Below are positions 1 to 64,000 of a stretch of 64,000 bases of DNA, in pieces; the stretch's first letter is position 1, and every line of letters starts with the position of its first letter. The notes below the pieces were generated by a model. That model saw only the letters and a program-made list of their open reading frames with translations. It was not told where the DNA came from and did no database searches. Made by a program: the position numbers and the translations under genes. Source of the DNA: Endozoicomonas numazuensis (GTDB lineage Bacteria > Pseudomonadota > Gammaproteobacteria > Pseudomonadales > Endozoicomonadaceae); the NCBI RefSeq assembly GCF_000722635.1, contig NZ_JOKH01000002.1:409849-473848 (forward strand), read 5' to 3'.

Positions 1-1247
1 GTGTCTGGGAATATAACGTCAGTTCATCCTATATTTACCCCATCGTCACACCGGAGCAAGGAGGCTTTCCCATTGAACGTAAAGCCCTGCAGTTGACCTT
101 GCTGGAAATGGACGGACTGCATGAATTCCTTGGCTACAACCGGGATTTGAAAGTCGCCTCCCTTGATTTTAATGAAACGCAAAACCTGTCTGGCACCCTA
201 GTCACACTGAACGCTCCCGATTGCAGGTGTCATTATTATCCTGCTGCCCATCCGGCCAAAATCCCAGCTTTTCATAAATTTTCACCAGGACTCCTTGGTC
301 TGATTACGCCGAGACTCGGCAAAGTTGAAAATCAGCTCGGCTACTTTGGCGCATACAGTGCTCCCTCAAAAAAGAAAAAAACACAGGACCCCAATGCACT
401 TGAACCCATTAACACCACTCATGAAACGTCCATCTTTTTCTACCCGGACATGGATGAGAAATTCAAACGTGCACTCATGACCCGACAAGACTTTCTCGGA
501 CACATTGCTTATACCAGCTACATGGATGGCCCGGATTCGATCTACTTCGCTCGCCTCAAGTACAACGAAACTTTTATGAAAAGAGTCATGAGTCCCTGGT
601 ACTGGGAACCCTATACCGAGAAGAAAAAGCCTCCCAAAAAAGGTCTGTCTCTGGCAAAGGATACAAAGACCCTGCCCAAAAGCCGACCCGCTCCCTGCAA
701 GGATTTGAGCGGAAATCTGGGAACTGTAAACAGCCTCTCCAGAGACCAATTCTGTACCTTTATATCCAGGCAGGGAGAAATCATTCACTTGTCAGAAGGA
801 TTTCATGCTCTGACTGGCAGCCCTGGTGACTCACTGCAATGGATACGCTGGCAGGACACCATACCCGGTGCCAGCAAAATACTCTGCGATTTCAGTGCTG
901 AACCTAACTGTGATGGTGGTATACACATTTCCGTAGGCAAAATGGATTGCCTGTCAGAAGGACTGACCCGGTTTGGAGATCAGAGACTGTCCCATTGGCA
1001 TGACCCTCATGTCGCCATGCTCTGCAGAGTGGCAATCGATGAAGAATACTTTATTGGGAGAAGAAGTGAGGTGAACGACCAGTGCACTTATATACGCCCC
1101 GTCATTGAGGATGGAGAAGTGAAAGAATTGATTGAATATTCGGAAGAGTTTGAGGTGGTCAGCTTTAAGAAGCGTCCGGATCCAAAGACTGAACAAAAAG
1201 CTATTGATAAACACAAGACAGAGTACAAGGCTATTGAAAAACAATAG
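1..1247 (+). CDS. Hypothetical protein, 5' truncated by window edge
   Basis: The frame is open from the first bases of the window to a TAG at 1245-1247, so the true start lies upstream; the TTG at 93 is not needed. The visible part is about 414 residues, soluble and rich in aromatic and charged residues, with a Lys-rich linker (KKKKTQD, about 95 residues after the TTG) and a charged C-terminal tail with KAIDKHKTEYKAIEK. No signal peptide, membrane segment or catalytic motif is visible in the part seen. I do not recognise the family. It converges on mazG across a hairpin repeat. Confidence 0.75.
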   Translation, partial: VWEYNVSSSYIYPIVTPEQGGFPIERKALQLTLLEMDGLHEFLGYNRDLKVASLDFNETQNLSGTLVTLNAPDCRCHYYPAAHPAKIPAFHKFSPGLLGLITPRLGKVENQLGYFGAYSAPSKKKKTQDPNALEPINTTHETSIFFYPDMDEKFKRALMTRQDFLGHIAYTSYMDGPDSIYFARLKYNETFMKRVMSPWYWEPYTEKKKPPKKGLSLAKDTKTLPKSRPAPCKDLSGNLGTVNSLSRDQFCTFISRQGEIIHLSEGFHALTGSPGDSLQWIRWQDTIPGASKILCDFSAEPNCDGGIHISVGKMDCLSEGLTRFGDQRLSHWHDPHVAMLCRVAIDEEYFIGRRSEVNDQCTYIRPVIEDGEVKELIEYSEEFEVVSFKKRPDPKTEQKAIDKHKTEYKAIEKQ

Positions 1248-1300
1248 CCTGTGAATTTTTCTCAGGATTTGTCTGGGAACAAACTCCCGGTTAAAACATG

Positions 1301-1375
1301 GACCCCGTTCACCCTGAGCCAGTCGAAGGGTCATGACTCATGGCTTCGACTGGCTCAGCCCGAACGGGGTTGGGT
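1301..1375. repeat. Long inverted repeat between convergent genes
   Basis: Two arms of about 30 bases around a short spacer: GACCCCGTTC then CCTGAGCCAGTCGAAG on the left, matched by CTTCGACTGGCTCAG then GAACGGGG..GGGTC on the right. It sits between two convergent genes and could end transcription from both sides. A related repeat with the same CTTCGAC(A/T)GGCTCAG core lies at 45859-45921, so this is probably a dispersed genomic repeat rather than a simple terminator. Confidence 0.7.
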
Positions 1376-1421
1376 CAAATAAGGATATTACTTCCGGACT
1401 ATCCCTTATAGGGAAAGGCGG

Positions 1422-2243
1422 TCAACTGACTTTCCCCTTTTGCCAGTAAGCTTCCATCTCGTCGAGGGACAACTGCTGAAATTCATACCCTTCTTCAGCA
1501 GCCCGCACTTCCATAGAACGAAAACGCTTTTCAAACTTGTCACTGGCTTTGCGCAGTGACATATCCGGATCCACAGATAAATGACGGGCAAGGTTGACGC
1601 AGGCGAACAACAGATCACCCACTTCTTCTGAAACGCGATCATTGCCCTGATTTTCTGTCACCGCTTCACGTATCTCTTCCATCTCTTCATGAATTTTATC
1701 GAATACGGGCTCCATTTCCGGCCAGTCAAAACCGACTTTGGCAGCCGCTTTTTGCAGCTTGAAAGCCCGTGTTAGCGAGGGCAGAGCTGCAGGTAACTTT
1801 GATGGCATGACAGACTCAGAAGCCTTCTCACCTTTTGCTAACTTTTCTTTCTGTTTGATGGCCTGCCAGCTCTCAACCACCTGCTCAGAAGTTGTGTCAT
1901 CCTCGGCAGATTTTCTCGATGTCAGGGTTCCGGCAGGAAATACATGAGGGTGACGGCGGACCATTTTCTCAACCAGTCCGGCAGCCACCTGATGAAAGTC
2001 AAAATACCCCTCTTCTTCTGCCATTTTTGAATGAAACACTACCTGAAAGAGCAGATCGCCCAACTCTTCCCGGAGGTTATCAAAGTCTTCGTTCGCAATA
2101 GCGTCGAGCACTTCACAGGTTTCTTCCAGCGTATAGGGGGCAATGGTTGTAAAATCCTGCTCCAGATCCCAGGGACAGCCGGCTTCAGGATCCCGAAGCC
2201 GACTCATGAGATACAACAGGTCTTCCAGACTGCTCTGACTCAT
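1422..2243 (-). CDS. mazG: Nucleoside triphosphate pyrophosphohydrolase MazG
   Basis: Hydrolyses NTPs and dNTPs to the monophosphate and pyrophosphate; in E. coli it also lowers ppGpp and removes aberrant nucleotides. The 273-residue length fits the two-domain family. The N-terminal repeat shows the start MSRLRDPEAGCPWDLEQDF and the acidic metal-binding series EETCEVLDAI and LREELGDLLFQVVFH. A second, similar acidic helix pair (EEMEEIREA, EEVGDLLFACVNLARH) follows at about residues 180-220. The start overlaps the relA stop by four bases, so the two are translationally coupled. That places an enzyme that limits ppGpp beside the enzyme that makes it. Confidence 0.95.
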   Translation of the reverse strand: MSQSSLEDLLYLMSRLRDPEAGCPWDLEQDFTTIAPYTLEETCEVLDAIANEDFDNLREELGDLLFQVVFHSKMAEEEGYFDFHQVAAGLVEKMVRRHPHVFPAGTLTSRKSAEDDTTSEQVVESWQAIKQKEKLAKGEKASESVMPSKLPAALPSLTRAFKLQKAAAKVGFDWPEMEPVFDKIHEEMEEIREAVTENQGNDRVSEEVGDLLFACVNLARHLSVDPDMSLRKASDKFEKRFRSMEVRAAEEGYEFQQLSLDEMEAYWQKGKVS

Positions 2244-4486
2244 TTCCCTTCCTTGCGATGACGCGCCACTTCAATCACATTGGGCAATTGATTAACTTTG
2301 GCAAGAACCGTACTTAATTGTTGAAGGCTCTGTACCTCAACTGTCAACAACATATTCGCAATATTATCTTCCTTGCTGGTACGAGTCTGAACCGACAGAA
2401 CATTCACCCGCTCATTGGCCAATACAATGGTGATATCACGTAGCAAACCAGAACGGTCGTATGCTGTAATGATAATCTCCACCGGGTACATGTATTCCGG
2501 AGAATGCCCCCAGTTCACCTCTATCAGCCTTTCTGGCTCTTGCTCCTGTAAATTCAGGGCGTTATTACAATCTTGCCGGTGTATCGTCACACCACGGCCC
2601 ACCGTGATATAACCAATAATGGGATCACCCGGCACCGGATGACAACACCCTGCCATCTGGGTTAGCAGATTACCAACGCCATCAATGGTGATGGTGCTGT
2701 CGGACACTTTTTCCTGGGGTGTGCGAGTTCGAATTTCAAACGCTTTCTCTGCTTCCGGTTCCAGCTCTCTCTGAGCCAATGCCACCGCCTGAGTGACACG
2801 ATAATCACCTGCACCAATGGCTGCATGCATATCATCGAGCTCTTTAAAAGGCGTTTGAGGCAGCAGTTCGTTGAAATTTATCCCAGTCAGAGCCAGTCGT
2901 TTAAGTTCTGCATTAAGCTGATTGCTGCCATCAATAATATTGGAATCACGATCCTGCTTTTTCAGCCAGCTGGTGATTTTTGCCCGGGCCCGGTTGGTGG
3001 TGACATAACCAAGATCCGGGTTAAGCCAGTCACGACTGGGTTGTGCGTTAGGGCCGGTCAGAATTTCTACCTGATTACCGGTTTTAAGACTGTGATTCAG
3101 TGGCACAATACGACCACCGACCTTGGCACCACGACACTTCAGACCGACTTCAGAATGAATTCTAAAAGCAAAATCGATGGGCGTAGCCCCCACAGCCAGA
3201 TCCACCACATGGCCTGCTTTGGTGAAGACATAAATGCGGTCTGGCTCAACATCTGAGCGCCACTCTTCTGCAATTCCCCCCAGGTCACCCAGCTCTTCAT
3301 GCCACTCCATGACATTACGCAGCCAATTCAGCTTTTCTTCGTAACTGTCACTCTTGGTATTAACGTCGGTGCCCTTGTATTTCCAGTGCGCACAAACACC
3401 CAGTTCAGCTTCTTCATGCATGGCTTCGGTACGAATTTGCACCTCAAGTGTCTTGCCTTCTGGTCCAAATACCGCAGTGTGCAAGGATCGATAACCATTT
3501 TCCTTGGGCGTCGCGATGTAATCATCAAACTCCTGAGGAATATGATTAAAAAGCGAATGCACCACACCCAGAGCCGCATAACAATCCCGGACTTCCCTGG
3601 TGATGACCCGAAAAGCACGAATGTCATAAAGATCTCTAAAGTCCAGCCCTTTGCGCTTCATTTTGCGCCAGATGCTATAAATGTGCTTGGCTCGACCGTA
3701 AACGTTAGCTTCTATCTGCGCCTCACCCAAGGCATCTTTTAGCTGATCCACCACATGGTCAATATACTGCTGACGATCCGTTCTCTTTTCGTCCAGCAGA
3801 CGGGCAATTCGTTTGTAATCCTGCGGATTCAGATATCGGAAAGAGAGATCTTCCAGCTCCCATTTGATGTAACCAATACCCAGACGATGAGCCAGTGGTG
3901 CATAGATCTCAAAGACTTCTCTGGCTACCCGCCGACGTTTGTCTTTGTCTGCGTCTCTCAACGCTCTGATGGCACAGGTCCGTTCTGCCAGCTTGAGCAG
4001 CGCGACCCGGACATCGTCGATAATCGAGACCAGCATCTTGCGGACTTTTTCCAGCTGATCCTGACTCTGGTCCAACACCAGAGCTCTGGCGGGATTCAGC
4101 AATTCACTGATAGCCGCCATGCCCTGGACGTCCTTGATCAGGCGAACCACGGTCTTACCGAAGTCTTCTTCCACCTGTTTCATGGACAATTTACGCTCAC
4201 GCACTGCACGATAGAGTGCTGCGGCAACCAGTGTTTCGGTATCCAGTTTCAGCTCTGCAAGGATTTCGACCATCTCAAGACCGGTACGAAAACAGCCTGG
4301 CCCTGTCGGCCAGACAGTATCTGCCTGCTGACGTGCTTCCTCTTCAGCCCAGCGACTGAGTTCACAGGCGGCTCTCAGGCGATCCGTTCCGGTCACACCA
4401 AAGCTTTCCTGCATTCGCGTCAGCCAGGCTTCCAAATCAACGGAGCCATCAAAGCGGACGGGATGATCTTCTCTAACCTTTACCAT
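2240..4486 (-). CDS. relA: GTP pyrophosphokinase (p)ppGpp synthetase I
   Basis: Makes (p)ppGpp on ribosomes holding uncharged tRNA and starts the stringent response. The 748-residue product has the long RSH layout: an N-terminal HD-like region without an obvious HD pair (expected for RelA), a synthetase domain at about 230-380 with EFDDYIATPKENGYRSLHT and EVQIRTEAMHEEAELG, a TGS domain (RIYVFTKAGHVVDL), a Cys/His region (MAGCCHPVPGD...IHRQDC) and a C-terminal ACT domain. I chose the ATG at 4486 because MVKVRE aligns with the E. coli MVAVRS start; the open frame runs 19 codons further upstream without a matching sequence. It lies downstream of rlmD, as in Pseudomonas. Confidence 0.96.
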   Translation of the reverse strand: MVKVREDHPVRFDGSVDLEAWLTRMQESFGVTGTDRLRAACELSRWAEEEARQQADTVWPTGPGCFRTGLEMVEILAELKLDTETLVAAALYRAVRERKLSMKQVEEDFGKTVVRLIKDVQGMAAISELLNPARALVLDQSQDQLEKVRKMLVSIIDDVRVALLKLAERTCAIRALRDADKDKRRRVAREVFEIYAPLAHRLGIGYIKWELEDLSFRYLNPQDYKRIARLLDEKRTDRQQYIDHVVDQLKDALGEAQIEANVYGRAKHIYSIWRKMKRKGLDFRDLYDIRAFRVITREVRDCYAALGVVHSLFNHIPQEFDDYIATPKENGYRSLHTAVFGPEGKTLEVQIRTEAMHEEAELGVCAHWKYKGTDVNTKSDSYEEKLNWLRNVMEWHEELGDLGGIAEEWRSDVEPDRIYVFTKAGHVVDLAVGATPIDFAFRIHSEVGLKCRGAKVGGRIVPLNHSLKTGNQVEILTGPNAQPSRDWLNPDLGYVTTNRARAKITSWLKKQDRDSNIIDGSNQLNAELKRLALTGINFNELLPQTPFKELDDMHAAIGAGDYRVTQAVALAQRELEPEAEKAFEIRTRTPQEKVSDSTITIDGVGNLLTQMAGCCHPVPGDPIIGYITVGRGVTIHRQDCNNALNLQEQEPERLIEVNWGHSPEYMYPVEIIITAYDRSGLLRDITIVLANERVNVLSVQTRTSKEDNIANMLLTVEVQSLQQLSTVLAKVNQLPNVIEVARHRKEGK

Positions 4487-4714
4487 GAAAGTTTTCCACT
4501 TATTACTTTGGAGGTACGGCCTGACTGAAGGGCAATACCTCAAGGCTCACAGCTGCAGAGCAGAAGCCTGCCCGAAAATGGACAGCCTCTAAAACTTATC
4601 ATTTATTAAAACAGTCTCTGCAAACCATGGCACCTATTCACTATATAAAAATGTGTTATATGTGGTGTTTTTACTGTTAAAACCTTTCATCGTTACAGAA
4701 TCCAGGCTTTTAGC

Positions 4715-6055
4715 TCAGAGTTTTCTGAACAGCGCCATGGATTCGACATGCCCGGTTTGCGGGAACATATCCATCACACCCAACCTGACCAGCTCAAACC
4801 CCTGCTGCGCAAGAGCACCGGCATCCCTTGCCAGAGTTGCCGGGTTGCATGAGATATACAACAACCGATCCGGTATATGACCTTTCATCTGTTCAATAAT
4901 TTCGAGGGCACCGGTTCTTGGCGGGTCCAGCAACATGGCATCATAGCTCTGATGTAGCCAGCCTTCTCCGGACTTATTACCTGCAACCAGTGCGGACAGA
5001 TCAGCCTGATAGAACTGACTGTTCTGCAGCCCATTGAGTTCGGCATTGAACGCCGCTCTTTCAACAGAAGCTGCACTGCCTTCAACACCAATAACAGATC
5101 CTGCTTTTCTGGCCATAGCCAAAGAAAAGTTACCGAGACCACAAAAGAGATCAAGCACCCGATCCTCTGGCTTCAAATCTAGCCAGTCCAAAGTCTGGGC
5201 GACCATTTGGCAATTAACAGGCCAGTTCACCTGGGTAAAGTCAGTGGGTCTGAACTGAAACTTGAGATCTAACGCTGGTATCCGGTAATAAAGCCAGGGA
5301 TCACCTACTGGCGAAAACAGACAACTGACGTGCTTTTCATCACCCATCAGATAGAGATGTAATTGTTGTTCCTGAGCAAAGCGTTCCAGCCTGTTCAAAT
5401 CAGCTGGCGGCAGAGCTCTGATATGCCTGAGCAAGAGTGCCCGACCCGAGTCTGCAAGAAATAGCTCGGCATGACTGATCGCCTCTCGCTGTTTCAACTC
5501 AGGAAGCAGTGCTCGCAGTTGCTCTGGCAAAGGTTGTAGAGGCTCTGCCAATACAGGACACTCGGTGATATCAACTATCTGCTTGCTTTGCTTCTCTCGA
5601 AACCCCAGAGATAAACGCCCCTTTTTCCAAAGAATGGACAGCCGTGCACGATAGCGATAGCCATAGGGTTGAGAAACCAGAGGTTCGGCTATTTCAGCCG
5701 GTGTCAGTGATGAGAAGCGCTGTAACTGGTCCAGCACAATACTCTGTTTGCCCTGCAATTGCCCTTCATGGGACCAGTACTGCAGGCTACAACCGCCACA
5801 GACTTTAAAATGCCGGCAGGGAGGAGAGATACGCTCATCTGAAGCAGATTCGATATCGGTTACCCGACCGTTGCTATATCGACGTCGATCATCTGTCAGC
5901 AGGACTGAAACCTGCTCGCCGGGAAGCCCTCCTTCAACAAAGAGGGTTTTGCCCTGTAATCGGGCAAGACCACGGCCATCATGAGACAGGCCGTGTACAA
6001 AAACCTCTCCAACTACACGGCGCCTGCCGCCTAGAGAAGCCTTTTGAGATCGCAT
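4715..6055 (-). CDS. rlmD: 23S rRNA (uracil-1939-C5)-methyltransferase RlmD
   Basis: SAM-dependent methylation of U1939 of 23S rRNA. The 446-residue product starts with a TRAM domain (VFVHGLSHDGRGLARLQGKTLF), followed by the [4Fe-4S] cysteines CRHFKVCGGCSLQYW, the SAM site DLFCGLGNFSLAMA and the catalytic-cysteine region LLYISCNPATLARD. The ATG at 6055 is chosen because AAGGA lies eight bases upstream of it; an ATG 20 codons earlier has no such support. It is the first gene of rlmD-relA-mazG. In related genomes cysM normally lies just upstream, but here 12 kb of accessory DNA separates the two. Confidence 0.95.
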   Translation of the reverse strand: MRSQKASLGGRRRVVGEVFVHGLSHDGRGLARLQGKTLFVEGGLPGEQVSVLLTDDRRRYSNGRVTDIESASDERISPPCRHFKVCGGCSLQYWSHEGQLQGKQSIVLDQLQRFSSLTPAEIAEPLVSQPYGYRYRARLSILWKKGRLSLGFREKQSKQIVDITECPVLAEPLQPLPEQLRALLPELKQREAISHAELFLADSGRALLLRHIRALPPADLNRLERFAQEQQLHLYLMGDEKHVSCLFSPVGDPWLYYRIPALDLKFQFRPTDFTQVNWPVNCQMVAQTLDWLDLKPEDRVLDLFCGLGNFSLAMARKAGSVIGVEGSAASVERAAFNAELNGLQNSQFYQADLSALVAGNKSGEGWLHQSYDAMLLDPPRTGALEIIEQMKGHIPDRLLYISCNPATLARDAGALAQQGFELVRLGVMDMFPQTGHVESMALFRKL

Positions 6056-6380
6056 GAAACTGTATCCTTCAGATTCAGAAATACGCAAGCAGTTTGGATT
6101 AGAAAAGACATTCACTCAAACAATAGAACTATTATTGAGATGAATAAAAACGTATTTTCAGATACCAGACTGCGGAAAGAATAATTTTCGCTGCGCATTA
6201 TACCTACAGCTGTATAAAATTTCAGTGTCCCAGAGCAATGTCTGTGTAAATATTTTTTGACCCATCAGATGAGTGCATCGAGCTAGCCAAGGAAGGTTTA
6301 CCAGAAACCTTCACAAGTTAAAAATTAGCTTACACTTACACATCCCAGCGATCACTTGAGTGGGCTCAACCGAGGTGCTA

Positions 6381-7004
6381 ATGAAGCTTTTCCAGACAAG
6401 TAATATTATCTACTTTACCATCTTGTTTGGCGGGTTACTGATCGGTATTCCTTTAACCGCAAAGCCTGCCCCAACATTTGAAAGATCAGCCATCCTTTCA
6501 GAAATCAGAGCACTGCAGGAAACGCTGGAGCAGCAAAAAATCGTACTGGCGGAACAAGAGCAAGTATTGATTAAATACAACAATAACTATTCTGACATGC
6601 CTCTCTACGAAACATGGGATGCAACCCTGTATCAGAACCCCGAGAACTGCACCAATACCACACGCAAAGAGCACGAGAAACTGGTCTATAAAGTGGCCAG
6701 TTACACAACTCTTGCACTGGCATCCATCCCTGCAGTCATTGGCCCTGCTGTCGAAGGCTATCGCCACCACATCACGTTTAATGTGAAAAAAGAGTCCGTG
6801 CTTTTGACCGCTTTTACCTGGCCCATTGCTTCAGCCTTTGGCAACACCTTTTTTGATCTCCACATTGCCACCAATCAGGAAGAAGACCTGCTACACAAGA
6901 TACTCAATGCGGTGCCGACCACAATGATTGTATTAACCAGTCTCTATACCGCAGCCTCTCTGGTCCATTTCGGCAGAAAATACGGATTTCAAGGTGGCTG
7001 GTAA
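6381..7004 (+). CDS. Exported membrane protein, tandem paralogue A
   Basis: I do not recognise the family. The 207-residue product begins with a hydrophobic leader (IIYFTILFGGLLIGIPLTAKPAP) that looks like a signal peptide or anchor. A short coiled coil follows (EIRALQETLEQQKIVLAEQEQVL), then a single cysteine in NPENCTNTT, then hydrophobic stretches ASYTTLALASIPAVIGP and AVPTTMIVLTSLYTAASLV. The ATG at 6381 is preceded by GAGGTG; a GTG at 6360 has no such support. The next gene has the same plan and starts four bases after this stop. Inference: a diverged tandem duplication encoding inner-membrane proteins with a periplasmic helical part. Confidence 0.7.
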   Translation: MKLFQTSNIIYFTILFGGLLIGIPLTAKPAPTFERSAILSEIRALQETLEQQKIVLAEQEQVLIKYNNNYSDMPLYETWDATLYQNPENCTNTTRKEHEKLVYKVASYTTLALASIPAVIGPAVEGYRHHITFNVKKESVLLTAFTWPIASAFGNTFFDLHIATNQEEDLLHKILNAVPTTMIVLTSLYTAASLVHFGRKYGFQGGW

Positions 7005-7008
7005 GTAC

Positions 7009-7695
7009 ATGAAGTTATTCGCAAACTTTCTCAGCCAACGATCAGCGCTCTCGCATCGAGGCTTCCTCAAAGCATTATTCTTCTTTCTTTATTTTGCATC
7101 ACTCAACCTACCCGCCGCCGTATTCGAAGCGGACTTTAATGACTGGAATATTGATGAGCTCATTGAGTTCAGAGATAAACTGAAATCAGAGGTGTCACAC
7201 TATGCATTTCAGATCGCTGAAAATGAGCGACAGATATACAAAACAAGAACAAACGAAGCCCAAAACACGGATTACACAGGCAGTGGCCTGACGCCTCTCA
7301 ACTGCTCCAATGCAACCCAGCCTGTTATTAATGAGAAACTTCAAACATTATCAAAAGCTTCATCTTACATATCAGGCGTTTCCACCGTCATAGGACCGGG
7401 TACAGAAATTATTCATAACTATGTTGCCCACTACCGAAGAAAACTACCTGTCCCCCTGAGCAGCTACGGCTGGCTGGTGCTGGATGAAGTCTGCAACCTC
7501 TTTTTTATAGCGCACTTTACGTTTGACTGGCTGAACGGCGATGACACCCTCGGCTCGTACATTGGCAACATTGTGCCTTCTATGATGATGATTACCATAG
7601 ATAATGTCGGACTGCTTACACTGTTTATTATTCACACCCGACTGATACAATTGAAGACTCCTGAGCGGCAATCCTTGCTGAATGGGATAAACTGA
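7009..7695 (+). CDS. Exported membrane protein, tandem paralogue B
   Basis: Paralogue of the preceding gene, 228 residues. It repeats the layout: leader (GFLKALFFFLYFASLNLPAAVF), helical region (DELIEFRDKLKSEVSHYAFQIAENERQ), one cysteine in LNCSNATQPVINEKL, then ASSYISGVSTVIGPGTEIIHNYVAHYRRK, which aligns with SYTTLALASIPAVIGPAVEGYRHH of its neighbour. Hydrophobic segments follow near the C terminus. The ATG at 7009 is used; an in-frame GTG at 6994 would overlap the upstream gene by 11 bases and is also possible. Probably co-transcribed with the upstream gene. Function unknown. Confidence 0.7.
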   Translation: MKLFANFLSQRSALSHRGFLKALFFFLYFASLNLPAAVFEADFNDWNIDELIEFRDKLKSEVSHYAFQIAENERQIYKTRTNEAQNTDYTGSGLTPLNCSNATQPVINEKLQTLSKASSYISGVSTVIGPGTEIIHNYVAHYRRKLPVPLSSYGWLVLDEVCNLFFIAHFTFDWLNGDDTLGSYIGNIVPSMMMITIDNVGLLTLFIIHTRLIQLKTPERQSLLNGIN

Positions 7696-7814
7696 TACAA
7701 TTGACTCACCGCTACTAAAAACCTACGACAATCACTGATTATCTGGGTTTATCTACACCGTCAACACGGCTGCATACCGAAGTATGTCTTACGCCACTCT
7801 TGTGTAGGGTTTAA

Positions 7815-7882
7815 GGTCGAGCTGTAACGTGTCTCGACCATATCTATCTAGTGCCCGAACGGAAAATGCTCTTTTCTGTTCG
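7815..7882. other. Two hairpins in a non-coding stretch
   Basis: The 305 bases between the paralogue pair and the IS30 element hold no convincing gene. Two hairpins are visible: a perfect 7-bp stem GGTCGAG/CTCGACC at 7815-7839, and an 11-bp stem with one G-T pair (CGAACGGAAAA / TTTTCTGTTCG) at 7856-7882. The second may end transcription of the paralogue pair, though it has no long T-run on the plus strand. Confidence 0.4.
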
Positions 7883-8000
7883 AAGTTCAGCCTTCATAAG
7901 CCAGATATTTGAATAATCGATCAATAGGCTTTCTGATTTGTCAGTTTCATCGTAATTTTCTTACCAAACTCGTCATTTCTGCAATTTCAAGACAAGCGAC

Positions 8001-9080
8001 GCTGGATTCAAGCAATAAGTGCAAGCAACTCCCCGGTGTAGACTTCGAGCGGAGTTCGCCCACCTAATACTTTTCTCGGCATGGTATTGATTAACAATTC
8101 AGTTTCTCGAATCTCTGCTGCTGTCAGACCCCCGAGAGCCATTTTCTTAGGCCAGGTTCGACGGATGATGCCATTAGTATTCTCGTTCGTTCCTCTCTGG
8201 TAACTGGCATAAGGCTTGGCAAAAAATACATCAGCACTCACTGCTTTAGCTACCTTTTCATGAGCGGCAAACTCACCCCCGTTATCCAGTGTGATGGTGC
8301 AAACAGATGATACCCGTCCCAGCAATTTAATCATGCTATCTGCAACCGTTTCTGCTTGCTTGTTGTCCACTTTATCAATCAGTGTGAAGCGGCTTTTTCG
8401 GTCAACCAATGTCACCAGGTGAGCGTCCTGTCCAAATACCGTGTCACCTTCCCAGTCTCCCAGGCGAGACCGAAGATCTACAACCTCAGGACGTTCAGTA
8501 ATATCAACGCGATTGGGTATCAGGGAACGTCCCGCCTTGCGTTTACCGCCCTTGCAGCGTCTCTTTCCAAAACGAGGCAGCTTCTTGTACAGTGTGCCTC
8601 CGCTGGCCTTGTTATCAGCGATACGAGCGTAAATAGTGGTATGGCTCAAGGTGATTTCAGGGATCTCGATTTTCATCCTGCAGCTGATGTTCTCAGGTGA
8701 CCAGCCAAGCAGCAGACCATTTTCTATAATCGGCATTTGTCGTTCATCGACTTTACTGTATTTTCTGGCTGACACTCTACGATGAATAGCCATACTGTGA
8801 GCTGTCTCGGCACAATAACCGTTGCCATCAGTATTGCGTTGAAGCTCCCGAGATAAGGTGCCTGCACTGGTGCCAATTCTCTCTGCAATCTCTTTCTGCG
8901 TAAGACCTGTCCCAAGAAGAGCTTCGATCTGGTATCGTTGCCCCTGAGTCAGTTGCTTGTATAGTTTGGTTTGTGTATTCATTCCTGACTTCCATTTCTG
9001 AGTGTGAGAGCTACAGAATGTACCAGCAGCTGGCTCACATCTGAAATATCAGTCGATTGCACTTATTGTATTAATCCAGC
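8001..9080 (-). mobile_element. IS30-family insertion sequence, complete
   Basis: The element is 1080 bp, bounded by 24-bp imperfect inverted repeats: GCTGGATTCAAGCAATAAGT followed by GCAA at 8001-8024, and its complement at 9057-9080 with three mismatches. The transposase stop codon lies inside the left repeat. No clear target duplication is visible (flanks CGAC and ATCA). It interrupts the 3' part of a lysozyme-like gene on its right side; the left flank does not obviously continue that gene, so a deletion may have followed insertion. Confidence 0.9.
8008..8982 (-). CDS. IS30-family transposase
   Basis: A 324-residue DDE transposase. The N-terminal helix-turn-helix (LTQKEIAERIGTSAGTLSREL, about 27-47) is typical of IS30. 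The catalytic triad is visible as D180 in GDWEGDTV, D233 in TLDNGGEF and E267 in RGTNENTNG, which gives the 33-residue D-E spacing of this family. The reading frame is intact, so the element is probably still active. The gene fills almost the whole element. Confidence 0.95.
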   Translation of the reverse strand: MNTQTKLYKQLTQGQRYQIEALLGTGLTQKEIAERIGTSAGTLSRELQRNTDGNGYCAETAHSMAIHRRVSARKYSKVDERQMPIIENGLLLGWSPENISCRMKIEIPEITLSHTTIYARIADNKASGGTLYKKLPRFGKRRCKGGKRKAGRSLIPNRVDITERPEVVDLRSRLGDWEGDTVFGQDAHLVTLVDRKSRFTLIDKVDNKQAETVADSMIKLLGRVSSVCTITLDNGGEFAAHEKVAKAVSADVFFAKPYASYQRGTNENTNGIIRRTWPKKMALGGLTAAEIRETELLINTMPRKVLGGRTPLEVYTGELLALIA

Positions 9081-9780
9081 ATCACTTTTCAAAAGATTTA
9101 AAGTTGTTGGTATACCTTCTGTACCAAATTGATACATAGCAGAAATTATTGCAGCCCGCTCATTAGATTCCGGAACAACAAATCCAGCCATTTGCTTATC
9201 CAATGACTTTTCATAGCTATCAACAACCTTATTTAGAAGTTGTGTTGCAACTTGCTCAGAAGGAAGGAAGTAAGTAATTCATATCCTTCGCAAAAACCTT
9301 CATGATCTCTGTGTATTTTTCTTCATTAGATAAAGGTGAGGATATATTAAATCCATTATCCACTATTGTTTTATCCAATATCGTCCTATACAAGAATTCT
9401 GCACTGCTATTTTCATCCAGATTCAAGCCCAGAGATATAGCAATAGCGTGTAATTCACTAGCACTACCAGACTTACCATTAATAGCACTTAGATCTTTGG
9501 CTTTATTTAGTATCGCAACTTGTTCATTATTTAATGTCTCTGCACCAACAGAAGAAAGCGTATTATTAATTGATTCAACACTTCTAACAAGAAAATCAAA
9601 ACCGTATCCTACTGCAAGATTTTTTTTACCATCATAATGTGCAGAAAGATCAATTTCTCTAGCTGGGCTATTTTTAAACAAGGGGGCATTTTCTTGTATT
9701 TTTATCTCACTATTTCTTGTTTCAATATAGCTTTTTGAAGTTATATTAAATGTAAACGACACAATAAAATTCCTTTTCAA
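9081..9780 (-). pseudogene. T4-lysozyme-like muramidase gene, frameshifted and IS-truncated
   Basis: The intact frame starts at 9780 and runs 174 residues to a TGA at 9256-9258. It contains LSAHYDGKKNLAVGYGFDF, resembling the D..G..TIGYG core of T4-type or pesticin-type lysozymes. Beyond the stop, a shifted frame continues as LPSEQVATQLLNKV and then ERAAIISAMYQFGTEGIP, which resembles the C-terminal helix of T4 lysozyme. The frames join perfectly if one GAAG unit is removed from the (GAAG)x3 tract at 9259-9270. The IS30 element cuts the end at 9080. There is no signal peptide, and it lies downstream of a type I secretion locus on the same strand, so it may once have been a secreted cargo. AT-rich compared with the core genes. 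Confidence 0.6.
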
Positions 9781-9807
9781 CTAATATCTTTTTAATTAAC
9801 AGTATTT

Positions 9808-10050
9808 TCATTCGAAAAACACTCTGCACCGATGATAGTTACCTATATCACCTTTAATTAGCGATTTAGCATGCAAAATACTCACACTTGAACCACTCCA
9901 CAAGTATTTACCAGGATATCTCTTCACTAAAGCAAATACATAAATTTCACCTTTATATTTAAGGCTCTTCAGGGATAACTGTGGGTAAAAATGAACAGAT
10001 TTTGAGATAAAAGCATCAGTAGCAAACTTTTGATAGTTTTTTGTTGATGG
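9808..10050 (-). pseudogene. 3' remnant of an unrecognised gene
   Basis: An open frame of about 80 codons (CPSTKNYQKFATDAF ... KGDIGNYHRCRVFFE) ends 27 bases before the lysozyme-like gene. The frame runs on upstream to 10110, but that part overlaps the start of an oppositely oriented ISL3 transposase, so the original 5' end has probably been lost to the insertion. The sequence is AT-rich like the lysozyme gene. By position it is a candidate partner or protective gene for the lysozyme, but nothing in the sequence shows its function. Confidence 0.4.
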
Positions 10051-10077
10051 ACAAAAAAACAACAAAAGTGACCACTG

Positions 10078-10512
10078 ATGCTGATTAAAACTATCCTCAA
10101 TAAAGTTCATAAACTCAAGTCATTTGTTTATCAAGATGTAAAGCTCGGCTTCTATCAAGGTTCTGAAGTATTCAATGTAACCGTTGTTCCACGAAAGAAC
10201 AGTCACGCTATCTGCTCAGGATGCCAGAAGCCTGCTCCTGGCTATGATCATCTTGCTGAACGTCGCTTCGAGTTTATCCCTCTCTGGGGCATCAGGGTTT
10301 TCCTGCTCTACATAATGCGACGGGTGGAATGCAATTCATGTGGTGTAAAGGTTGAACAGGTTCCATGGGCTGATGGCAAGAAGGAGCTGACCAAAGTTTA
10401 CATGCAGTTCCTCGCACATTGGGCAAAAAAGTTATCGTGGAAAGAGGTTGCCAGTAGTTTCAGTACTTCATGGGAGAAAGTCTTTCATGCTGTTGAGTAC
10501 GTTGTTGAATGA
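10078..10512 (+). pseudogene. ISL3-family transposase, N-terminal fragment
   Basis: The 144-residue product holds only the DNA-binding half of an ISL3 transposase: a zinc-ribbon (CSGCQKPAPGYDHLAERRFEFIPLWG ... RRVECNSCGVKVEQVPW) and the start of the helix-turn-helix (WKEVASSFSTSWEKVFHAVEYVV). ISL3 transposases are usually about 400 residues; the DDE domain is missing. The frame stops exactly where a REP element begins at about 10510, so the REP/transposase unit and an associated deletion removed the rest. Not expected to be functional. Confidence 0.85.
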
Positions 10513-10545
10513 CTCGTTCCCACGCTCCAGCGTGGGAATGCATAC
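10513..10545 (+). repeat. REP element (plus orientation)
   Basis: A 33-base element with the stem CCCACGCTCCAGCGTGGG, preceded by CTCGTT and followed by AATGCATAC. Identical or near-identical copies lie at 12968-13000, 43242-43274, 43832-43864 and 45782-45814. This one lies 26 bases past the stop of the REP-associated transposase. Confidence 0.9.
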
Positions 10546-10571
10546 CTAAACTCACCATAACCGATCCACCT

Positions 10572-11081
10572 CTAACAAACCTCAACACCAAGGTAATTCC
10601 TCGCGCTGGAATAACGCCAGTGTTCTGCTCTATCCACATAACCACGCTTCACCGGGTTTTGATGAATATATTCCACTTTCTGTCTCATCGTAACTTCACC
10701 CTGGATTAACTCGGGGTGAACACCTTCCTGCCAGAACTGAAAAGCCCTGTCATTTTTATACGCCTTCTTGTAAAAAGCCAGCTGGTCGAGTACTGTTTTT
10801 GCTTTTCTCTCACTCAGCCACTGGATTAACTGCTTGGCGGTGTAAGCTTTAAATTTTGCTATATCTTTATCCAACTCTGGACTCTGCGCCAGAATGTGTA
10901 GATGATTTTCAAGAATCACATAGGCATGTATTTTCATGCCTTGGCTCATCAAATGTCTCATTGAGTCCAGTAGTATGGCGACAGTCTCTGGCCTGGTAAA
11001 AACAGAGATCCAGTGCAGTACGGTTAACGTCATAAAATGCGGTTGATCCGGTTGAGTGAATTTATATCGACTTCTACCCAT
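10572..11081 (-). CDS. REP-associated tyrosine transposase (RAYT)
   Basis: A 169-residue Y1/HUH protein of the IS200-like superfamily, thought to move or multiply REP elements. Visible motifs are the HUH pair H60-L-H62 in YVILENHLHILAQ, the candidate catalytic tyrosine Y80 in KAYTAKQL, and the RAYT signature YIHQNPVKRGYV with WRYSSARNYL near the C terminus. It is flanked by REPs in inverted orientation, at 10513-10545 downstream and 12968-13000 upstream, which is the usual arrangement of such a unit. A group II intron now lies between its start and the upstream REP. Confidence 0.9.
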   Translation of the reverse strand: MGRSRYKFTQPDQPHFMTLTVLHWISVFTRPETVAILLDSMRHLMSQGMKIHAYVILENHLHILAQSPELDKDIAKFKAYTAKQLIQWLSERKAKTVLDQLAFYKKAYKNDRAFQFWQEGVHPELIQGEVTMRQKVEYIHQNPVKRGYVDRAEHWRYSSARNYLGVEVC

Positions 11082-11109
11082 TTCTTATTCCGAGTGTTTT
11101 ATTAGTCAG

Positions 11110-12967
11110 ATCGGGATAGGGCGTAGCCTCACGGCTACGCTCCTCCCACAACACCCAGCATACGGGTCCGTACTGGGCGTTTCGGCCAGTTAAGCGGCCA
11201 ACAATCTGATTAAACCTAACTTATCAAACCAACTATTGGGTAGCGCCATGTGTAACGCAGGACTCCGGCTCACTCGCCAATGTCCTTTTCCTGAAGCTAC
11301 CGTTTGCCTTGTCAGTTTGTCACTGATTCCCTGCTTTCGCAGTTCCTTGTACCGCTTTGGGCTTCTCTTCCATTGATACCAGAGCAGACTTCGCAACCGC
11401 CTTCTTATCCAACAGTCAAAGTGTTCAAACTCTGTGCGGGTTTCTACTTCTCGGAAGTAGTTCTTCCATCCCTGCAAGTACCTGTTGAGTCCTTCCAGCC
11501 TCTGCTCAAGGGATCGACCTCCCTTTCGGGTTAGCTGTCTGATTTTATCCTTGAAGCGCTTGCCACTCTTTGTCGCAAGGGTTTTCCTGCCGTCTCGGGT
11601 AAAACTGTACCCCAGAAAGGGGCGCTTCCATGCCCGATCAACCGCGCTCTTTGTGTGATTGACTTTCAGTTTCATTTTACCCTCGATCAGCTTGACCAGA
11701 CTGGCCATCACCCTTTCCCCTGCCTTCTTACTTTTAACAAACACACGACAGTCGTCAGCGTACCGAACAAATCGCAGACCTCGATTTTCGAGCGTTCTGT
11801 CAAGTTCGTCCAATACTATGTTTGAAAGTACAGGAGACAGGGGACCTCCCTGTGGCACACCCTCCGCTTGCGGTTTTACCAGCCCGTTTTCCATCACTCC
11901 GGACTTCAGGAATCGACGAATCAAACGCAATACATCCTTGTCCTCTATATGCTCTGCCAACTTTGCCATCAGTCGATCATGGTTGACCCGGTCGAAAAAC
12001 TTCGACAAATCAATATCCACCACCCAGTTGTAACCATCCTTCATATACAACTGAGCCTGACTGATAGCCTGATGTGCAGACCTATAGGGCCTAAATCCGT
12101 AGCTGTAAGCCGAGAACCTTGGCTCCCACTCTGCCTGCAATACTTGTTGTATTGCCTGCTGCACCATTCGATCAAGAGCTGTTGGTATACCCAACTTTCG
12201 CTCTCCTCCGTCCGGCTTGGGAATCAGAACTCTTCTTACTGGAGTGGGTTTCCACAACCCTCTGCTCAAACACTGCCTCAGTTGACGACCATGCCCTTGT
12301 AAATACGTGAACAGGTCTTCCACTGTCATGCGGTCAATGCCTGCCGCTCCTTTGTTGCGTTTTACTCGCTGAAAGGCTTTCTTCAGATTATTGGGGTGGG
12401 CGATACGTGCCATCAAGCCTGTATCGCTTGCCGGGCTTTCGTAATCCTGTGATGCCGACACAACCTCAGCCCTCATAACGTCGCAGCCTCCGGTTCCGCC
12501 GTGACCACTTGGCATGAGTTCCAGTGTTTGCTGGATTTGTCTGCGTCCGGTGTATCGAATAACAGAAACTATTCACCACTCTGTACCGTTCAGGCCTTCA
12601 CTGACATTCGCCAGCTACTATGCCGTCTGCTGACTTCTGTATGGCGATCAGGCCACCTTACGATAGCCTCAGTCCGAAATATCAGACACCACACAGACCT
12701 CCCGAGGTAAGTCACACCGCCTTCGCCGCACAACCGCCAGATCTACTGCCTGAATGTCCGGATGAGTATGGACTTCGTCATCATACGCTGACTCGTCCTC
12801 ACGCAGACAGCCTCATATCTGATTTCTGTTCGTCGGCTCGCGGTTTTGCTCCACACTGCCTTCAGCCTGCATCTCACGATACAAACCTTGTGCTTCGCTA
12901 GTCCTTCGCCCTCATCTGGCTGGACAGGGGACTTTCACCCCCAAGCTGTGTGACATGCTCGGCACAC
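11110..12967 (-). mobile_element. Group II intron, copy 1, inserted directly after a REP
   Basis: The transcript reads on the minus strand. The 5' end is GTGTGCCGAGCATG at 12967 downward, matching the conserved GUGYG start. The 3' end is at 11110, with a domain V-like hairpin (CCCAGTACGG/CCGTATGCTGGG) and a domain VI-like stem (GGAGCGTAGCC/GGCTACGCCC), ending CCCGAT. The 5' exon is a complete REP ending GCATAC. A second copy at 43923-45781 has the same 5' exon. The encoded protein seems to lack an endonuclease domain. Insertion just after a hairpin fits class C-like introns. The two ends are inferred from motifs and from comparing the two copies. Confidence 0.85.
11190..12515 (-). CDS. ltrA: Group II intron reverse transcriptase/maturase, copy 1
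   Basis: The 441-residue intron-encoded protein helps splicing and copies the intron into new sites. Reverse-transcriptase motifs are in order: KNKGAAGIDRMTVED-type RT0/1, YSYGFRPYRSAHQA, VVDIDLSKFFDRVNHD, EGVPQGGPLSPVLSNI, and the active site YADD at 252-255. A maturase domain follows (RLEGLNRYLQGWKNYF...FDCWIRRRLRSLLW). No HNH endonuclease follows, so target cleavage probably relies on single-stranded or hairpin targets. The protein is identical to that of copy 2. An internal methionine (MRAEVV) is an alternative start. Confidence 0.95.
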   Translation of the reverse strand: MPSGHGGTGGCDVMRAEVVSASQDYESPASDTGLMARIAHPNNLKKAFQRVKRNKGAAGIDRMTVEDLFTYLQGHGRQLRQCLSRGLWKPTPVRRVLIPKPDGGERKLGIPTALDRMVQQAIQQVLQAEWEPRFSAYSYGFRPYRSAHQAISQAQLYMKDGYNWVVDIDLSKFFDRVNHDRLMAKLAEHIEDKDVLRLIRRFLKSGVMENGLVKPQAEGVPQGGPLSPVLSNIVLDELDRTLENRGLRFVRYADDCRVFVKSKKAGERVMASLVKLIEGKMKLKVNHTKSAVDRAWKRPFLGYSFTRDGRKTLATKSGKRFKDKIRQLTRKGGRSLEQRLEGLNRYLQGWKNYFREVETRTEFEHFDCWIRRRLRSLLWYQWKRSPKRYKELRKQGISDKLTRQTVASGKGHWRVSRSPALHMALPNSWFDKLGLIRLLAA

Positions 12968-13000
12968 GTATGCATTCCCACGCTGGAGCGTGGGAACGAG
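12968..13000 (-). repeat. REP element, 5' exon of group II intron copy 1
   Basis: Same 33-base element as at 10513 but in the opposite orientation, ending exactly at the intron 5' boundary. Its other end abuts the truncated lipase gene. Confidence 0.9.
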
Positions 13001-13553
13001 TCAAAGTACCATCACCATTAAACTCTGAATAGGCCGTATTTAAATGCTCCCAGTACTCATTGTATGCAGGGTCAGCATTGATGTAGCCAGAATTCACCAT
13101 ATACTCATGGAGTTGGAGCATAGCCTGCTGGGAGTAGGCAGAATTTTCAAAGTTTGCAGGATCAAAAACCTGTGCAGGTTTATCAAACAGCACAGCCATC
13201 AAAGATGCCAGACCACCACCCAAGGAGTGGCCGGTAAACGAGATATTTGCGTCTGGGTATTTTGCCTTGGTTGCAAAATACAAATCAACGGCTTGCTCTA
13301 GCTGCTGACTATAAGCTCCCGTTGCCAGTGGTGCATTTGCAACAATAGTATCATTGAGAACATTATCGGTACCCGAGAAGGCAATAACAACTTCCGTTCC
13401 ATTCGTATAAACAGCTCCGATGAAGTCGCTTTCTTCATCAATTACCCTCTTCCCATCCATTTGCCAGCCATCTTGCAAAACAATGGTATTCGACTCATTT
13501 GTCTTATATACATGCAAAGCAAGTTGTGCGTAAACACTAGTTTCTATTGTCAT
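13001..13553 (-). pseudogene. Class 3 lipase, truncated by a REP
   Basis: About 184 residues remain of a lipase or esterase with an alpha/beta-hydrolase fold. The nucleophile elbow GHSLGGGLASLM is intact, preceded by VVIAFSGTDN, typical of class 3 lipases. The aspartate/histidine end of the triad cannot be seen. The frame runs into the REP and intron, adding a meaningless tail (TRSHAPAWECI...). There is no signal peptide, and the gene lies 40 bases after a small membrane protein and downstream of a type I transporter, so the missing C terminus could have carried the secretion signal. Export by that transporter is inference. Confidence 0.75.
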
Positions 13554-13593
13554 TATTTCACTTCCTTATTAATAGTATTTCATGGGTTACTGC

Positions 13594-14250
13594 TTATAAT
13601 TCACAACCACCTCGTGAATACGGCTTATCGGTGACACACCGATACTTTGGTGCACCTCTAGGCCTTTTTAACCATCGTTCCTTTTTCTTTTTCAGAGACA
13701 GGTTTCTTTCACCACTGTATCTGACTCTCACCAACATATTAGGTGACGTTCTCTGTTCGATATATTTCATGGATATAGGATAAGGAACCCATTCACCCAG
13801 TTCATAACGGAATTCTATGTACTTATATTTTGGATCGGGTAGGCCAAGCAGAGTCACTCTTCTAGGGCCATCCGTCGTATACCAGGTAGCAATCACAAAC
13901 CACTGACCAGTCTCTGGATTTTTGTCAAAAACAACAGGTAAGAAGCTGGAACTCCACTCTTTTGGCTTATCAGATATATCATCACCTATGATACTCAAGG
14001 TCATATTCTTGACCTCTATAAACCCAGGCCCTGCAATTTGCCCTCCTTTTTTAAAATAGGCAGCCCTTTTTACCCACACCACTTCACCAGTCGACAAAGC
14101 TACCTCTTCCTTCCATGAAAAACGATTCTCACCATCCCAATCGACGTACCAGTAAACCGCTACTATCGTTAAGACGAAGAAGGAAAACACTTTATGTTTT
14201 TTGATAAAAAGCCAAAGCTTTTTACTCAACCCAGCAATAAATTTCATCAT
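13594..14250 (-). CDS. Membrane-anchored protein of unknown function
   Basis: A 218-residue protein with one N-terminal membrane segment (VFSFFVLTIVAVYWYV, about 22-37) after a positively charged start, then a hydrophilic, probably periplasmic domain rich in W, Y and beta-type sequence, ending in a basic tail. It begins 20 bases after the adaptor gene stop, with GAGAGG ten bases before the start, and is followed by the truncated lipase 40 bases later. I do not recognise the family. Its position between the secretion genes and a hydrolase suggests an accessory or protective role, but that is inference. Confidence 0.65.
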   Translation of the reverse strand: MMKFIAGLSKKLWLFIKKHKVFSFFVLTIVAVYWYVDWDGENRFSWKEEVALSTGEVVWVKRAAYFKKGGQIAGPGFIEVKNMTLSIIGDDISDKPKEWSSSFLPVVFDKNPETGQWFVIATWYTTDGPRRVTLLGLPDPKYKYIEFRYELGEWVPYPISMKYIEQRTSPNMLVRVRYSGERNLSLKKKKERWLKRPRGAPKYRCVTDKPYSRGGCEL

Positions 14251-14270
14251 TCCATTTCAACCTCTCAAAG

Positions 14271-15679
14271 CTAGCGCTCCCTGATACTCTCCTGCTTAAA
14301 CCTCAAAAGCGGACTCAAAAAATACTCAATCAACCGCCGCTGTCCCGTTTTAATTTCCACCGCCACACTCATTCCTGGCGACAGGTTCACTTTCCTTTTC
14401 TCCACCAACATCCAGCCCTTCACAATCTGAACGTTGGCCAGATATCTCAACCCCTGCTTTTCATCCGGTACAGCATCATTGGAAATATTGATCAATTCAC
14501 CTGATATCTGACCGTACTTGGTGAAGTTGAAGGTATCGATCTTCACTTCAGCCTTCTGTCCTTCCTGCACGAAGCCAATATCTTTGTTCAGCACCCAGGC
14601 TTCCACTTCCATCTTTGCTTCTTTTGGGACGATCTGCATCAGTGCCTGTGCGGGTTGTACGACACCGCCAATGGTATGTATTTGCAATTGCTGAACGGTG
14701 CCATCTAACGGCGCTGTGATCAGTTGTTGATTGTGCAATTCCTGTGCCTTGATACTTTCCTGTTTCAGACTGGCGAGCTGTCGGTGCAGTTGTTCTTGTT
14801 GATCCAGGCTTTCGCGTCGGGTTTGGGCGTGGAGGCTGAGGAGTTGGTTCTGAATCTCTTCCTGCTCGGCTTCCAGCTGTTGAACTGCTGCTTGCTGGGC
14901 TTTGATGTCTTCTTCCAACTCGATACGTTGCTGTTCCAGTTCGAGATACTGCACTTTTGATCCGTAGTTCTTTTTATACAGACCTTCCAGCGCCTGGGTG
15001 CGCTCCTCGATAATAGGCAGAACCCTTTGCAGTTTGGTGACAATGGCCTTTATAGTGCGCTGTTCTGCGGCTTTGCTCTTTAACTGACTCTTAAGGGTTT
15101 CAGAAGCTGATACATAATCTTCTATCTGTTGCAGCAACAGTTGCTCTTCAAATTCATGGTTACCTTCAACCATGCCTTGTGGGTAATAAGTCTCCAGATT
15201 GATTACCGCTGGTCTTGAGTGACTATCAATATCAAGATAATCAGTAAACGCCTGCTGTCGTGCCAGCTGAAGAGTATAAGCAGTCATCTCTTTGGTCAGC
15301 CTGACCAGCTCAGCCTCAGTGACAGTACCCACCAGAGTGACCAGAGGGTCACCGGTTTTCACTTCATCACCTTCACGAATATGAATCGCCTGTACTTCTC
15401 CAATCACCATGGGCTGAATGGTTTTTACCCGTTCACCGGGTACTATCTTGCCCTGAGCAGTAGCCACAATATCGATCTTGCCCACACAGGCCCAGATGAT
15501 GGCAATAATAAAGAGCACCACAATGGCTTTGACTATGGCTCGACTAGCCGGATTGGCTGGGTTTCTTCCACTTCCAATGCAGCGGGTAAAAACTGTCGTC
15601 GAGTGTTTTGCAGCGCTTCCTGCTTTTCTGTTCTGGACAGCAGAGCTTTTGTGGCCTTCTCAAAGAAAGACTTAATCAT
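14271..15679 (-). pseudogene. HlyD-type type I secretion adaptor, frameshifted
   Basis: Periplasmic adaptor linking the inner-membrane ABC transporter to a TolC-like channel. The start at 15679 overlaps the ABC stop (TAATG). The first 48 codons read MIKSFFEKATKALLS... to LEVEETQP and reach a TAG. In the other frame the protein continues NPASRAIVKAIVVLFIIAII (membrane segment), a long coiled coil, the lipoyl/barrel halves and the family C terminus (VNLSPGMSVAVEIKTGQRRLIEYFLSPLLRF). One missing base near 15552-15556 explains the break, and restoring it gives 469 residues, a normal length. A GTG at 15521 could give a 416-residue product lacking the cytoplasmic N terminus, so residual function cannot be excluded. 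Confidence 0.85.
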
Positions 15680-17814
15680 TACACTGCCTCCCTTACGCCA
15701 TGCTGATGAGCATTCAGTCGAGCATAGTGCCCACCCAGTTTAACGAGCTGATCATGGCTGCCCTCTTCTACGATACGCCCTTTATCCATCACAATAATCC
15801 GGTTAGCATCCCGTACGGTCGAAAGCCGGTGCGCAATAATAAACACAGTTCTGCCCTGGCTGATGCGTTTCATATTCTGCTGAATAATATGCTCGGACTC
15901 ATAGTCCAGGGCACTGGTGGCTTCATCAAAAATCAGGATTTTTGGATTGGTAAGGAGTGCACGAGCAATAGCGATACGCTGTTTCTGTCCACCTGAAAGG
16001 GAACTGCCCTGCTCCCCCACCTGAGTGTCATAACCTTCAGGCAGCTCCAGAATAAATTCGTGGGCACCTGCCAGTTTCGCGGCAGCCATAACGCGTTCAA
16101 TAGAAGCACCGGGATCGGCCAGGGCTATATTGTCCCGAACAGAGCGGTTAAACAGAAAGTTTTCCTGAAGCACTACCCCCACCTGCCTTCGTAACCAGGC
16201 TGGCTCCACCAATGCCAGATCCACACCATCGACCAGAACACGACCAGACTCAGGTACATATAGTCTCTGTACCAACTTGGTCAGTGTGCTTTTGCCAGAA
16301 CCGGATCGACCGACTATGCCAATGATTTCACCGGGTTTAACTTCCAGGGAAACACCATTAAGCACTGCCGGTCGATCCGGCTGATAGCGAAAGCTGACAT
16401 GCTCAAACTTGACGAAACCATTAAGCGCCGGAAGGGTTGTACGGTTTGGATCATGCCCAGGTTCTGTAGGCGTGTTTAATATGTCACCCAGCCTCTGAAC
16501 AGAAATACCGGCCTGCTGAAAATCCTGCCAGAGTTGCACCAGTTTCAGAATAGGAGCGCTGACACGACCGGCAATCATGTTAAAAGCAATCAGCATACCC
16601 ACTGACAGTTCGCCATTAATCACCAGCGTAGCGCCCACCCAGAGAATAAGAACGGTAACCACCTTATTAATCAGCCCTGCGGTCTGGCTGGCAATATTGC
16701 CAAGATTCATAGCCCGGAAGGATGCCGAAACGTACGCCGCCAGCTGATCTTCCCAGACTCGCTGCATCTGGGGCTCTACTGCACTGCTTTTAATGGTTTC
16801 CATGCCAGTAACAGATTCCACCAGAAAGGACTGGTTTTCAGCGCCCCGCTTGAACTTTTCATTCAAACGGGCACGTAATATCGGCGTGACGATCAGCGAT
16901 AGAATAATGTAGAAAGGAATCGAACCCAGTACGATCCAGGTCAACGTTGGGCTGTAGAAATACATCACCACAAAGAAGATGATCGTAAACAACAGATCAA
17001 TGCAGAGTGTTAGTGCAGAACCGGTAATAAACTCCCGAATCGTATCCAACTCTCGAACACGGGCTACCGTATCCCCTACTCTGCGCGCATGAAAAAAGGC
17101 CACCGGCAAACGCAATAGATGATTGAACAGCCGGGAACCCAGCACCACATCCACCCGGTTGGTGGTGTGGCTGAACACGTAATTCCGCAGACCATTGAGG
17201 ACAATATCAAAGACAGACAGCACCAACAAACCAAAGGCCAACACATCCAACGTCGTTAATGCCTGATTAACCAGTACCTTATCAATAATGACCTGGAAGA
17301 ACAGAGGGGTAATCAGAGCAAATAGCTGAATAAAAAATGAGGCCAGAAACACTTCATAAATCAGCTTCTTGTGCTTAAGAATGGCGGGTATGAACCAGCT
17401 GAAGTCAAACTTCGCCATCCCCCCCGGCAGCATGGAGCGCTTGGTAAAGAGGAACAGTTCACCGGTGAACAGGGTTTCCAGAACATCCAGCGATACTGTT
17501 TCTGGCTTATCCTTCAGCGGGTCCTGAATCAGCGCCTTGCCCTCATGAAAGCGGGCAATGATAAAGTAATGGCCATCGGTATGACGGGCTATAGCGGGTA
17601 AAGGAAGATCCTGAAGTTTTTCGCTGTGGGTTTCTACTCGCCGGGCTTTTAGTTTTAAAAGCTTTGCCACACCGAGTATATCAATGGCTTCAATAGCCTT
17701 TGTTGAATCACCCAACTGATGCTTGATCTGCTCTGGTTGAGCGGCCAACCCATGAAAGCGGGCAAGCATAACCAGGCAGGTTACGGCTGAATCCGAACTG
17801 CGTACGCCATCCAT
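15679..17814 (-). CDS. Type I secretion ABC transporter, HlyB type
   Basis: Inner-membrane exporter for proteins with an uncleaved C-terminal signal. The 711 residues comprise an N-terminal C39-peptidase-like domain (about 1-125), a six-helix membrane domain (about 140-430) and a nucleotide-binding domain with Walker A GRSGSGKST, signature LSGGQKQR, Walker B ILIFDEATSALD and H-loop AHRLST. In the C39-like domain the catalytic cysteine position reads SDSAVTC instead of DCG.AC, so this domain binds rather than cuts substrate, as in HlyB. It is followed by the frameshifted adaptor. A decayed copy of the first 73 codons plus upstream DNA is found at 43469-43781. Confidence 0.93.
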   Translation of the reverse strand: MDGVRSSDSAVTCLVMLARFHGLAAQPEQIKHQLGDSTKAIEAIDILGVAKLLKLKARRVETHSEKLQDLPLPAIARHTDGHYFIIARFHEGKALIQDPLKDKPETVSLDVLETLFTGELFLFTKRSMLPGGMAKFDFSWFIPAILKHKKLIYEVFLASFFIQLFALITPLFFQVIIDKVLVNQALTTLDVLAFGLLVLSVFDIVLNGLRNYVFSHTTNRVDVVLGSRLFNHLLRLPVAFFHARRVGDTVARVRELDTIREFITGSALTLCIDLLFTIIFFVVMYFYSPTLTWIVLGSIPFYIILSLIVTPILRARLNEKFKRGAENQSFLVESVTGMETIKSSAVEPQMQRVWEDQLAAYVSASFRAMNLGNIASQTAGLINKVVTVLILWVGATLVINGELSVGMLIAFNMIAGRVSAPILKLVQLWQDFQQAGISVQRLGDILNTPTEPGHDPNRTTLPALNGFVKFEHVSFRYQPDRPAVLNGVSLEVKPGEIIGIVGRSGSGKSTLTKLVQRLYVPESGRVLVDGVDLALVEPAWLRRQVGVVLQENFLFNRSVRDNIALADPGASIERVMAAAKLAGAHEFILELPEGYDTQVGEQGSSLSGGQKQRIAIARALLTNPKILIFDEATSALDYESEHIIQQNMKRISQGRTVFIIAHRLSTVRDANRIIVMDKGRIVEEGSHDQLVKLGGHYARLNAHQHGVREAV

Positions 17815-17992
17815 CGGACGTCTACTCCCTGTTTTTTTTATTCCTTTAATGGCAGCTATTAAACGTCACTTACTGTTTATAACTCAAGAGAAACCGGTCA
17901 CACTTTCAAACAAATATACGGGAGATTACAAGCTGAATGTCAGAACACTTGTATTCACCTCCCTCTCAACCTGTTTTATCAAAGTAAAGTCA

Positions 17993-18024
17993 GATAAATA
18001 CTTTTAGGCACAAAAGTATTTATC
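17993..18024. promoter_or_regulatory. Perfect 13-bp inverted repeat upstream of ccdA
   Basis: GATAAATACTTTT at 17993-18005 and its exact complement at 18012-18024 are separated by six bases. The repeat ends 40 bases before the antitoxin start, in the region between the divergent ABC transporter and ccdA. Toxin-antitoxin operons are typically autorepressed at such sites, so an operator bound by the CcdA-CcdB complex is likely. A hairpin ending some upstream transcript is the alternative. Confidence 0.6.
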
Positions 18025-18064
18025 ATCTATATTTATTAATAATATATATCCGGAATGAATCATC

Positions 18065-18286
18065 ATGGCCAAAAGCACTACGACTGTCACGATCGATGAG
18101 GCTTTACTGCAGCAAGCTCGTAATATGAATATAAATATATCCGCTGCGGCAGAACATGGGCTCAGGGCTGAAGTAAAAAGCCTGGAGGAAGAGAAGCTGA
18201 AAAAACTCTACAGGAAAGCAGCCAAAGAGCTGGATGAGCATGCAGAAAAGCATGGACTGTTCAGTGAGGGGATGAGGCTATTTTGA
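18065..18286 (+). CDS. ccdA: CcdA-family antitoxin
   Basis: A 73-residue antitoxin with a ribbon-helix-helix DNA-binding N terminus (TTTVTIDEALLQQARNMNINIS) and a charged helical C-terminal tail (DEHAEKHGLFSEGMRLF) of the kind that wraps the toxin. The stop overlaps the toxin start as TGATG, so the two are coupled. It is probably autoregulated through the inverted repeat just upstream. A chromosomal pair such as this inside an accessory island may stabilise the island. Confidence 0.88.
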   Translation: MAKSTTTVTIDEALLQQARNMNINISAAAEHGLRAEVKSLEEEKLKKLYRKAAKELDEHAEKHGLFSEGMRLF

Positions 18287-18594
18287 TGGGTCAGTTCGAT
18301 ATTTATCGCAATGCAGGGGATAGCAAAGAGCAATACCCTTACTTGATAGTCCTGCAATCTGATCTGATACCCACCCAAAAGAGCCAAATAGTAGCTCCGC
18401 TGAGCCATTCAAATCAGTTTGAACATGCTTTGAGAGTATATCCTCAGGTTGAAGTGAACGAAGAAGAGTGGCTCATAATCATCCCTCAATTGGCCTCGGT
18501 ACCCGTCACAGCCTTAGGCGAACAAGTTGCTAATGTAGAATATGAGCGCAACAGTATCCTATCCGCCCTTGATCGTATCTTTACTGGCTTATGA
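18286..18594 (+). CDS. ccdB: CcdB-family toxin with altered C-terminal tip
   Basis: A 102-residue CcdB fold protein: MGQFDIYRN, LIVLQSDLI, VAPL, VYPQVEVNEEEW, LASVPVTALGEQVANV and a last helix all align with F-plasmid CcdB. CcdB poisons DNA gyrase through its last three residues, Trp-Gly-Ile. Here the tip is T100-G-L, so the key tryptophan is replaced. The gene may encode a toxin that no longer poisons gyrase, or one with another contact. The ATG at 18286 is chosen over a TTG one codon earlier because it gives the usual TGATG coupling. Confidence 0.88.
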   Translation: MGQFDIYRNAGDSKEQYPYLIVLQSDLIPTQKSQIVAPLSHSNQFEHALRVYPQVEVNEEEWLIIIPQLASVPVTALGEQVANVEYERNSILSALDRIFTGL

Positions 18595-18657
18595 GACTAC
18601 CCTCTGCCTTTATGGTGACTCAAAGGATGAGCCACCCAACAGTAACTTAAAGCAGGG

Positions 18658-19548
18658 TCAGGAATTAAAAACCCCGGTAGAAAGATAACGATCTCCCCGG
18701 TCGCAGATTATGCAAACAATCGTTGCATTCTCTACTTCTTCAGCCAGCCTTAATGCGCCTGCCACAGCACCACCGGATGATACCCCACAGAAGATACCTT
18801 CCTTTTTCGCCAGAGTTTTCATGGTTTCTTCGGCTTCGGTCTGATTGATATCCATGACCCTGTCTACACGACTGTCATCAAATATTTCCGGCAGATACTC
18901 TGGCTGCCAGCGACGAATACCGGGAATACTGGCTCCATCTGCAGGTTGCAGGCCAACAATCTGGACATTCGGGTTTTGCTCTTTCAGGAATCGGGACGTT
19001 CCCATAATAGTCCCCGTAGTACCCATGGAACTGACGAAGTGGGTCACCTCTCCACCTGTCTGCTGCCAGATTTCTGGCCCCGTTCCGGTGTAATGAGCCA
19101 GCGGATTATCCTGATTTGAAAACTGATTAAGGACCACACCCAGGCCATCCTTTTCCATGTCCAGCGCCAGATCCCTTGCACCTTCCATACCTGCTTCCCG
19201 GCTCACCAGTTTAAGCTCAGCACCATAAGCCGCCATGGCTGCCCTGCGTTCTTCGCTCATATGATCAGGCATGATCAGAATCATTCGATAACCCTTGATC
19301 GCCGACGCCATGGCCAGTGCTATACCCGTATTACCACTGGTGGCTTCTATCAAAGTGTCTCCTGGCTTAATCGCTCCAGTCGCTTCAGCCTCAGAAATCA
19401 TGGAGAGTGCCGGACGATCTTTGACCGATCCAGCAGGATTATTCCCTTCCATTTTCAACAATATGGTATTGCCTCGCCCGGCAGATAGCCTCTGCAACCG
19501 GATCAGTGGAGTATTGCCTACCAGGGACTCGATTGTGGGGTAATCCAT
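18658..19548 (-). CDS. cysM: Cysteine synthase B
   Basis: PLP enzyme making cysteine (or S-sulfocysteine) from O-acetylserine and sulfide or thiosulfate. The 296-residue length fits CysM. The PLP lysine is K43 in NPAGSVKDR; the substrate loop EATSGNTGIALA, the phosphate-binding GTTGTIMG and the C-terminal CGVSSGGA are all present. The short loop and IRRWQPEYLP region point to CysM rather than CysK. It is divergent from barA. In Pseudomonas-like genomes it lies beside rlmD; here the island intervenes. Confidence 0.94.
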   Translation of the reverse strand: MDYPTIESLVGNTPLIRLQRLSAGRGNTILLKMEGNNPAGSVKDRPALSMISEAEATGAIKPGDTLIEATSGNTGIALAMASAIKGYRMILIMPDHMSEERRAAMAAYGAELKLVSREAGMEGARDLALDMEKDGLGVVLNQFSNQDNPLAHYTGTGPEIWQQTGGEVTHFVSSMGTTGTIMGTSRFLKEQNPNVQIVGLQPADGASIPGIRRWQPEYLPEIFDDSRVDRVMDINQTEAEETMKTLAKKEGIFCGVSSGGAVAGALRLAEEVENATIVCIICDRGDRYLSTGVFNS

Positions 19549-19691
19549 AGCGCTCCTTCTCTAAGATCTCTTAACCATAACTTCCAAAAAGTACATATAA
19601 CTCTTATGATGCGTCAGTAGCCTGTCCGAGCACAGTGGTCTGACGGCTCCCAGCATAAATGAAAATAATCCAGCCTGTACAATAATTAATT

Positions 19692-22436
19692 ATGAAAACA
19701 TCTTCCCAGACTGTTCAGCGCAGGATTCTGGTTCTGGCACTGCTTCCAGGTGCTCTCATCTCTGTCCTTATGTGCAGCCTTTACCTCTGGGCGCGCTTTA
19801 CTGAACTTGATCAGCAGCTGATCACCAAGGCCGAGGAAATGACTCGCAGGCTTGCGACGCTTGTAGTTTACTCCATGGAAAGTGGTGAAATGCAAAGCAC
19901 TCAGGATCTGGCCATTCAGACACTGGATGATACCGATATCAGAGCGGTAAGCCTGCTTGACCGGAACGGCAGGGAATTATTACATGCCGGACCCAACCTG
20001 CTCCCTATTGGCATGGCCCAGCCACTGCCCGGATCGGTTTCTCTTTACACTACACACGACTCTCTCAGGGCAATCGCCCCTGTCGTTCGTCTCAATGGAG
20101 ATTCATCCGAAACCATTGGCTGGTTACAACTGGAATACGCTTACTCGGAAACGCGCATTCAGAAGTACCGAGCCATGCTACTGGGCATTATCTTATTGGC
20201 ACTGGCCATCGGTATTGCCTTCTCTCTCTGCATGAAACTGTCGCGCGCTCTGATTAACCCCATGCAATCCATTGCCGATGCGATGGATGAAATAGACGCG
20301 CACGACCTGGCCAGCCGGCTTGATGCTTCTCCCAGGAGTATCTATGTCACTTTGGAGCTGGCGATCAATAGACTGCTGGAGAGGTTGACTCACTCACGAG
20401 AAGAACTGCAAAGAAGTGTAGATCTATCCACTAATGAGCTGCAGGAAACACTTGAGACTATAGAAATCCAGAATGTTGAGCTGGATCTGGCCCGTAAAGA
20501 AGCCCTTGAAGCCAGTCGTAGTAAAAGTGAGTTTCTGGCCAACATGAGCCATGAAATTCGTACGCCCCTGAATGGCATTTCTGGCTACACCGCTTTACTA
20601 CTGGAAACCGAACTGAAATCACAACAGCGGGAATATCTGTCTACCATCGAGAAGTCCGCTCAGGGGCTGATGACCATGTTGAACGACATTCTCGACTTTT
20701 CCAGAATTGAAGCTGGCAAGTTGGAACTGGATAATCAACAGCTCAGTATCCGTGAAGTCATCGATGATGTTCTGGCTATTATGGCTCCTGCTGCTCACCA
20801 GAAATCACTGGAACTGGTCAGTTTTGTTTATGAAGATACCCCTGAAGAAATTATTGGCGACAAACAGCGCCTGTCTCAGATTCTAACCAACCTGGTCAGT
20901 AACGCCGTTAAATTCACCAATTACGGCAGTGTGGCGATTCGAGTAATGCTGGAGCAAGTGGACGACTCCGATGTCCACACGCTCAAGTTTACCGTCACCG
21001 ACACAGGATCAGGTCTGACTTCCGAGCAACACTCCCGTATTTTCAAAGCCTTTTCACAAGCTGATTCCAGCAGAACACGACAGGCTGGAGGGACCGGACT
21101 GGGTCTGGCCATCAGTAAAAGCCTTGTTGAACAAATGCAGGGAGAAATTGGTCTCGATTCCGACCTTGGGAGAGGCTCAACCTTCTGGTTCACCATTCGA
21201 ACCTGGCCCGTCAAAGATGAGAATGTGCTGTTTAAGCCAGAACCTATACCAGGCTGTAAACATGTATTGCTTTATGAACCTCAAGAACTCTCCAGACTGT
21301 CCATTGGCCATCAAGTACAAAGCCTGGGCCTGACTGTCACCTCGTTTCAGTCACTGACAGAGCTGCAAAGTTACATCGAAAAGCATAACAATCACGAACT
21401 TCTGTTACTGAGCCAGGGTGACGACCATCTGCAACGAACCATAAGACTTGCTGAGAATTATCTTCAGCAGAGTCCCGTTCTGATTTTAGCCATGGCCGGC
21501 AGCAGCAGCCATGCAGAACACCTGCCCATGGGTATTCACTGCCTGCTTAAACCCGTGGCCAGAAACAAACTGTTGCTGGCCATACAGGGCATGACATCAA
21601 ACAGCCCTCAAGGCATGGATGTCATGCAGCCAGCCAAAGCGGTTTTTGAGAAGCAACTGGACATTCTGGTCGTGGATGACAACCCGGTCAACCTGAAGCT
21701 GCTTGAAACCATACTATTGAAAATGGACCAGTCCGTAGCCACTGCCAACAATGGCTTTGAAGCTATTGAACTCTGCCACCAGAAAGCTTTTGACCTGGTG
21801 CTGATGGACGTTCAAATGCCTGAGATCGATGGCCTTGAAACCACACTGCGGATCAGGAACATTAATAATATATACAAGCGTATTCCCATCATTGCCGTTA
21901 CCGCTCATGCACTCCCCGAAGAACGTAAGCAGATTCTGCAAAGCGGTATGGATGACTATATGACCAAGCCGGTGAATACCCGCCAGCTGGTTTCCACTAT
22001 CAGTCACTGGACTGGTAACTCTGTTCAGGCACCTGACGAGCCTTCGGAGGAGAAATTGCCCGGACAGCTACAACCCACGTCTTCCCCAGTTGATGAAGAG
22101 AAAAGCATACAACTGGCGGCAGGCAACCAGGAACTGGCCAGAGAGATGCTGGACATGCTGCTGGATGGCCTGCCAGATGATCTTAAGACAATAGAAGACA
22201 GCTTCAGAAATAACCTCCACGACCCTCTACTGGAGAGAGTGCACAGATTGCACGGTGCCTGTCGCTATTGCGCAGTACCGAAATTACTGGACGCCTGTCT
22301 CGAACTGGAAACCAGCCTCAAACAGACGGCCCACCTGAATTCGCCCAACATTATTCATGGCGTCGAAGAAGTAATTAAAGCCATTAAAGAACTGCTTGAA
22401 TGGCAGTCATCAAGAGAAGCAGAAGTGATTGTCTGA
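19692..22436 (+). CDS. barA: Hybrid sensor histidine kinase BarA/GacS
   Basis: Sensor of the BarA-UvrY (GacS-GacA) system that drives small RNAs antagonising CsrA/RsmA and so controls carbon use, biofilm and virulence. The 914 residues show a first membrane segment (about 12-34), a periplasmic domain (about 35-160), a second membrane segment (about 162-182), a HAMP domain, HisKA with H287 in NMSHEIRTP, an ATPase domain with LVSNAVKF and GGTGLGLAI, a degenerate receiver-like region, a receiver with D706 in [11 protein letters not shown], and an HPt domain with H854 in RLHGACRYC. It lies between cysM and acpS as in pseudomonads. Confidence 0.93.
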
Positions 22437-22476
22437 TGCACGTCACTGACTGCCAATAGAAATCGGAGACTAAAGA

Positions 22477-22502
22477 GGGTGTGAACAGCTCCTGTCACAC
22501 CC
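22477..22502. terminator. Hairpin between convergent barA and acpS
   Basis: GGGTGTGA and TCACACCC form a perfect 8-bp stem with a ten-base loop. It lies between convergent genes. There is no clear T-run, so termination here is plausible rather than certain. Confidence 0.45.
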
Positions 22503-22565
22503 TGACCTGCCAGAGGGATTCAGGATCAAGGCCGCAGAGTACGAACAGGACGGTTCAAATCTTCA

Positions 22566-22940
22566 TTAACATTCAAGTACGACAAACGCCAGGGCGTGTT
22601 CAATCTCATCAGAAAGACTCAGATGAATCGCCTTGATGCCCCTTTCAGTTTGCAGCTCCAGGGCATACCCTAAAAAACGCATATGAGGCGCACCCAGCTC
22701 ATCACTGAAGGTCTCCAGATGCTGAAATGAAACCTTGCCAATCCCTGTCCCCAACGCTTTGGAAGCAGCTTCTTTGGCGGCAAATCGTTTGGCTAGCCAG
22801 GCTGCCTGCTGCGGATGCGATTGAAAGATACTCAGTTCAGAGTCTGTGAGAATACGGCGGGCAAAAGTATCTGACCGCCGTTCGAGTATTTTTTTGAATC
22901 GCGCAATACTGGCGATGTCCGTACCGATACCCGCAATCAT
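22566..22940 (-). CDS. acpS: Holo-[acyl-carrier-protein] synthase
   Basis: Transfers 4'-phosphopantetheine from CoA to acyl carrier protein. The 124-residue length is normal. The magnesium and CoA ligands are in [12 protein letters not shown] (D8) and [20 protein letters not shown]. The start overlaps the pdxJ stop by four bases. Last gene of the overlapping minus-strand series rnc-era-recO-pdxJ-acpS. Confidence 0.95.
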
Positions 22941-23683
22941 TTATGAAGAGCAGCTCTCAGCATTAATGTCTGCATTTCTTTAACGGCTGTTTTCAGACCC
23001 GTAAAAAATGCTCGCCCCATAATGGAATGACCAATATTCAGTTCATTAATACCCTCTATAGCTGCAACAGGCTCAACGTTCTGATAATTCAATCCATGCC
23101 CGGCATTAACAATTAACCCTTGGGACAAGGCAAATTCAGTGGCTTTTTTCAGCCTTTGCAGCTCAGCTTTCATCACTTTTGCCGTTTGGGCTTCAGCATA
23201 GGCGCCGGTATGCAGTTCGATCACAGGTGCACCGGCTTCGACAGAGGCTTTAATCTGTGCGAGATCCGGATCAATGAACAGAGAGACTTCAATACCCACC
23301 TTTGCCATTCGAGCACAGGCAGACGAGATGGAAGACATTTGCCCAACAACATCCAGCCCACCTTCAGTGGTCAGTTCTTCACGCTTTTCTGGCACCAGGC
23401 ATACCGCTTGAGGCAAAACGCCTTCTGCAATCAACAGCATCTCTTCAGTGACGGCCATTTCCAGATTCATTCGTGTCTGCAGGACATTCCGAATCAATCT
23501 GACATCGCGATCCTGGATATGACGACGATCTTCTCGCAGATGCAGGGTAATGCCATCGGCACCCGCCTGCTCAGCCTCAATCGCTGCCTGAACCGGATCA
23601 GGATAGCCCCCCCCACGAGCCTGACGGAGAGTAGCGATGTGATCAATATTCACACCCAGCAGGATGCGGTTATGAGGAATCAT
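22937..23683 (-). CDS. pdxJ: Pyridoxine 5'-phosphate synthase
   Basis: Condenses 1-deoxyxylulose 5-phosphate with 3-amino-2-oxopropyl phosphate to give pyridoxine 5'-phosphate, the last ring-closing step of the DXP-dependent vitamin B6 route. The 248-residue TIM barrel shows [17 protein letters not shown] at the N terminus, [16 protein letters not shown], and [11 protein letters not shown] with [13 protein letters not shown] near the end. Overlaps both recO and acpS by four bases. Confidence 0.96.
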
Positions 23684-24393
23684 GAGACAGACTTCTCCCT
23701 GGTACGGAATAATTCCCGACTTTTCAATGGTTTCTCACCCAGCAGGGGAGCCATTGCCAGACGGGTTAATCGTTTAAAACCCGGAAAATACTGAACGTTG
23801 TCAAAACGTCTTTCTGCCAGAGACAGCAGCAGATCCCCGGAAAAATATCGGGACCGGTCTCTTTCCCTGGGCGTCATCACAGGTAAAAAGCCCATTCCAG
23901 CTTTGAATTCATAAAGACGATCAGACTGAATTCTTGCCCCTGATACCGCATCAGAAGTAAACGACGGTGCATAGCCTGTCATTTCCAGCAATTCCAGCTC
24001 AAACACTCTCAGCAAGGGTTGCACAGGTGCATCCGAGGAAAGCTGTTCCAGCACAACACTGTAGAGATCATACAACCCCTCAATATGCTGACCAGGCAAT
24101 ACTGAACGCATCAGCAACTCATTCAGATAAAAGCCACAATAGAGTGACTTACCCTTTAAATGAATAGCGGCTGCAGTTTCAAAGCTATTGAGTGTTTTCA
24201 ATTCTGACCGCCCTCTCCAGCTGACATAAACCCGGGTGAAGGGCTGCACAGCTGAAGAGCGGGATTTGGCCTGGCGAACACCTCTTATGACCATGGCAAT
24301 ACGACCATGATCTTTCACCAGAAATTCAGCAATAACAGAACGTTCCTTGTATGGCCTGCTGTGCAGCATCCAGGCTGCGCACATTTCGTTCAT
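23680..24393 (-). CDS. recO: DNA repair protein RecO
   Basis: Helps RecR load RecA on SSB-coated single strands in the RecFOR pathway. The 237 residues show an OB-fold N terminus ([25 protein letters not shown]), then a helical region with [12 protein letters not shown] and [12 protein letters not shown]. As in many gammaproteobacteria the zinc-finger cysteines are missing. It overlaps pdxJ by four bases and shares one base with era. Confidence 0.93.
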
Positions 24394-25334
24394 CAGTCGA
24401 AGTCGTAACCCAGACTTTTCAGAGCCCGGTCATCATCAGACCAGCCACCCTTGACCTTGACCCAGAGATTCAGCATGACTTTCGAGTCAAACATCTTCTC
24501 CATATCAATACGGGCTTCCTGGCCAATTTGACGCAGCCTTGCCCCTTTGTCACCAATAACAATGGCTTTCTGACTGGTGCGCTCCACCAGAATCAGAGCA
24601 CTGATGGTCAAAAGAGGTCCTTTTGGACGCATTTCCTGCTTGAACTCTTCAATTTCCACCGTCATTTCATAGGGCAGCTCATCACCAAGCTGACGCATGA
24701 TTTTTTCACGAACCAGCTCAGAGGCCATGAAGCGGGAACTGCGATCGGTCACCTGATCTTCCGGGAAAAAATGAATCCCTTCCGGCATCAGGCCATCAAT
24801 CATGACTTCCAGCTCTTTCAGGTTATGACCGTGCAAGGCTGAAACAGGCATAATCGCTTTGAAATCCGCCTTTCCAGACACTTCCTGAAGAAACTGCATC
24901 AGTTCTTCCTTGCGTTCCTTGAGACGATCGACCTTGTTCAAAACGAGAATAACAGGGCATTTAGCATGACTCAGCTTACTGAGCACCAGCTGATCTTCTT
25001 CAGTCCAGATCAGACGGTCCACCACAAAAACGACCGCATCAACACCGGTCAGGGCGCTGCTGGCAGCACGATTCATATAACGGTTGATCGCCTTTTTTTC
25101 TGCCTTGTGCATACCCGGAGTATCCACAAAAATGGTTTGTACATTGTCTTCCGTCTTGATGCCCAGAACCTGGTGACGGGTCGTCTGGGGGCGACGGGAA
25201 GTAATGGACAGCTTCTGCCCCAGTACATGGTTCAGAAGCGTTGATTTACCTACGTTGGGGCGTCCGACAATAGCCACATAGCCACATCGCTGACCTTCAG
25301 TTACTGCTTCAGATCCGGTCACGGCTGAGTTCAT
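24393..25334 (-). CDS. era: GTPase Era
   Basis: Essential GTPase that binds the 3' end of 16S rRNA during 30S maturation. The 313 residues include G1 [13 protein letters not shown]2 TTRHQVLG, G3 DTPGMH, G4 NKVD and a C-terminal KH domain ([24 protein letters not shown]). Overlaps rnc by four bases, which links it to RNase III, the enzyme that cuts the rRNA precursor. Confidence 0.96.
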
Positions 25335-26020
25335 TGGCTGTCTACTCCCAGTTTTTCCAATGCAAAACGGGCAGCCTGTTGCTCTGCCCCACGACGACTT
25401 GGTCCCTGACCCTCACTGCTGAGATCCAGACTTTCCAGCTCACAGACAACAGTAAACACCTGATCATGAGCATCGCCTTCGATGTTCAACACCCGGTATT
25501 TAGGCAGAGGATTCTGACGAGCCTGAAGAAACTCCTGCAGGCGGGTCTTTGGATCTTTGTTTTGTTGATCCGTTGTAGAAAGCCCTGCCAGTCGATCAGT
25601 AAACCAGCTGCGAATACGCTCACGGCAAGCTTCCATGCCAGCATCCAGATAGATGGCTCCAATGATGGCCTCTACCGCATCAGCCAGAATAGATTCGCGG
25701 CGATAACCACCACTTTTCAGCTCACCCGAACCCAACCGCAGACAGTCTCCCAATTGAAACTCACGACCAATTTCCGCCAGTGTCGCACCCCGCACCATAC
25801 GGGCACGCAAACGACTAAGCTGACCTTCCCGGGCATCGGGAAAACGCTCGAACAGAGCTTCGGCGATCACAAAGTTAACAATGGAGTCTCCAAGAAATTC
25901 GAGACGTTCATTATTACGGCTGCCACAGCTTCTGTGAGTCAGAGCCAGCTCCAGCCGGCTGCGATCAGAAAATGTATAGCCCAGCCGGCGTTCCAGCCGG
26001 GCAAGTTCATCAGTCTTCAC
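25331..26020 (-). CDS. rnc: Ribonuclease III
   Basis: Double-strand-specific endoribonuclease that separates the rRNA precursors and processes mRNAs and small RNAs. The 229 residues have the signature [20 protein letters not shown] with its acidic metal ligands, a second acidic site in [20 protein letters not shown], and a C-terminal double-stranded-RNA-binding domain ([20 protein letters not shown] ... ARFALEKL). The start overlaps the stop of the DUF4845 gene by four bases. Confidence 0.96.
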
Positions 26021-26394
26021 TGAGATTTAGCGTTCCAGTTATGTTCAAAAGTTAATACGAGATCAATGTTGTACATCAGGTGCACACGGCGTTCATAATC
26101 AATTTCGACCGCTACCGACTTACCCTCGTCCCGGAGAACCTTTGATTCTCCCTTGGCCAATTTGATCCGGTTGGTCATCAGCCCTTTATTGAGCCATTCT
26201 CTGACTTGCGGAACACCTGCTTCCTTGACACCAGTCTTGGTATCCATGGAAGTTAACACTTTCGATATGGCATAATCATCCAGATAGATGGGCGCCACCT
26301 TGAAAGTCAACATGATCATAAAACCACCGACCAGTATAGCTACCAGCCAGCCCAAAGTACTCAGTCCTTTTTGTCTGCTTTTTGCAACGGTCAT
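26017..26394 (-). CDS. DUF4845 family membrane protein
   Basis: A 125-residue protein with one N-terminal membrane segment ([19 protein letters not shown], about 13-31) and a periplasmic domain containing [12 protein letters not shown], typical of the DUF4845 family that sits between lepB and rnc in pseudomonads. Function unknown. It overlaps rnc by four bases; 224 bases separate it from lepB, so it may begin a transcript for the downstream operon. Confidence 0.88.
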
Positions 26395-26578
26395 TCTCCC
26401 TCCCGCCGGGTTATTATTATTTCCTGGCTAGCCTCCTGACAGAAAGCATCACGGCCATTTTCCTGCAAAAATACTTTTTACTATTTCAGAGAAACCTGAA
26501 TCCTGCATTCAGACATAGACTCAAAGCTTTCTGAAATGATAAAGAGCACTCTGATTTTCTCCAATACCAAGACGACTT

Positions 26579-26599
26579 CTGCCCGCTAAAAGCGGGCAG
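26579..26599. terminator. GC-rich hairpin downstream of lepB
   Basis: CTGCCCGC and GCGGGCAG form a perfect 8-bp stem with a five-base loop, 20 bases past the lepB stop. No T-run follows on the minus strand. It probably weakens read-through from lepB into the DUF4845-rnc operon. Confidence 0.5.
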
Positions 26600-26618
26600 C
26601 GCCAGGCCGAAAAAAATA

Positions 26619-27437
26619 TTACTCTATTGTGCCATTATTTTTAAAGCTGGGCAGCTGGGTCCAGGTTGGCCAGTGCATCCAGATATAAATAGCCTTACCC
26701 ACAATATTTTTTTCAGGCACAGTCCCCCAGTAACGACTGTCGTTACTACGATCCCGGTTATCACCCATCATGAAGTATTGTCCTTCCGGAATCACCCAGA
26801 CACCTTCAGCACGCAGACTTCTGAGCCCTAAATCTTTGCGAATCTGGTGGTTTTTACCATCAATAGTTTCTTCAAACAGCTGATAAGGCCCACCTTCATC
26901 TCTCAGTTCTGCGATGTACTTCTCAGGAACTGGCTGACCATTAATGGTCAGTTTCTTGTTCATATAACGAACTTTGTCGCCCGGTATACCAATCACTCGT
27001 TTGATAAAGTTGATATTCGGGTTTGCAGGCTCCTTGAAGACCATCACATCACCTCGTTGAGGCTCGTTGATGGAGACCACTTTAGTGCCAATCACTGGCA
27101 GACGAAGCCCGTAATCGAACTTGTTCACCAGAATGAAGTCGCCCACCTGAAGGGTCGGAATCATGGAACCAGAAGGAATCTGAAACGGCTCAAAAAGAAA
27201 AGATCTCAGCACCAGCACCAGGGCCAGGACCGGAAAGATAGACTTGGAGGTTTCAATAATACTGGGCTCTTTCTCCAACTTTGCCAGTGCATCCTGATCA
27301 GGTTCTGAACCTGTACTGGACTTGAAACTCTCTATCGCTGCTTTTCTTTTGGGCAACAGAACCAGCCTGTCGAACAGTGCAATCAGACCTGTTATAAAAA
27401 CCGCCAGCACCAGCAGCAGGGGAAAATTAATATCCAT
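26619..27437 (-). CDS. lepB: Signal peptidase I
   Basis: Inner-membrane serine protease that removes signal peptides from exported proteins. The 272 residues show two N-terminal membrane segments (about 5-25 and 66-84), the nucleophile S91 in PSGSMIPTLQVGDFI, the general base K146 in NFIKRVIGIPGDKV, and the family box GDNRDRSNDSRYWG. It lies downstream of lepA but each gene has its own hairpin, so lepB may be expressed separately. Confidence 0.96.
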   Translation of the reverse strand: MDINFPLLLVLAVFITGLIALFDRLVLLPKRKAAIESFKSSTGSEPDQDALAKLEKEPSIIETSKSIFPVLALVLVLRSFLFEPFQIPSGSMIPTLQVGDFILVNKFDYGLRLPVIGTKVVSINEPQRGDVMVFKEPANPNINFIKRVIGIPGDKVRYMNKKLTINGQPVPEKYIAELRDEGGPYQLFEETIDGKNHQIRKDLGLRSLRAEGVWVIPEGQYFMMGDNRDRSNDSRYWGTVPEKNIVGKAIYIWMHWPTWTQLPSFKNNGTIE

Positions 27438-27480
27438 GGTTATTTGTTCTCAGAAACCCGTTCTCTATTGTACCGATAAT

Positions 27481-27513
27481 CTGTTAAAACAGATGACATC
27501 ACTGTTTTAACAG
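27481..27513. promoter_or_regulatory. Inverted repeat upstream of lepB
   Basis: CTGTTAAAACAG at 27481-27492 and its exact complement CTGTTTTAACAG at 27502-27513 are separated by nine bases. Each half is itself nearly palindromic (CTGTT..AACAG), as in an operator bound by two dimers. It lies 44-76 bases upstream of lepB, between the lepA terminator and the lepB start. A leader hairpin is the alternative. Confidence 0.5.
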
Positions 27514-27536
27514 GAGAAGTTAGCACTTCCAGAAAA

Positions 27537-27556
27537 GCCTGCCAGCAAAGGCAGGC
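27537..27556 (-). terminator. Rho-independent terminator of lepA
   Basis: Read on the minus strand, GCCTGCC and GGCAGGC form a 7-bp GC-rich stem with a six-base loop, followed directly by TTTTCT. It lies 11 bases past the lepA stop. Confidence 0.75.
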
Positions 27557-27566
27557 GAATCCTCTT

Positions 27567-29366
27567 TTATTTATCAACCTTCAATACAGCCAGGAAAGCT
27601 TCCTGAGGAATTTCAACCCGACCTACCTGCTTCATCCGCTTCTTACCTGCTTTCTGTTTTTCAAGCAGTTTCCGCTTACGAGAGGCATCACCACCGTAAC
27701 ACTTGGCCGTTACATTCTTGCGCAGAGCCTTAACAGTGGTTCTTGCACAAATCTGACCACCCACAGCAGCCTGAATAGCTACATCAAACATCTGTCGTGG
27801 AATGATCTCTTTCATTTTTTCAGCCAGTGAACGTCCACGGGAAACCGCATGATCCCGATGAGCAATCAATGCCAGAGCATCAACTTTCTCACCATTAATC
27901 AGAATATCCAGTTTCACCATGTTAGCGGCTTCGAAACGATCAAAACTGTAGTCCAGTGAAGCAAAACCCCGACTGACGGACTTCAGCCGATCAAAGAAGT
28001 CCAGTACGACCTCGTTCATGGGCATATCATAGGTGATCGCCACCTGAGTGCCAGTGAACTGCATGTCTTTTTGAACACCTCTACGCTCAACACACAGGGT
28101 AATTACATTACCCAGATAATCCTGTGGCACCAGAATATTGGCTTGAACAATAGGCTCTCTGACTTCCTGAATACCGGCTGGATCAGGCAATTTGGATGGG
28201 TTATCAACCTCAACCAGATCACCATTTTTCATCTCAACTTCATAGATTACTGTTGGCGCTGTGGTAATCAGGTCAAGATCGTATTCACGCTCCAGTCGTT
28301 CCTGGATGATCTCCATGTGCAGCATGCCCAGGAAGCCACAACGAAAACCAAAACCCAATGCGTCACTGCTTTCTGGCTCGTAGAACAGGGAAGCATCGTT
28401 CAGGCTCAATTTTTCCAGCGCTTCACGGAATGATTCAAAATCATCAGAGCTTACCGGGAACAAACCGGCATAAACCTGTGGTTTGACCTTCTGAAAACCA
28501 GGCAGTTCCGGAACATCCGGTGTTTTTGCCATTGTCAGGGTATCACCCACAGGGGCACCGTGGATGTCCTTGATACCGGCAATAACGTAACCTACTTCAC
28601 CGGCTTTCAGCTCGCCGGTCGCTATCATTTTGGGTGAAAAGATACCAATATTATCTACGCCATGAGTCTGACCAGTAGACTTAACAAGAATCTTGTCGCC
28701 CTTCTTCAGAGTACCGTTTTTAACGCGTACCAGAGACACAATGCCCAGATAATTATCGAACCAGGAGTCAATGATCAGCGCCTGAAGATCACCGTCGATA
28801 TTACCTTCCGGAGCCGGAATGGTCTGAACCAGACGTTCAATAACTTCTTCGATTCCCAGACCACTTTTAGCAGAACACCGCACGGCATCCAGAGCATCAA
28901 TACCAATAATCTCTTCAATTTCCTGGGCTACCCGCTCAGGCTCAGCCTGGGGCAGATCCATTTTATTGAGGACCGGCATCACTTCCAGCCCCTGTTCAAT
29001 AGCGGTGTAACAGTTCGCTACTGACTGGGCTTCAACACCTTGCGCTGCATCAACTACCAGCAGTGCACCTTCACAGGCAGAAAGAGAACGGGACACTTCA
29101 TAAGAGAAATCTACGTGTCCCGGCGTGTCGATAAAGTTCAACTGGTAAGTTTTACCGTCTTGAGCGGTATAATCCAGCGTAACGCTCTGCGCCTTGATGG
29201 TAATACCACGTTCACGCTCAAGTTCCATGGAGTCAAGAACCTGAGCTTGCATTTCACGATCACTTAATCCTCCACAGTTCTGGATAAAGCGATCTGCCAA
29301 TGTCGACTTACCGTGGTCGATATGGGCAATAATGGAGAAATTCCTGATATGACTTAAGTCGCTCAC
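27567..29366 (-). CDS. lepA: Elongation factor 4 (LepA)
   Basis: Ribosome-associated GTPase involved in back-translocation or 30S assembly. The product is 599 residues, the same length as E. coli LepA. The G1 box [18 protein letters not shown] and NKMDLP are present, as is the LepA-specific C terminus ([27 protein letters not shown], in part). I chose the GTG at 29366 because [13 protein letters not shown] matches the usual [13 protein letters not shown] start; a TTG 14 codons upstream is in frame but adds unrelated residues. Neither start has a strong ribosome-binding site. Confidence 0.95.
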
Positions 29367-29589
29367 GATTGCATCACTACAAAAAATTTGTCCCCGCTCA
29401 GAGTTCAATCTCTTTCACGAGGACAGTTGTTCAGCTTGCAGGGTCTTCACTGACCTGTATGACAGGCGCGAAGCTGCTGTATATTCAGACAGATTCTACA
29501 GCATCTGAAGATTCAGATCACCCCTGAAGACTTGAAACACCGGCTGTATCTTCAGCGGGAGCGGCATGAAACGACGTTTTTCCAGAAAA

Positions 29590-29619
29590 CAGCCTGCTGC
29601 CATGATCGGTAACAGGCTG
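29590..29619 (-). terminator. Terminator downstream of mucD
   Basis: On the minus strand CAGCCTG and CAGGCTG pair around a 16-base loop and are followed by TTTTCT. It lies just past the mucD stop at the end of the algU operon. Confidence 0.6.
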
Positions 29620-29627
29620 CCTGCAAA

Positions 29628-31049
29628 TTACTCAGCCAGACGGAAAGAGATGTATCCTGACTGCCCGCCTCGCAGCACCCTCATGGAGATAGAACGATCC
29701 TTGGGCAGACCCGAGACGACCTTATTGAAATCCTTGACGGACTCAACTCGATTGTTATTCAGATCGGTTACCACATCCCCCTGACGAAGACCTATTGAAC
29801 GAGCTACACCAGAAATAACCCCGGTAACAACAACGCCTTTGACGTCCTGCTCAAGACGCAGTTTATTGCGATAGTCTTCATTCAACTCTTCCACCTGAAT
29901 ACCCAGACGGTTCTTCTTCATATCGGGCGACGTTGGACGCTCTGCGCGCTGCCTCTGTTCATCAGGCAACTCTCCAACCTCAACCTTGACGGACTTTTTC
30001 TTGCCATCGCGAATCAACTCCAGCGTCGCCTTGTCGCCTGGAGTAATGACGCCAATGGCCATAGGCAAACTACCCGATCTCATAATCTCGCGACCATTCA
30101 CCCGGGTAATAATGTCGCCAGGATGCAGTTTGGCCTTATCAGCAGGACCACCAGGGACCACCTGACTGATCAGAGCACCCATCGGTTTTTCCAGACCAAA
30201 GGACTCTGCCAGATCACGATCTACTTCCTGGATAGCCACTCCGAGCCAAGCCCGGGTGACATAACCTTTTTCTTTCAGCTGCTCAACCGCCCACTCAACA
30301 TGATCGGAAGGGATGGCAAAAGACAACCCCATGAACCCGCCAGAACGGGTAAATATCTGAGAGTTGATACCCACCACTTCACCTTTCATATTGAACAGTG
30401 GACCACCAGAGTTACCTGGATTGATAGGCACATCGGTTTGAATGAAGGGTACATAAGCATCACTGGGCAGACTTCTGTTCAGCGCACTGACAATACCCTT
30501 GGTGATGGAATATTCGAAGTTAAACGGAGAACCAATAGCAGCCACCCATTGGCCTGGCTTCACATCATCTGAATCTCCCATCTTCACGACAGGAAGCTTG
30601 CTGTTACTCTCGATTTTCAGCAGAGCCAAATCAGAGCGTTTATCGGCACCAATCAGCTCAGCAACCTTTTCACTGCGATCATGCAATCGCACCATAATTT
30701 TTTCTGCCCCTTCAACCACATGATTATTCGTCAGAATGTAACCATCCTTTGAGATGATAAATCCGGACCCTAACGACATAGGCTGAGGCTTGCCAGAAGG
30801 CGCCTCTGGCATAGGTACACCAAAGTAACGACGAAATATCTCCGGCAGTTCTTCACCACCCGGGCCATAGACCTGGCTGCGCCCCCGCTTCGGGGTTGAT
30901 AGTGTACTGATATTGACTACAGCCGGCGAGGCATCCTCAAACAACCGGGAAAAGTCCGGAAGATCACTGGCCTGAACCAGTTGTACCGAAAGCAGCGAAA
31001 GACTCAGAAAATAAATAAAGTTCCTGAAGAGAAGGTTGACCCTGTTCAT
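29628..31049 (-). CDS. mucD: Periplasmic serine protease MucD/DegP type
   Basis: Periplasmic quality-control protease that lowers the envelope-stress signal. The 473 residues begin with a signal peptide (FIYFLSLSLLSVQLVQA). The triad is H110 (LTNNHVV), D140 (DKRSDLALLK) and S214 (NPGNSGGPL), and two PDZ domains follow (about 270-360 and 390-470). Its place after rseC at the end of the algU-mucA-mucB-rseC series matches Pseudomonas mucD rather than a stand-alone degP. Confidence 0.95.
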   Translation of the reverse strand: MNRVNLLFRNFIYFLSLSLLSVQLVQASDLPDFSRLFEDASPAVVNISTLSTPKRGRSQVYGPGGEELPEIFRRYFGVPMPEAPSGKPQPMSLGSGFIISKDGYILTNNHVVEGAEKIMVRLHDRSEKVAELIGADKRSDLALLKIESNSKLPVVKMGDSDDVKPGQWVAAIGSPFNFEYSITKGIVSALNRSLPSDAYVPFIQTDVPINPGNSGGPLFNMKGEVVGINSQIFTRSGGFMGLSFAIPSDHVEWAVEQLKEKGYVTRAWLGVAIQEVDRDLAESFGLEKPMGALISQVVPGGPADKAKLHPGDIITRVNGREIMRSGSLPMAIGVITPGDKATLELIRDGKKKSVKVEVGELPDEQRQRAERPTSPDMKKNRLGIQVEELNEDYRNKLRLEQDVKGVVVTGVISGVARSIGLRQGDVVTDLNNNRVESVKDFNKVVSGLPKDRSISMRVLRGGQSGYISFRLAE

Positions 31050-31123
31050 GAACCTGACTTCTCCTTACATCCTGTGGCCAGGAGCCCAGAATGGAGTATT
31101 GTGTGAATGAATGATTTGGACGA

Positions 31124-31603
31124 TTAAGCGGACCAGGACTGACTGGTTGTTATTAACTCAGGTCCGACCACCTTCCGGGGCAGCACCTTAATCACTTTAA
31201 CGCGACACATGTCGCTGGTTGATTGGCCCAGCATACGCACAGGTATAAACCCGGCAGCCAGGCCTGCCGTAGCAGACAAAGCGATAAGCAGTTCATTCCA
31301 GCCGACAGCACTGGCCAACCAGAGTGAACCCATCATACATATCAACGGCATAAGATAAACCAGAAGAGAAGCTCTCATCAGGGCACTTTCAGGGATACCA
31401 ACCACCACCTGGTCGCTCTCTGCAACCAGGAAGTTATTGCTTGCCCGAATATAAGACTGCTGCTTGCTGGCCCGGTACTTCTCCAACAAATTCTGACCAC
31501 AGCCATTACGTGCACTGCAACTGGAGCAGGTGCTTTTGCGAATAGTTTCTACCCACACAGCGTCCTGCTCAACGGCCACAACCCTGCCTTCTTCCTCAAT
31601 CAT
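31124..31603 (-). CDS. rseC: RseC/MucC family protein
   Basis: Inner-membrane protein of the sigma-E operon, known in E. coli to affect SoxR reduction and in Pseudomonas as MucC. The 159 residues include an N-terminal cysteine cluster CSSCSARNGCGQ, likely a metal or redox site, and two membrane segments (about 77-95 and 101-121). The start overlaps the mucB stop by four bases. Confidence 0.9.
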   Translation of the reverse strand: MIEEEGRVVAVEQDAVWVETIRKSTCSSCSARNGCGQNLLEKYRASKQQSYIRASNNFLVAESDQVVVGIPESALMRASLLVYLMPLICMMGSLWLASAVGWNELLIALSATAGLAAGFIPVRMLGQSTSDMCRVKVIKVLPRKVVGPELITTSQSWSA

Positions 31604-32646
31604 TTATCTGCCTGCTGACTCTGTTCCCTGGGGCGAACTGAAACCGCGATTCTCTCGGCAGTACCCAGAGGAATCTCACCCAGGACAGTGACATGAAAAT
31701 ATTTTTCACCGTTACGAAACACTTTGGAAACTGCCGCCATAGAACCAATCTGCTCGGTTGCCTGACTCAATACCCGAGTTTCATCCGGCTCAACAAAAAC
31801 TGAAAAACTCGCCAGACCATCAGAGAAGTTCAACGTATCAACCTTCTGATTGCTTACGGCTGAATTTCGACTGCTGTGACCTCTAGGCGAAAAACCTTCC
31901 GGCACCCAGCCTGCTTCCCAATTCCATTCAACTTTCTCTGGAACCGAGTCGCTGTTCAGTTTTACTACATTCTTGTCTGCTGATTCTGGCAGTTTACGCT
32001 TTAAACGCTCCAGCTCATCCCGGGTTAACTCCCCGGGAAACTCAAGGTGGGTGAACTGCATTCTCTCAATGATCCTGCCTTCACTGTCCACCATGACAGA
32101 CTTGAGTAAAAGACCGGTTCGACGATCCAGCCATAACTGGTAGCCATACCGGAAACGATCTGTCGGCACTACCAGAAGCTGTACAGTCTCACGATCAGCT
32201 ACCCGATCCAGAGCAGCGGGCTTCAGCTTATAATGCTTATCAAAGTGACCGGAGGTAAAACGACCCACCATGGGAACCAGAGACTCATGCTCAAATCTTG
32301 CTGGCTCTCTTCCGGCACTGGTGAAAGTAATATTGCTTCCCTGACGAACCATTTCTCTGGGCAGTCCATCAAGAAAGGCAATTCTTTCCAGTTCCTCTGA
32401 CTTGCCATTTACTTTCTGAAGCGTATGCGTTACTGCCAGGGTTTCTAGGGTAGCACCCTGTTGGTAAACAAAGTGTCCGCGATAGGTAAGATTTTGAGTG
32501 GCCTGAATCATGGTTTCTAACCATTTATCAGGCGTATCGGCGGGTTCAGATGTCTGGCCGGCAGCAAAAGCCTGACCACACATAGCTGCCAGCATTACCA
32601 GCAGCAGTGGGAATAAGCGCCCCCTGTTCAATCGGATTCCTTTCAT
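31600..32646 (-). CDS. mucB: Sigma-E regulatory protein MucB/RseB
   Basis: Periplasmic protein that shields the anti-sigma factor from cleavage and responds to lipid or lipoprotein signals. The 348 residues start with a signal peptide (LFPLLLVMLAAMCGQAFA), then a lipid-carrier-like domain (WLETMIQATQNLTYRGHFVYQQG) and a smaller C-terminal domain with SDGLASFSVFVE. The ATG at 32646 is used; it overlaps the end of mucA, and a TTG at 32664 is also in frame. Confidence 0.94.
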   Translation of the reverse strand: MKGIRLNRGRLFPLLLVMLAAMCGQAFAAGQTSEPADTPDKWLETMIQATQNLTYRGHFVYQQGATLETLAVTHTLQKVNGKSEELERIAFLDGLPREMVRQGSNITFTSAGREPARFEHESLVPMVGRFTSGHFDKHYKLKPAALDRVADRETVQLLVVPTDRFRYGYQLWLDRRTGLLLKSVMVDSEGRIIERMQFTHLEFPGELTRDELERLKRKLPESADKNVVKLNSDSVPEKVEWNWEAGWVPEGFSPRGHSSRNSAVSNQKVDTLNFSDGLASFSVFVEPDETRVLSQATEQIGSMAAVSKVFRNGEKYFHVTVLGEIPLGTAERIAVSVRPREQSQQADK

Positions 32647-32650
32647 AAAC

Positions 32651-33331
32651 TCATTGTGATTCAAATGTGGTCAAGCGTGCAAAAGGGAGAATTCCCTGCC
32701 CCGAATTCATGGCACTCATTTCAGCATGCTGAAGCGCATAAGCCCTGAAACGTTCTTTAGTTGCTCTGTCGGCAACACTCTGTGCCTGTGCCAGCTGCTC
32801 TGGAGTAATGCTGTCATGCTGGCGAGAGTTATAGCCCGCCTTAATGCCTGAAGCACCATAACCATTCTGAGCCACTTGCAGAGGCTGAGACAACGTTGTC
32901 TGATCATTGATAGTGGCTACCAAAGGTTCAGCATCCGGGCTGGTATTATAATTCTTCACACCCAGCAGCACAGCAAACGCTACAGAAGCAGCAACAGCCA
33001 CACGACCGGCTTTTGACCACCATTGATCAACAACCGCCAGAACCCCCTGCCTGGAAACCGATACTGCTTCTGTCACAGAGTGCGGAGCTTCTGCTTCCAG
33101 CCTGTCTCGAATACCCGCCGACAGGTCAATGTTCATAAATTCATTGGATTCGTGCCGAAGCGCGTCCCCCATCATCTGATACCTGCGGGCTTTATCCCTC
33201 AGGTCTTCATCACTGCCGATATTATCCAGCACACGACGAAGCTCAAACTCTCCGGCCTCACCATCCATCGCTGCGGACAGTGATTCTTTTAACCTTTCCT
33301 GGGCATGATTGTGAGATGCTTTCTCACTCAT
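32651..33331 (-). CDS. mucA: Anti-sigma factor MucA/RseA
   Basis: Inner-membrane anti-sigma factor that holds AlgU/RpoE until cut by proteases under envelope stress. The 226 residues begin with the sigma-binding motif LKESLSAAMDGEAGEFELRR, followed by one membrane segment (RVAVAASVAFAVLLGV, about 110-125) and a periplasmic tail that binds MucB. The ATG at 33331 is chosen because GAGG lies seven bases upstream; the frame is open 22 codons further up without family similarity. Confidence 0.94.
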   Translation of the reverse strand: MSEKASHNHAQERLKESLSAAMDGEAGEFELRRVLDNIGSDEDLRDKARRYQMMGDALRHESNEFMNIDLSAGIRDRLEAEAPHSVTEAVSVSRQGVLAVVDQWWSKAGRVAVAASVAFAVLLGVKNYNTSPDAEPLVATINDQTTLSQPLQVAQNGYGASGIKAGYNSRQHDSITPEQLAQAQSVADRATKERFRAYALQHAEMSAMNSGQGILPFARLTTFESQ

Positions 33332-33475
33332 AGGCATACCTCTGGTCATCCAGTCTGGCTGATACCTGATGCAAAAAGTATCAGCAGTTTCAGTCAATAT
33401 TTACCCTGAAAATGATTCCCTCCAGGAGTGATGAAATCATTTTCCTTGCTCATGGCAATTACTGTCTGCCATCAG

Positions 33476-34060
33476 TCAGCCACGACGCAGCAGTGGCTCA
33501 ACTTCTTTGTCAATCGCCTCTCTGGCCCGAAAAATCCTGGATCTTACGGTACCCACAGGGCAATCCATGACATTGGCAATTTCGTCATAGCTGAGCCCAT
33601 CAAACTCTCTCAGCATGACAGCGGTTCGCAACTCATCCGGTAGACGACGGATCACATCGTGGATCACCTGCTCAATCTCATCCCGGTACAGATTCCGCTC
33701 AGGAGTATCAATCACCCTGAGAGCCGCTGCAGTATCCAGAAAGTCAGCATCATGAACATCAATGTCAGACTCCGGAACCTTACGCCCCTTGGAAACCAGA
33801 TGATTCTTGGCAGTATTCACGGCAATCCGATACAACCAGGTGTAAAACGAACTGTCGCCACGAAACTTGTCGATCGCCCGGTAAGCCTTGATAAACGCTT
33901 CCTGGGCGACATCCTGCACTTCCTGATAGTCAGAAATATAACTGCCTACCAGACCCAGCACCCGGTGCTGATATTTAAGCACTAGCATATCGAAGGCCGC
34001 TTTATCGCCCTTCTGTACGCGTTCTACCAGCTGCTGATCTGCCTGTGGATGCTCTACCAT
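33476..34060 (-). CDS. algU: RNA polymerase sigma factor AlgU/RpoE
   Basis: Extracytoplasmic sigma factor for envelope stress. The 194 residues show region 2 (AFDMLVLKYQHRVLGLVGSYI, DVAQEAFIKAYRAIDKFRGDSSFYTWLYRIA) and region 4 (LSYDEIANVMDCPVGTVRSRIFRAREAID). First gene of algU-mucA-mucB-rseC-mucD. A promoter matching its own recognition sequence lies about 170 bases upstream, so it is very likely autoregulated. Confidence 0.97.
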   Translation of the reverse strand: MVEHPQADQQLVERVQKGDKAAFDMLVLKYQHRVLGLVGSYISDYQEVQDVAQEAFIKAYRAIDKFRGDSSFYTWLYRIAVNTAKNHLVSKGRKVPESDIDVHDADFLDTAAALRVIDTPERNLYRDEIEQVIHDVIRRLPDELRTAVMLREFDGLSYDEIANVMDCPVGTVRSRIFRAREAIDKEVEPLLRRG

Positions 34061-34233
34061 AGAGGGGGTCTCCCGCTATTGCAGAAAATACACGGGCGAA
34101 CAGGAAAGGAAGGAACAGATGCCATAGTAAGCCCACCATAAAGTTTATGGTGCCTTTTATGGCATTCTGGCTGACCAGAATCCCCCCCCTTCCACAGACA
34201 CATGCCTGTGTTGCGAATTCTATCTGCTTCTAT

Positions 34234-34261
34234 ATAGACCATGTTGCGGCCAGAAAGTTCC
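34234..34261 (-). promoter_or_regulatory. AlgU/sigma-E-type promoter of the algU operon
   Basis: On the minus strand GGAACTT is followed after 15 bases by GTCTAT, matching the sigma-E/AlgU consensus GGAACTT-N15-GTCTAA at all but one base. It lies about 170 bases upstream of algU and points towards it, which supports autoregulation as in E. coli and Pseudomonas. Confidence 0.75.
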
Positions 34262-34888
34262 CGAACTCATTCAAAAAAATTTCACAGTATCGGCTGAAAA
34301 CTGATTCGGATCATCACAGCGTACTATAGTGCTCACCATAATTTCTATATACTTGATACCGATTTCTCAGTGTTTTATAACGCCGTACGTTGAGTCTGCT
34401 TCTAAACAGCCATGAGCGGAGACCTGATTACGCACCTTTCGGAACGCAATAATTTTCACTGTAAAGGCGAGTGATATTCTCCGTACAATCCATCGGCAAC
34501 CTATGACGCAGCTTTAGATTGAAGTGAGTTTAAACGCCATCGTTCTGAGTTCCAGTTTCACCTGTAAAACGACCAGAATCACTTCATACTCATCAGGCTC
34601 GACAAGAACACCCGAAGAAACAACGATTTGCCATGAGCATAGAAAAACATTATGCAGTAACCACGCATACAAAAATGGTAAAACATAATATTTTTCACGA
34701 TAAAAACACCTGAATGCCAACGACGTCGTTAGGCTTTCAGTAGAGGAAGCTGCACCACCTGGCCTGAACACTCACCCAACATGGATAGCATGTCTAACCG
34801 TGTTCATGATTATTTCCCGTTCTGAGCCAGTCGTGACAGATTCCTGATACAGACCCCGCAGTCTGTCATTAGAAGGACCAGGGAACAT
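34262..34888. other. Long intergenic region upstream of nadB
   Basis: The 627 bases between the algU promoter and nadB hold no gene I can support. An 85-codon open frame on the minus strand (34514-34771) has no ribosome-binding site or recognisable motif. The stretch presumably contains the nadB promoter, which I cannot place. Confidence 0.4.
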
Positions 34889-36517
34889 ATGCACCCAACA
34901 CTAGACTATGACGTAGTAATCATTGGCAGTGGCGCAGCCGGACTCACTCTGGCACTGCATCTGGACAGCCATCTGAGAGTGGCCATTCTCAGCAAGGGAG
35001 AGTTGACAGCGGGCTCATCCGCCGGCGCCCAGGGCGGTGTTGCAGCGGTTCTTGATACCCAGGAAGACAGCCTGGGCAAACACATAGAAGACACTCTGGT
35101 TGCTGGCGCAGGCCTTTGCCGCGAAAGCACCGTTAAGCACATTGTCGAGCAGGGTAATGCCAGCATCCAGTGGCTGATAGACCAGGGCGTTCCCTTTACC
35201 CGCGAACCAGAAGATGAAAAAAACTTTGATTTTCACCTGACCCGGGAAGGCGGGCACAGCGCCAGAAGAATCATACATGCGGCTGATGCCACCGGCAGGG
35301 CAATATCCAACACCTTGATCGACAAGGCCAGAAAACAACCCAATATTGACCTCTTTGAACACCATCTGGCCATCGATGTTGTTTCTACCAGCAAGCTGGG
35401 CCTGAATGAACAGAGATGTGTAGGCGTTTATGTTCTGGACATTCATTCTGACCAGGTGAAATTATTCCGGGGACGAGCGCATGCTATTGCCAGCGGCGGG
35501 GCCAGCAAAGCCTACCTTTTTACCAGCAATATCGACGGAGCCAGCGGAGACGGAATTGCCATGGCCTGGAGAGCGGGTTGCCGGGTTGCCAACCTCGAGT
35601 TCAACCAGTTTCACCCCACCTGCCTGTTTCACCCCAAGGCAAAATCCTTTCTGATATCTGAAGCCGTCAGAGGAGAAGGCGGGTTACTGGTTCGGCCGGA
35701 CGGCACTCGCTTCATGGATGACTACGACCACCGGGGTGAACTGGCTCCCAGGGATATAGTCGCCAGAGCCATCGACCATGAAATGAAGAAGCTCGGTGCA
35801 GACTGCCTGTTTCTGGATATCAGCCACAAGCCCCGGGATTTCATTATTTCCCACTTCCCTAATATCTATGAACGTTGCCTGGAATATGGCATCGACATGA
35901 CCCGGGAACCTCTTCCTATTGTCCCGGCAGCCCATTACACCTGCGGTGGTATTCTGGTCGACCTGAGCGGACAAACCGATGTCCCGGGGCTTTACGCGAT
36001 CGGAGAGTGTTCATTTACCGGCCTGCATGGAGCCAACCGTCTCGCAAGCAACTCACTGCTGGAATGTTTTGTCAGCGCCAGAAGCTGTGCCGAAGATATT
36101 AATCGCACCATTGCCAACCAGCACCCCTGCCCCGTCATCCCCCCCTGGGATGACAGTCAGGTAACGGATTCTGATGAGAACGTTGTCATTGCTCATAACT
36201 GGGACGAACTCAGACGATTCATGTGGGACTATGTTGGTATTGTCAGAACCACCAAACGACTGCTTCGGGCCAGAAACCGCTCCAGGTTGCTGCAGCATGA
36301 AATTCACGATTTCTACAGCCATTTCAAAATCAGCAATGACCTGATTGAGCTGAGAAACCTATCCCAGGTGGCGGAGCTGATTATTGATTGCGCACTCTCT
36401 AGACAGGAATCCAGAGGGCTGCATTTCAACCTGGACTTTCCATTTACAAGGGAAGACAGCAAAGAGACTGTTCTGATACCAGAAAACTTTGCTCCAGAAA
36501 ACGCCATCCAGTTTTAA
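34889..36517 (+). CDS. nadB: L-aspartate oxidase
   Basis: FAD enzyme oxidising aspartate to iminoaspartate, the first step of NAD synthesis. The 542 residues show the FAD site DVVIIGSGAAGLTLAL, the GSSAGAQGGVAAVL loop, the active-site region ISEAVRGEGGLLV, and HYTCGGILVDLSGQTDVPGLYAIGE. AGGACC lies upstream of the ATG. Divergent from algU, as in Pseudomonas and E. coli. Confidence 0.96.
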   Translation: MHPTLDYDVVIIGSGAAGLTLALHLDSHLRVAILSKGELTAGSSAGAQGGVAAVLDTQEDSLGKHIEDTLVAGAGLCRESTVKHIVEQGNASIQWLIDQGVPFTREPEDEKNFDFHLTREGGHSARRIIHAADATGRAISNTLIDKARKQPNIDLFEHHLAIDVVSTSKLGLNEQRCVGVYVLDIHSDQVKLFRGRAHAIASGGASKAYLFTSNIDGASGDGIAMAWRAGCRVANLEFNQFHPTCLFHPKAKSFLISEAVRGEGGLLVRPDGTRFMDDYDHRGELAPRDIVARAIDHEMKKLGADCLFLDISHKPRDFIISHFPNIYERCLEYGIDMTREPLPIVPAAHYTCGGILVDLSGQTDVPGLYAIGECSFTGLHGANRLASNSLLECFVSARSCAEDINRTIANQHPCPVIPPWDDSQVTDSDENVVIAHNWDELRRFMWDYVGIVRTTKRLLRARNRSRLLQHEIHDFYSHFKISNDLIELRNLSQVAELIIDCALSRQESRGLHFNLDFPFTREDSKETVLIPENFAPENAIQF

Positions 36518-36543
36518 TGCTTAAGCACCGGGATTCACGGCTT

Positions 36544-37842
36544 TCATTGCAACGCCGTGGATTCCAGTTCCTTATTGACCGGCAAGGCATTTCGTCTTTG
36601 TTCAGGAGAAATAAGCAAAGCGCCCAGACATCCAGCCAGACCACTGACAATCAAATAAAAGGCCGGTGCTGCCTGCAGCTCAGTCACCTGAATCAGCCCC
36701 ATGGAAATGACCGGACCAAAACCGACAAAGAACATGGCACCCACGTTATAAACAGAGGCCGTTCCGGTAAACCGGATACCGATCGGAAAGGCTGAAACCA
36801 CCAGCAATAAAGCAATACCTTCAATACTTCCCCACAGAACAGCACCCAGCAGAGCTGTCACCAACAGATTGGCTTCGCCCGAGGCATACCAGTAAAACAA
36901 CGGCCAGGCCGTCACAACAATCAGCAAGGATGACCCCAGCATCAAATAGCGCCGGTCTACCCGGTCAGCCAGCCAGCCCACCAACAGGCAGACGGGCACA
37001 CCCGCAAACATACTCAGTCCGTTCGCCAATGCAACTTCTCTGGCCGGGTAATCGAGCAAGCGGGTAAGATAACCCGGAATAAATAGCACCAGGACCGTCA
37101 CCGAAACCAGCACTGGCATCACCAACAACAACCCCGTCAGTATTTGCGCTTTGTAAGCCTTAAGCATGGTCAGCACAGGCACCCTTTCCACACCGCCAGA
37201 AGCGACAAGCTCTCTGAAAACCTCTGGCTCGGAAAATCGTCTTCTGATGATATAACTGACCGCTCCCAGCGAACCGCCCAGAATGAAAGGCACTCTCCAC
37301 CCCCAATCCACTACCTGCTCCATGGTCAGAAGATGAATTAACACCCCATGTACAACGACGCCCAGCAGTATTCCCGCCAGCGACCCTGCGCCCAAAATAC
37401 TGACAGCAAAACCTTGAGTACGGGCAGGTACCGTTTCATAGAGATAGGTAAAGGCACCCGAGAATTCTCCCGCGAAAGAAAAACCCTGTATAAAACGAAA
37501 TAAAGCAAGCAGGACTGGCGCCATCAGCCCCAACTGAGCATAACCAGGCAATAAGCCAATCATCATTGTCGATAGAGCCATTAACAATATAGTGATGGTA
37601 AAACTGGCTTTACGGCTATGTCGATCTCCCCAGTGACTAAAGGCTATAGCGCCCAAAGGCCTTGAAAGATAACCCACGGCAAAAGTGATGAACGTATTAA
37701 TGAGTGAGCTTGTACTATCCGAAGCAGGAAAGAAAACCAGGGAGATATATGCAACCAGATGTGCATAAACAGTAAAATCGTAGGCTTCAAGGAGTCCACC
37801 CAGGGATGTAATCGCTATCACCTTTCTCTGAGGCAAAGCCAT
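36544..37842 (-). CDS. MFS transporter, metabolite:H+ symporter type
   Basis: A 432-residue, 12-helix permease. The start LGGLLEAYDFTVYAHL, the loop 2-3 motif GDRHSRKASF and FIQGFSFAGEFSGAFTYLYE match the ProP/ShiA-like MHS branch of the major facilitator superfamily, which imports osmolytes or organic acids with protons. The substrate cannot be told. The ATG at 37842 has AAAGG seven bases upstream; the open frame extends 39 codons further without family similarity. Convergent with nadB. Confidence 0.85.
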   Translation of the reverse strand: MALPQRKVIAITSLGGLLEAYDFTVYAHLVAYISLVFFPASDSTSSLINTFITFAVGYLSRPLGAIAFSHWGDRHSRKASFTITILLMALSTMMIGLLPGYAQLGLMAPVLLALFRFIQGFSFAGEFSGAFTYLYETVPARTQGFAVSILGAGSLAGILLGVVVHGVLIHLLTMEQVVDWGWRVPFILGGSLGAVSYIIRRRFSEPEVFRELVASGGVERVPVLTMLKAYKAQILTGLLLVMPVLVSVTVLVLFIPGYLTRLLDYPAREVALANGLSMFAGVPVCLLVGWLADRVDRRYLMLGSSLLIVVTAWPLFYWYASGEANLLVTALLGAVLWGSIEGIALLLVVSAFPIGIRFTGTASVYNVGAMFFVGFGPVISMGLIQVTELQAAPAFYLIVSGLAGCLGALLISPEQRRNALPVNKELESTALQ

Positions 37843-38032
37843 ATCTGTTACCTTTCTTATTGATGAATAACCTAATTTAAAAAGAATATTTACAAACGAA
37901 CCTCTAACTCTGAGCCGCTTGTGAAATACCGCCGGAAAACAAAAGCTGCTGCGTCTCAACTAACTTGCTGACAGCAACAGCTTTGTTTGACCCGCTCAAG
38001 CAGAACTCTATCCCTTGATCTTGGATCGCCGA

Positions 38033-38905
38033 TCAGTTCGCCATAATCATGGACAACTGCTTGAGCCGGAGGGTGGGAGGCAGGAAATCATGACAGCCCA
38101 CTGAAATCGCAGCTTCTATCAGCTGGGCAATAGAGTGAACCTCAAACTTTTTTTTCAAATGCTCAATGTGGGAGCGAATAGTGTTCTCAGACAGTGACAG
38201 GATACCGGCAATCTGCTTGATCTGCTGATTACAGATCAGGAAAAACAACACTTCGGATTCGCGAGGACTCAGCTTGGGCATAGCCCCCACCCTGAAAGAT
38301 GACTGACCACTGGCCCTGCAATCAAGCTTCATCAGGCAACGAATATTCATGGCTGCCTTCATCCAGGACTGAGTCACTGAATACCCATGACTGATAACAC
38401 CGTCCACCTGGTTCAGGCGGTTATAGTGTGGCTTTTTCTTGGAGATGTAAGCGAACCAACCATTCCCGCCCGGATGAACATTCAGGACGGTGATCTCTTT
38501 CTTATCTTTAATACAAATATTGTTTTGTTCAACAATCTGGTCAGAGCAACGACTGAAAATAGGAGCAGGAATATCAGTAAATCGTTTACCACACACTTTG
38601 TAACGGTGGGGGATACCAAACAACCATGAGGAGTGCTCATTCAGGTAGAATGCTCTGGCATGACAGTCATGCACACCCCAAGCCTGCACCCGGTCATGTT
38701 CCATAAAATGCATGAAGTCACTGGAGAGCTCTGGAGCAGAAGGTACGTTATCGATACAGGTCATTTTTTTATCACAATCGGTATGACTCAATTCACAAGG
38801 CTTGCTCTTGCCTGCCATGGCTATTAATGATGAATTACTACTTTCAGAGTACTCTGTTTTACATGCCCAGAAATCTGGTACAAAGCAACATCCGTCCCAA
38901 TCCAT
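38033..38905 (-). CDS. LuxR-family transcriptional regulator
   Basis: A 290-residue regulator. The C-terminal helix-turn-helix at about 212-275 (LSPRESEVLFFLICNQQIKQIAGILSLSENTIRSHIEHLKKKF, read in parts) is of the LuxR/FixJ type. The N-terminal 200 residues resemble a PAS-like sensor domain (AFYLNEHSSWLFGIP) without a recognised ligand site or receiver aspartate. The start is uncertain: no strong ribosome-binding site precedes 38905, and ATGs at 38818 or 38764 are possible. It may control the adjacent MFS gene. Confidence 0.8.
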   Translation of the reverse strand: MDWDGCCFVPDFWACKTEYSESSNSSLIAMAGKSKPCELSHTDCDKKMTCIDNVPSAPELSSDFMHFMEHDRVQAWGVHDCHARAFYLNEHSSWLFGIPHRYKVCGKRFTDIPAPIFSRCSDQIVEQNNICIKDKKEITVLNVHPGGNGWFAYISKKKPHYNRLNQVDGVISHGYSVTQSWMKAAMNIRCLMKLDCRASGQSSFRVGAMPKLSPRESEVLFFLICNQQIKQIAGILSLSENTIRSHIEHLKKKFEVHSIAQLIEAAISVGCHDFLPPTLRLKQLSMIMAN

Positions 38906-39079
38906 TCAGACGTAATTCAAGGCAAACCCAACCTACGAATGAACAAGAATAGACCAATATCGACCATGTCTGTTCGTACGATCATATTTTAAAAAAAAAT
39001 GAACATGAGTACTATTTTACAGGGCTAAACAGGGCATATTGATAGCCATTTAAAGGAACAGCACTACCACAAAAGTACT

Positions 39080-39241
39080 CATACCAATCGTGCTTTCTAA
39101 CTACCGTAATGAGCATGGCAAACTGGACGGCAGAACAAGGCGGAACGACGAGTAATAGCTAGCTATTGCGAAGAGTTCCAACGCAGGGCTGGTGTTCAGA
39201 TTGCCAGCGCAATAACGTAGTTAGAGAGTACGATGGGTATC
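39080..39241. mobile_element. MITE-like element with 34-bp terminal inverted repeats
   Basis: The ends at 39080-39113 and 39208-39241 are inverted repeats with a shared core (ATCGT.CT.TCTAACTAC.GT). The interior is about 94 bases and carries no gene. The right end stops two bases from the ygfX stop codon. The structure suggests a short non-autonomous transposon. Confidence 0.7.
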
Positions 39242-39242
39242 A

Positions 39243-39686
39243 CTACTCTCTGCTCTTTCCCATTAATATCAAGCGCAGCCTCAGAGCATGAAGTGCTTCA
39301 GGATCGTCGGAGTCTTTGAAGAAATTCACCGAGTAGTTTCTTTCATCTTCACCTCGAAAACTGAGACACATTAACCACGGCAGCACTAACCATTCTCCTT
39401 TGGGCCAACAGGGCTGCCAGCCTGCCCGAGTTTCGATAAACCAGCGATGATTATGCCAGCGAACAGCAAGCACACTGGCACCAAGGCTCTTATTTAACCG
39501 CAACCGATAATAATGAATTGAATAGACAGTCAGAGCAGCCAATAAACAGAAGGAGTAAAGCCAATTAAGGGAAGTGCAAAGTAATGCCAGAACAGCAAGA
39601 AGATAACAGAACAAAGACAGCATGAAGTGGCGAACAGACGCTCCTGCCCGCACTTCAATCAGAGGATCACTGGACGCCGGGCGCAC
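39243..39686 (-). CDS. ygfX: YgfX/CptA-like membrane protein
   Basis: A 147-residue protein with two N-terminal membrane segments (about 20-55) and a short cytoplasmic domain, matching the YgfX (CptA) family encoded next to sdhE. In E. coli it was proposed as the toxin partner of YgfY and is linked to cell shape, though this is disputed. Its start overlaps the sdhE end by 20 bases. The MITE sits against its stop. Confidence 0.75.
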   Translation of the reverse strand: MRPASSDPLIEVRAGASVRHFMLSLFCYLLAVLALLCTSLNWLYSFCLLAALTVYSIHYYRLRLNKSLGASVLAVRWHNHRWFIETRAGWQPCWPKGEWLVLPWLMCLSFRGEDERNYSVNFFKDSDDPEALHALRLRLILMGKSRE

Positions 39687-39969
39687 CCTTTAAACCATCG
39701 TGCAAACCATCGTGCAAACCACCACGGGCATGTTGCAGAACCTTGTCCACCAATCTGGCCAGGTCAGGTTCCTGAGGACGACTCTCTCCCATGAACCAGG
39801 CAAACAGGTCCGGATCTTCACAATCGATCAGTTTCAGATAGGCAGACTGATCTTCTTCAGACAACGCTTTAAACGCCTGATTGGTAAATGGTTCGAGCAG
39901 GACATCCAGCTCCAGCATACCGCGTCGACTGTGCCACTGCAGGCGTCTGAAATCATCAGCGCTCAACAT
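39667..39969 (-). CDS. sdhE: FAD assembly factor SdhE
   Basis: Promotes covalent flavin attachment to succinate dehydrogenase. The family motif RRGMLELD is present, followed by DCEDPDLFAWFMG. The ATG at 39969 gives MLSADDFRRLQWHSRRG, the normal start, preceded by GGGAG. The product is 100 residues against 88 in E. coli; the extra tail includes a 12-base tandem duplication at 39692-39715 that encodes GLHDGLHDGL. Co-transcribed with ygfX. Confidence 0.92.
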   Translation of the reverse strand: MLSADDFRRLQWHSRRGMLELDVLLEPFTNQAFKALSEEDQSAYLKLIDCEDPDLFAWFMGESRPQEPDLARLVDKVLQHARGGLHDGLHDGLKGAPGVQ

Positions 39970-40254
39970 TATCGGAATACTCCCTTGATTGAGTTCGATA
40001 AACCGGACCAGAACAGAAAGTCTTGATTCAGCGACAGGCATTATACGGTTTAGTTAGAGCCCTGAATACTCTATATTATGACGACTAACGTCCACCCGCT
40101 CTTATCGGTATCCATTGGCCTGCCAGCCAGGAATACTGAAGGGGCATCAGCTATCAGCCAGATCAAACAACCATGAGCGAAGCAAAACTTCTCAAGGTAA
40201 AACAGTAGACTGGCCTGCAGATATCTGAAACAAGAACATTGTAGAGTATTGATC

Positions 40255-41310
40255 ATGACTACCGATCGGGAAGAAAGGTTCCAACAGTTTTTTACTGAGC
40301 GGGGCGCTCGTTATGAACAGGGCAAACTGCTTGGCTTCGGTGAGACCTCTGCCATGTCTGAACCGGAAAGCTCGATATTATCTGTTCTGGACCAGAAAGC
40401 ATGTTTGGACATTTCTGGCCCGGATACACTGAAGTTTCTCCAGGGACAACTGACCTGCAATCTGGATACTCTTACTACAGACCAGTTTTCGGGGGGAGCA
40501 GCCTGCACGCCCAAAGGCAGAATGTTTACCAGCTTCACACTGCTCAATGCGGGTGAAAATCAATTCGTAATGGCTATGCATCAAGGGCTGGTTGAAACTA
40601 CCAGAACAACCCTGGGTAAGTACGCTGTCTTTTATAAAACCGACCTGCTACCCGACCAGAAGTACGTCTGCCTTGGACTCTCGGGAAAAAATGCAGAACA
40701 GAAAATTGCCCACCTGTTTAATGACGTACCCGACGGCAACACTGCACTCAATATCAATCAGCAGGGCTGGCTTCTTAACGTTTCTGGAGCGATTACACGT
40801 TTTGAACTCTGGATTACCCTGGAACACCTTGAGTCACTCTGGGCTCCACTTACAGAAGCATTTTCTCCTACTGGACAGCAACACTGGCAAATGCTCAACT
40901 GCCTGTCGGTAGAAGCCAGCCTCTCGCCAGACACGATCGATAAATACATACCGCAACACCTGAACCTGCCTTCACTGAAAAGTGTCAGCTTCAGAAAAGG
41001 TTGCTATACCGGACAGGAAATCGTTGCCCGTATGCAAAACCTGGGGCAATTGAAAAGCCGCTGCTACCGCCTCAGTTCAGACCAGCAACTGACGCTAGAA
41101 CCGGATACACGACTGTTCAACAGTGCAGGAAAAGCAATAGGCGAAGTCATTGAAAGCGTTCAATCCTCACAGGGCACTGAACTGATGGCAGTCATTCGAG
41201 TAGAAGCTGCCGAAGAGAATGATGCACGACTGGAAGGAGCAGAAGGACAAAAACTGCACTGCCATCCACTGCCTTACGAAGTTGACCCTAAACAGGAACT
41301 GCAATTTTAA
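40255..41310 (+). CDS. ygfZ: tRNA-modifying/iron-sulfur assembly protein YgfZ
   Basis: Folate-binding protein needed for some iron-sulfur enzymes, including MiaB. The 351 residues show the family box KGCYTGQEIVARMQNLG with C250. The N-terminal SSILSVLDQKACLDISGPDTLKFLQGQLT is typical of the aminomethyltransferase-like fold. ATG 40255 is used; a TTG two codons earlier is also in frame. Divergent from sdhE-ygfX, as in E. coli. Confidence 0.94.
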   Translation: MTTDREERFQQFFTERGARYEQGKLLGFGETSAMSEPESSILSVLDQKACLDISGPDTLKFLQGQLTCNLDTLTTDQFSGGAACTPKGRMFTSFTLLNAGENQFVMAMHQGLVETTRTTLGKYAVFYKTDLLPDQKYVCLGLSGKNAEQKIAHLFNDVPDGNTALNINQQGWLLNVSGAITRFELWITLEHLESLWAPLTEAFSPTGQQHWQMLNCLSVEASLSPDTIDKYIPQHLNLPSLKSVSFRKGCYTGQEIVARMQNLGQLKSRCYRLSSDQQLTLEPDTRLFNSAGKAIGEVIESVQSSQGTELMAVIRVEAAEENDARLEGAEGQKLHCHPLPYEVDPKQELQF

Positions 41311-41317
41311 ACGTCAC

Positions 41318-41337
41318 CGGGAGAGCATGCTCTCCCG
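41318..41337 (+). terminator. Hairpin after ygfZ
   Basis: CGGGAGAGCATGCTCTCCCG is a perfect 20-base palindrome seven bases past the ygfZ stop. No T-run follows. Confidence 0.6.
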
Positions 41338-41341
41338 ATAT

Positions 41342-41377
41342 GGCTCATTCCCAAGTGACTGAGGGTGGGAACGAGCC
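41342..41377. repeat. Degenerate REP-like element
   Basis: GGCTC..CCCA and TGGGAACGAGCC form an imperfect hairpin. The TGGGAACGAG arm matches the REP family seen elsewhere in the window; the other arm has diverged. Confidence 0.45.
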
Positions 41378-41424
41378 ATGATTGATTTCAAATCAAGGTT
41401 CGTTTAGTGCTTTAATCCCAAACT

Positions 41425-41967
41425 TCATTGAACTAGAAACTCAAACCATTTCATTCTATTGCAAGTTACTTTTGGGGGTTTTGAAACAAAAATACTCGAC
41501 TTAAAGTCTGAGAAATCCTTTTCTATACTCTTAATGTCAATTACAGCTGTATATTTACCTGGATCTAAATAGGCTCTTCCGACAATCAGTAAAAGTGGAT
41601 CTGGCCCATACCTGTATCCAGATACAGCTCCACCGTAGTTTTTTACTGAAATAATTTCTTCACCAAAACTATGGTAAAGCGACATATCTATAATTGCGGA
41701 AAGTTTTATATCCTGAGCATGGCCAAAAAAACTTTGAATCGTCCTTTCTTCATTTTTAGATTCAAAAATAACTCCCAACTCATAGGTACAGTGATCACGA
41801 ACATCAACTTCTACATATTTCACTCCTTTATTGAAGTCTATCTTTTTTGAAATAATTTGAAGCTTTGGAGTGTAGAGCGAAAGAGCTAGAAAACTGGCCA
41901 ACAGGATACAGCAGAAAAACTTAATTAAACTGCTATAGTTTAGTTTTCTATCTTTCAAAATCTTCAT
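41425..41967 (-). CDS. Small exported protein, cassette gene 2
   Basis: A 180-residue AT-rich gene. The N terminus has a membrane segment or signal (LIKFFCCILLASFLALSLYTP), then a beta-rich domain with DHCTYELGVIF, GRAYLDPGKYTAVIDI and FVSKPPKVTCNR. The layout resembles DUF5625-like periplasmic proteins, but I am not certain. ATG 41967 is preceded by GAGGGT. The gene starts 13 bases after a remnant of the HlyD 3' end, just as the genes at 13594 and 42190 follow HlyD 3' ends. That position, rather than its sequence, suggests an accessory or protective protein of the secretion locus. Confidence 0.6.
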   Translation of the reverse strand: MKILKDRKLNYSSLIKFFCCILLASFLALSLYTPKLQIISKKIDFNKGVKYVEVDVRDHCTYELGVIFESKNEERTIQSFFGHAQDIKLSAIIDMSLYHSFGEEIISVKNYGGAVSGYRYGPDPLLLIVGRAYLDPGKYTAVIDIKSIEKDFSDFKSSIFVSKPPKVTCNRMKWFEFLVQ

Positions 41968-41979
41968 TCTTACCCTCAC

Positions 41980-42160
41980 TCATCGTTCCCTCAAACTCTC
42001 CTGCATAAACCTCAAAAGCGGACTCAGAAAATACTCAATTAACCGCCGCTGCCCCGTTTTTGATTTCCACCGTTACACTCATCCCAGGTGACAAATTTAC
42101 TTTTCTCTTCTCTACCAACATTCAACCCTTCTCAATCTGAACACTGGCCAAGCATCTCAT
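41980..42160 (-). pseudogene. HlyD 3'-end remnant, copy 3
   Basis: In minus translation the pieces ASVQIEKG, MLVEKRKVNLSPGMSVTVEIK and LLRFMQESLRER match the C terminus of the adaptor at 14271, in two frames with one internal stop. The match ends at the same stop position as the adaptor. It is more decayed than copy 2 at 42944. Confidence 0.8.
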
Positions 42161-42189
42161 CCGTCAGTGAGTCATTCATTATGAGTTAT

Positions 42190-42954
42190 CTACTCGCTTT
42201 TTTCCAACAACTCTGAATATTCCGAAAGCATATGCATCTTGAATAAAAAAGTGCACACTATAAAAGAAAAGAAAGAACCCAAGTTATATAATGTTAGAAA
42301 TGAGGAATCAGAGTCTTCTACTCCTCCACATCTTATTGAACAAGACTCAGATGAAACCAAACTAAAATTAAAACCGTACAACAATCCCAAGCTAAAAATA
42401 ACAATAACAAACTTCATCTTATGATCTATAACTGCTTTAGAGTACTTTCCTTGAGCAATATCTTTTTTTTGATTAGTTGAAAGACTTATAGAGTGAGAAC
42501 AAATCATATATGAACTTAGAAAAGTCCATAAACCCACAAAAACAAAATTATGACGGACCTCTTCAATACGTCTATACAATTCCATACTTATCAGGTCATT
42601 CTCAGTTTTTGCCATCGCCGGAATAATAGTATTGACAACCTCTTCAGCAAATCTGAACGAAGAAATATATTTCAAATACATCTCATAGAAAGAAGCTCGA
42701 AAAATAATAATGAAAAAGTAGTAAAATATTGGAATACCTATCACACAATAATACAGCCAGCGCTCACGATAATTAAGAACACCTGTACTCCTTAAATGCG
42801 CTATCGCAATACACAGTACACAACACAATAGAACATAGATAACCACACTAACTGAATGCACTGTAAAACCTTTCAAAGAAAGGAATATAGCTAACATTAC
42901 TACTGTGAATAGTATTACTTGATAGTATCTATTCAACACTCTCTTATCGCTCAC
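42190..42954 (-). CDS. Multi-spanning membrane protein, cassette gene 1
   Basis: A 254-residue AT-rich gene with about five hydrophobic segments (YYQVILFTVVMLAIFLSL, VVIYVLLCCVLCIAIA, WLYYCVIGIPIFYYFFIII, FVGLWTFLSSYMI, FVIVIFSLGLLYGF) and a helical loop between. No family recognised. The GTG at 42954 lies seven bases after GGAG, which is inside the QES codons of the overlapping HlyD fragment; a GTG at 42960 is the alternative. The HlyD 3' end therefore supplies the ribosome-binding site. A protective inner-membrane protein is a guess from context. Confidence 0.55.
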   Translation of the reverse strand: MSDKRVLNRYYQVILFTVVMLAIFLSLKGFTVHSVSVVIYVLLCCVLCIAIAHLRSTGVLNYRERWLYYCVIGIPIFYYFFIIIFRASFYEMYLKYISSFRFAEEVVNTIIPAMAKTENDLISMELYRRIEEVRHNFVFVGLWTFLSSYMICSHSISLSTNQKKDIAQGKYSKAVIDHKMKFVIVIFSLGLLYGFNFSLVSSESCSIRCGGVEDSDSSFLTLYNLGSFFSFIVCTFLFKMHMLSEYSELLEKSE

Positions 42955-43234
42955 AAACACTCTCCTGCTTAAACCTCAAAAGCGGACTCAAAAAATACTC
43001 AATCAACCGCAGCTGCCCCGTTTTTTTAATTTCCACCACCACACTCATTCCTGGCGACAGATTCACTTTCCTTTTCTCCACCAGCATCCAGTCTTTTTCT
43101 ATCTGAACATGGGCTAAATATCTCAACCCCTGTTTTTCATCAGGAACAGCATCATTAGAAATATTGATCAATTCAACTGAAATCTGACCGTACTTGGTGA
43201 AGTTGAAGGTATCTATCTTCACTTCAGCTGTCGG
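42944..43234 (-). pseudogene. HlyD 3'-end fragment, copy 2
   Basis: About 96 residues (AEVKIDTFNFTKYGQIS ... LIEYFLSPLLRFKQESVCER) nearly identical to the end of the adaptor at 14271, including the stop position. Upstream it is cut by the REP at 43242-43274, through which the frame continues as nonsense. It overlaps the start of the downstream membrane gene. Confidence 0.88.
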
Positions 43235-43241
43235 ACCTTGA

Positions 43242-43274
43242 CTCGTTCCCACGCTCCAGCGTGGGAATGCATAC
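43242..43274 (+). repeat. REP element
   Basis: Same 33-base element as at 10513, followed by C, so it is an unoccupied version of the intron site. It breaks the HlyD-like sequence. Confidence 0.9.
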
Positions 43275-43468
43275 CTGTACTCACTCAAGGTACTCTACTT
43301 CCAGACAGATCTGATAAGTCCTATCCTTTCTATGGTTTTTTTGTAGAAAAAATAATTGATCCGATTAAGTGAACTTGCATCAATTTCTTCCCATCTACTG
43401 CTCCGTGCAATCAGCCATGAGCTCCAACGCTGGGTCTGGGAATAACTATCGCTATGATGGGATAGAAT
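43275..43468. other. Unrecognised insert within the decayed secretion locus
   Basis: About 194 bases replace the rest of the ABC transporter and most of the adaptor between the two surviving fragments. No gene or known element is visible. The CAACGCTGGGTCTGGGAA segment near 43421 could be a worn REP arm. Confidence 0.35.
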
Positions 43469-43687
43469 GGGTAAAGGAAGATCCTGGAGTTTTTCGCTGT
43501 GGGTTTCTACTCGCCGGGCTTTTAGTTTTAAAAGCTTTGCCACACCGAGTATATCAATGGCTTCAATAGCCTTTGTTGAATCACCCAACTGATGCTTGAT
43601 CTGCTCTGGCTGAGCGGCCACCCCATGAAAGCGGGCAAGCATAACCAGGCAGGTTACGGCTGAATCCGAACTGCGTACGCCATCCAT
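43469..43687 (-). pseudogene. Type I ABC transporter, N-terminal fragment
   Basis: The first 73 codons (MDGVRSSDSAVTCLVMLARF ... KLQDLPLP) match those of the transporter at 15679-17814 with one substitution seen (GLAAQ to GVAAQ). The frame then enters unrelated sequence. The whole transmembrane and ATPase part is gone. Confidence 0.92.
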
Positions 43688-43781
43688 CAGACGTCTACTC
43701 CCTGTTTTTTTTATTCCTTTAATGGCAGCTATTAAACGTCACTTACTGTTTATAACTCAAGAGAAACCGGTCACACTTTCA
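43688..43781 (-). promoter_or_regulatory. Duplicated upstream region of the ABC transporter gene
   Basis: These 94 bases are almost identical to 17815-17908, directly upstream of the intact transporter. Conservation of the leader along with the first codons shows that the duplication included the promoter region. It may still transcribe towards the cassette genes. Confidence 0.7.
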
Positions 43782-43831
43782 GATAAATGTATGAGCGGTT
43801 AAAGTTTGGAGATCAGGCATCTCATGGGGCG

Positions 43832-43864
43832 GTATGCATTCCCACGCGGGAGCATGGGAACGAG
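43832..43864 (-). repeat. REP element, slightly diverged
   Basis: Same 33-base layout with CGCGGGAGCATG in place of CGCTGGAGCGTG, so the stem has mismatches. It lies 58 bases beyond the 3' end of intron copy 2, in the same orientation as that intron's own REP exon. Confidence 0.85.
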
Positions 43865-43922
43865 AAACTCCTTAGAAAAATATGCGAACGAGTCGTTTCG
43901 TGATAATTGTTCTGATAATGAA

Positions 43923-45781
43923 ATCGGGATAGGGCGTAGCCTCACGGCTACGCTCCTCCCACAACACCACAGCATACGGGTCCGTACTGGGCGTTTCGGC
44001 CAGTTAAGCGGCCAACAATCTGATTAAACCTAACTTATCAAACCAACTATTGGGTAGCGCCATGTGTAACGCAGGACTCCGGCTCACTCGCCAATGTCCT
44101 TTTCCTGAAGCTACCGTTTGCCTTGTCAGTTTGTCACTGATTCCCTGCTTTCGCAGTTCCTTGTACCGCTTTGGGCTTCTCTTCCATTGATACCAGAGCA
44201 GACTTCGCAACCGCCTTCTTATCCAACAGTCAAAGTGTTCAAACTCTGTGCGGGTTTCTACTTCTCGGAAGTAGTTCTTCCATCCCTGCAAGTACCTGTT
44301 GAGTCCTTCCAGCCTCTGCTCAAGGGATCGACCTCCCTTTCGGGTTAGCTGTCTGATTTTATCCTTGAAGCGCTTGCCACTCTTTGTCGCAAGGGTTTTC
44401 CTGCCGTCTCGGGTAAAACTGTACCCCAGAAAGGGGCGCTTCCATGCCCGATCAACCGCGCTCTTTGTGTGATTGACTTTCAGTTTCATTTTACCCTCGA
44501 TCAGCTTGACCAGACTGGCCATCACCCTTTCCCCTGCCTTCTTACTTTTAACAAACACACGACAGTCGTCAGCGTACCGAACAAATCGCAGACCTCGATT
44601 TTCGAGCGTTCTGTCAAGTTCGTCCAATACTATGTTTGAAAGTACAGGAGACAGGGGACCTCCCTGTGGCACACCCTCCGCTTGCGGTTTTACCAGCCCG
44701 TTTTCCATCACTCCGGACTTCAGGAATCGACGAATCAAACGCAATACATCCTTGTCCTCTATATGCTCTGCCAACTTTGCCATCAGTCGATCATGGTTGA
44801 CCCGGTCGAAAAACTTCGACAAATCAATATCCACCACCCAGTTGTAACCATCCTTCATATACAACTGAGCCTGACTGATAGCCTGATGTGCAGACCTATA
44901 GGGCCTAAATCCGTAGCTGTAAGCCGAGAACCTTGGCTCCCACTCTGCCTGCAATACTTGTTGTATTGCCTGCTGCACCATTCGATCAAGAGCTGTTGGT
45001 ATACCCAACTTTCGCTCTCCTCCGTCCGGCTTGGGAATCAGAACTCTTCTTACTGGAGTGGGTTTCCACAACCCTCTGCTCAAACACTGCCTCAGTTGAC
45101 GACCATGCCCTTGTAAATACGTGAACAGGTCTTCCACTGTCATGCGGTCAATGCCTGCCGCTCCTTTGTTGCGTTTTACTCGCTGAAAGGCTTTCTTCAG
45201 ATTATTGGGGTGGGCGATACGTGCCATCAAGCCTGTATCGCTTGCCGGGCTTTCGTAATCCTGTGATGCCGACACAACCTCAGCCCTCATAACGTCGCAG
45301 CCTCCGGTTCCGCCGTGACCACTTGGCATGAGTTCCAGTGTTTGCTGGATTTGTCTGCGTCCGGTGTATCGAATAACAGAAACTATTCACCACTCTGTAC
45401 CGTTCAGGCCTTCACTGACATTCGCCAGCTACTATGCCGTCTGCTGACTTCTGTATGGCGATCAGACCACCTTACGATAGCCTCAGTCCGAAATATCAGA
45501 CACCACACAGACCTCCCGAGGTAAGTCACACCGCCTTCGCCGCACAACCGCCAGATCTACTGCCTGAGTGTCCGGATGAGTATGGACTTCGTCATCATAC
45601 GCTGACTCGTCCTCACGCAGACAGCCTCATATCTGATTTCTGTTCGTCGGCTCGCGGTTTTGCTCCACACTGCCTTCAGCCTGCACCTCACGATACAAAC
45701 CTTGTGCTTCGCTAGTCCTTCGCCCTCATCTGGCTGGACAGGGGACTTTCACCCCCAAGCTGTGTGACATGCTCGGCACAC
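43923..45781 (-). mobile_element. Group II intron, copy 2, inserted directly after a REP
   Basis: Nearly identical to copy 1 at 11110-12967: one extra base near the 3' end and a few substitutions in the non-coding 5' domain. The 5' exon is again a complete REP ending GCATAC, while the 3' exons of the two copies differ. This near identity shows recent spread within the genome. Confidence 0.87.
44004..45329 (-). CDS. ltrA: Group II intron reverse transcriptase/maturase, copy 2
   Basis: The 441-residue protein is identical to that encoded at 11190-12515, with YADD at 252-255 and an intact maturase domain and no HNH endonuclease. Both copies can therefore supply the activity for each other. Confidence 0.95.
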   Translation of the reverse strand: MPSGHGGTGGCDVMRAEVVSASQDYESPASDTGLMARIAHPNNLKKAFQRVKRNKGAAGIDRMTVEDLFTYLQGHGRQLRQCLSRGLWKPTPVRRVLIPKPDGGERKLGIPTALDRMVQQAIQQVLQAEWEPRFSAYSYGFRPYRSAHQAISQAQLYMKDGYNWVVDIDLSKFFDRVNHDRLMAKLAEHIEDKDVLRLIRRFLKSGVMENGLVKPQAEGVPQGGPLSPVLSNIVLDELDRTLENRGLRFVRYADDCRVFVKSKKAGERVMASLVKLIEGKMKLKVNHTKSAVDRAWKRPFLGYSFTRDGRKTLATKSGKRFKDKIRQLTRKGGRSLEQRLEGLNRYLQGWKNYFREVETRTEFEHFDCWIRRRLRSLLWYQWKRSPKRYKELRKQGISDKLTRQTVASGKGHWRVSRSPALHMALPNSWFDKLGLIRLLAA

Positions 45782-45814
45782 GTATGCATTCCCACGCTGG
45801 AGCGTGGGAACGAG
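45782..45814 (-). repeat. REP element, 5' exon of group II intron copy 2
   Basis: Identical to the REP at 12968-13000 and placed in the same way against the intron 5' boundary. Confidence 0.9.
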
Positions 45815-45858
45815 AACCGGATTTGTCCCAAAATAACTTCCCGATTTTCAACCGGATT

Positions 45859-45921
45859 CCGTTCGCACTGAGCTTGTCGAAGTGCATTACCTACATCCTT
45901 CGACAGGCTCAGAATGAACGG
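45859..45921. repeat. Inverted repeat related to the one at 1301
   Basis: CCGTTCGCACTGAGCTTGTC and its imperfect complement ending GAATGAACGG surround a short spacer, with a CTTCGACA(A/G)GCTCAG core as at 1301-1375. It lies just past the 3' end of the large sensor kinase gene. Confidence 0.7.
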
Positions 45922-45962
45922 AGTAGACTCCTCCGTTCTTCTTTAGACTGAAAGCTCTCTAC

Positions 45963-48900
45963 TTAAAGCTCTACTTCTGACTGAATATCTTCAAGAATCC
46001 GCTCGGCCTCTTCAAAATCATAGGACCTCATACTCCTCTGAAGTCCTTCCAGTTTTTGTTTTTCAGCTTTGCCTGCCAGTCCACCCACCAGTTCTGATAA
46101 TGACTCGGTAGCGGAAACATCACCTTCCTGAAGCTGGGTAATCATTGCACTCATGAGATAAGACAAGCGCTCTGTCTCAACCATGCCCTCACCGATCAGC
46201 TCTTCTTCTGTATCTTTTTCAACGAGGTGTTTCAAACTCTCCATCACCTCGTTGAAAGCATGCTCAAAGCTATCTACCAGCTCTTTTGAAGGTAACTCGT
46301 CCTGAGTTCTCAGAGCGGCCTCCAGTCGGGCCGCCGTGATCTGCAATTGTTCTGCTCCCAGACTGCCACCAGCCCCTTTGACGCCATGAACAACAAAGCG
46401 GGAACCTTGCCAGTCACGCTTATCAAGACAGTCAAACAGCTTTTGTAAATCTCCTTTCTGATCCAGATAGAAATTCACCAGCAGTTGTCGGTACAGACCA
46501 ATATTCCCTCTCACTCGACTAAGACCGTTATGGAAATGGATCCCTTCCAGCTGTTCAAGATCTTCTGAAAACTCCAGTGGTTCTTCGCTCCTGGCAGGCA
46601 ATAATTCCACTGACCTGCCTTCTCCCTGCACATCCAACCAACGACCCACCATCTCTTGCAGTTCAGAGGGATTCAATGGTTTGGAGATATGATCATTCAT
46701 ACCTACCTGCAGGCAACGTTCACGGTCACCCGTCATGGCGTGAGCGGTCATAGCAATAATCGGCAAGTCATTATTACCAAGATTACGTCGTATGACTCGT
46801 GTCGCTTGGTAGCCATCCATCTGAGGCATCTGGATATCCATAAAGACCAGATCGAAGGTGCGGGACTCCAGAATATCGACAGCTTCCTGACCATTATCTG
46901 CCAGCGTCACTGTCAAGCCCATTCCTTCCAGTAGTTCCCGTGCAACCTGCTGGTTAATTTCATTATCTTCCACCAGCAGGATATCGCCATTAAACGTCTC
47001 TTTTTTGGCAATACTGTCCACACCTTTACTGCTTCCTCCAGTGCTTTTGTAGTCCAGCGTCCGGAGAATCGTTTCAATTAGCACAGAACTGCTAGCCGGT
47101 TTAATCAGGAAAGCATCCACCCGACCCGAAGCCCTGGCCATTACTTCTTCACGACCATAGGCTGAGACCATGATTAATGCAGGCATGGGCGCCAGGTTAA
47201 GTGATCTGATCTGGTCTGCCAGTTCAATACCGTCCGTATCTGGCATTCTCCAATCCAGGAGGGTCACAGCAACCGGGTTGTCTGAATCAAGATTATTCTT
47301 TTTCAGAATTCTCAAAGCGGTTTCGCTGTCTTCGGCTTCCAACGTTTCACAGCCAAAACTATTCAGCTGACTAACCAGTATCTGTCGTGCTTCTTCGGTG
47401 TCATCAACAATCAACACCCTGGTACCTGCCAGAGCCTGATCTGTCAGGCCAATGGATTCTCCCAGCCCCAGTTCAACGTCAAAACGGAAGGTACTGCCGC
47501 GATCAATTTCAGACTCTACTTCAATGTCACCGCTCATCATATTGACCAGACTGCGGCAGATTGCCAGCCCAAGACCCGTACCGCCAAATTTGCGGGTGGT
47601 TGATCCATCCACCTGAGAGAATGATTCAAATAATCTGGCCTGATGCTCAGGGCTGATCCCTATCCCGGTATCTTGCACTTCAAAACAGATTCTGGCTGTT
47701 TTCGAGTTAAGCGATAACAGCTTGACCGATATCCGGACAGCACCATCATGGGTAAACTTCACGGCGTTGTGGGTCAGATTGATCAATACCTGTCCGAGGC
47801 GCAATGGGTCTCCCTGAAGGTGGCGGGGAACATCCGGCGCAATATCATAATTAAGCTCAATCCCTTTCTCTTCTGCCCTGACATTTGTAATGTCATAGAC
47901 ATTGTCAAAAACATCGCCCAGGTCAAAATCAATGGTTTCCATATTGAGCTTGCCAGCTTCAATTCTTGAGAAATCAAGGATGTCATTGATAATTCCCAGC
48001 AAGGCATGGGCAGAGGACTGAATCTTGGTGACATAATCCTGCTGCTTGTTGGACATAGCCGTCTGTAAAACCAGATGACTCAGACCAATAATGGCATTCA
48101 TCGGGGTACGGATTTCATGGCTCATGTTCGCCAGGAAGTTACTCTTGGCCTGATTGGCCTGATCTGCAGCTTCCTTGGCTTTGTGAAGTGTTTCCTCTGC
48201 ATGCTTGCGATCAGTAATGTCCCGACCCGTTGCAAACAGATAACCTTCTCCTTCGTACTCCATGTAGTTGGCCGTGATTTCAACCGGAAAAACCCGGCCA
48301 TCATGGGTTTTGCGCAAGGTTTCATAGGTCATGGCCTTACGCATAGTCAGTTGATCCCAGAGTCGCTCCCAGGAGGTTTCTGTTACCGCCGGATTAATAT
48401 CCATAATACTGAGTTCCATCACCTGGTCGGTGCTGTAACCCAGGGCACGGCTGGCAGATTCGTTAACATATTTATGACTACCGTCATGACGGAACCAGTG
48501 AATGTGGTCAGCGGCTCTGTCCAGAGTAAAGCGCGCCATGGAAAGCTCACGCTCGCGCTCCTTCTGCTCAGTGATATCCACCATGATGCCTACCGCACGC
48601 AGCGGGTGACCACGACTGTCCCTGAAAACGACCTTGCCCTTATTCCTGACGGTGGCATAGCTGCCGTCTTTTCGTCTCATTCGATACTCATAGACGAAGG
48701 CTTCATCCGAATAGGCAAACTGGTCATTAAAGAAATCAACCGTGTCAATCTTGTCATCGGAGTGGATCAGTCGCCGCCAGGCTCCCGGTGTATTCACCAG
48801 CTCCCCTGCTTCGTAGCCCAGCATACTTTGGTATCTGGGACTGAAGTAGATGCGTTCATTGGCCACATCCCAGTCCCAGAGACCATCGGAAGCGGCATCC

Positions 48901-51881
48901 ATTGCCAGTTGATAACGCTCTTCACTGGATCGGAGGGCATCTTCAGACAACTGTCGTGAACGAGCAACTGCCACCAGCTCACTGGCTCTTCGCAGGAGAT
49001 CCATCTCATCACTCAACAACTCGTCTTCGGTCCGACGGTTGAGAAAGACCACGCCACCAATTTCTTCACCAAATAAAGACATTGCGACATGAATACCGGT
49101 CACGACCCCTTCCCGGCAAAGACTGGCTAATGACTGACGGCTTGCTAACAGACCAGCATCAACCTGCAGGTTCAGTGCAGCAATCCCTTCTTCTGAAGCC
49201 GGGTTTTCCTGCATCAATACATCCCTGAGCAGCTCATTCAGATCGCCGACTTCAACCGATTCCTGGTTGGACCAGCAGTGCTCAATGGCAGAATGTCCTT
49301 CCACCCTTGAATAGACCAGAGCCACGTCATAACTCATAAAGACGGCCAGCTTACGAAGGAAGTACTGAACAGCTTCCTCAAGCGGCTTATTCATGAATTT
49401 TCTGGAAATATCACTGAGCAGTCGGTCCAGGTCTGAGCGGGCTTTCAACTCTTCTTCAGCTCGCTCACGTTCACCGATTTCCAGAGTCAGCCTTCGGTTC
49501 CAGTAAATGATCAGAATCAACGTTACCAGAACCAGCAAAAGCCCGATGAACAACTCTTTATTAGGCTGCCAGCTCAACTCGGTAATCGACACCCAGCGAC
49601 TGTTAATCTGACTTTTTTCAGCCTCACTCAGGCTGTCTACTGTTTTCTGAAGGATGGAGCCAAGCATAGGCCAGTCGTTGCGACTGCCAAGGGCATATTC
49701 ATATTCAAAACCGGCCTCGCCGACCACATGAAGATTGGTCACTTTAAGACGGTCAAGCTCAAAGCTGGAAGCCGCAATATTGGCAATAACTGCGTCCAGA
49801 GCACCGCTGGAAACCCGGTTGATACCGCTGCTCAAACTGGGTACCGGCTTGAAATGGATACCCGGGTTTTTCGCCCTGAAATATTCTAAAGAAGCACTGC
49901 CCGGTACATAACCGACGTTTCGTCCCCTCAGGTCACGAATATTTTCAATGGTTTTATCGGAGGTTCTGGCCAAAATGACCGACGGAACTTTAAACAGCGG
50001 GCTGGTAAAGTCCAGATAACGGCTGCGTTCATCGGTCTTCTGTACCATGCCCAACACATCGGTTTCATGCCGATAAGATCGCCCCAGTGACTCAGTCCAG
50101 ATTTTGGAAGGGTTAAGGCTGAAGGTGACGCCCAGGCGATTCTCCAGAAGACGGATATAATCGATGGCAATGCCCTGATAATTCCCCTCTTCATCCTGAA
50201 AAAGAAACGGAGGGTTATCCGTCTGCACATCAATCCGAATAATATGATTAAGGCCCAGCCAGCGGCGTTCCTCTTCTGTCAGATTGACGTTGGTGACTCC
50301 CTTGCCAAAGTACCGGTTGTCACTGTTTACAATCCAGCTTTCTTCAATGGTTCGGTACTCTTCCGGTGAGATATCCCCCAGCCCTTTGTTCACCAGAGTG
50401 ACCAGGTCATTACTTCTATCTGCAGCGACGCCAGCCCCAATCGCCTCATTCATATTGAAGTATTTACTGCTGCTGACTTCTCCAATCAACCCCAGAACAC
50501 CCAAGGCAGATTCGACCACCACAGGCTCACCCATGAATGCGTCAACATCGCCTTTAAAGAGACTTTGAATCAGCTCGGTAACATTATTACGGGTGACCAG
50601 CATGACGCCCGGAAGCCACTTGTTCACAAACTCTTCGTGACTCGAATCGGTCACTACTCCCAGCTTTCTGCCTTCCAGTTCAGTGCCCAGATCATTCAAA
50701 GACTGGCTGCTTCGGTAGTAAATTCGGGAGTTGATGCCATAAAAAGGATTGGACATTCGCATCCATTCGCTTCGGGCACGGGAGGGAGAAATACTGCCGA
50801 GAATATCGGCTTTGCCACTCTTCAGTGCTTGAATGGTCTCAGCTCTGTCCCCCATTCTGAAGCGGATAGATGTCCCGGTTTTCTCAGACCACTTCTGCCA
50901 GACATCCACGTACATGCCGGCCGGTTTACCCAAAGCATTCACAAAAGACAGGGGGGCCGATGCCGTTTCCAAGGCAACCACCAGCTTGCCCGAGGTATTT
51001 CTGCCGTGTCCCAGCCAGCGTTCGAACACCCGACTCTTTCGATCTTCCGGTATCATTTCCATACCGCTTTCGATCAAAGAACCCAGAGCTGAACGTTTGC
51101 TGTTCACTCCGGCAACCAGCGAAACCGTTGGATCTAGCGGAGATTCATAAGGCGAGTAGTCAGAACTGATCCCCCTGCTTTCGAGGTAATAGCCCAGTAC
51201 ATCAGCATTGCCGGCAAACAGCTTAACCTTCTTGGAAGCGATGTCATCAATCATCAGCCGCTGGTTGTCATACTCCTTCAGACTGACACCAGGCAATAGC
51301 TTGACGATTTTATCTTTAAGAGACCCTTTACCGAGAATGGCAATCTGATTTTCTGAGAGCAGCTCACCAATTGGCTTTGATGAAATATCGTTACGGATAA
51401 ACAGAGCCCTTTGACTCTGAAGGATTTCACGGGTCAGAACCCCTTTTTCAACCACCTCGTCTGCAGGCCCCAGCAAAGCGACCACATCGATTTCATTCTT
51501 TTTGAGGCGGTCGATAGCCTGCTTGCGTGCCATCGGATAGAACTGGACGGGCACGCCCACCTGGTCTGACCACTCCCGCCAAAGATCCAGAATCAAGCCG
51601 TCGGGCTCACCAGCATCATTGGTGAACGTCCAGGGCAATGAATCCTGGGTATAGGCAATCTTTAAAGGCTTGTAGTAATTGGCACCGGACTTGGGCTTTG
51701 TGTCTTCAGCCCATGTAGACAAAGACAGAGACAAAGCCCAGAAAAAAAGCAGGCTAAAGAAGAAGAAAATCAGGCCACGTTTTCTTTTTATTGTGAAAAC
51801 AGACTCATGACCGGAAGCTGTCAGGGCTTTCTCCGGTTCAGGACTGTTTTCACGCTCAAGGCTGTTTAGAGCGTATGACAT
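45963..51881 (-). CDS. BvgS-type hybrid sensor kinase with three solute-binding domains
   Basis: A 1972-residue phosphorelay sensor. Order: membrane segment at about 37-57; three periplasmic family-3 solute-binding (Venus flytrap) domains at about 70-292, 300-518 and 545-770; second membrane segment at about 776-795; a GAF-like domain; two PAS domains ([33 protein letters not shown]); HisKA with H1255 in [11 protein letters not shown]; an ATPase domain ([17 protein letters not shown]); receivers with D1543 ([11 protein letters not shown]) and D1682 ([11 protein letters not shown]); and an HPt domain with H1832 ([10 protein letters not shown]). BvgS itself has two flytraps. No partner response regulator is adjacent. 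Ligand unknown; the family binds amino acids or related small molecules. Confidence 0.92.
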
Positions 51882-52018
51882 AAGAGCTCGTTCTGGATCT
51901 ATACAAGGCTTAGCACGGGCATTTTACCCTGAATCATCAGGTATGCCACTGAGGGAAATACGCAATTTCACACACAAGAACCTAGAATAAGTAAAGGAAC
52001 CCCCATTCTGGATAAATA

Positions 52019-52303
52019 ATGGATATCGAAAAACAATCCCAGCAAAGCCTCGATGAGAGCAAGAGCAGTATTCTAGAGGCTCAGAACCTGATGGACAAAA
52101 TGGCCGCTCTGCGAGGAAAACTGAACATCAAGGATGGCGCAGGTCGGCGTTATCTGCAAAGAATCAAACCCAATGAAGCCAGCCTGAAAGCCGCAGAGAA
52201 AGAAATTGTCAGCCAATATAACAGCAAAAGCAGCAATCCAGACCAAAAGAAAAAGAAGCACAAAAACCTCATGAATGCCCTGCACAGACACGGAAGAGCG
52301 TAG
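52019..52303 (+). CDS. Small basic hypothetical protein
   Basis: A 94-residue, highly charged, probably helical protein without membrane segments, ending in a Lys/His-rich tail (PDQKKKKHKNLMNALHRHG). The family is not recognised. AAAGGAA lies too far upstream (about 20 bases) to be a good ribosome-binding site, so the gene is only probable. It lies between the large sensor kinase and recC. Confidence 0.45.
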   Translation: MDIEKQSQQSLDESKSSILEAQNLMDKMAALRGKLNIKDGAGRRYLQRIKPNEASLKAAEKEIVSQYNSKSSNPDQKKKKHKNLMNALHRHGRA

Positions 52304-52436
52304 CTAACAGGACAGGTCAGTCCTCATCACATGTGTGGAAATGGGTATAAATTATTATCTTTTTTGTCTCAGGGCCTGTCGTAACCCTCATTTCTGTTGA
52401 CATCCCTCGCTTGAGCATTAACAGTTAGAATCATCA

Positions 52437-55400
52437 TTGATACAGGCTGATTCTCCTTTCGTGTTCACCATTTATCACTCTAACCAGCTTGACCTGCTCA
52501 AAGACCTGCTGATTGACCGAATACAACGGGATCCACTTCCCAATCCTTTGGAAGACGAGCAGATTCTTGTTCAGAGCCCGGGCATGGCACAGTGGCTTCG
52601 GCAGGCTCTGGCAGAATCCATGGGCATTGCAGCGTCGCTCAATTTCCCCCTGCCGGCCAGCTTCCTTTGGGATATGTTTGTCAAGGTTCTACCGGAAGTG
52701 CCCAGGCGTTCGGCATTTAACAAGGAGGCCATGACCTGGAAGCTGATGTCATTGTTGCCAGAAATGCTGGATCAGGAAGCCTTTCAGGCTCTACGACATT
52801 ATCTGGCCGATGACAACGATACTGTGCGTTGCTACCAGCTGGCCGGTAAGGTCGCCGATATTTTCGATCAATACCTGGTCTATCGTCCTGAGTGGATGGC
52901 TGACTGGGAACAGGGAAAAGACGAAACCGCAAGAGATCAGCTCTGGCAGCCCATGCTCTGGCGGGCACTGGTTGCCAGAACGGCTGAAGCCGGTCAATCC
53001 CACTGGCACCGAGCCAATATGCACCAGAGTTTTCTGAATGAACTGGAGAATGGCGCTCACCAGCAGCGACTGCCCCGCCGGCTTTTTGTCTTCGGAATCT
53101 CTGCACTCCCTCCCCACTTTGTAGAAACCCTGAAAGCTTTGGGGCAGCAAACTGAAGTCCACCTGATGGTGTGCAACCCCTGTCAGTATTATTGGGGAGA
53201 TGAGAAAGACCCCAAATACCTGGCCAGGCTGGCAGCCCGGCTCTTTAGCAAGCAGATCAGTAAACAGGCAGCCCCCACTCTTTTGGAAAAGAGTTCACCC
53301 CAACAGGACGATCTGTTCGAACCGGCAGTTGAAGACCCTCTGTCCCTTGAAAGCAGTAACGCTTTACTGGCCTCTATGGGCAAACTGGGCAGAGACTACA
53401 TGCATCAACTTCATGGTCTGGACGCCACAGAAATTGTTGCCTTTGTCGAAGGCCAGGAAGATTCGCTGCTGCATCGTATTCAGAAAGATATTCTTGATCT
53501 CACGGACAGGAGCCAGCAAAGTCCTGCCACTGTCGACTCTGCAGACCATTCACTGGTGTTTCATAATTGCCACAGTGCTCTGAGAGAAGTGGAAGTACTG
53601 CATGATCAACTGTTAAAGCTGTTTGAAATGAACCCGGACCTCACACCCAGAGATGTGGTGGTCATGTTGCCTGACGTGGATCAATACAGCCCATGGATTC
53701 ACGCTGTTTTTGGCGGTCTTCCCGAGCATCACAGCGATCCACGCTATATTCCTTTTGCCATTTCTGACCGCAGTGCCAGTCAGGAATTCCCACTTTTAAA
53801 AGGACTGTTACAGCTTCTGGACCTGGATAATCAGCGTTGTGGCGCTCAGGAAATGCTCGAGCTTCTTGAAATCCCGGCTATACAAAGGCGATTCAAGATC
53901 GATGAAAAGGGCTTTGAGCTGTTGCGCCGCTGGATTGATGAGTCGGGAATTCGCTGGGGTCTGAGCCCCGAGCACCAGAGCGGTTTTGGTGTTCCCCCCA
54001 GAGAAAGCAACTCCTGGCTGTTTGGTCTGAAGCGCATGTTACTGGGCTATGCCCTTCCGGAAGAGAATGGTCTTTTTTCTGGCATACTGCCACTGGACTC
54101 GTCACAGGGAATGAATGCCGTCCTGAGCGGTCAGCTCGCTGCCTTTATAGAAGAAGCTTCTGAGCTGATTCTGCAACTCAATGAATCCCGCTCCATAGAA
54201 AGCTGGACACTGTTCATCAATCAGATACTGGATAACTTCTTTGAAGCCGACGAAGAAGATGAATACGCTCTCAAGCTGGTCAGAAGTTCACTGGAACACC
54301 TGACCGAGCAATTGCGTGATGCCGGGTATACCACTGAGTTGTCCCGACCGGTTTTGCTGGACTACCTGACAGAGCGACTCACCAGTGAACGAAGCAGCCA
54401 GAAATTCCTTTCGGGTCGTGTTAATTTTTGCACCCTGATGCCCATGCGCTCCATCCCCTTCAAAGTCGTGTGTCTGCTGGGCATGAATGATGGTGCTTAT
54501 CCCAGGAGCATTCCCCCAGCCGGCTTTGACTTGATGACTGAGACACCCAGACGAGGTGACCGGTCTCGACGTGAAGACGACCGATACCTGTTTCTTGAAG
54601 CTTTACTGTCTGCCCGAGAGACGTTTTACATCAGTTACACAGGCCGCAACATTAAGGACAACAGTGAACGTATACCTTCGGTACTGGTCACCGAACTGCA
54701 GGAATATTGCAGCCAGTTTTTTCAGGATGAAAACTCTTTACAGTGTCTGATCACCGAACATCGACTGCAGCCATTCAGTCAGGAAAATTTCAATCCGGGA
54801 AGTGGCCTGTTCAGTTACGCCAAAGAGTGGCTGCCTGCGGCCAGAAAGCAGACTGAAACCTCAACACCTTTTCTGACCTCAACGCTGAAACAACGTGAAT
54901 TGCCGGAAGCACTCGAAGTGCCTGAATTATTGCGTTTTTTCCGAAACCCCAGTCAATATTTCTGCAACCGAAGGCTGAAAGTCTACTTTGAGCAAGAAGA
55001 CACCCTGCTGTCAGATACTGAGCCCTTTTCCATGGGCCCTCTGGATACTTACTGGCTAAAGACCTCATTGCTGGAAACCCTGATGGCAAAGAGCAGCCTG
55101 GACAGTTTCAAGGAGAAATTAAACGCCACCGGAACATTACCTCACGGAGCCTTTGGTGAGTTACTGCTTGAAGATCAACAAAACGCGGTCTCCCCTCTGG
55201 TAGAAAAGCTCCGTGACTCTACCCTCGCCCCTCTTGAGGACGTGGAAGTCAACCTGTCATTGGCTGGTATCAAGGTCACAGGCTGGCTGAAACAGCACTA
55301 CGCCTTTCCTGGCCAGAATTCAGGACTGCTGCGATACCGGGCAGCCAAACTGAAAGCCAGAGACAAACTGTTCGCCTGGATAGAACACCTTTTATATTGC

Positions 55401-55799
55401 GCCTGTCAGGGAACCTCTAAAGTCATACCAGGCCATACCCGACTACTGGGACTGGATGGCGAGATCCTGTTCACACCTCTACCTGCTGAGCAGGCCATCA
55501 CCTATCTGGATGACCTGGTAGCACTGTATTTGCAGGGCCAGACCAATCCTGTGCCCTTCTTCCCCGGCACATCCCAGGCCTGGCTGGAAAAAGTCGAAGA
55601 TGATGAGAAAGCACGTAAAGCCGCAGAAACGGCCTTCTACGGCGGCTATATGCATCATGGCGAGGCGGAGGACCCCTATATCCACCGAATTTTTCCTGAA
55701 CTCGATCCCATCTATGATGACTTTACAAACCTGAGTCGTCTGATTCTTGAGCCCATGAGCAAGACTATGGAAGTCATGATGGAAGGAAGCCGGAAATGA
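52437..55799 (+). CDS. recC: Exodeoxyribonuclease V gamma subunit
   Basis: RecC holds the RecBCD complex together and recognises Chi. The 1120 residues are collinear with E. coli RecC from FTIYHSNQLDLL (E. coli MLRVYHSNRLDVL) through LVQSPGMAQWL, FPLPASFLWDMFVKVLPEVP and DQYLVYRPEWM. The start is unclear: TTG 52437 and GTG 52461 are both in frame and neither has a good ribosome-binding site. The stop overlaps recB by four bases. No ptrA lies between recC and recB, unlike in E. coli. Confidence 0.95.
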   Translation: MIQADSPFVFTIYHSNQLDLLKDLLIDRIQRDPLPNPLEDEQILVQSPGMAQWLRQALAESMGIAASLNFPLPASFLWDMFVKVLPEVPRRSAFNKEAMTWKLMSLLPEMLDQEAFQALRHYLADDNDTVRCYQLAGKVADIFDQYLVYRPEWMADWEQGKDETARDQLWQPMLWRALVARTAEAGQSHWHRANMHQSFLNELENGAHQQRLPRRLFVFGISALPPHFVETLKALGQQTEVHLMVCNPCQYYWGDEKDPKYLARLAARLFSKQISKQAAPTLLEKSSPQQDDLFEPAVEDPLSLESSNALLASMGKLGRDYMHQLHGLDATEIVAFVEGQEDSLLHRIQKDILDLTDRSQQSPATVDSADHSLVFHNCHSALREVEVLHDQLLKLFEMNPDLTPRDVVVMLPDVDQYSPWIHAVFGGLPEHHSDPRYIPFAISDRSASQEFPLLKGLLQLLDLDNQRCGAQEMLELLEIPAIQRRFKIDEKGFELLRRWIDESGIRWGLSPEHQSGFGVPPRESNSWLFGLKRMLLGYALPEENGLFSGILPLDSSQGMNAVLSGQLAAFIEEASELILQLNESRSIESWTLFINQILDNFFEADEEDEYALKLVRSSLEHLTEQLRDAGYTTELSRPVLLDYLTERLTSERSSQKFLSGRVNFCTLMPMRSIPFKVVCLLGMNDGAYPRSIPPAGFDLMTETPRRGDRSRREDDRYLFLEALLSARETFYISYTGRNIKDNSERIPSVLVTELQEYCSQFFQDENSLQCLITEHRLQPFSQENFNPGSGLFSYAKEWLPAARKQTETSTPFLTSTLKQRELPEALEVPELLRFFRNPSQYFCNRRLKVYFEQEDTLLSDTEPFSMGPLDTYWLKTSLLETLMAKSSLDSFKEKLNATGTLPHGAFGELLLEDQQNAVSPLVEKLRDSTLAPLEDVEVNLSLAGIKVTGWLKQHYAFPGQNSGLLRYRAAKLKARDKLFAWIEHLLYCACQGTSKVIPGHTRLLGLDGEILFTPLPAEQAITYLDDLVALYLQGQTNPVPFFPGTSQAWLEKVEDDEKARKAAETAFYGGYMHHGEAEDPYIHRIFPELDPIYDDFTNLSRLILEPMSKTMEVMMEGSRK

Positions 55800-58700
55800 C
55801 TGTAACCACTCCAATGTCCATAGCAAACGAACAGCTGCAGCTGGATGCCCGGATATTCCCGCTCCATGGAAACCGATTGATCGAAGCCAGTGCAGGCACA
55901 GGTAAAACCTACACCATCGCCAACCTTTTCCTCCGGCTGGTGTTGGGACATGGCCCTGAACATGATCAAGTAGTATCAGCCCACTGCCAGCCTCTGACAG
56001 TAGACCAGATTCTGGTAGTGACCTTCACTGAAGCAGCCACTGAAGAACTAAGGGATCGTATTCGAGCCAGACTTCATCAAGCACGGGAAGCGTTTGAAAA
56101 CGCAGAAACAAATGATCCATTCATAGCCACTCTGATGAACGACCTTGATCGGCACCCTGAAAGAGCCCGACTGCTTCTCGCAGCAGAACGTCAGATGGAT
56201 GAAGCCGCCGTTTTTACGATACACGGCTTCTGTCAGAGAATGCTGAAACAACATGCCTTTGAAAGTGGCACCTTGTTTTCCAACGAGTTAATCACGGACG
56301 AAACCCATTTACTGGAACAGGCTGCCGCTGACTTTTGGCGGACTGAGCTATACCCACTCAGTAAACCTCTGGCCAGACTGGCCAGATCCGTCTGGAAGAC
56401 GCCAGGCGACTTATTGAATGACATTCGAGGATTACTGGGCAAACCGGCCTTGCAAGTTAAAACAGGGAGCATGCCAGACACCCTTGAGCGGTTTACCTCA
56501 TCCTATGTTGAACCGGCTCAATCCATAAGAAATCTTTGGCGTGACGAGCGTTACGCTATTGAAGAGCAACTGCTATCCTGCGGGCTTAAAAAAACCAGTA
56601 AGCCCTTCAAACGAATAGCCGATATGGCTGCTTTTGCCAACAGTGACGCATTATTTCCAGATCTGGGGCGTAATGACAGCTGGGAAATCTACGGCAGAGA
56701 AAGTCTTGAAAAGTCGCTTTCCAAAAAAGGTGTGTTACCCGATCATCCGGTTTTCTCCCTGATCGAGAACCTGCTGGATCAGCCTGCCAGCATTAAAGAC
56801 GCCTTTAAAAGCATGATGCTGGCAAGATCGCTTTCCAGCATTCAGCTGAGAAGGCTCTACATCAAAAATCAGAAACACCAAATGTCTTTTGATGACCTTC
56901 TGATCCGGCTTCATCACGCTCTTTATCAAGATCATGGCGAACAACTGGCTGAGACGCTTCAACTCCAGTTTCCGGTTGCCATGATTGATGAGTTTCAGGA
57001 TACCGACCCACTGCAGTATGCCATTTTCAACCGGATCTACCCCAACCACTCAAGCCCGGATCGTACATCCGGATTATTTATGATTGGTGATCCCAAACAG
57101 GCTATTTATGCGTTCCGTGGTGCGGATATCTTTACTTATATGCAAGCCAGAAGGCAGGTGTCGGCACACTACTCGCTGGACACCAACTGGCGCTCCAGCA
57201 GTAATATGGTACACAGTGTTAACCGGGTTTTTGACCAATGCCTTCAGGAGCCCAATCACGAAAGTCGCCCTCCTTTTGTTTATAGAGACATTCCCTTTTT
57301 ATCGGTCAAACCTTCACCTAAGGCCGATCACCAGAGTCTGTTAGAGGCGGGCTCTCAGGTGCCGGCGCTGTCTATCTGGTGGCAGAATAATGAAGGAACT
57401 GCTGTTGGCAAGACCGACTATGAGCAAACCATGACCCAGGCGACAGCCAGCGAAGTCAATCGTTTACTCAGTCAGGCTCAGGCCACCATTCAGTCTACAG
57501 TTCCCTCTGATGAGAGCATTGAGCCTTTAAAAGCCGGTGATATTGCCATATTGGTAAGAACCGGAAGACAAGGGCTAATGATCAGGGAAGCCTTGTCAAA
57601 ACAGGGTATTTCCAGTGTTTACCTGAGCAGTAGTGACTCTGTTTTTGCGTCTAATGAAGCCGTGGATGTTCTGAGAATACTCACGGCATGCCTGCACCCT
57701 GGTCACGACAGAACCCTGAGATCTGCCCTCGCAACGCCACTGTTAAACCTCTCTGCCGAAATGCTGGATGCACTGAACGAAGATGAAATGGCCTGGGAAC
57801 AGGCTGTTGAAGAATTTTCGGAGTATCACCAGATATGGATGAAACAGGGCGTCCTTCCCATGCTCAGAGTACTGGTTCAAAAGCGTAAGCTGGCCGAACA
57901 GCTGCTGGCAAGAGACAACGGGGAAAGACGCCTGACCGACCTGCTTCATGTCGGAGAACTGTTGGCTGCCGCGAGCCTTGAACTTGAAAGCCCTCATGCA
58001 TTGCAGAGATGGCTGTCTGAACATATTCGTAAACCCGACACCCATGCCGATGAACAGCAGCTGCACCTGGAAAGTGAACGAAACCGGGTACAAATCGTCA
58101 CTATTCATAAGTCCAAGGGGCTGGAATACCCCGTCGTCTTTTTGCCATTTATCTGCAGCTTCAGAGAAGCCGGGGAGCCGGTTTATCATGACAGTCAACA
58201 CACCACTCTGGACTTGTCCGGTGATGATGAGGCACTGATTAAAGCCGATGAAGAACGATTAGCCGAAGATATCCGATTGCTTTATGTCGCCCTGACACGC
58301 TCTGTTCATCGATGCTACCTGGGCATGGCGCCTGTCAAAAGTGGCTCTGGCCGAAAGAATGATCAAACCGATCTGCACAGAACGGCTATTGGCTGGTTGC
58401 TCAACGGCTCTGACATTCTTGATTCTGCGACTTTGGAACAAAAACTGAATAATCTGGCGGCAAGTCATCCAGCCATCGATATACAGCAGATTCAGGACCA
58501 TCAACTCCCTGTCTTTCAAAGCGAACCCGAAGAAGCGTTACAGCTTGAAGCTTCAGAATTTAAGGGCAGTATTCAAAGAGACTGGTGGGTCACCAGTTAC
58601 TCGGCCCTGTCCCGAACTGCTCATAATCAGGGACACCGGACGGTTCAGGAGCCCGATGCCTCTCTGGAAACAGCGGGCCTGGACATGGAGGTTCTGACTG

Positions 58701-59530
58701 AGGCTGAAGATCCCTCCAATACCGAGCTGCAGCCCGACGCAGAAATTATCGATATTTTCACCTTCCCAAAAGGTGCTCGTCCCGGAACGTTTTTGCACGC
58801 TCTGTTTGAAAATCTGGAGCATCTGGAATCAGAGACACTGAATGCCATCACTCAGGATTTATCCGGTTATGTGCTTGAACAATTGCAGGCAGAGGGCTTC
58901 GATGAAAAGTGGTGCCCTACCCTGGCCAACATGCTGGATCATTGTCTGAACGCACCATTGAACGACAGCAATGGATTAACTTTGGGAGATCTTCCCCGTC
59001 ATGCCAAAAAAGTGGAGATGGAGTTTTACCTGCCGGTTAGCAGGCTCAGATCCAGCGAATTGAACGCAATTTTAAAATCTGAAGACAGACTTTCGGCTCA
59101 GGCAGGATTACTCGACTTTGTGACGGTAAAGGGCATGTTAAAGGGATTTATTGATTTGACCTTTGAATACGATGGCCGCTGGTATGTTCTGGACTACAAG
59201 TCGAACTGGCTGGGTGAGCAGCTCAGTGATTATACCCATGAGAGCATGCAGAGAGTGATGGTTGAACACCGATACGATCTTCAGTATCAGCTTTACTCAC
59301 TGGCACTGCATCGACTGCTGAAGAGCCGGCTACCGGACTATGACTTTGAGCAGCATTTTGGCGGGGTCTACTATCTGTTCCTCAGAGGCATCAGAAAAGA
59401 TGAGTCTGAAAAAACGGGCATTTTCCATTGCCGCCCCAAGCAATCACTGATAGAGAAACTGGATCGTCTTTTTTATGGAGAATCCGCAATGAGTGAAGAA
59501 CCCTCTACCCAAGCGGGAGTTTCTTCATGA
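55796..59530 (+). CDS. recB: Exodeoxyribonuclease V beta subunit
   Basis: 3'-5' helicase and the nuclease of RecBCD, which processes double-strand breaks and loads RecA. The 1244 residues have Walker A EASAGTGKTYTI (K38), the UvrD-type motifs DEFQDTDPLQY, GDPKQAIYAFRGAD and VQIVTIHKSKGLEYPVVFLP, and the C-terminal nuclease motif VLDYKSNWLG with D1133 and K1135. Overlaps recC and recD by four bases each. Confidence 0.97.
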   Translation: MTVTTPMSIANEQLQLDARIFPLHGNRLIEASAGTGKTYTIANLFLRLVLGHGPEHDQVVSAHCQPLTVDQILVVTFTEAATEELRDRIRARLHQAREAFENAETNDPFIATLMNDLDRHPERARLLLAAERQMDEAAVFTIHGFCQRMLKQHAFESGTLFSNELITDETHLLEQAAADFWRTELYPLSKPLARLARSVWKTPGDLLNDIRGLLGKPALQVKTGSMPDTLERFTSSYVEPAQSIRNLWRDERYAIEEQLLSCGLKKTSKPFKRIADMAAFANSDALFPDLGRNDSWEIYGRESLEKSLSKKGVLPDHPVFSLIENLLDQPASIKDAFKSMMLARSLSSIQLRRLYIKNQKHQMSFDDLLIRLHHALYQDHGEQLAETLQLQFPVAMIDEFQDTDPLQYAIFNRIYPNHSSPDRTSGLFMIGDPKQAIYAFRGADIFTYMQARRQVSAHYSLDTNWRSSSNMVHSVNRVFDQCLQEPNHESRPPFVYRDIPFLSVKPSPKADHQSLLEAGSQVPALSIWWQNNEGTAVGKTDYEQTMTQATASEVNRLLSQAQATIQSTVPSDESIEPLKAGDIAILVRTGRQGLMIREALSKQGISSVYLSSSDSVFASNEAVDVLRILTACLHPGHDRTLRSALATPLLNLSAEMLDALNEDEMAWEQAVEEFSEYHQIWMKQGVLPMLRVLVQKRKLAEQLLARDNGERRLTDLLHVGELLAAASLELESPHALQRWLSEHIRKPDTHADEQQLHLESERNRVQIVTIHKSKGLEYPVVFLPFICSFREAGEPVYHDSQHTTLDLSGDDEALIKADEERLAEDIRLLYVALTRSVHRCYLGMAPVKSGSGRKNDQTDLHRTAIGWLLNGSDILDSATLEQKLNNLAASHPAIDIQQIQDHQLPVFQSEPEEALQLEASEFKGSIQRDWWVTSYSALSRTAHNQGHRTVQEPDASLETAGLDMEVLTEAEDPSNTELQPDAEIIDIFTFPKGARPGTFLHALFENLEHLESETLNAITQDLSGYVLEQLQAEGFDEKWCPTLANMLDHCLNAPLNDSNGLTLGDLPRHAKKVEMEFYLPVSRLRSSELNAILKSEDRLSAQAGLLDFVTVKGMLKGFIDLTFEYDGRWYVLDYKSNWLGEQLSDYTHESMQRVMVEHRYDLQYQLYSLALHRLLKSRLPDYDFEQHFGGVYYLFLRGIRKDESEKTGIFHCRPKQSLIEKLDRLFYGESAMSEEPSTQAGVSS

Positions 59531-61554
59531 TCACGGCCATTAAACAGCTGTACCAACAAGGCCGGATTCGCCCTCTGGATTATCAGTTTGCCCGCTTTAC
59601 TCATGAACTCGATCACACGCCCTGTGTCGTGCTTGTGGCGGCTCTTATCAGCCATGAACTGGGCCGAGGCAACCTCTGTCTGGAACTGAATCATTTATAC
59701 CATGACCCATTATTTGAATTGAGCCTGGCTGAGAGTAATAAACTCAGAACTCTGGCTGATATTGATGGTATGGCAGAAGGCCCGTTGATCAGCTCATTAC
59801 TCTCCAGCCCCGTCATCAGCGATGGTGAAACCAACACACCGATGGTTCTGGACGGTAAAAGACTGTATCTCTATCGCTACTGGCAGCATGAATGCCGGGT
59901 TGCCCAACAGCTACTGAAAGGACGTACAAAATCAGAAGACCTTCAGGAAACCCGCAGGATTCTTGATCGACTGTTTCAAAGAAACTATGTCACACTTTTT
60001 GAGAACCGCCCTGATACTGGCGATGCCAACGTCCTGCAGGAATACCTGATCAAGTGGCTTGATATAGAACTGACGAAAGCCATTGACTGGCGCGCCTGCA
60101 TACAGACTCTAACGTCTGCCGGACTGCCTGACGATCTTCATTCGCTTGATCAGCTGATCCCTCCTCAATATTGCCTGAACTGGCAGAAAACAGCGGCATC
60201 CATGGCAGCCACTCAACCCTTAGTCGTCATCAGTGGTGGCCCCGGAACGGGCAAAACAACAACCGTTACACGACTGCTGGCCATGCTGGTTGAGAAAGGT
60301 TTGAATCAAGGCAAAATACCCGACATCCGGCTGGTAGCTCCAACAGGCAAAGCCTCTGCCCGCCTTACCGAATCTATTGGAGGTGCGCTGTCTGATCTTC
60401 ACTGCGGTGAAGATGTCCGTGATCTGATTCCCAGCCAGGCTGGCACCATTCACCGATTACTGGGCGTGATCCCCAACAGGCCAGAGTTTCGCCATAACGC
60501 CAGTAACCCCCTGCATCTGGACATTCTGGTCGTGGATGAAGCGTCAATGGTTGACCTGCCTCTGATGCGGCACTTACTGGATGCACTGCCTGACCATACC
60601 CAGATCATTCTTCTTGGCGACAGGGACCAGCTAGCCTCTGTAGATGCGGGCAGCGTACTGGGTGATATCTGCTCTGCCGCAGAAGGTGGCTTTTCTCTGG
60701 AACAGGCTGACACACTGGAACAATTGACGGGCTTCAATTTTAAAGGTTGGGCGACATCACAAAGCCAACCCATTAATGATCGCTTCTGCCAGCTTCAGAA
60801 AAGTTACCGATTTGATGCTCGTTCAGGCATTGGAACACTGGCCAAGGCCGTCAACCGAGGGGATGCCAAACAGATACCCCACATTTTTCAACAATCTTTT
60901 TCTGATATTGCCCTGCACCCCCTGGACGAGAACAGCTACCAGCAACTTATGTCGCTTTGCGTGCAAGGCTATAGCCCCTACCTTCAGGCTATTCAGAATC
61001 AGCGTGATGAAAAATCGGTACTCCATGCCTTCAACCGTTTCCGTCTGCTCTGTGCATTACGGGAAGGCCGCCTGGGGGTGGAAGGGTTGAATGACCGTAT
61101 TCGTCAGGCATTGGCTCGAAAAAACCTGATCCCTTCAGAAGGTTTATGGTACTCGGGACGCCCGGTTTTAATCACCCGTAATGCTCACGATCTGGGTCTT
61201 TACAATGGTGATATTGGCCTGACTCTGCCAGATAAGAATGGCCGTTTAAAAGTAGTCTTTGAATTACCCGACGGCAGCCTTAAACATCTTCTGCCCAGTC
61301 GACTGCCTGAGCATCAGACGGTTTTCGCCATGACTGTTCACAAAAGTCAGGGATCTGAATTCCCCCATACCGTCATGGCGCTGCCAGAACAAATGACACC
61401 GATTTTAACCCGTGAGCTGGTTTACACAGGCATTACCCGTGCAAAATCCAGACTGGATCTGTTTGCACCACCGCAGATTCTGATCAAAGCCATTCGCCAG
61501 AAAACCCAGAGATCGTCCGGATTAAAGGACAGACTCATAAACCACGCCCGTTAA
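59527..61554 (+). CDS. recD: Exodeoxyribonuclease V alpha subunit
   Basis: 5'-3' helicase of RecBCD. The 675 residues have Walker A SGGPGTGKTTTVTRLL (K243), motif II VVDEASMVDLPLM, GDRDQLASVDAGSVLGD, and the late motif MTVHKSQGSEFPHTVMALP. Last gene of the recC-recB-recD operon; a weak hairpin (AAGATTAA/TTAATCTT) lies at its end at 61553-61585. Confidence 0.96.
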   Translation: MITAIKQLYQQGRIRPLDYQFARFTHELDHTPCVVLVAALISHELGRGNLCLELNHLYHDPLFELSLAESNKLRTLADIDGMAEGPLISSLLSSPVISDGETNTPMVLDGKRLYLYRYWQHECRVAQQLLKGRTKSEDLQETRRILDRLFQRNYVTLFENRPDTGDANVLQEYLIKWLDIELTKAIDWRACIQTLTSAGLPDDLHSLDQLIPPQYCLNWQKTAASMAATQPLVVISGGPGTGKTTTVTRLLAMLVEKGLNQGKIPDIRLVAPTGKASARLTESIGGALSDLHCGEDVRDLIPSQAGTIHRLLGVIPNRPEFRHNASNPLHLDILVVDEASMVDLPLMRHLLDALPDHTQIILLGDRDQLASVDAGSVLGDICSAAEGGFSLEQADTLEQLTGFNFKGWATSQSQPINDRFCQLQKSYRFDARSGIGTLAKAVNRGDAKQIPHIFQQSFSDIALHPLDENSYQQLMSLCVQGYSPYLQAIQNQRDEKSVLHAFNRFRLLCALREGRLGVEGLNDRIRQALARKNLIPSEGLWYSGRPVLITRNAHDLGLYNGDIGLTLPDKNGRLKVVFELPDGSLKHLLPSRLPEHQTVFAMTVHKSQGSEFPHTVMALPEQMTPILTRELVYTGITRAKSRLDLFAPPQILIKAIRQKTQRSSGLKDRLINHAR

Positions 61555-61681
61555 GATTAAGAGGAAATTTGAAAGCTTTAATCTTGGATGCTTAAGTAAA
61601 AGCACTTTAAACGTCACTACCCTTTCGATAGACTCCCTGAAAGTAAAAAAATAGATAAATTATGCTGTTAAAAGGATTTCT

Positions 61682-63016
61682 ATGGGTATCAGTCAGACAG
61701 GGAAGCTGCTAGGTCAGCATAATATTCAGTCTTATTCTTACAATAGTGGCTTTTTGCTTTTCGATCAGGATACCGATGGCCGTTGTGGCAGGCGTATTCT
61801 GATCGATGCCCGCCTAGCCAACAAGTTTTCCGCTCTCATCAACCATGACAGCAAAGGCTCACTGGTTATCCACGGTATCAAGCAGCACAAATCCAGGGGC
61901 GGGGGTATCAATAGCCACAGCGGTATCGGTAAAGCCCAGAAACATATGGACGTCATTGGCCATGTGGTGGTGACTTACGAAATTCATCAATCGTCTCCGG
62001 ATGACCCCTATGGCGGTATCCGGATTACAGATATTGATATTGCTGACTTTGCACGAGCTAGAGAGCCTGGGTACTACCATGTCCAACATAATAACGATAA
62101 ATGGACTACTAATGAAAAGCCGGGCAGCTCGATAACCACCAAAAAAGTAGCCATTAATGGTAAAATTGACAAATTCGAACAAGCAGCTGAGGAATTAATC
62201 CCTGAAATGGTGGAGAAAGCTTATGGCGATATCGACGCTCAGGGCTTTGATTTCTTCTACCAGCCTAAACCTCTGCTGTATCGCGGCTTACGATTTAAAA
62301 CCCCCGCCCAAAAACGCACCAATATTTTTGTTGCCTGCGACCGACTGGCCAGAGGCTTACTGCAGACCCAGAACCAGGGCCAAACAATCCAATGGGTAAT
62401 CCATGGCGACGGCCTTTCACTGTTTGAAAAAGCCCTGGATCGATTGAACGGACAAACATTGGATAAACACCAAGTGTTGATTGCAGGCCTACCTAAACAA
62501 CAGCTGGGTTCAGTGATTCAGAAAATGCGTGGGTATGGCATTCAGTTTCACGACGATGTTATCAAATACAATGGTCATGACTGGAGCTCTTTGAATAATC
62601 GGGTTTTGGGTATGAAGCGCATGTATCAAGCCATAGAATCTCTGGGTGAAGGCTATCAGGATCGTTTGGGAGAATTGAAAGACCAGGCCAGGGATGACCG
62701 GTTCAAAGCCATTAGTGGCTCTGCCGGTGCTCTAAGCAATGGTTTTCTGGCGGGCAGCCTGATGATAGGTTCGATGAGTTCTGACACGTTAATGGCAGCA
62801 GGACTAACCTCAACCGCCTACGGCCTTTATGCCTTTACTCACAAGCTTCGCTCACTGCGAAATATCACCGCCAATAAGCTCGACAACGCTGGCCTTAATC
62901 CCCATATGCACCCTTTTAAAAGTACAGCCCGCTTCAACAGTCATGTAGAGCGTACCTATGGCAGTCAAACCCAAAGCTTTCTGGCACTGGTGGGTTATAA
63001 ACGAGGGAATGTCTGA
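61682..63016 (+). CDS. Hypothetical protein with C-terminal hydrophobic segment
   Basis: A 444-residue protein with no recognised family. The first 150 residues are Gly/His-rich (HKSRGGGINSHSGIGKAQKH) and look like a folded domain. The middle contains repeated MVEKAYGDIDAQGFDFF-type helices. Residues about 350-385 form a small hydrophobic hairpin (ALSNGFLAGSLMIGSMSSDTLMAAGLTSTAYGLYAF). AAAAGG lies seven bases before the ATG. Its stop overlaps the next start by one base (TGATG-like), so it is in an operon with the two following genes. The plan of a soluble domain plus hydrophobic hairpin is seen in some secreted toxins, but no such function is shown. Confidence 0.7.
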   Translation: MGISQTGKLLGQHNIQSYSYNSGFLLFDQDTDGRCGRRILIDARLANKFSALINHDSKGSLVIHGIKQHKSRGGGINSHSGIGKAQKHMDVIGHVVVTYEIHQSSPDDPYGGIRITDIDIADFARAREPGYYHVQHNNDKWTTNEKPGSSITTKKVAINGKIDKFEQAAEELIPEMVEKAYGDIDAQGFDFFYQPKPLLYRGLRFKTPAQKRTNIFVACDRLARGLLQTQNQGQTIQWVIHGDGLSLFEKALDRLNGQTLDKHQVLIAGLPKQQLGSVIQKMRGYGIQFHDDVIKYNGHDWSSLNNRVLGMKRMYQAIESLGEGYQDRLGELKDQARDDRFKAISGSAGALSNGFLAGSLMIGSMSSDTLMAAGLTSTAYGLYAFTHKLRSLRNITANKLDNAGLNPHMHPFKSTARFNSHVERTYGSQTQSFLALVGYKRGNV

Positions 63017-63735
63017 TGCTGCTTTGGTTAAAACGGTTATTCGCCTCCAAAAAACGGCTGGTGGGTAGCCCTCATTTTGATCAGGCTCCCTGGCGTACCC
63101 TCGACATTTCCGGCACTGTAGTTCGTTTCAAAAACCCGCCAAAGAGCGTGAGGATTGCCAATCGACACTGGCCGGAGAAAGTCGATCTTTATGAGGAAGA
63201 CTACAAGGAGTGGCCCGATGGTGAGGGTCTATCAAAACACATTTTTAAAAATTTCTGGTCTTACTATGATCACCTGCTCTGGGGAGAAGGCCATGTAGGG
63301 AGTTGCAGTATTTCCATATCCATACAGCGCCGAGCACCCCATAACTGGAGCATTCGATCTATGCTGCACCCAAAAGATTGCCGGAGCTGGATTCTTAGCC
63401 GACGCAAGAAAAAAGTTGACGAGTTTGACTTCAAGACCCCACTCACAAACGATGACCTTGATCGAATCTGTGTGAATGACCATTACTTGTATAAAGAGAG
63501 AACCTATAGGGGTAATAGAGGTTGGTACGAAAAATATCATACCCCTCTTTCAGACGATCACCTGCTGACCTTTTACTTCAACCCTGGCAGTAATCAAAGC
63601 TTGGTGAATGACGAAGATAATCTCGAAGCTGAGGTTGAAAACACCATTCAGTCTTTTATGGAAAACCTTCATATTACTCTGTCACCCGATACCCAAAAAC
63701 GAATTGAGGTGCTGAAACGGAATGAAAGTGTCTGA
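63016..63735 (+). CDS. Hypothetical protein
   Basis: A 239-residue protein that I do not recognise. A short hydrophobic N terminus (MLLWLKRLFASKK) is followed by a hydrophilic, aromatic-rich domain (NFWSYYDHLLWGEGHVGSCSISISIQ) with no membrane segment. It overlaps the gene before by one base and the gene after by 14 bases, so the three are probably made together. Confidence 0.65.
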   Translation: MLLWLKRLFASKKRLVGSPHFDQAPWRTLDISGTVVRFKNPPKSVRIANRHWPEKVDLYEEDYKEWPDGEGLSKHIFKNFWSYYDHLLWGEGHVGSCSISISIQRRAPHNWSIRSMLHPKDCRSWILSRRKKKVDEFDFKTPLTNDDLDRICVNDHYLYKERTYRGNRGWYEKYHTPLSDDHLLTFYFNPGSNQSLVNDEDNLEAEVENTIQSFMENLHITLSPDTQKRIEVLKRNESV

Positions 63736-64000
63736 AGAAACGATCGCAATCAATGGACTGGATCTGGATGCCATTATTGATGAGCTTGAACAGTGGTTCA
63801 GCTTTCTCAATACGGTCATTGGCATAATGTCTTTTACTCTGGCACTGGCCTGCCTTGGCACTAACACACCTGCCTTCAATGCCTTATTATCGGTCATTAT
63901 TGTTATTCTGGCAGTGGAGCAGCAGAAACGATTCTATCTTGAAAAAGTACGAAAGCTGAGAAAATCGGCAAAGAAAAATGAAACAGCAGACCTTATTTTA
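63722..64000 (+). CDS. Small membrane protein, 3' truncated by window edge
   Basis: The frame starts at ATG 63722 and is open to the window end (93 codons). It has an acidic N terminus (MKVSEETIAINGLDLDAIID), two closely spaced membrane segments (VIGIMSFTLALACLG; FNALLSVIIVILAVE) and a basic coil (QQKRFYLEKVRKLRKSAKK). It overlaps the upstream gene by 14 bases. A small two-helix membrane protein at the end of an operon would fit a protective or anchoring partner, but this is inference. Confidence 0.6.
   Translation, partial: MKVSEETIAINGLDLDAIIDELEQWFSFLNTVIGIMSFTLALACLGTNTPAFNALLSVIIVILAVEQQKRFYLEKVRKLRKSAKKNETADLIL

Follow-up and report, generated by a model that had tools for sequence, protein, structure and literature searches.

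Why should the 3′ end of a type I secretion adaptor gene recur within one genome, each time with a different small gene behind it, and what might those small genes do? The question is raised by the window analysed here, a stretch of 64,000 nucleotides from Endozoicomonas numazuensis in which the 3′ end of the HlyD-type adaptor gene (hlyD) is present in three copies, all on the minus strand. An earlier note on this DNA had described the three copies, and this was borne out: a search of the whole genome, with the final 300 bases of hlyD and the next 20 as query, returned only those in the window. The main copy belongs to the following locus:

15679..17814, minus strand: ABC transporter for type I secretion, open (Pfam Peptidase_C39, ABC_membrane, ABC_tran)
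14271..15679, minus strand: hlyD adaptor, main copy (Pfam HlyD_3 and HlyD_D23)
13594..14250, minus strand: small gene 1, 218 aa, with one transmembrane segment predicted at the N-terminus; proposed to give immunity to the lipase encoded next
13010..13553, minus strand: effector remnant, lipase N-terminal domain (Lipase_3, E 5.3e-8)

The ABC transporter has an N-terminal C39-like domain and is 93.7% identical to that of the relative G004. The frame of the main hlyD is broken near 15560, close to its 5′ end, so that residues 1-40 and 40-475 of a relative's adaptor are matched in two separate frames. The effector remnant is truncated at a block of REP-like repeats and a group II intron, and is cut off ahead of any RTX repeat. 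Two other candidates were rejected: a lysozyme-like match at 9256-9780 was not significant, and the RTX protein C2 of the same genome (4265 aa), considered as a remote effector, has no adjoining, linked small gene on the same strand that fits.

The other two copies lie together at a second place, locus 2:

43448..43791, minus strand: duplicate of the ABC gene 5′ end and its leader, 96.2% identical to 17575-17918
42945..43239, minus strand: hlyD 3′ end, copy 2, 88.8% identical to the main copy over 295 nt
42190..42954/42960, minus strand: small gene 2, 254-256 aa, predicted to span the membrane five times; proposed orphan immunity gene
41984..42162, minus strand: hlyD 3′ end, copy 3, 83.8% identical to the main copy over 179 nt
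41425..41967/41979, minus strand: small gene 3, 180-184 aa, with an N-terminal membrane anchor and an all-beta domain (AlphaFold2 single-sequence model, mean pLDDT 67); proposed orphan immunity gene

Copy 2 comprises ~97 codons and matches residues 379-475 of a relative's adaptor; copy 3 comprises ~59 codons and is itself broken into two frames. At all three copies the DNA homology stops at the adaptor stop, and the sequence past it is unrelated. The stop stands at the identical position each time, as the earlier note had it, but the codon itself differs (TAG, TAA and TGA). The claim that a different AT-rich gene follows each copy holds: the three genes have a G+C content of 41%, 33% and 34%, against 48% for the window, show no similarity to one another at E below 0.05, and are all open, whereas the frame was kept open in none of 5,000 mononucleotide shuffles of each. 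Gene 2 does have its ribosome-binding site within the adaptor, with AGGAG at −23 in the Q-E codons and, after a spacing of 7 nt, an in-frame GTG at −11, so that its start sits within the last codons of copy 2.

Searches against known families gave little. No Pfam family was found for the three genes (E up to 1), and NCBIfam, searched up to E 0.1 with the three and five small genes of relatives, gave none either. The one PADLOC hit, to gene 1, was weak (E 0.019), and comparing two small genes, the gene 1 alignment and one further pair with solved structures yielded nothing useful. Of the 391 genomes of the order, the 390 others contain no homolog of gene 2 or gene 3, and the role we propose for them therefore rests on position and topology.

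In relatives, the ABC gene is followed by hlyD, then by the small gene and last by a large RTX effector. Among the ten family loci with a close adaptor (identity of 56% or more), a small gene comes next in nine, and these genes are of eight different kinds by phmmer; the only one shared is a 160 aa gene in G021 and G025, while in G010 the effector is directly next. One outcome that would have spoken against the earlier note, a single conserved gene always behind the adaptor, is thus not what relatives display. Across 80 named loci, 22 had under 2.5 kb after hlyD, and in 23 the start of an RTX frame came within 4.5 kb; the remainder were counted neither for nor against. A frame of 90-420 codons between hlyD and the RTX frame, which is a reading frame and in some cases perhaps not a gene, is absent in 3 of these 23. 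In L044 the effector stands right after the adaptor with no small gene between.

Two closely related species, and likewise Microbulbifer, give a direct view of cassette exchange. Up to the final base of hlyD, locus L043 (G031) and locus L045 (E. acroporae) share 96.6% identity; they are dissimilar for the next ~1 kb, which spans the small gene and effector codons 1 to ~185/220, and inside the effector the identity is 97.1%; the Microbulbifer loci L095, L096 and L109 have the same geometry of conserved flanks around a differing middle. Remains of former cassettes are also found. In L042 an L045-type gene with ~45 codons of its toxin is followed by an L043-type gene and then by the locus's own gene, which we read as putative stacked former immunity genes. 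When extra adaptor ends were searched across the whole locus set, nine truncated ends were noted, and a small gene in the same direction follows five of them (two in the window, and one each in L043, L047 and L105, the last with a truncated toxin of another cassette retained); L093, G001:C93, G032 and L157 are not clean cases. The displaced end in L043 is 91% identical to the G021 adaptor and 83% identical to the adaptor of its own genome, which suggests that it was imported.

Locus 2 can be judged against this background. Because the ABC 5′ fragment and leader precede copy 2, the locus looks like the wreck of a second operon, and it might be argued that it is merely a segmental operon duplication in decay, with genes 2 and 3 unrelated to it and beside it by chance. 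The duplication of both the ABC 5′ leader and the hlyD 3′ end, the REP-like repeats and group II intron block lying around the duplicated pieces, and the confinement of genes 2 and 3 to this one genome among those searched would all be in line with such an origin. Against it, both genes start at an adaptor end, gene 2 even within it, the two tandem adaptor ends are of unequal divergence, and relatives show the same pattern with unrelated genes; we therefore regard simple decay as very unlikely. Locus 2 does have the look of a duplicate, yet the genes behind its adaptor ends bear no relation to gene 1, so something was exchanged, and a single segmental duplication without exchange, which would have counted against the earlier note, is not what we find. 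Genes 2 and 3 would then be orphan immunity genes kept from earlier cassettes.

If the small genes are immunity genes, they should go with the toxin domains that follow them. In 37 pairs of putative immunity gene and effector, selected by rule and taken only from loci where a small gene lies no more than 450 bases ahead of the effector, homologous small genes had homologous effector N-termini in 12 of 14 cases over the first 180 aa and in 14 of 14 over 250 aa; none of 10,000 permutations reproduced this pairing, although pairs within a family are not independent. Homologous N-termini lacking detected small-gene homology occur in 13 locus pairs at 180 aa and in 34 at 250 aa. The pair formed by gene 1 and the lipase recurs in two distant type I loci, L156 and L181, where gene 1 homologs are placed between hlyD and homologous lipase effectors (the window remnant is 40% identical to the L181 lipase, E 3.2e-26). 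A gene 1 homolog in L182 has no type I genes in view, and a weak match in G396, likewise with none around it, is probably due to chance. The pairing supports the suggestion that gene 1, alone among the three, may protect against a hydrolase encoded nearby; it would be the immunity gene of the truncated window lipase. With adaptor and lipase broken but each of the small genes open, the locus in this strain probably serves for protection and not for attack.

Pairing by itself would also be expected of dedicated secretion helpers, that is, chaperones or surface-retention factors for the effector N-terminal domain: the small genes sit in an export operon and co-vary with the N-terminus as a dedicated chaperone would. 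The topology speaks against this, in that a membrane segment or lipobox, unsuited to a cytosolic chaperone, is predicted for 31 of the 37 genes standing immediately ahead of an effector, compared with 59 of 161 upstream control frames (mechanical reading frames, some of which are not genes); the six that have neither, among them the gene 1 counterparts in L156 and L181, would suit a helper. Former copies moreover persist, stacked or displaced, without their effector, and the constant part of the effector can be 97% identical while the small gene changes completely. A helper role thus seems unlikely to us, and we favour immunity.

The effectors of relatives are 309 to 3278 aa long (frames ending inside a contig), and many contain RTX nonapeptide repeats. 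Their variable part and recognised enzyme domains are N-terminal: Lipase_3, M23 and LysM, with SLT and phage lysozyme below the cut-off, while domain searches recognised none in several N-termini. Marine animals are the home of Endozoicomonas and eukaryotic cells are the target of many RTX proteins, so one may ask if the effectors are aimed at the animal host, with small genes that protect the producer or modify the toxin. Domains directed at peptidoglycan do not fit such a target, and the same arrangement is present in records named Sulfuritalea, Thiomicrorhabdus and Microbulbifer; we give a host target only the slimmest chance.

We consider it quite probable that the locus belongs to a polymorphic toxin-immunity system, antibacterial and exported by type I secretion, in which genes 1-3 are immunity genes. 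It would be a mirror image of CDI/Rhs, since the toxins would correspond to the variable N-terminal parts of RTX effectors encoded after the immunity genes. The ABC and adaptor genes would form the constant 5′ side, and the constant 3′ side would be the effector's RTX tail, expected to carry a C-terminal export signal. Between them, the exchangeable cassette would consist of the immunity gene and roughly the first 150-360 effector codons, encoding a toxin that in recognised cases would be a lipase or peptidoglycan hydrolase. It would be replaced by recombination between the conserved 3′ end of the adaptor on one side and the effector constant region on the other; where exchange is incomplete or ectopic, an immunity gene could be left attached to an adaptor 3′ end, whether or not the toxin came with it. 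In five loci the last codons of the adaptor also carry the Shine-Dalgarno sequence and GTG start of the next gene, and a cassette moving with the adaptor end would therefore bring its own translation start. With somewhat less assurance, we lean towards a Proteobacteria-wide view: type I systems may harbour a large class of antibacterial toxins, polymorphic and of inverted architecture, that has gone unrecognised. In it the adaptor 3′ end would serve as recombination arm and portable translation start for interchangeable immunity genes, and scattered ends would record past toxin replacements. Listing the genes after hlyD would then be a simple finder of new toxin and immunity families.

The earlier note had likened the arrangement to the displaced cassettes of CDI/Rhs systems, and the likeness holds for exchange and for displaced and stacked cassettes, but not for orientation. 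As in CDI/Rhs polymorphic toxins, where a constant delivery body bears a swappable toxin domain with an adjacent immunity gene and replacement leaves strings of former immunity genes (Zhang et al. 2012, PMC3482391), we find homologous delivery bodies with unrelated toxin domains (L043/L045/L042 and L095/L096/L109), a linked gene that co-varies with the toxin domain (the 12 of 14 pairs) and displaced cassettes or strings of former immunity genes (window locus 2, L042, L043, L047 and L105). In CDI/Rhs, however, a constant 5′ part ends in a C-terminal toxin tip, with the immunity gene on its 3′ side (PMC3482391), whereas here the small gene is 5′ of the effector and not 3′ of the toxin, the toxin is N-terminal rather than a C-terminal tip, the constant tail is 3′, and a separate gene, hlyD, supplies the 5′ recombination arm. 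The two-partner secretion genes of CDI (CdiA/CdiB) are absent at the locus, where the delivery genes are the ABC transporter and HlyD. In its available part, PMC3482391 names the type I route only for large RTX toxins in general, and says that the toxin-immunity gene order facilitated polymorphism; the mirror-image version suggests that the same swapping logic can arise with a C-terminal export signal, and that a neighbouring transport gene can act as recombination arm.

Other systems share single features. Caulobacter CdzABCD/CdzI is a type I secretion system that kills neighbours and has a membrane immunity protein, but it acts through two protein toxins, 86 and 84 residues long, with no cassette exchange in the part of the report at hand (PMC5380434); glycine-zipper toxins of this kind stay under about 100 residues, far below the effectors found here. 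X-T4SS effectors likewise have a C-terminal secretion domain on the toxin and an upstream immunity gene, with type IV delivery through the XVIPCD domain instead (PMC6759196). We found no description of cassette exchange at adaptor 3′ ends in the open-licence PMC literature, preprints excluded, as far as its texts were accessible, and an earlier description elsewhere is possible. The closest published hypothesis there concerns FrpC/FrpD of Neisseria, a type I-exported RTX protein whose N-terminus binds a lipoprotein: FrpC is proposed to act on bacteria as a type I effector, with FrpD as the matching immunity protein (PMC6759196). The same source reports that Smlt3024 resembles 221 larger proteins, in N-terminal regions in all but one and with RTX-type repeats in all but six. 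In the portion available, FrpC/FrpD and Smlt3024/Smlt3025 are treated as a hypothesis on one pair, without cassette exchange, adaptor 3′ ends or arrays; set beside the loci described here, the question of whether RTX proteins act as antibacterial effectors becomes directly testable.

The window carries type I secretion genes at two loci, the second of which sits 29 kb from the main operon; besides its main copy, the adaptor gene hlyD is present there as two 3' ends.

Features of the two type I loci of the window
15679-17814, minus: ABC transporter with C39-like domain, type I secretion operon
14271-15679, minus: HlyD adaptor, same operon
13594-14250, minus: small gene 1, 218 residues, same operon
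from 13553, cut off near 13010, minus: start of a class 3 lipase, ended by a REP-like repeat and group II intron block
locus 2, minus: leader and 5' part of the ABC gene, 344 nt at 96.2% identity to the main operon
42945-43239, minus: adaptor end, copy 2 (last ~97 codons), 88.8% identical to the main copy
42190-42954, minus: small gene 2, 254 residues, after adaptor copy 2; five predicted transmembrane segments
41984-42162, minus: adaptor end, copy 3, more decayed (83.8% over 179 nt; frame broken)
41425-41967, minus: small gene 3, 180 residues, after adaptor copy 3

A different gene follows each of the three adaptor 3' ends, as the earlier note had claimed: protein comparison found no similarity among the three small genes, each of which starts at the adaptor stop or just beyond, and family-wide DNA similarity reaches this stop and ends there. 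The open frame was kept in 0 of 5,000 shuffles of each gene. A single-sequence model of middling confidence gives small gene 3 a membrane anchor and an all-beta domain. Searches found this adaptor end nowhere else in the strain's own genome (6.34 Mb, 31 contigs), and no homolog of small genes 2 and 3 in the other 390 of 391 genomes.

Among 38 genomes of the family searched, adaptors of 56% identity or more (close adaptors) occur at ten loci: the window and, in relatives, G006, G001, G004, G021, G031 (two), G025, G058 and G010. One conserved gene after the adaptor, which the same note had named as one outcome speaking against it, is absent from these relatives; a small gene stands directly after the close adaptor in nine of the ten loci, in eight different kinds, and in G010 the effector itself follows. 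Behind the small gene or genes lies an effector frame, large or at least identifiable as such, in G006, G001, G004, G021, G025 and both G031 loci; the truncated lipase occupies this position in the window, and the G058 contig ends before it. More widely, an RTX reading frame was found downstream in 23 of 80 named type I loci (L numbers), with at least one frame of 90-420 codons in between in 20 of the 23. Among five distant paralogous systems of the family (L050-L054, adaptor 35-39% identical), four have no same-strand frame of at least 70 codons between the adaptor and the next large gene; L052 is the fifth and is masked beyond the adaptor. In L040 (G001; 13127-13636) an internal deletion leaves ~170 codons of the ABC gene, with adaptor, small gene and short effector still open, and L046 (G031; 8173-9601) is a second type I operon with hlyD in two reading frames, then its own 213-residue gene and effector.

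Between L043 (G031) and L045 (E. acroporae, G025), identity is 96.6% from the ABC gene as far as the final base of the adaptor stop codon (9833 and 4763, respectively). The following 980 and 1124 bases do not resemble each other, and the effector match then resumes at 97.1%. The dissimilar stretch holds a 134-residue small gene and ~185 effector codons in L043, and a 160-residue small gene and ~220 codons in L045, so that cassette exchange is directly visible in the sequence. Against both, L042 (G021) has a third, different insert: an L045-type small gene with ~45 codons of the L045 toxin, an L043-type small gene, and then its own small gene, homologous to the gene before a related effector in L041. 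This insert reads as a stack of past cassettes. Three Microbulbifer genomes show the same geometry: their similarity breaks off 1 to 37 bases short of the last base of the adaptor stop and returns within the effector, at codons that range by pair from 165 to 364.

Five of nine truncated or displaced adaptor ends have a small gene of the same orientation behind them: two in the window and one each in G031, G010 and L105 (a Thiomicrorhabdus MAG). The other four (L093, G001:C93, G032, L157) have no such gene behind them, sit among mobile elements or are on the opposite strand. In G031 a lipoprotein-like gene comes next and then a lipase-like effector, and the displaced end matches the adaptor of G021, another species, at 91% identity vs 83% for that of its own genome, which suggests import. 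The first effector of L043 (10259-14399) is divided between two reading frames that overlap, and it ends at the point at which this displaced end starts. The next gene in G010, of 106 residues, is a homolog of the one that comes first behind the G006 adaptor. L105 reads adaptor, 380-residue gene, truncated toxin N-terminus (breaking off soon past the linker common to the intact effector), adaptor end, 268-residue gene, effector; in L114 of the same MAG, a 271-residue homolog of the 268-residue gene directly follows a full adaptor.

The ribosome-binding site proposed earlier within the adaptor codons of copy 2 is present: a Shine-Dalgarno AGGAG lies in the Q-E codons, spaced 7 from a GTG. G006, G001, G021 and G025 share both this motif and the in-frame GTG of the next gene 11 bases before the adaptor end. 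In these five loci the adaptor 3' end is itself part of the small gene. A shared translation start may be the reason that adaptor end and small gene travel together. At other loci the small genes start at or past the adaptor stop.

Small genes and effectors are paired. Across 37 pairs, which are not fully independent, small genes are homologous in 14 locus pairs, and the first 180 effector residues are homologous in 12 of these (all 14 with 250 residues), a co-homology reached in 0 of 10,000 permutations. Effector N-termini are homologous with no small-gene homology detected in 13 locus pairs (180 residues) or 34 (250 residues), as expected if immunity proteins diverge faster, which is not proof. 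Homologs of window gene 1 occur twice in L156 (E 4e-5 and 2e-3), whose protein has homologs in 4 of 369 genomes of the class. In L156 and L181 the homolog is flanked by the adaptor on one side and, on the other, by an effector with a lipase domain that matches the truncated one of the window (E 2.8e-18 in one comparison; 40% identity, E 3e-26 in another). L179 has two homologs after the adaptor with no effector visible, L180 has one adjoining an RTX effector whose phage-lysozyme match falls below cut-off, and L182 has one with no type I genes in view. L181 (9004-12382) also carries, one behind the other, two small-gene/lipase-type pairs that belong to different families.

Domains at the effector N-termini include Lipase_3, M23 and LysM; matches to SLT and ADP-ribosyl-cyclase fall below cut-off. 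A membrane segment or lipobox is predicted for 31 of 37 genes directly before an effector vs 59 of 161 control frames. We suggest from this genomic evidence that the small genes are immunity genes. Two of the six lacking either feature precede cyclase-like effectors (L130 and L137), whose first 200 residues resemble ADP-ribosyl-cyclase weakly, with matches below cut-off (E 0.002 and 0.0008); these are possible NAD-consuming type I effectors. The missing segment would fit toxins acting in the cytosol, only a hint because a homologous gene in L159 has a predicted segment.

The main hlyD frame of the window is split in two near residue 40, close to its 5' end (15560-15679), unlike the intact copies in relatives; the break may be a sequencing error, or this strain may have an inactive adaptor. 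Although the frames of the main adaptor and copy 3 are broken and the lipase is truncated, each of the three small genes keeps an open frame, which fits best with a strain that lost the weapon and retained the immunity genes. Group II intron blocks at 11110-13000, where the lipase remnant ends, and 43923-45814 are 99.8% identical, one adjoining each type I locus. Palindromic REP-like elements (TCGTTCCCACGCTCCAGCGTGGGAATGCAT type; 10513, 12964, 43235, 43831 and 45782) mark junctions of the broken genes, one of them being the ABC/hlyD joint of locus 2. At 9050-10110 (minus), a broken reading frame lies behind a 100-codon frame overlapping an ISL3-type transposase remnant; it is possibly a fourth decayed immunity-toxin cassette, its lysozyme-like look being by eye only and not significant when searched.

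We did not find this arrangement described in the literature searched. Polymorphic toxins, as presented by Zhang et al. 2012 (PMC3482391), have a constant 5' body, a C-terminal toxin, a 3' immunity gene and strings of former immunity genes; relative to that account, each position is inverted here. The likeness to displaced CDI/Rhs cassettes drawn in the earlier note is supported as an analogy, with the polarity reversed. A 2019 hypothesis (PMC6759196) regards the type I RTX protein FrpC as an antibacterial effector and FrpD as its immunity protein; our data would extend this idea to many families and add cassette exchange to it.
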